Assembly (NCBI GenBank): GCA_016201575.1
Contig: JACQCN010000329.1
Location: forward strand, 1 to 17,902
Reading direction: 5' to 3'
Length of the DNA stretch: 17,902 bases
Origin: Candidatus Rokuibacteriota bacterium
Lineage (GTDB): Bacteria > Methylomirabilota > Methylomirabilia > Rokubacteriales > CSP1-6
The translations under genes were made by a program, and so were the position numbers. Below, in pieces: positions 1-17,902 of the stretch. The notes beneath the pieces are model-generated. The model saw only the letters and a program-made list of their open reading frames with translations. It ran no database searches and was not told the DNA's origin. How positions within the stretch are numbered: position 1 is the first letter of the stretch; each line of letters opens with the position of its first letter.

Positions 1-1
1 A

Positions 2-352
2 GGCGCCTACGTCGACATCCTCGCCCACCCGACGGGACGGCTGATCGGCTCCCGGGAGCCCTATGACGTCGACCTCGACGCGGTCTTCGCCGCCGCCCGG
101 GCCCACGGCAAGGCCATCGAGGTCAACTGCTCGCCGGACCGCCTCGACCTGAAGGACTCGCACGCCCGGCGGGCGGGCGAGCTCGGCATTCCCGTCGCCA
201 TCAGCACCGACACCCACTACCTCTCGAACCTCGACAACATCGAGCTGGGCCTGGCCACCGCCCGGCGCGCGTGGATCGGGCCGGCGCAGGTCCTGAACGC
301 CCGGTCCCTCGACGCGCTGCTTGACTGGGCTCGGAGCACGCGCCCGCGATAG
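2..352 (+). CDS. polX: PolX-type PHP domain protein, C-terminal part (5' truncated by window)
   Basis: The frame is open from the window edge and ends at a TAG at 350-352, giving 116 residues. It matches the C-terminal part of the PHP phosphoesterase domain of bacterial PolX, a family X DNA polymerase with a PHP-type 3'-5' exonuclease. Visible PHP metal-site motifs are DILAHPTGR near residues 5-13, EVNCSPDRLDLKD near residues 40-52, and STDTHY near residues 69-74. The His and Asp residues of these motifs normally bind the catalytic metals. The polymerase and helix-hairpin-helix parts would lie upstream, outside the window. A stand-alone PHP hydrolase cannot be excluded because only this end is visible, but the order and spacing of motifs are those of PolX. 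A short GC hairpin follows at 397-413. Confidence 0.85.
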   Translation, partial: GAYVDILAHPTGRLIGSREPYDVDLDAVFAAARAHGKAIEVNCSPDRLDLKDSHARRAGELGIPVAISTDTHYLSNLDNIELGLATARRAWIGPAQVLNARSLDALLDWARSTRPR

Positions 353-396
353 GATCTCGCCTCCCTCCCGGCAGGTTCTTGCTGTCGTTTGACGCA

Positions 397-413
397 GCCC
401 CGGAGACCGGGGC
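397..413 (+). terminator. Possible hairpin terminator or leader stem
   Basis: A perfect 7-bp stem (397-403 with 407-413) closes a 3-nt loop between the end of the PolX gene and the ribosome binding site of the next small gene. No T-run follows, so intrinsic termination is uncertain. The rest of 353-431 shows nothing else recognisable. Confidence 0.3.
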
Positions 414-431
414 GCCGCAGAGGGGGAAGTC

Positions 432-692
432 GTGGACATCCTGGTGTGGATCATCTTCGGGCTCGTGGTGGGCGCCGTCGCGAAGCTGCTGATGCCGGGG
501 CGCGACCCGGCCGGGTTCATCGTCACCATGCTCATCGGCATCGCCGGCGCCCTCTTGGGCGGCTGAATCGGGCGGGCGATCGGGCTCTACAACCCCGGCG
601 AGTCGGCCGGGTTCATCATGGCGGTCATCGGCGCCGTCGTCCTGCTCGCGATCTACCGGGTGACGCTCGGCGGACGTCGAACGGCGTCGTAA
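432..692 (+). pseudogene. GlsB/YeaQ/YmgE-family small membrane protein with in-frame TGA
   Basis: A GTG at 432 preceded by AGGGGG (421-426) opens an 86-codon frame ending in TAA at 690-692. The translation is a glycine-rich protein with two or three membrane spans, typical of the transglycosylase-associated (GlsB/YeaQ/YmgE) family. It starts MDILVWIIFGLVVGAVAKLL and later has a FIMAVIGAVVLLAIYR segment. Codon 45 (564-566) is TGA in the context GALLGG-stop-IGRAIG. The similarity continues in the same frame on both sides, so this is one nonsense change in an otherwise intact gene; TGG to TGA is the simplest path. Neighbouring genes use TGA as a normal stop, so recoding is unlikely. The cellular role of the family is poorly defined, though it is often stress-induced. 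A sequencing error is the main alternative. Confidence 0.8.
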
Positions 693-706
693 GCGCCGCC
701 GCGCTA

Positions 707-735
707 TCCTTGATCGGGGTCGACCCGATCAAGGA
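707..735 (+). promoter_or_regulatory. 12-bp hairpin overlapping the ribosome binding site of the DUF190 gene
   Basis: Positions 707-718 pair perfectly with 724-735 around a 5-nt loop. The 3' arm contains most of the Shine-Dalgarno sequence AAGGAGG (731-737) that serves the ATG at 743. Folded RNA would hide the ribosome binding site. It could equally be a palindromic protein-binding site or a terminator for the upstream gene, but no T-run follows. Confidence 0.5.
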
Positions 736-742
736 GGCGGGC

Positions 743-1084
743 ATGCGGGGCATCGAGGGCGAGCAGGTTCTCCTGCGGATGATCCTGAGCGAGTCGCGGA
801 CCCACGACCACCAGCCCCTCTAGCGGAAGATCGTCGACGTCCTCCGTACCGAGGGGATAGCGGGCGCGACCGTGCTCAAGGGCATCGCCGGATTCGGGCA
901 CGACCGCGACGTCCACACCATCGCGCTCGAGGTCGCGGCGCAGGGACTGCGGGTGGTCGTGGAGGTGGTGGACACGCCGGAGCGGATCGACCGCGTGTTG
1001 CCGAAGCTCGAGGCACTAACTAAGGCGCTCGGCTTGACGATCCCGCACTCGTTGCTGGTCCAGGCGGATCAGGTCATCCGTTGA
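743..1084 (+). pseudogene. DUF190 family protein with in-frame TAG
   Basis: The ATG at 743 follows a strong AAGGAGG at 731-737, and the frame runs 113 codons to TGA at 1082-1084. The product fits DUF190 (COG1993), a PII-like small soluble protein of about 110 residues. Recognisable parts are GIAGATVLKGIAGFG around residues 38-52, then a DVHTIALEV strand and VVVEVVDTPERID. Codon 27 (821-823) is TAG, just after HDHQPL where the family usually has a tyrosine (PLY); TAC to TAG is the simplest change. Homology continues in frame beyond it, so the gene is probably inactive or recently damaged. A GTG at 872 could restart translation but would yield only the C-terminal 70 residues. DUF190 genes are commonly found next to crcB fluoride channel genes, which is relevant to the fluoride operon further right. 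Confidence 0.85.
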
Positions 1085-1198
1085 GAACGACTGCGCTCCT
1101 TGCGGCAGGACGTCAGGGGTGTGCCCCCGCGAATGCACCACAACGGCCCGCAACGCCATACCCTCGGCCGGCGGGAGGAACCGTGATGGGTGTCGCGC

Positions 1199-1226
1199 GG
1201 CCCAGCGCCTGTGGCCCAGCGCCTGT
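1199..1226 (+). repeat. Tandem duplication of 14 bp
   Basis: GGCCCAGCGCCTGT occurs twice without a gap (1199-1212 and 1213-1226). The end of the second copy abuts the -35 box of the promoter that follows. Confidence 0.8.
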
Positions 1227-1254
1227 TGACACTCGCCGGCGGCTGGTGTAGAAG
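1226..1254 (+). promoter_or_regulatory. Sigma70-type promoter of the DsrE-like gene
   Basis: A perfect -35 box TTGACA (1226-1231) is separated by 17 nt from TAGAAG (1249-1254), which matches the -10 consensus at four of six positions. Transcription would start near 1261 and leave a leader of about 100 nt. This supports the ATG at 1364 rather than an in-frame start upstream. The rest of 1085-1363 shows no gene. Confidence 0.6.
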
Positions 1255-1363
1255 ACTCGTCAGCGCCTTCGGGGGACGGAGGGGCGGTCCGCCGATGCAT
1301 GCGTCCCGGTCGCTTTCCCAGCGGTATCCAAACTCTCACGCGAGAAACCTTCAGGAGGCGAAA

Positions 1364-2032
1364 ATGGACGACACGAAACTTCAGGGGAACCGCCGCGATT
1401 TCCTCGGTCTGGCGGCCACGGTTGCGGCGGTGGGCCTTGGCACTATCGTAGCCGACACGGCTGCTGTCGCCGCACCGGACGGCCCGAGCACTGACTTCAC
1501 GCGCTGGCTCGACAGCATTCTCGGCAAGCACCGCCAGCTCTACGACATGCCCGAGGTCAATCAGGGGATGGGGCTCGTCTGGTCGTGGGCGTTCTTCGTG
1601 ACTGGTGCGGAAGCCTACGGCGTACCCGAGAGCGATCTTGGCGTGGTGATGGTCCTGCGCCATAACGCCCTTCCACTGGCGCTCAACGATCCGGTATGGG
1701 CCAAGTACAAGCTGGGTGAGGTGTTCAAGATTGACGACCCGGACACCAAGGCGCCCGCTGTCCGCAACCCCTTCTACCTCAAGCCAGGCGCCCTGCCCGT
1801 GCCGGATGCCGCTCTCCAGAAGCTCATCGCACGGGGCGTGAAGGTCGCCGCGTGCAATCTGGCCATCACCTTCTACAGCGGCATGGTGGCCCAGAAGATG
1901 GGCATGAAGCACGATGATGTGAAAAAAGACTGGACCGACGCGGTGCTGCCCGGGATACAAGTCGTGCCCTCCGGCGTGGTGGCATGTAACGGCGCGGTGT
2001 CGCGCGGCTGCGTGTACGTCTTCGCCGGTTGA
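1364..2032 (+). CDS. Tat-exported DsrE-like protein
   Basis: The start at 1364 has an AGGAGG six bases upstream (1353-1358) and puts a twin-arginine signal at the N-terminus: NRRDFLG at residues 9-15, then a hydrophobic stretch ending near VAAPDG at 36-40. The 222-residue protein is therefore expected in the periplasm, folded before export. The mature part resembles the DsrE/DsrF fold: a VVMVLRHNALPLAL strand-loop at 94-107, GVKVAACN at 158-165 and the closing VVPSGVVA at 200-207. Cysteines at 164, 208 and 216 remain; C164 sits where DsrE-like proteins often carry their sulfur-binding cysteine. DsrE relatives carry or relay sulfur, but the substrate here is unknown. The gene appears to be alone, with its own promoter and GC hairpins after it. 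Family assignment is by pattern only. Confidence 0.7.
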   Translation: MDDTKLQGNRRDFLGLAATVAAVGLGTIVADTAAVAAPDGPSTDFTRWLDSILGKHRQLYDMPEVNQGMGLVWSWAFFVTGAEAYGVPESDLGVVMVLRHNALPLALNDPVWAKYKLGEVFKIDDPDTKAPAVRNPFYLKPGALPVPDAALQKLIARGVKVAACNLAITFYSGMVAQKMGMKHDDVKKDWTDAVLPGIQVVPSGVVACNGAVSRGCVYVFAG

Positions 2033-2070
2033 TCCCGACTCGCCGACGGACTCTTCCTCGGTGTTGCATT

Positions 2071-2098
2071 CGCCCGGCGACCTCGGGGCCGCCGGGCG
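2071..2098 (+). other. GC-rich inverted repeat
   Basis: A perfect 9-bp stem (2071-2079 with 2090-2098) with a 10-nt loop lies 39 nt after the DsrE-like gene. No T-run follows. It is the first of three hairpins in the 212-nt gap 2033-2244. Confidence 0.45.
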
Positions 2099-2116
2099 GG
2101 CTGCGGGGGTGAAAAT

Positions 2117-2144
2117 GAGGGCCCGGGCGACTCTCCGGGCCCTC
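2117..2144 (+). terminator. Probable hairpin terminator after the DsrE-like gene
   Basis: A perfect 10-bp stem (2117-2126 with 2135-2144) encloses an 8-nt loop and is preceded by GAAAA. The T-tract is poor (CCCCGTT follows), so it may be a weak or Rho-assisted terminator. Confidence 0.4.
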
Positions 2145-2188
2145 CCCGTTACAATTGCCGATCGTCGAGCGATGATGGGCCCACGGTG

Positions 2189-2212
2189 GCGGGGCCGCAA
2201 CCCCGGCCCCGC
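2189..2212 (+). other. GC-rich inverted repeat in the leader of the thioredoxin-like gene
   Basis: A 9-bp stem (2189-2197 with 2204-2212) with a 6-nt loop lies about 20 nt before the AGGAGG of the gene at 2245. It could act as an attenuator or leader structure. No clear -10/-35 pair was found in this gap. Confidence 0.35.
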
Positions 2213-2244
2213 TTGGGCAACAGACCTGGATCAGGAGGGGCCGT

Positions 2245-2799
2245 ATGTCGCGCGTTCCGCACGTCGTCCTGCTTCTGTTCGCCGTGCTCCTCGCCCAGCC
2301 CGCCACGGCAGGCTGGAACTACCGCATCGGCGAGCCCGCTCCCGAGTTCCAGCTCGAGGCGCTGGACGGCAACGTCTACCGCTCGACGGACCTCAAGGGG
2401 AAGTGGGTGGTGGTCAGCTTCATGACAACCTGGTGCCCGTTCTGCAACGCGGCCGCCCCGCACTTCGAGAAGCTCAACCAGGAGTACGGCAAGCGTGGCG
2501 TCAGGACGTTCATCGTCGACATCTCGGAACGGTCCGACATCGTCTCGGGCTGGGTCAAGAAGCAGAAGCTCAGCTGTCCGGTTCTGCTCGATGGTACCGG
2601 TGAGGTGACCACCCGCTACGCTCCGCCGCCGGACTTCGTGCCCGACCTCAAGCGCGAAGAAGTCATGATCGCCTCGTTCATGATCATCGACCCCGAAGGG
2701 ACCATTCGCTTTCTCGCGCTCAACGAGGATGTTGCCAGTTTCGACGCCCGGCTGATCAAGCTCCGCGCGAGATTGGACGCACTGCTGCCGGAGCCATAG
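2245..2799 (+). CDS. Secreted thioredoxin-like (TlpA/redoxin) protein
   Basis: The 184-residue protein has a signal peptide (hydrophobic VVLLLFAVLLAQPA near residues 7-20, cleavage likely after ATA) and a thioredoxin fold. APEFQLEALDG at 32-42 and DLKGKWVVVSFMTTWCPFC at 49-67 are typical of the TlpA/ResA/AhpC-TSA group. The active site is C64-P-F-C67, suited to thiol-disulfide exchange in the periplasm. The usual cis-proline before the later strand (normally P-T-T-F) is replaced by IASF, which may alter redox potential or substrate release. AGGAGG upstream supports the ATG. The stop TAG is immediately followed by the ATG of the DsbD-like gene, so the two are co-translated. A cytochrome maturation or methanol-dehydrogenase-related role is possible but not shown. 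Confidence 0.85.
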   Translation: MSRVPHVVLLLFAVLLAQPATAGWNYRIGEPAPEFQLEALDGNVYRSTDLKGKWVVVSFMTTWCPFCNAAAPHFEKLNQEYGKRGVRTFIVDISERSDIVSGWVKKQKLSCPVLLDGTGEVTTRYAPPPDFVPDLKREEVMIASFMIIDPEGTIRFLALNEDVASFDARLIKLRARLDALLPEP

Positions 2800-3282
2800 A
2801 TGTCGAGGCGTCTCGCGGCGCTCGCCGTCTTCGCCGGGCTGGGCGCCGCGCCGGTCGTCGTGCGCGCGGTCGAGGTTGTGACGGTGATACCGCCCGCCGG
2901 CGTCGAGGCGAAGCCCGGAGCGGGTACGCTCGTCGCCCTCCGGGTCGTGGTGAAACCTGGCTACCACGTGCAGGCGAATCCCGTGGAGAACCCGAGCCTG
3001 ATCCCGATCACGCTCAAGATGGACGCGGCGGCCAGCGTATCGGTGGGGGACCCGCTCTACCCCGCCGCCAGGCGTATGCGGCTCCCGGGAGATAATCAGG
3101 ACTTGGTCGTCTACGACGGCACTTTCGCCATCGCCCTTCCCCTCACGGTAGAACCGAACGCCAGGGCCGGCGCAACGGTCATCTTGAAGGGGACGTTGCG
3201 CTACCAGGCCTGTGACGACCGGCACTGCCTGTTGCCGGTCACGCTCCCCGTCGCTCTCGCCGTCACCGTCGGGGCACGGTGA
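2800..3282 (+). CDS. Periplasmic DsbD N-terminal-like domain protein
   Basis: It starts on the base after the previous stop codon. The 160-residue product has a signal peptide (about residues 1-24) and one immunoglobulin-like domain resembling the N-terminal domain of the thiol:disulfide reductase DsbD. Marks are GYHVQANPVENPSLIPITL at 54-72 and the closing RYQACDDRHCLLP at 134-146. The cysteines C138 and C143 correspond to the redox pair that in DsbD takes electrons from the membrane domain and passes them to periplasmic partners. The membrane and C-terminal thioredoxin domains of full DsbD are absent; the neighbouring CPFC thioredoxin may be the partner. The source of electrons is not encoded in the window. 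Confidence 0.75.
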   Translation: MSRRLAALAVFAGLGAAPVVVRAVEVVTVIPPAGVEAKPGAGTLVALRVVVKPGYHVQANPVENPSLIPITLKMDAAASVSVGDPLYPAARRMRLPGDNQDLVVYDGTFAIALPLTVEPNARAGATVILKGTLRYQACDDRHCLLPVTLPVALAVTVGAR

Positions 3283-3304
3283 GCCACATGCGGCTGGATG
3301 TAGC

Positions 3305-5053
3305 GTGAACAGGGCAGAGAACCTCGGGCTGAAGCTGGGTCTCGGTATTGCCGGGCTGCTGTCGCTGGTTCTGACCGCGAGCGGCGTGGCGGCCGCTCCC
3401 GAAGACCAGGTGGCCCACCTCAAGCGTGAGCTGCTGGCGCGGGCGGAGAGCGTGGGACCACCGCCGGAGAAGAACGCCGAAGCGCCACCCCAACCGGTTC
3501 AGACCATCCTGGCGGCCGGAGATTGGGAGTTCAGCCTGGAGTTCGCGAGCAAGATCGGCAACAAGCAAAGCAGGGCCAACGCGCTGGTCGCGCTCGTCGG
3601 CAAGGCAAGCCAGCTGGCGGATCAGAATCAGGCCCGCGTGGCGCTGGGCCGGGTAGTGAACGCGGCCGGCGAAATCGGTGAGGAGGCGGCCAAGGCTCGC
3701 ATTCTGGCCGATTGTGCCGCGGCGGCCGCGAAGCTTGGCGCTGCGGCATCGGGGCGTGACCTGTTCACTCGGGCGCTACAGTCAGCGGGCCGGATTTCCG
3801 ACGACTCGTCGAGGGCGCGCGTCCTGGCCCGCCTCGCCGAGGCCGCGGCCAACCTGGACGATACCGGGCAGGGGCGCGCCTTGCTAGGCCAGGCGTTGAA
3901 TGCGACCGACAGGATCGCTGTCGAGGCCACGAAAGCGCTGGTTCTGACCCGCTTGGCGGCGGCCGCTGCCGAGCTCGGCGACGCACCGCAGGGACGCGGT
4001 CTCCTGGTTCGGGCGCTGCAGGCTGCGGACAAGATGGACGACGACCTGGCGAAGGCTGGCGTCCTCGGTGTGGTGGCCCAGGGAGCCGCGAGGCTCGGCG
4101 ATCCCGGGCAAGGACGGGCAATCCTCGAAAGCATGGTAGGGGCGACGGAACACATCGGCAGCGACCTCGGCAAGGCACGCGTGCTGGCCAGTGTTTCCGG
4201 GGCCGCCGCGGCGCTGGCCGATCCCGCTCAAGGACGTGAGGTGCTGGCGGCGGTCCGCGAGGCGGCGAACAAGATCGGCAGCGACTTCACCAAAGTCAGA
4301 TGGCTGCTGGTCGCGCTGGTCGACGCCGAGGTCAAGCTGGGAGACGCCTCCCAGGGTCGAGATCTGGCGGAGCAGGCACTGCGGACGGTGGACACGGTGA
4401 GTGGGGACTTTGCCAGGGTCCGGATCCTGGAGAGCGTGGCCGGCGCCGGCGCGAAGCTCGGCGATCCTGCCCAGGTGCGGGCGCTGTCGAGCCTCGTGCT
4501 GCAGGAGACAGGCAAGGTCGCCGACACGTCGCTGCGACCGCGAGTGCTGATCATCCTCGCGCAGGCAGCCGGGAAGCTCGGTGATCCCGCGCAGGGGCGG
4601 GCGCTGCTGGCGGGCCTGATACCAGTCGCGGACACGGGCCGCGGCGAAGCGGAGCTCATGGCTCTTCTTCTTGCCGTCGCGGAGAGTGCGGCCAGGCTCG
4701 GTGATCCGGCCCTGGCGCACACCCTGTTGAGCAGAGCGGCGCGGGAAACGTCCGGCATCGCCGCCGAGTCGGCCAGAGCCCGCGCCGAGGTCGCGCTCGC
4801 AGAGACCGCGTTGCAGATCGGTGACGGCGCTCGCGCGGACGCGTCGCTGCGCGCGGTGGCCGCGATGCGGCAACGCTTCGGCGCTCAGGTCCTTGCCGAT
4901 GCGGATCTGCTGCGAGCCGTTGCCGTGGCGGCATCGCTGGACCAGTGGCGATGGGCCACCGCCATGTCCGATACGCTGGGCACCGACGACGCGCAGCTCG
5001 ACGCGTTGTCGCGTATCTTCGCTGCCTGGGCAAGCCGGGCCAGGAGCCGGTGA
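3305..5053 (+). CDS. Secreted protein of about eleven 40-residue helical repeats
   Basis: I chose the GTG at 3305 because it places a signal peptide at the N-terminus (hydrophobic LGLGIAGLLSLVLTASG, cleavage near VAAAPED); the frame is open further upstream only over the 3' end of the previous gene. The mature part, from about residue 91 to 540 of 582, is a series of degenerate 40-residue units of the form ARVLxxLAxAAAxLGDPxQGRxLLxxALxxADKIxxDxxK. The first few begin at residues 91, 131, 171, 211, 251 and 291; a one-residue insertion follows in the unit after. Each looks like a helix pair, so the whole is probably a TPR- or HEAT-like solenoid for protein binding. No catalytic motif is visible. 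It follows the thioredoxin and DsbD-like genes with a 22-nt gap, so one transcript is likely. Function unknown. Confidence 0.75.
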   Translation: MNRAENLGLKLGLGIAGLLSLVLTASGVAAAPEDQVAHLKRELLARAESVGPPPEKNAEAPPQPVQTILAAGDWEFSLEFASKIGNKQSRANALVALVGKASQLADQNQARVALGRVVNAAGEIGEEAAKARILADCAAAAAKLGAAASGRDLFTRALQSAGRISDDSSRARVLARLAEAAANLDDTGQGRALLGQALNATDRIAVEATKALVLTRLAAAAAELGDAPQGRGLLVRALQAADKMDDDLAKAGVLGVVAQGAARLGDPGQGRAILESMVGATEHIGSDLGKARVLASVSGAAAALADPAQGREVLAAVREAANKIGSDFTKVRWLLVALVDAEVKLGDASQGRDLAEQALRTVDTVSGDFARVRILESVAGAGAKLGDPAQVRALSSLVLQETGKVADTSLRPRVLIILAQAAGKLGDPAQGRALLAGLIPVADTGRGEAELMALLLAVAESAARLGDPALAHTLLSRAARETSGIAAESARARAEVALAETALQIGDGARADASLRAVAAMRQRFGAQVLADADLLRAVAVAASLDQWRWATAMSDTLGTDDAQLDALSRIFAAWASRARSR

Positions 5054-5107
5054 GCTCATCGGCCGCCGATCGCGCACCGCCCTGCTCGCAGAACTTCGCG
5101 AGGCCGC

Positions 5108-5552
5108 CATGTTTGCCTTGACGAAGGCCGCCGCGGTGTTCAAGCGCGCCATGCCGGCACCGATGCCGAACGATTGCGGGCCCCAAAGCGGGGGGAACAG
5201 GTGGTCCCCTCTCGGGCCCGTCAGCCCTTGACCATCGCGCCCCGTGACAGACGGCGCACCTGGCGGCGTAGACCGCCTCCCCACGACTCTTGTCCGGCGG
5301 ACCGACGGGGTTGAGCTTCAGGAATCCGCGCCCCGGGAGCTCCCCGCCGACCGGCACGTCCCTGGACAGCCGCCAAATGTAGGCGAGGATCGCCCGCATC
5401 TCCTCGCCGTCGCGCTGCAAGGGCCGGCCGTTCATCGAGCGCTCGAAACAATCGTTGACGCGGTCCTCCAGGAGATTCACTTTCGCGTTCCGGCTCCGGT
5501 ATTCGGGAAAGACGCCCCAGATCCCGACCCACGGCGAGGAATAGGCCTTCCG
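5108..5552 (-). pseudogene. TsdA-like cytochrome c fragment, truncated at both ends and frameshifted
   Basis: On the minus strand, codons from 5552 downwards match the middle and end of a thiosulfate-dehydrogenase-like (TsdA) cytochrome c: [39 protein letters not shown], then one heme site CAVCHG at about 5255-5241. A single extra G in the run 5243-5240 then shifts the frame; the similarity resumes as RDGQGL and continues with FPPLWGPQSFGIGAGM and TAAAFVKANM until about 5108. The N-terminal half with the first heme site (normally C-x-x-C-H before DAGRK) is missing, and so is the natural C-terminus. TsdA is a periplasmic diheme enzyme joining two thiosulfates to tetrathionate. This remnant cannot be functional as read. 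The 54 nt between it and the repeat-protein gene hold nothing recognisable. Confidence 0.8.
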
Positions 5553-5797
5553 GCGGCGCTGCTGAGCGCGATCGCCGTCAGGGACGTCCCGATCGCCACC
5601 TTCATCGGCAGCCGGCCCGCCCACAGCAGCGCGGGGACGATCACGAAGCCGCCCCCGATGCCGAGAAACCCCGTGAGCAGCCCGACCCCGAAACCGACCC
5701 CGAGCATCACGGTGGGCCGGGACTCGCGGCCCCCGACCGGCTCCGACCGCACCGTCCCGATCGCGCCGCCGAAGCCGATGAGCAGAACGCGCTCCAC
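5549..5797 (-). pseudogene. TauE/SafE permease half, possibly behind a CrcB start; fused to the cytochrome fragment
   Basis: A GTG at 5797 with a good AAGGAGGG (5814-5807) opens a frame whose residues 26-83 match the second half of a TauE/SafE (sulfite exporter, DUF81) permease: [19 protein letters not shown], then a [20 protein letters not shown] segment. The similarity stops at about 5549, where a different frame takes up the TsdA-like cytochrome, so the two genes were joined by a deletion. The first 17 residues, [17 protein letters not shown], resemble the start of CrcB fluoride channels (GGxxGxxxR) more than a TauE segment; this is weak because so few residues remain. The first half of TauE is missing. 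The fragment follows the universal stress gene by 76 nt on the same strand, so it is the decayed tail of the fluoride operon. Confidence 0.65.
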
Positions 5798-5873
5798 GGG
5801 GTGAGACCCTCCTTGTGATCGAGCGCATCTTCCGTCCTGCCGAGGCCCGCTCGCTCGGTTCGCGTCGCCATCG

Positions 5874-6296
5874 CTACTTCGCCAGCAGCACGTGGCACGG
5901 CGCCAGCCGCACGATGCTCTGCGCCGTGCTGCCCATGATCCGGCCGAAGATGTTGCTGTGCCCCCGGTAGCCGATGACGAGCAGGTCGAACTTCCCTTCC
6001 TTCGCCGTGGTGACGATCGTCTCGACCTCGTGGCCCTGCCGGATCGTGGTCTCGAGCGCCACCCCGCTCAAGGCCGCCAGGTCCCGGGCCTGCTTGGTGA
6101 GCGTCCGGAAGTACTCGTCGATCTGCTCCTTGGCCGCCTTCACCTCGCTCACCGACGCGGCGTAGTGCGGCAGGTGCTCCTCCACCGAGATGCTGTGCAG
6201 CTCCGCGCCCAGCGCCCGGGACAGCTCGATGCCCTGCCGCAGCGCCTCCCGCGCGCCCTCCGACCCATCGTACGCGACCAGGATGCGTCTATACAT
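5874..6296 (-). CDS. Universal stress protein (UspA family)
   Basis: This is a single-domain, 140-residue UspA protein. It begins [17 protein letters not shown] and ends with the nucleotide-binding signature G109-x2-G112-x9-G122-S123 (GYRGHSN...GRIMGS), followed by [14 protein letters not shown]. That signature is found in the ATP-binding branch of the family. It acts in the cytoplasm and usually supports survival under stress. Its ATG lies inside the end of the antiporter gene (8-nt overlap), so the two are translationally coupled. Usp proteins are commonly encoded next to ion antiporters and can regulate them. Through the shared transcript it should be induced by fluoride via the riboswitch at 8418-8332. 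Confidence 0.93.
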
Positions 6297-7482
6297 CGCC
6301 CACCCCTCCTACCGCCGGCGCGGCCGCCGGCTCCCGCGGCTGCAGGTGCGCCGGCATGAAGAACGCGTTGGCGATGAGCGTGGGGATCACGGCGCTCCCG
6401 ATCACCGCCGCCACCAGGTGCGAGTACTGCCCCGAGGTGATGATGCCGTGGCTCAGCCCGAAGAGGGCGGAGATGGTCCCGAAGGTCAAGCCCGTGGACA
6501 TCATCAGCGTGTAGTACACCGTCTCCTGCCGCCGGTAGCGGAAGGCGTGCACCGCCGGGAACACGCCGGCCACCTTGCTGACCATCTTGGCCGCGAACAG
6601 GACGACGAAGACCATCGGCGCGGCGGCCAGCGTCGGCACCGACACGAAGGAGCCGGCGCGGATGAAATAAAACGGGGTCAGGAGCCCGAACGTGAGCGTG
6701 CGGAGCCGCCGGATCAGGACGTGGTCCTTGCCGACGGTCCCGGCCAGGAGCATGCCGATCACGTAAGCGGGCAGGACGGCCTCGCTCCCCGCCCACACGG
6801 CCACGCCGCCCATCCCGAAGAGCGCCAGCAGGATGAACTTCGTCTCCAGCTCGGACACCCGCCCCCCGTAGCGGCGGAAGAAAGGTGCGGTGACGAGCGG
6901 GAGCGCGGTGAAGACGACCGCGCAGGCCCCCACGAAGACGAGCGTGCGCAGGGTGAACGGCGCGAAGATGAGGCCGAGCGCGAGCACCGTGCCGAGATCG
7001 TTGACGAAGCAGGCGGCCAGGATCGCTTTGCCGTACTCCGTCGTGTTGAACCCGAGCTCGAGCATCACCGCGTACACTACGGCGACCGACGTCGTCGAGA
7101 GCGCGACGCCCGCGAGCCAGCTCGGCCCGACGTCCCAGCCGAGCAGGTACCGCGCCATCGCGGCGGCGCCGAGGAACGGCGCCACGAAGCCGGCGAGGCC
7201 CACCACCGCGGCTTCGCGCCACTTCACCCGGAACACCAGGGGGTCGAGCTCGGCACCGGCCAGGAACGTGAGCACGATCGCGCCCGTGCCCGCCAGGAAC
7301 GAGACCCACGCGCTCGACGAGCCGAGCGCGTTCGGGCCGACGACGATGCCGATGACGAGCTGGGCCACGGTGCCGACCACGATCTCCGAGAGGGCCGTGG
7401 AGACCCGGAGCCAGATCGCCAGGAGCGTGGCCACGAGCGCGAGCCCGACCCAGACCGCCGCGAGAAACCAGACGTCGGTCAT
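6289..7482 (-). CDS. Cation:proton antiporter (CPA/Kef-type), fluoride-riboswitch controlled
   Basis: This is an inner-membrane protein of 397 residues with about 12 hydrophobic segments in the Na+/H+ exchanger fold. It has the family hallmarks: GIVVGPNALG at 45-54, LTFLAGAELDP at 71-81, the broken-helix STTSVAVVYAV at 129-139 and the ion-site pair N161-D162 in ACFVNDLGTVLALG. Kef and NapA-like CPA2 proteins usually carry QD or DD at this place; ND is the CPA1-type, generally electroneutral, form. No C-terminal RCK/TrkA-N domain is present, so this is not a full KefB/C. The start at 7482 has a GGGAGG upstream and lies 12 nt after the DUF6062 gene. Sodium/proton antiporters are among the gene classes reported downstream of fluoride riboswitches. 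The ion carried here (Na+, K+, or fluoride-linked) is not decided by sequence. Confidence 0.88.
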   Translation of the reverse strand: MTDVWFLAAVWVGLALVATLLAIWLRVSTALSEIVVGTVAQLVIGIVVGPNALGSSSAWVSFLAGTGAIVLTFLAGAELDPLVFRVKWREAAVVGLAGFVAPFLGAAAMARYLLGWDVGPSWLAGVALSTTSVAVVYAVMLELGFNTTEYGKAILAACFVNDLGTVLALGLIFAPFTLRTLVFVGACAVVFTALPLVTAPFFRRYGGRVSELETKFILLALFGMGGVAVWAGSEAVLPAYVIGMLLAGTVGKDHVLIRRLRTLTFGLLTPFYFIRAGSFVSVPTLAAAPMVFVVLFAAKMVSKVAGVFPAVHAFRYRRQETVYYTLMMSTGLTFGTISALFGLSHGIITSGQYSHLVAAVIGSAVIPTLIANAFFMPAHLQPREPAAAPAVGGVGDV

Positions 7483-7494
7483 TCGCGCCTCCCG

Positions 7495-8304
7495 CTAAGC
7501 GGCCCCGCTGGCCGCCGTGATCTCGCCCGGCGCCCCGGAGCCCCCGTCCCGCGCGCCGTGCAGCGCGTTGCCCCAGACGGCGCGCCCGCCGGCCAGCATC
7601 TCCACCGCGCGCGCGCACGATGCCGCCTCTGCCTCGGTGAAGGGCTGGCGGTTCCGGTACTCGTGCTTGGCGACGAAGCCGCCGAGATCACGCCGGAGCG
7701 CCGCCCACTTCGCCAGCGTGCGCCCGACGAGCGCGTCGAGCCCGGGCGTGGGCGCGCCCCGCTCCAGCACCTGCAGCAGGTGGGGCGCGCAGAGCCCGTG
7801 GGACACCTCGTAGGCCCGCACCAGCTCGCGGTCGTCGACGAACTCCAGGATCGCGGCGGCGTACCGCTCCTCCGCCTCGCGACACTGCAGGCAGACGGGG
7901 CAGGCGGCGCGGCCGTGGCGCCGCCGAGCGGCCGCGGACCAGGCGGCGGGACGGCCGAGCCGCCGGAGCCGCGCGAGCCAGCCCGCGCGCGCCGGCGCGG
8001 CGCGCCGGAGGCGCCCGATCCGCTCGATCGCCACGCGGGTCAGGTCCTCGTAGATGATGGCCGCCCCGCTGACGGCACCGGGGATCTCGAGCAGCATCCA
8101 CGCGTGCCAGTTGCAGAAGCCCCACGAGGCCCGGAGCCGCCGCCGCGTATCGGGATCGGTGACCTGCTCGTAGAGCATGGCGTCGAGGTGGCGGCGGCCG
8201 CCCTCGGTCAGGCGGCGGCACACCGGGCAGCCGGGCTGCCGGCAGGCCTCGATCAGCTCGTAGAAGGCGACGAACTTCCCGGTCGCCCGATCCGGCTCGG
8301 CCAC
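7495..8304 (-). CDS. DUF6062-like protein with two CxxC...CxxH modules
   Basis: I chose the GTG at 8304 because AGGGGAGGTG (8319-8310) precedes it at normal spacing; a GTG six codons upstream lies before that site. The 269-residue protein has no signal peptide or membrane span. It contains two copies of one cysteine/histidine pattern: C26-P-V-C29 with C64-x2-H67 (GFCNWHAW), and C135-P-V-C138 with C172-x2-H175 (GLCAPHL). The spacing is 38 and 37 residues, so the protein looks like an internal duplication, each half probably binding one metal ion. FYELIEA at 14-20 and LYEQVTDPDTRRRLR at 44-58 fit DUF6062, a family without known function. It is the first gene after the fluoride riboswitch and sits 12 nt before the antiporter. 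A role in fluoride or metal stress is inferred from position only. Confidence 0.8.
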   Translation of the reverse strand: MAEPDRATGKFVAFYELIEACRQPGCPVCRRLTEGGRRHLDAMLYEQVTDPDTRRRLRASWGFCNWHAWMLLEIPGAVSGAAIIYEDLTRVAIERIGRLRRAAPARAGWLARLRRLGRPAAWSAAARRRHGRAACPVCLQCREAEERYAAAILEFVDDRELVRAYEVSHGLCAPHLLQVLERGAPTPGLDALVGRTLAKWAALRRDLGGFVAKHEYRNRQPFTEAEAASCARAVEMLAGGRAVWGNALHGARDGGSGAPGEITAASGAA

Positions 8305-8331
8305 GGCGCCACCTCCCCTCACCTGGAGGAT

Positions 8332-8366
8332 AAAAAAATCCCCTACCGATCAGCCCTCGGTAGGGG
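8332..8366 (-). terminator. Intrinsic terminator forming the riboswitch expression platform
   Basis: On the minus strand CCCCTACCGA (8366-8357) pairs perfectly with TCGGTAGGGG (8349-8340) around a 7-nt loop, and a run of seven T (8338-8332) follows. The CCCC at 8366-8363 is also the 3' strand of the aptamer helix P1. A ligand-bound aptamer would therefore block the terminator, which predicts induction by fluoride. Confidence 0.93.
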
Positions 8367-8418
8367 TCATCAGCCTCACCGGCCGGTGAGGCGGTCTCGG
8401 GCGAACCCCATCGCCCCT
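8357..8418 (-). ncRNA. Fluoride riboswitch aptamer (crcB motif)
   Basis: The minus strand carries the conserved crcB RNA blocks in order: GGGCGATGGGGTTCGCCC (8416-8399), ACCGCC (8395-8390) and GGCTGATGACCCCTACC (8375-8359). Expected pairings are all present. P1 is GGGG (8409-8406) with CCCC (8366-8363). P2 is GCCTCACC (8392-8385) with GGTGAGGC (8380-8373), capped by GGCC. The pseudoknot is GGGCGA (8416-8411) with TCGCCC (8404-8399). This class binds fluoride through magnesium ions and switches on fluoride-resistance genes. It stands directly before the DUF6062-antiporter-usp operon. Confidence 0.95.
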
Positions 8419-8432
8419 CGTCTTCTCACCCA

Positions 8433-8460
8433 ATTATCCGGGCGCGGCCGGTCAGGTCAA
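8433..8460 (-). promoter_or_regulatory. Sigma70-type promoter of the fluoride operon
   Basis: On the minus strand TTGACC (8460-8455, five of six matches to -35) and GATAAT (8438-8433, five of six to -10) are 16 nt apart. Transcription would start near 8426, about eight bases before the aptamer. The -35 box overlaps the last codons of the VOC gene. Confidence 0.8.
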
Positions 8461-8880
8461 GGAATTCTCGTCCATCCGGACGACCCGGGCCTGCGAGGTC
8501 GGGCCGATGAACTCGACCATGTTGCCGTCCGGATCGTGGACGAAGAGCTGGCGGAGCCCCGTCGGCGTCGCGGTGAAGTCGTGGAAGGGGTGGCCGCTCC
8601 GCGCGAGCCGCTCGCAGGTCTCGTCGGCGTTCTCGACCCAGAGCGCGAAGTGGCGGTCGCGTATGTCGAAGCGATGCCGCTCCACGGGACGGGCGGGCGC
8701 CTCCTCGTTGACGATCAGGTGGAGCTGGAGCCCGTCGCCCAGGCTGTACCAGGCGCCGGGGAAGCCGAAGTCGGGGCGCGGGACCCGCGCCAGCCCGATC
8801 AGCTCTCCGTAGAACCACGTGGCCTTTTCCAGGTCGGAGACGGTCACGCTGACGTGGCTGAGCTGCTTGAAGGGCACCAT
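8452..8880 (-). CDS. VOC (glyoxalase/bleomycin resistance/dioxygenase) family protein
   Basis: The ATG at 8880 is chosen because GGAGGT precedes it and the family motif begins at once; an in-frame extension upstream has no homologous look. The 142-residue protein has the two beta-alpha-beta-beta-beta modules of the vicinal oxygen chelate fold: LSHVSVTVSDLEKATWFYGEL at about 7-27 and RHFALWVENADETCERL further on, closing with FVHDPDGNMVEFIGP. Likely metal ligands are the His of LSHVS, the His of LQLHLI, the His of RHFAL and the Glu of NMVEF. Members include lyases, isomerases, dioxygenases and fosfomycin resistance enzymes, and the reaction cannot be told from this sequence. It is divergent from the transporter operon, and the fluoride operon promoter overlaps its 3' end. 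Its own transcript may read into the riboswitch terminator. Confidence 0.88.
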   Translation of the reverse strand: MVPFKQLSHVSVTVSDLEKATWFYGELIGLARVPRPDFGFPGAWYSLGDGLQLHLIVNEEAPARPVERHRFDIRDRHFALWVENADETCERLARSGHPFHDFTATPTGLRQLFVHDPDGNMVEFIGPTSQARVVRMDENSLT

Positions 8881-9011
8881 CGCGGCACCTCCGTGTGGAG
8901 CCGACCTTACCACAGCGGCTCGCCGGCAACCGGAAGTCTCATGGCGTGGGAGTATACGCGAGGGCCCGCGGGCGCTCGACTCATCAAGTCCCGGCCGGAC
9001 GCGCCGGTCTG

Positions 9012-9020
9012 TGCTATGCT
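9012..9020 (+). promoter_or_regulatory. Possible extended -10 promoter of the transporter operon
   Basis: TGCTATGCT (9012-9020) fits an extended -10 element (TGn then TATGCT, four of six to consensus), 79 nt before the start codon at 9099. No convincing -35 box is present. The remainder of the divergent gap 8881-9098 shows only short GC palindromes. Confidence 0.35.
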
Positions 9021-9098
9021 CTGCGCCCGTTCCGACCTTTCGGCGAGCCACGCGGACTTCCCGGGGCGAGTCGCGCCTCCGGGATCGAGGAGGCGAAC

Positions 9099-10313
9099 AT
9101 GAACCGTCGCTCATTCCTGACCGCAACCGGCGCCGGCGCGGCCGCCCTGGCCTTCCCCGCCGTCCTGCGCGCCCAGACGGACACGATCCGCGTGGGCTTC
9201 CCGCTGCCGCTCACGGGGCCCTTCGCCGCGCTCGGCGGAGACCTCCAGCGCGGCGCGATCTTCGCGGGGGAGGAGCTCAACGCGCGGGGCGGCGTGCTCG
9301 GGCGCAAGATCGAGATCCTCTTCCGGGACGACCAGGTCAAGCCCGCCGTCGGCGCCCAGCGCACCAAGGAGCTGATCGAGAACGAGAAGGTCCAGTTCGT
9401 GGTGGGCGGGCTCGCCGCCCACGTGCAGATGGCCATCAACGAGCAGACCAAGAAGGCCGGGATCCTGTTCATCTCGGTCAGCCAGTCCGACGAGATCAGC
9501 GCCAAGCCCGACACGAGCCCCATCACCTTCCACGAGGCGCTGAACCCGACCATCACCTGCCGCGCGGTGGGGAGCTGGGTCGCCCAGAACCTCGGCAAGA
9601 AGTGGTGGATCGTGTACGCCGATTACGCGTGGGGCAAGCAGTGCAACAACGTCCTCATCGAGACCCTCCGCAAGCACGGCGGCACGCTGCTCGGCACCAC
9701 GCCCTACCCGCTCGGCAACGCGGAGTTCGTGGCCCACCTGCCCAAGATCCAGGCGGCCAGGCCCGAGGTCCTGGTGTCGGCCACGCCCGGCGCCGACAAC
9801 ATCGCCTTCCTCAAGCAGGTGGCGAGCTTCGGGATGAAGAAGGAGATGCGGATCGCCCAGCCGCTGCACTGGATGCCGACGCTCAAGGAGGGCGGGTCCG
9901 ACCTCTACACCGACGTGTACGGCGGCATCAACTTCTACTGGGAGCTGGAGGAGACGATCCCCCAGGCCCGGCGCTACGTGGCGGCCTACCGCAAGCGCTT
10001 CAACGCGCCGCCCCTCGACTATTGCTCCTACGGCTACAGCGGCATCATCGAGCTGGCCCGCGGCATCGAGCTGGCGAAGTCCACAGACTCCATGGCAGTC
10101 GCCAACGCGCTGCGCAAGAACCCGGTCTACGACCACTACAAGGGCAAGCAGTGGTGGCGGGCCTGCGACGACAAGTCCTTCCAGGACCTCTGGATCGTCC
10201 GGGGCCGCGAGCCCTCCAAGGTGCGCGGCGAGTGGGGTCTGCTCGACGTGGTGGCCCGCATCCCGGCCAACGAGGAGCTGGACCGCACGTGCGCCGAGAA
10301 AGGCTTGGCGTGA
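9099..10313 (+). CDS. Branched-chain amino acid-type ABC transporter substrate-binding protein (LivK-like)
   Basis: The ATG at 9099 has CGAGGAGG at 9086-9093 and starts a twin-arginine-like signal (NRRSFLTATGAGAAAL, cleavage near LRAQT), so the 404-residue product is periplasmic. The mature part is a two-lobed Liv/AmiC/Urt-type binding protein (peripla_BP_6). It has TIRVGFPLPLTGPFAALGGD at about 24-43, GAIFAGEELNARGGVLGRKI at 47-66, and VVGGLAAHVQMAINEQTKKA in the first lobe. Such proteins deliver amino acids, amides, urea or short carboxylic acids. The enzyme genes that follow suggest an acid that enters CoA or 3-hydroxy-acid metabolism, but the ligand is unknown. It overlaps livH by 4 nt. 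Confidence 0.92.
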   Translation: MNRRSFLTATGAGAAALAFPAVLRAQTDTIRVGFPLPLTGPFAALGGDLQRGAIFAGEELNARGGVLGRKIEILFRDDQVKPAVGAQRTKELIENEKVQFVVGGLAAHVQMAINEQTKKAGILFISVSQSDEISAKPDTSPITFHEALNPTITCRAVGSWVAQNLGKKWWIVYADYAWGKQCNNVLIETLRKHGGTLLGTTPYPLGNAEFVAHLPKIQAARPEVLVSATPGADNIAFLKQVASFGMKKEMRIAQPLHWMPTLKEGGSDLYTDVYGGINFYWELEETIPQARRYVAAYRKRFNAPPLDYCSYGYSGIIELARGIELAKSTDSMAVANALRKNPVYDHYKGKQWWRACDDKSFQDLWIVRGREPSKVRGEWGLLDVVARIPANEELDRTCAEKGLA

Positions 10314-11185
10314 CGCCGGCCATCCTGGTCACGCATCTCTTCACCGGCCTCGTGCTCGGGATGATCCTGGTGCTCCTGGCCGTGGGGCTCTCGCTGATCT
10401 TCGGCCTCATGACGGTCGTGAACTTCGCCCACGGCTCCTTCTACATGCTGGGCGCCTACCTCGGCTTCTTCCTGCTCGGCCTCACCGGCAGCTTCTGGGT
10501 CGCGCTGGCGTTGGCGCCGCTGGCCGTCGGCGTGGCCGGCCTCCTCGTGGAGCGGGTGCTCGTCCGCCCGCTCTACGGGCGGAGCCTCGACGACCCGCTG
10601 CTGCTCACCTTCGGGCTGTCGCTGGTGATGATCGAGACGGCGCGGCTCATCTGGGGGCGCATCGGCGTCACCTTCGACCCGCCGCGCGAGCTGGGCACGG
10701 CGGTGAGCCTCGGCTTCACGATGTTCCCCGTCTACCGGCTGTTCGTCATCGGCGTCACCGCCGCCGTGCTCCTCGCGCTCTGGGTCTTCCTGGCGCGGAC
10801 GGACCTGGGGCTCGTGATCCGCGCGGGCTCGCGCGATCCCCTGATGGTCCAGGCGCTCGGCGTCGACCTCGGGCGGATCCGCTTCCTCGTGTTCGGCATC
10901 GGCACCCTGCTGGCCGGGCTGGCGGGCGTGCTCGCCGGCCCCATGCGCGGCGTCTACGCCGACATGGGCGTCACCATCGTCATCGAGTCCTTCGTCGTCA
11001 TCGTGGTGGGGGGCATGGGAAGCCTCGCCGGCGCCATCCTCGCCGGGCTCCTGATCGGCGAGGTCGTGAGCTTCACGACGCTCTTCGCGCCGAAGCTGGC
11101 CGAGATCATGGTCTTCATCGTCATGGCCGTCATCCTGCTGGTGCGGCCGAGCGGCCTGCTCGGCGAGGCGGGGCTCCTGGAATGA
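10310..11185 (+). CDS. livH: Branched-chain amino acid-type ABC permease, LivH family
   Basis: GTG at 10310 overlaps the stop of the binding protein gene (GTGA), typical of coupled translation. The 291-residue inner-membrane permease has about eight spans and the LivH marks: GLSLIFGLMTVVNFAHGSFYMLGAY near residues 25-49, the LTFGLSLVMIE segment, and the cytoplasmic coupling loop around DLGLVIRAGSRDPLMVQALGVD (EAA-like), followed by GGMGSLAGAILAGLLIGE. It should pair with the LivM protein encoded next. Confidence 0.93.
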   Translation: MTPAILVTHLFTGLVLGMILVLLAVGLSLIFGLMTVVNFAHGSFYMLGAYLGFFLLGLTGSFWVALALAPLAVGVAGLLVERVLVRPLYGRSLDDPLLLTFGLSLVMIETARLIWGRIGVTFDPPRELGTAVSLGFTMFPVYRLFVIGVTAAVLLALWVFLARTDLGLVIRAGSRDPLMVQALGVDLGRIRFLVFGIGTLLAGLAGVLAGPMRGVYADMGVTIVIESFVVIVVGGMGSLAGAILAGLLIGEVVSFTTLFAPKLAEIMVFIVMAVILLVRPSGLLGEAGLLE

Positions 11186-12135
11186 TCCGGCGGGTGCGGG
11201 ACGGCCTGGCCGCCCACCCCGTCGCGGCCTTCCTCGCCGTCTTCGCGGTGTTCCCCTTCCTCGTCCCCTACCGGGCGCTGGCCACGCAGGTGCTGATCTA
11301 CGGGTTGTTCGCCCTCGGCTTCAACCTGCTCTACGGCTACACGGGCCTTCTCTCCTTCGGCCACGCCGCCTACTTCGGCCTCGGCGCCTACGGCACCGGG
11401 ATCGCGCTGGCCCGGCTCGGCCTCGGCTCCGTGTGGGCGGCGCTGGCGATGGGGCTGGGGGCGGCGATCCTGGGCGGCGCCGTCATCGGCTTCTTCTGCC
11501 TCCGGCGGCGCGGCATCTACTTCGCGATGCTGACGCTGGCCTTCGCCCAGCTCCTCTACTTCATCGGCTTCCACCTCGCCGACCTGACGGGCGGCGACGA
11601 CGGGCTGCGCGGCATCCCTCAGCTCGCGGTCGGGGTGCCCGGCCTTTCCATCCCGATCGAGACGCCGATCCGCTTCTACTACTTCGCCTTCGTCCTGGTC
11701 GGGCTCGCCGTGGTGGCGCTCAAGCGCATCCTGGACTCGCCGTTCGGCGCCGTGCTGCGCGCCGTCCGGGAGAACGGCGAGCGGGCGGCGGCCTGCGGCT
11801 ACGACGTCACCCGCCTCAAGCTGCTGTCCTTCGTGTTCTCGGCCACGTTCGCCGGGCTCGCCGGCGCTCTCGAGGCGCTGCGCCTCACCGTCGTCCCCAT
11901 CGAGTCGCTCTACTGGACGACCTCCGGCCAGGTGGTGATGATGACGCTGCTCGGCGGCGCCGGGACCTTCTTCGGCCCCTTCGTGGGCGCGGCCACGTTC
12001 CTCGTGCTGGAGGATCGCCTGAGCCTCGTCACCGAGTCCTGGCCCCTGGCGATCGGTCTGGTCTTCATGGCGTTCGTGCTGTTCCTCCCGAGAGGCATCT
12101 GGGGCACGCTGACAGGAGGGAGTCATGCCGGTTAA
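11182..12135 (+). CDS. livM: Branched-chain amino acid-type ABC permease, LivM family
   Basis: ATG at 11182 overlaps the livH stop (ATGA). The 317-residue inner-membrane protein carries the LivM marks: FALGFNLLYGYTGLLSFGHAAYFGLGAY near 36-63, a GGDDGLRGIP loop, and the coupling segment SPFGAVLRAVRENGERAAACGYD. The C-terminal half has GGAGTFFGPFVGAATFLVLE. It ends with a short hydrophilic tail without a fused ATPase domain. No livG or livF follows; the next genes are enzymes. The only ATPase gene visible in the window is the livF end at the far right on the other strand. Confidence 0.93.
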   Translation: MIRRVRDGLAAHPVAAFLAVFAVFPFLVPYRALATQVLIYGLFALGFNLLYGYTGLLSFGHAAYFGLGAYGTGIALARLGLGSVWAALAMGLGAAILGGAVIGFFCLRRRGIYFAMLTLAFAQLLYFIGFHLADLTGGDDGLRGIPQLAVGVPGLSIPIETPIRFYYFAFVLVGLAVVALKRILDSPFGAVLRAVRENGERAAACGYDVTRLKLLSFVFSATFAGLAGALEALRLTVVPIESLYWTTSGQVVMMTLLGGAGTFFGPFVGAATFLVLEDRLSLVTESWPLAIGLVFMAFVLFLPRGIWGTLTGGSHAG

Positions 12136-12580
12136 GGTGCTCGAGCTCCATCATCACGGGATCCGCGTCGGCGCCACCGAGGCCGACGCCGGCCGCGCCC
12201 TCGCGTTCTACCGGGACGTCCTCGGCCTCGCGCCCGACGAGGGCCGTCCCTACATCGCCGACATCCCCGGGTACTGGATGGAAGTGGGCGGCAACGCCCA
12301 GATCCACCTGATCAGCACCCAGGGGCTCTCGCGGCTCGCCGACGGGCCGGGGCGGGATCCCGCCGGCCCGCACGTGGCCCTGGCCGTGCCCGACATCCAG
12401 GAGGCGAAGCGGGATCTCGAGCAGCTCGGCGTCGACTACTGGATCATCAAGGGGGTGACCGGCCCCGATACCGAGCAAGTCTTCATGACGGACCCCTTCG
12501 GCAACGTGGTGGAGCTCCACCAGGCCGGCACCTGCCGCTGCGACAAGCGACAGGCGGTCGGCCAGAGCCGGATGGGCTGA
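12125..12580 (+). CDS. VOC family protein in the transporter operon
   Basis: ATG at 12125 follows AGGAGGG and overlaps the end of livM by 11 nt. The 151-residue protein has two VOC modules: LHHHGIRVG near 8-16 with RALAFYRDVLGLAPDEG, and PHVALAVPDIQEAKRDLEQLGV near 81-102, ending TDPFGNVVELHQAG. Probable metal ligands are the His of LHHHG, the His of AQIHLI, the His of PHVAL and the Glu of VVELH. The C-terminus has an unusual CRCDKRQ tail. It may act as an isomerase, lyase or dioxygenase on the transported compound or its CoA ester; the reaction is not determined. Confidence 0.88.
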   Translation: MPVKVLELHHHGIRVGATEADAGRALAFYRDVLGLAPDEGRPYIADIPGYWMEVGGNAQIHLISTQGLSRLADGPGRDPAGPHVALAVPDIQEAKRDLEQLGVDYWIIKGVTGPDTEQVFMTDPFGNVVELHQAGTCRCDKRQAVGQSRMG

Positions 12581-12583
12581 GCC

Positions 12584-13774
12584 GTGTACGACCTCTCCAG
12601 CGCCCAGCGGCACGTGGTCGAGCGGGTCGACCGGCTCACGAAGGAGAAGCTCGCCCTTCGCGCGGCGCAGTACGACCGCGACGGCGCCAACCCCGTGGAG
12701 AACTGGAAGGACCTCTGGCGGGAGGGCTTTCTCGCGGGCGTGGTGCCGGCGGCCCACGGCGGGCTCGGCCTCGACATGGCGACCTACATCGCGGTGATCC
12801 GCACCATCGCCAAGGGGTGTGCCAACACCGCCATGACCATGCACATGCACTCGACGGTCCTGCGCTTCGTCGACGCCCTCGGCAGCGAGGCCCAGAAGCG
12901 GCGCTACTTCGGCGCGGCCGTGAACGAGGGCACGCTGTTCGCGAGCTGGGGCAGCGAGCCCGCGGTGAGCCTGTCGCGCACGTTCCTCGTCGAGACCACG
13001 GTGCGCCGCCATCCCCAGGGGTGGCTGGTGGAGGGCACCAAGCACTTCTGCACGATGGCGCTGGCGGCCGGCTACCACATGGTCTGGTGCGCGGTCGACG
13101 GCGAGGCGGACATGGCCAAGGGCCTGCTGCTGGTGCTGGTGCCCGCCACGACGCCCGGCCTGGAGACCGACGGCAAGTGGAACACGCTCGGCATGCGCGC
13201 GACCGTGAGCCCGTCCGTCACCCTCCGCGGCTGCGTGGTCGGCGAGGACGGCGCCCTCGGCCAGCCCGGCGCGGGCATCCAGGTCGGCGTCGTGGAGAGC
13301 TTCGGCCTCGGCTACGCCGCGATCTACCTCGGGATCGCGGAGGCCGCGCTCGACTTCGCCGCCGACTACGCGAAGAAGCGGATCGTGCGGCCCGAGAACA
13401 TCCCCGTCGCGCACGACCCCGCCGTGCAGCGCCACGTCGGAGAGCTGCGCGCCCACCTCGACGCGGCGCTCCTGGTCCTCGCCGAGGCGGCGACGGAGTG
13501 GGCGGCGGCGGACATGGTCACGCGCGGGCTCCTCGCCAACAAGGCGAAGTACCTCGCCACCGAGGTCGGCCTCCTGGTCACCTCCAGGGTCATCCAGATC
13601 GTGGGCGGCCGCGGGGCCTACAAGGACTATCTCGTGGAGCGGGCGTTTCGCGATCTCCGCACCGCGACCCTGATGCCGCCGACCGTCGACCGCATGCTGG
13701 AGGCCATCGGCAAGAGCGCGCTCGGCATCGAGACCGCGATGTTCCGCCTGGGCGCCGGCCCCCAGGGCGCCTGA
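12584..13774 (+). CDS. Acyl-CoA dehydrogenase superfamily flavoprotein lacking the usual catalytic Glu
   Basis: GTG at 12584 lies three bases after the VOC stop. The 396-residue protein has the three-part acyl-CoA dehydrogenase layout: an N-terminal helical domain, a middle beta domain with LFASWGSEP at 118-126 and VEGTKHFCTMA at 149-159, and a C-terminal helical domain ending QIVGGRGAYKDYLVERAFRD. In medium-chain enzymes the segment after YRD reads IYEGT with the catalytic base; here it reads TLMPPT, placing Pro366 where that Glu would be. The protein may use another base, as isovaleryl-CoA dehydrogenase does, or be a flavin monooxygenase-like member (DszC group). FAD binding is expected. 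It sits with transporter and 3-hydroxy-acid dehydrogenase genes, which suggests breakdown of a branched or substituted acid. Confidence 0.85.
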   Translation: MYDLSSAQRHVVERVDRLTKEKLALRAAQYDRDGANPVENWKDLWREGFLAGVVPAAHGGLGLDMATYIAVIRTIAKGCANTAMTMHMHSTVLRFVDALGSEAQKRRYFGAAVNEGTLFASWGSEPAVSLSRTFLVETTVRRHPQGWLVEGTKHFCTMALAAGYHMVWCAVDGEADMAKGLLLVLVPATTPGLETDGKWNTLGMRATVSPSVTLRGCVVGEDGALGQPGAGIQVGVVESFGLGYAAIYLGIAEAALDFAADYAKKRIVRPENIPVAHDPAVQRHVGELRAHLDAALLVLAEAATEWAAADMVTRGLLANKAKYLATEVGLLVTSRVIQIVGGRGAYKDYLVERAFRDLRTATLMPPTVDRMLEAIGKSALGIETAMFRLGAGPQGA

Positions 13775-14670
13775 TGGTGGCGACGCTCGGCTTCGTCGGG
13801 CTCGGGACGATGGGCGGCCGCATGGCCCGGCGGCTGCTCGACGCCGGCCACGCCGTCGTCGGCTGGAACCGCACGCCCGCGAAGGCCAAGCCGCTGGTGG
13901 ACCGGGGGCTACGCCTGGCCGACTCGCCGCGCGCGGTGGCGGAGGCGGCCGAGGTGGTGTTCAGCATGGTGACGGATCCCGCGGCCCTCCGCGGCGTCGC
14001 GCTCGGTGAGGACGGCATCGTCGCCGGTCTGCGGCCGGGCGCCGTGTACGTGGACATGAGCACGGTGAGTCCCGCGGCCACGCGCGAGGTGGGCGAGCGG
14101 GTGCGGGCGCGCGGGGCGGCCATGCTGGACGCGCCCGTCTCCGGCAGCATCTCCACGCTCGAGCAGGGCCAGCTCGCGATCATGGTCGGCGGCGACCCGG
14201 CCGTGCTGGAGCGCGTGCGTCCCTACCTGCTCGCCATCGGGCCCACCATCACCCACGTGGGCCCGCTCGGGCTCGCGGTGGCGATGAAGCTCGCCATCAA
14301 CCTCGGGCTCGGCATCCAGATGGTCGCGTTCAGCGAGGCGGTGCTGCTGGCGGAGAAGGCGGGGATCGCGCGGGAGGCGGCCGTGGACGCGCTGCTCAAG
14401 AGCGTGGCCGCCTCGCCGATGCTGAAGTACCGCGGCCCGTTCGTGCTGAAGATGCCGGAGGCGGCGTGGGCCAGCGCGCAGCTGATGGAGAAGGACCTGC
14501 AGCTCGCCCTCGACCTCGGGCGAGAGGCGGGCGTCCCGCTGCCCACCACCGCCCTCGCCTCCGCGCTCTACACCGCGACGCGCGCGGCCGGGCTGGCCGC
14601 CCAGGACATGGCCGCCGTCTTCGACGTCCTCGCGCGCCTCGGCGGCCTCCGGGAGAGCCCGAAGGCCTGA
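13774..14670 (+). CDS. NAD(P)-dependent beta-hydroxyacid dehydrogenase (3-hydroxyisobutyrate dehydrogenase family)
   Basis: The ATG shares one base with the preceding stop (TGATG). The 298-residue cytoplasmic protein has an N-terminal Rossmann domain with GFVGLGTMGGRMA at 6-18. WNRT at 31-34 has the Asn-Arg pair typical of NADP rather than NAD preference. The substrate motif is DAPVSGS at 119-125 and the catalytic Lys is K172 in MKLAINL, with N176 one turn later. These features are complete for the family (3-hydroxyisobutyrate, tartronate semialdehyde, 6-phosphogluconate-like or succinic semialdehyde reductases). It is the last gene of the six-gene operon and converges on the minus-strand genes with only 7 nt between; no terminator hairpin is visible there. 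Confidence 0.9.
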   Translation: MVATLGFVGLGTMGGRMARRLLDAGHAVVGWNRTPAKAKPLVDRGLRLADSPRAVAEAAEVVFSMVTDPAALRGVALGEDGIVAGLRPGAVYVDMSTVSPAATREVGERVRARGAAMLDAPVSGSISTLEQGQLAIMVGGDPAVLERVRPYLLAIGPTITHVGPLGLAVAMKLAINLGLGIQMVAFSEAVLLAEKAGIAREAAVDALLKSVAASPMLKYRGPFVLKMPEAAWASAQLMEKDLQLALDLGREAGVPLPTTALASALYTATRAAGLAAQDMAAVFDVLARLGGLRESPKA

Positions 14671-14677
14671 CCCGCCG

Positions 14678-15079
14678 TCAGAGGATTTCCCGGGCCGCCA
14701 CCAGGTTGCCCTCGTCCGTCCACCCTGCGTAGGTGATGCGCGTGATCTGCCGGTGGAGCAGGGCGAGCCGCTTGCGGAAGTCCACGGTGAACGTGACCTT
14801 CACCTTGCTCCCCTGCCGCTCCAGGACCTTGGCGTACGGCACCATCATCTTCTCGACGTACTCGGCGTCGACGTACATGCAGAGCTTCTGCTCCAGGAGC
14901 CGCCGCTTCAGCTCCTCCCGGTCCCCGTCGGCCCGGCGCTCTTCCGCGACCGCCTGGTCGTACGCCTCGGGGCTGGTGCACAGCCAGGACCCCGGCTTCA
15001 GCGTCTGCAGAGACTCCCCCGCGTGGGCGGCGCTCACCGCGAGGCCCGCCAGCATCAGCGCCCGCCAGGCGGTCTTCAT
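14678..15079 (-). CDS. Small secreted protein of unknown function in the xoxFG cluster
   Basis: I chose the ATG at 15079 because it overlaps the cytochrome stop (ATGA) and gives a clean signal peptide (MKTAWRALMLAGLAVSAAHA, cleavage after residue 20). The mature part has about 113 residues, a charged central helix (residues 41-66), and two cysteines, C34 (SWLCTSPEAY) and C67 (KLCMYVDAEY), which could form one disulfide. KVKVTFTVDFRKR looks like a beta strand pair. I do not recognise the family. In lanthanide methanol dehydrogenase clusters the third gene is usually xoxJ, a periplasmic binding-protein-like product of more than 250 residues; this protein is far shorter and does not resemble it. 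Confidence 0.75.
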   Translation of the reverse strand: MKTAWRALMLAGLAVSAAHAGESLQTLKPGSWLCTSPEAYDQAVAEERRADGDREELKRRLLEQKLCMYVDAEYVEKMMVPYAKVLERQGSKVKVTFTVDFRKRLALLHRQITRITYAGWTDEGNLVAAREIL

Positions 15080-15555
15080 TTCCAGTTCGCTCCTTCGATC
15101 GCCAGGGTCTCCAGAAACGAGCCGATCTGGCCGATCTGCTTCTCGTCGAGCACCTCCTTCCACGGCGGCATCTGCTTGTCCGTGCGGCCGTTCTTCACGA
15201 TCGTGATGAACTCCCGGTAGCCGCGCCAGAACTGGCGCAGGTCCGCGGCGTACTTCCCGAACCGCGAGACGCCGTCGGCGTGCGGGCCGTGACACTGGGT
15301 GCACCACATGGAGTAGAGCTTGCGGCCGGCCGCGATCGCCTCCGGCTTGCCGGAGACGGGGTTGGACGATGCGACGGACCCGGTGGGCTGATCAGTGGCC
15401 GCGGGCGGGTTCTCGCCAATGGCGGCGCGCTCGGCGGCGCCGGCCTTCTCGTCCATCGCGCGCGCGGCGCCCGGCCCCCCGAGCAGGAGCGCGGACGCGC
15501 CCGCGAGGATGATCGCCAACGGCACGACACACTTCGTCAACGGGTCGACTCTCAC
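15076..15555 (-). CDS. xoxG: XoxG-like periplasmic cytochrome c
   Basis: GTG at 15555 has AAGGAGA upstream. The 159-residue protein has a signal peptide (hydrophobic 10-27, cleavage near AARAMDE), a low-complexity Ala/Pro spacer to about 70, and one class I cytochrome c domain. The heme site is C85-T-Q-C88-H89 and the likely axial ligand is M129 in KQMPPW. It is the probable electron acceptor of the PQQ dehydrogenase encoded upstream, passing electrons to the terminal oxidase. It is separated from that gene by an 87-nt gap holding a strong stem-loop and overlaps the next gene by 4 nt. The name rests on context; cytochromes of this kind also serve other PQQ alcohol dehydrogenases. Confidence 0.8.
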   Translation of the reverse strand: MRVDPLTKCVVPLAIILAGASALLLGGPGAARAMDEKAGAAERAAIGENPPAATDQPTGSVASSNPVSGKPEAIAAGRKLYSMWCTQCHGPHADGVSRFGKYAADLRQFWRGYREFITIVKNGRTDKQMPPWKEVLDEKQIGQIGSFLETLAIEGANWK

Positions 15556-15585
15556 GTCTGATCTCTCCTTGGACGGTGGGAAGAA

Positions 15586-15631
15586 GAGGCGGGACAGGAA
15601 GCGCGAACCTCCGCGTCCCCTGTCCCGCCTC
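15586..15631 (-). promoter_or_regulatory. 13-bp stem-loop between the dehydrogenase and cytochrome genes
   Basis: Positions 15586-15598 and 15619-15631 are perfect inverted repeats (GAGGCGGGACAGG and its complement) around a 20-nt loop. No T-run follows on either strand, so simple termination is unlikely. Its place between the two genes suits an mRNA-stabilising or partial-termination element that would keep the dehydrogenase transcript more abundant than the cytochrome transcript. Confidence 0.6.
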
Positions 15632-15642
15632 GCGCGCTCGCC

Positions 15643-17433
15643 TCAGTCGAGGGAGAAGACGACGATGGCGGCGCTTTCCTTCATGTTGATGATCTTGTCC
15701 TTGTGGTACCAGTCCGCCAGGGCCCGCCCCACGTAGGAGCCGTGCCCGACGGCGACCCCGATGTACTGCTTGCCGCCGACGGAGTAGGAGATGATCCCGC
15801 CGTTGTGGCCGGAGCCGTTGTTGAACCGCCACAGCACGTCACCGGTCTTGGCGTCCAGGCCCTCGACGAAGCCGTCGGTGGTCCCGACGAAGAGCAGGCC
15901 GCCGCCGGTGGACAGCAGCGCCGAGTGGGGGATGATGGTGTACCGCTTCTCCCAGGTGATCTTCCCGCTGACAGGATCCCGCGCCGTAAGGCGGCCGTAG
16001 GCGGACGACTCACCAGGCGGGGCCGCGCCCACCCACTCCGCGCTCATGAAGGCCTGCGCGAAGGGCTCGGTGATGCGAGACTCCGACCCGGCGCTGATGG
16101 TGGTGCCGCCCCCCTTGGGAGAGACCGTGAGGTACATGCACCACTCGTTGGCGATGCGGTAGAACAGCTTGGTCTGCGGGTCGTAGGTGCCGGGGTTCCA
16201 GCTATGCCCGCCGTCGATGGCCGGGCAGACCAGCGTCTTCTCCCCCGCCTTCGGCCACAGCATGTTCTGCCACTCACCGGTCTCGAGGTTGAACCCGCTC
16301 GTCCAGTTGTAGGACTTCATGTCCGGGTAGACGGCGATGGGCTTGCCGGTCTTGCGGTCGTGCACGTGGTTGAAGCCGTTCTTGCCGGGATGGAGCACGA
16401 GCTTGCGGCCGCGCGCGTCGTCGAACAGGACGTACTCGCCGGGCGCGGCGTCGTAGTCGTACGCGTCGCTCGGGGCTTCCTGGAAGTACCAGTTGAGCTT
16501 CCCGGTGTTCAGGTCCAGGGCCACCGTCGACGACGTGTAGAGGTTGTCGCCAGGCCGCCAGCCGTCGGCGTTGACGTTCCGGCAGTCGGCGCCGCAGTAG
16601 TCGTAGTCGGGGTCCGGGTTGCCGGTCCCCATGAAGATCTGGTTGTTGTCGTAGTCGACCGACCCCGGCTGCCACGACCCGCCGCCGCCGTACTTCCACG
16701 AGTCGCCCTTCCAGGTCGCGAGCGCCCTGGGGTCATCGCGGCCGGTCGTGTAGAAGATCCACTTGATGTCGCCGGTCTTCGGGTTGATCCCGAAGATCTT
16801 CCCCTCGATCGGGTACTCGCCGCCATTCTGCCCGATCACGAGGAGGTCGGAGCTGACGAAGGTCGCCGCCCCGCTGAAGCCGATGGTGTCCTTCTTGGAG
16901 TTGACGATCTGCCGGTCCCAGACGGGCTGGCCGGTGTTCTCGTCGAGGGCCACGAGGCGGCCGTCGACCGTCCCCATGTAGACGCGGCCGTCACCGATCG
17001 CGAGGCCACGGGTGTGGGCGAAGAACGAGCGCGAGACGACCGCCTCGTCCATCTTCGGCACGTAGGCCCAGACCCGCTCGCCGGTCACGGCGTTGAGCTT
17101 CCAGACCGTCGACGGGTTGGTGGCCACGTACATGTACCCGTCGATGACGAGCGGCGTGCTGTGCAGGCCCATCCGCGGGTCGCCGGGCTGGAAGATCCAG
17201 GCCGGGCGCAGCTTCTTGACGTTGGAAGTGTTGATCTGGTTGAGGGGGCTGTACCGCCAGGCCGAGTCCACGGTGCGGTGGTACGAGCACCAGTTCTGGT
17301 CCGGGCAGTTCTTGATCTCGTCGGCGGAGGAGCCGGCCTGCGCCGCCGGGGCGGCCAGCAGGACGGCCACCGCGAGACACACCGCCACGGTCCCCAACTG
17401 CAGGAGAAGCCTGAACATGCGTCGATCTTTCAT
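15643..17433 (-). CDS. xoxF: Lanthanide-type PQQ-dependent alcohol (methanol) dehydrogenase, XoxF-like
   Basis: ATG at 17433 has GGAGGA upstream. The 596-residue protein has a signal peptide (cleavage near AAQAGSS, about residue 34) and an eight-bladed PQQ propeller with the usual tryptophan-docking blades. Expected metal ligands are E206 (NGGEY), N272 (GTGNP) and D326; D328 follows in YDYDAA. This second aspartate marks lanthanide-dependent enzymes, where calcium MxaF has alanine. It oxidises a primary alcohol, probably methanol, in the periplasm and passes electrons to cytochrome c. The adjacent cysteine pair that other methanol dehydrogenases have before RGLA is absent (the region reads SRSFFAHTRGLAI, 134-146). 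An N-terminal C43/C49 pair and C280/C284 are additional. It could therefore be a divergent PQQ alcohol dehydrogenase rather than classical XoxF; the gene symbol is tentative. Confidence 0.85.
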   Translation of the reverse strand: MKDRRMFRLLLQLGTVAVCLAVAVLLAAPAAQAGSSADEIKNCPDQNWCSYHRTVDSAWRYSPLNQINTSNVKKLRPAWIFQPGDPRMGLHSTPLVIDGYMYVATNPSTVWKLNAVTGERVWAYVPKMDEAVVSRSFFAHTRGLAIGDGRVYMGTVDGRLVALDENTGQPVWDRQIVNSKKDTIGFSGAATFVSSDLLVIGQNGGEYPIEGKIFGINPKTGDIKWIFYTTGRDDPRALATWKGDSWKYGGGGSWQPGSVDYDNNQIFMGTGNPDPDYDYCGADCRNVNADGWRPGDNLYTSSTVALDLNTGKLNWYFQEAPSDAYDYDAAPGEYVLFDDARGRKLVLHPGKNGFNHVHDRKTGKPIAVYPDMKSYNWTSGFNLETGEWQNMLWPKAGEKTLVCPAIDGGHSWNPGTYDPQTKLFYRIANEWCMYLTVSPKGGGTTISAGSESRITEPFAQAFMSAEWVGAAPPGESSAYGRLTARDPVSGKITWEKRYTIIPHSALLSTGGGLLFVGTTDGFVEGLDAKTGDVLWRFNNGSGHNGGIISYSVGGKQYIGVAVGHGSYVGRALADWYHKDKIINMKESAAIVVFSLD

Positions 17434-17500
17434 GAGAATCCTCCGAACGCTTCGTTAGAAGGAGCGACCATTTGAGCCGTCGCGGGGAGGCACGGCTGGG

Positions 17501-17518
17501 GGCCCGCGGAGGCGGGCC
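17501..17518 (-). other. GC hairpin in the gap before xoxF
   Basis: A 7-bp stem (17501-17507 with 17512-17518) with a 4-nt loop lies in the 252-nt gap 17434-17685, downstream of livF and upstream of xoxF. It could end livF transcription or be a leader structure; no T-run follows. Confidence 0.35.
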
Positions 17519-17634
17519 ATCCCCCCTGCGCCATCCGGGCGAGTGGTGGCAAGGACCGCAACAACTTGTCCAGAGGCCCGGTCCAGGGGCATTGCCTCTC
17601 CCAGCCGAGTACCGACGGCTCGAAAGTGGCCGGA

Positions 17635-17663
17635 GTCTGCGCTTACCCCTAAGGGGCTGTCAA
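17635..17663 (-). promoter_or_regulatory. Possible promoter of the xoxF cluster
   Basis: On the minus strand a perfect -35 box TTGACA lies at 17663-17658, but the -10 region about 17-18 nt further (GCAGACT) is a poor match. A short palindrome CCCCTTAGGGG (17656-17646) sits between the two boxes and could be an operator. The leader to the ATG would be about 200 nt. Confidence 0.35.
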
Positions 17664-17685
17664 GGCACTTTTTCCCGCCCGCGGC

Positions 17686-17901
17686 TCACACGCCGAGGAA
17701 GCGCTGCCCAATCGCGGGATCGTGCCGGAGCTCGTCGGGCGTGCCCTCGAACTGGATGCGCCCCTGGTCCATCACGTACAGGCGCCGCGAGAGGGCCAGG
17801 GCCACCTCCAGCGTCTGCTCGACCAGCAGGATCGTCACGCCGGCGCGGTTGATCTCGGCGAGGATCTCCGTGAGGGCCCGCACGAGGAGGGGCGACAGGC
17901 C
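17686..17901 (-). CDS. livF: Branched-chain amino acid ABC transporter ATPase LivF, C-terminal part (cut by window edge)
   Basis: The frame enters from the right edge and ends at TGA (17688-17686), giving 71 residues. It begins GLSPLLV, the segment just after the Walker B motif in LivF. It continues with TILLVEQTLEVALALS, which holds the H-loop region with the Gln-Thr form common in LivF, and YVMDQGRIQFEGTPDELRHDP, ending QRFLGV. LivF is one of the two cytoplasmic ATPases that drive Liv transporters. It is on the opposite strand and 5.5 kb away from livH/livM in this window, so it probably belongs to another Liv operon reaching in from the right, although it could serve both. Confidence 0.92.
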   Translation of the reverse strand, partial: GLSPLLVRALTEILAEINRAGVTILLVEQTLEVALALSRRLYVMDQGRIQFEGTPDELRHDPAIGQRFLGV

Positions 17902-17902
17902 C

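Follow-up and report, generated by a model that had tools for sequence, protein, structure and literature searches.

A fluoride riboswitch ahead of DUF6062, antiporter and stress-protein genes in a Rokubacterial genome, and the recurrence of DUF6062 behind such switches

Overlap between the aptamer and an intrinsic terminator has been described for the crcB motif RNA in PMC2864571. According to PMC11139923, Na+/H+ antiporters rank second by frequency among the gene classes behind the fluoride riboswitch; the same text states that HF enters the cell by weak-acid accumulation and lowers the cytoplasmic pH, and that cells counter this via Na+/H+ antiporters. A fluoride operon of E. cloacae FRM, as described in PMC5533749, comprises ppaC, uspA, eno, gpmA, crcB, and orf5249, and uspA in it is up 120-fold with fluoride. 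The riboswitch, the antiporter, and the universal stress protein (Usp) are already known parts of fluoride regulons.

The locus analyzed here lies within a stretch of 17,902 nt (the window), contig JACQCN010000329.1 of assembly GCA_016201575.1 from Candidatus Rokuibacteriota bacterium (Methylomirabilota; CSP1-6), whose genome (G000) is 77% complete. On the minus strand, a promoter-like box, an RF01734 aptamer, a terminator, and a Shine-Dalgarno sequence are followed by genes for a DUF6062 protein, a CPA-type cation:proton antiporter, and Usp. The aptamer (8354..8424, minus strand) matched the RF01734 covariance model over its full length (model positions 1–64) with 43.3 bits against a gathering threshold of 34 and an E-value of 3.1e-9, and it was the sole Rfam match at gathering within the window. 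A preliminary description made from the letters alone had read a fluoride riboswitch here and proposed a covariance-model search; that search, together with the promoter-like box, terminator, and Shine-Dalgarno sequence, bears this reading out. By its sequence, the RNA is a genuine fluoride-sensing switch ahead of three genes, and the order of genes given earlier also stands, with Pfam matches over cut-off for all three products.

The putative sigma-70-like promoter (TTGACC-16-GATAAT, 8433..8460, minus strand) is a consensus match only, with 10 of 12 positions against a mean of 0.0 in shuffles, and its -35 box overlaps the end of the VOC gene upstream. The intrinsic terminator (8332..8366, minus strand), representing the transcription-off form, consists of a stem at 8366-8340 followed by a U tract; it has 10 pairs and a loop of 7, overlaps the 3' end of the aptamer, and its energy of -19.9 kcal/mol (z -4.5) was equalled by 0 of 200 shuffles. 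The 5' arm of the terminator, CCCCUACC, contains CCCC, and the pseudoknot letters, read by eye from the sequence, are GGGGU in the first loop and ACCCC at the 3' end. Since the same CCCC is expected to pair in both structures, the terminator and the aptamer pseudoknot are mutually exclusive, and its position in the terminator 5' arm makes the element read as a classic transcriptional ON switch. Terminator-like hairpins at or just past the aptamer end were found in 43 of 49 over-gathering riboswitches, the window included, in a scan of our own that lacked a shuffled control.

The first gene (7495..8304, minus strand) encodes a protein of 269 aa assigned to DUF6062 (PF19538, 58.5 bits, cut-off 27). 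The likely start is the GTG at 8304, in preference to the first one at 8322, with the Shine-Dalgarno sequence AGGGGAGGTG, read from the sequence, at 8310..8319 (minus strand) and a database protein (P0001) likewise 269 aa in length. Two CxxC...CxxH modules, C26 C29 C64 H67 and C135 C138 C172 H175, were recognized. Both motifs were present in all 120 homologues listed (the best 120 of 284) and invariant across the 19 rows of alignment A2, that is, A1 minus a near duplicate (L098), a masked sequence (L095), a divergent one (L071:7844), and one with an uncertain frame (L073). Among DUF6062 members taken from the loci, the window included, 53 of 57 carried the double motif: 36 of 39 switch-linked members and 17 of the 18 examined that had no switch in the 3 kb upstream. 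By group, the switch-linked members with the motif were 14 of 14 in Methylomirabilota, 13 of 14 in Chloroflexota (14 of the 16 switch-linked members being taken in), and 9 of 11 elsewhere, where L143 and L144 are cut by contig ends. Since switch-less members have the same motif, it is not special to fluoride loci. Aligning its two halves with hhalign showed that the protein is internally duplicated (probability 96.6 and E 6.6e-10 over 65 columns, against 0.3 for the reversed control). In the AlphaFold2 model (mean pLDDT 84.7, pTM 0.79) the fold is made up of helices only, and no solved structure stood out in the structure comparison. Judged by their motif, the two modules probably form zinc-like CCCH metal sites.

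The main point going beyond the preliminary description is that DUF6062 is itself a recurrent fluoride-riboswitch gene. A DUF6062 match at E ≤ 1e-3 was counted as positive if its own strand had a switch match at E ≤ 1e-3 in the 3 kb upstream, and expected counts were computed from riboswitch density. In Methylomirabilota, 14 of 20 DUF6062 clusters were located behind a switch (10 over gathering, 4 below; 0.004 expected), with no switch upstream on the other strand and one downstream. The corresponding number for Chloroflexota was 16 of 61 clusters (9 over gathering, 7 below; about 0.03, more precisely 0.026, expected), with three switches upstream on the other strand and one downstream. Binomial tails, which ignore kinship, were 2e-48 and 3e-40, respectively. 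Both phyla were searched for DUF6062 with the Pfam model; for Chloroflexota this covered 201 genomes, and the riboswitch was searched in the 52 with a match only. A scan of other groups with two peptide patterns, which favors relatives close to the window protein, gave 11 of 26 loci behind a switch (9 over gathering, 2 below; 0.011 expected), the positives including Deltaproteobacteria/Thermodesulfobacteriota, Thermotogae, Armatimonadota, and a Nitrososphaeria archaeon, with group names as given in the record titles. Below-gathering switches make up 13 of the 41 counted. The loosest link between switch and gene is in L114 (Syntrophaceae), since a group II intron (RF02005, 4908-5132) lies between the fluoride riboswitch and DUF6062. 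Beyond the 3-kb limit, L144 (Omnitrophota) has DUF6062 3.2 kb behind a switch, and its operon also holds enolase and CrcB. Given this recurrence in distant bacterial groups and an archaeon, DUF6062 is likely a fluoride-defence protein and, with its predicted metal sites, a probable metal-binding fluoride-stress protein. No link of DUF6062 to fluoride riboswitches was found in the literature searched.

DUF6062 genes without a riboswitch within 3 kb upstream on their own strand numbered 45 of 61 in Chloroflexota, 15 of 26 in the other groups, and 6 of 20 in Methylomirabilota, and no switch was found near the members from Binatia, Entotheonella, and four archaea. In four bins of Binatia and Deltaproteobacteria (L123, L124, L128, L132), switch-less DUF6062 follows a large gene (914-931 aa), with a frame of 103 aa between the two in L128; in L124 (Binatia) this large gene codes for a molybdopterin aldehyde/xanthine dehydrogenase. 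Two other species of the window genus have the fluoride riboswitch before the antiporter but no DUF6062. At L145:5895-6257, a weak switch (22.6 bits) precedes a frame-broken DUF6062, and both seem to be decaying together.

Labels for antiporter, Usp, dynamin, MFS, and CrcB genes at the loci came from single queries or small HMMs of our own, in part checked with Pfam, and gene calls were crude. DUF6062, antiporter, Usp, and switch occurred together in 6 of 41 loci of one set, counting a DUF6062 found by the Pfam-model search (L097) and two switches below gathering (L095, L097), and in 4 of 26 loci of a further set. They were also together in 6 of 20 hand-picked loci, mostly picked for their switch, so this is not a rate. 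The order in L172, L175, and L184 is switch-antiporter-Usp-DUF6062.

A Chloroflexota genome (G236) encodes, at L167:14709-16574 on the minus strand, a fusion of 621 aa with Dynamin_N in its N-terminal half (90.2 bits) and DUF6062 in its C-terminal half (46.3 bits; cut-offs 27 and 27), with a riboswitch of 38.7 bits ahead. This fusion links DUF6062 to a membrane-type GTPase. Separate dynamin-like genes were present in the DUF6062 clusters L091, L096, L097, and L121, but no such neighbor was observed for the window operon. Dynamin-like GTPases were also observed directly behind or in line with the switch in L067, L075, L083, L091, L096, and L097, the switch matches of L096 and L097 being below gathering. 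Joint mention of dynamin and the fluoride riboswitch was not found in the literature searched.

MFS carriers were located behind fluoride riboswitches in two phyla (L070:10141-11481, L169:6616-7821, and L179:5642-6937, the last identified by our own two-sequence HMM only), and the riboswitch-linked MFS is a candidate fluoride carrier. Four fluoride riboswitches occupy 4.3 kb of L070 (G079:C6, 8048-12358), adjoining DUF6062, antiporter, MFS carrier, and Usp, respectively, as a small fluoride island. Another dense region, L167-L168 (G236:C30, Chloroflexota), packs ten switch matches (E ≤ 1e-3) into some 30 kb, several of them paired back-to-back on opposite strands; its genes, by our own HMMs, include antiporter, Usp, MFS, and two CrcB-like ones.

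The second gene of the window operon (6289..7482, minus strand) starts 12 nt after DUF6062 and encodes an antiporter of 397 aa with the motif FVNDLG (Na_H_Exchanger PF00999, 108.7 bits vs 26.2); the NCBIfam curated cut-off of the CPA2 model TIGR00932 was not reached (101.4 vs 238.3). Its nearest solved relative is NapA. The Asp of the [N/T]-D motif, which stands where NapA has DD, was kept in 34 of 35 aligned antiporter homologues from riboswitch loci; the remaining one is a fragment lacking this region, so all 34 covering homologues keep it. A single carboxylate goes with electroneutral exchange. The kept Asp and the CPA type fit cation/proton exchange and pH repair. For riboswitch-linked Na+/H+ antiporters, PMC11139923 cites its reference 67, probably Baker 2012. 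The third gene begins 8 nt before the antiporter gene ends and encodes Usp of 140 aa (5874..6296, minus strand; PF00582, 109.3 bits vs 24).

Profile searches of the window genome, 77% complete, gave no match to CrcB/Fluc (PF02537) or CLC-F (PF00654), which agrees with the earlier statement that the operon has no intact crcB or CLC-F channel gene and answers its call to look for another copy in the genome. Only the start and first 15 codons of crcB were found (5753..5797, minus strand), continuing in frame into a TauE/SafE piece. This stub follows Usp, is preceded by a ribosome-binding-like site, and is identical in 13 of 15 residues to CrcB of L077, which hit it by tblastn against the window alone with E 1.2e-4. 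In L077, which belongs to a different genus within the same family, the order is riboswitch - DUF6062 - antiporter - CrcB - DUF190. The crcB start behind Usp and this gene order suggest that the window operon probably derives from a crcB-bearing ancestor. Some 600 bases past the stub (5140-5752, minus strand) hold pieces of SoxA/TsdA-like cytochrome and TauE/SafE genes. DUF190, which adjoins crcB in L077 and in L169 follows CrcB as a fusion with CBS domains, is present 5 kb from the stub (743-1084, plus strand) with an in-frame TAG at 821-823. The break after the crcB start may reflect gene decay or deletion, or a chimeric assembly.

Of 95 Methylomirabilota genomes, 35 had the riboswitch (30 over gathering), 17 DUF6062 (16 over cut-off), 29 CrcB, and 13 CLC. 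Among the 30 genomes with an over-gathering riboswitch, Pfam searches found CrcB in four, CLC in four (two genomes being common to both sets and one CLC match a fragment), and neither in 24; at a completeness of at least 90%, 17 of 23 had neither. Two genomes given as 100% complete (G039, G087) likewise showed no CrcB or CLC. The switch and CrcB tend to exclude each other in this phylum (Fisher p 0.016, kinship uncorrected). The genes that follow the switch include antiporters from two subfamilies, DUF6062, Usp, dynamin-like GTPases, and MFS carriers.

These data bear on who removes fluoride. The preliminary description had named the antiporter or a partner elsewhere in the genome. If the antiporter itself exported fluoride (as F-/cation or F-/H+ exchange) in place of CrcB and CLC-F, the joint absence of both in those 24 genomes, and in 17 of the 23 more complete ones, would be expected; the antiporter is first behind the switch in many loci of the 41-locus set, and the window operon still has a crcB start next to it, at the place of CrcB in L077. 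The protein, however, belongs to the CPA fold family with NapA as the nearest solved chain and keeps the transport Asp in 34 of 34 homologues, and no CPA member is known to carry fluoride. Moreover, antiporter and CrcB are not simply exchangeable, since the same cluster holds both in L067, L077, and L169. Export by the antiporter is thus improbable, and this part of the earlier proposal gives way to cation/proton exchange as the better-fitting function. The partner could instead be a riboswitch-linked MFS or a CrcB in the missing genome part, the window operon only repairing damage. MFS genes behind their own switch (L070, L169, L179) or adjoining or near DUF6062 (L103, L121, L129, L130) and the 77% completeness speak for this possibility, which we entertain with some reserve: the closest match to the riboswitch-linked MFS in the window genome is only 32% identical, and the complete G039 and G087 are equally devoid of CrcB and CLC matches.

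DUF6062 might also serve stress or metal homeostasis in general and be no more than a passenger of fluoride operons. Numerous members lack a riboswitch in their vicinity, the archaeal L131, L138, L139, and L142 show no switch even at E 2, and 17 of 18 switch-less members have the same motif. Against this, DUF6062 takes first place behind a switch match in the separate loci L119, L126, L137, L140, L143, and L174, from several groups, and also behind the weaker switches of L177 and L180, which makes a passenger role rather unlikely. The broken genes within the contig's first 5.8 kb, namely the crcB stub, the TauE piece, DUF190 with its TAG, and the cytochrome gene, could suggest that the operon is a non-functional relic, decayed or misassembled. 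This is very improbable: the riboswitch, the terminator, and the reading frames of DUF6062, antiporter, and Usp are all intact, their GC3 is high (0.95-0.97), and the motifs are conserved.

We therefore favor, with good confidence, a fluoride ON-switch driving a protection operon of DUF6062, CPA antiporter, and Usp, in which DUF6062 is a dedicated fluoride-stress protein. The comparison across phyla lends good support to the fluoride-tolerance role that the preliminary description assigned to the operon. Building on the observed RNA match, terminator, gene order, and recurrence of DUF6062 behind the switch, the fluoride response, metal binding, and roles of all proteins can be predicted as follows. 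When fluoride is absent, the nascent RNA would fold the terminator and transcription would stop; when Mg-bound fluoride is present, the pseudoknot would hold CCCC, blocking the terminator, and the three genes would be made. Once HF has entered, the antiporter could bring cytoplasmic pH and the balance of cations back to normal, and Usp could act as a general stress protein. DUF6062 probably holds two metal ions and would protect or repair fluoride targets, presumably paired with a dynamin-like GTPase in some species; it may protect metal or thiol centers, bind metal-fluoride species, or serve the GTPase in membrane repair. More tentatively, DUF6062 might represent a fluoride-defence metalloprotein family of bacteria and archaea, partnered in certain lineages by dynamin-like GTPases; in Methylomirabilota/Rokubacteria it would combine with riboswitch-driven antiporters and MFS carriers to provide fluoride tolerance free of CrcB and CLC-F.

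Fluoride thus offers a first functional handle on DUF6062, a role-less family spread over many phyla. Methylomirabilota have fluoride sensors, yet most of their near-complete riboswitch genomes (17 of 23) have no recognized exporter. Both the role of DUF6062 and the apparent lack of an exporter in this lineage are directly testable, and fluoride tolerance is relevant to the bioengineering of organofluorine degradation.

Compared with the known systems, the window switch shows no essential difference from the crcB motif with terminator, having the same aptamer, pseudoknot letters, overlapping terminator, and ON logic. The operon resembles that of E. cloacae FRM in being riboswitch-led and multigene and in containing Usp; the latter operon differs in having crcB, enolase, and pyrophosphatase, and the six genes that the abstract of PMC5533749 names include neither an antiporter nor DUF6062. 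The antiporter is of the same gene class, behind the same RNA, as the known riboswitch-linked Na+/H+ antiporters, whereas in the window its operon also contains DUF6062 and lacks an intact exporter gene. The DUF6062 protein is a member of PF19538 by its score (58.5 bits over the cut-off of 27), a family to which Pfam assigns no function. Within the literature searched, what is new is the exporter-poor setting in Methylomirabilota and DUF6062 as a recurrent fluoride-regulon member across phyla.
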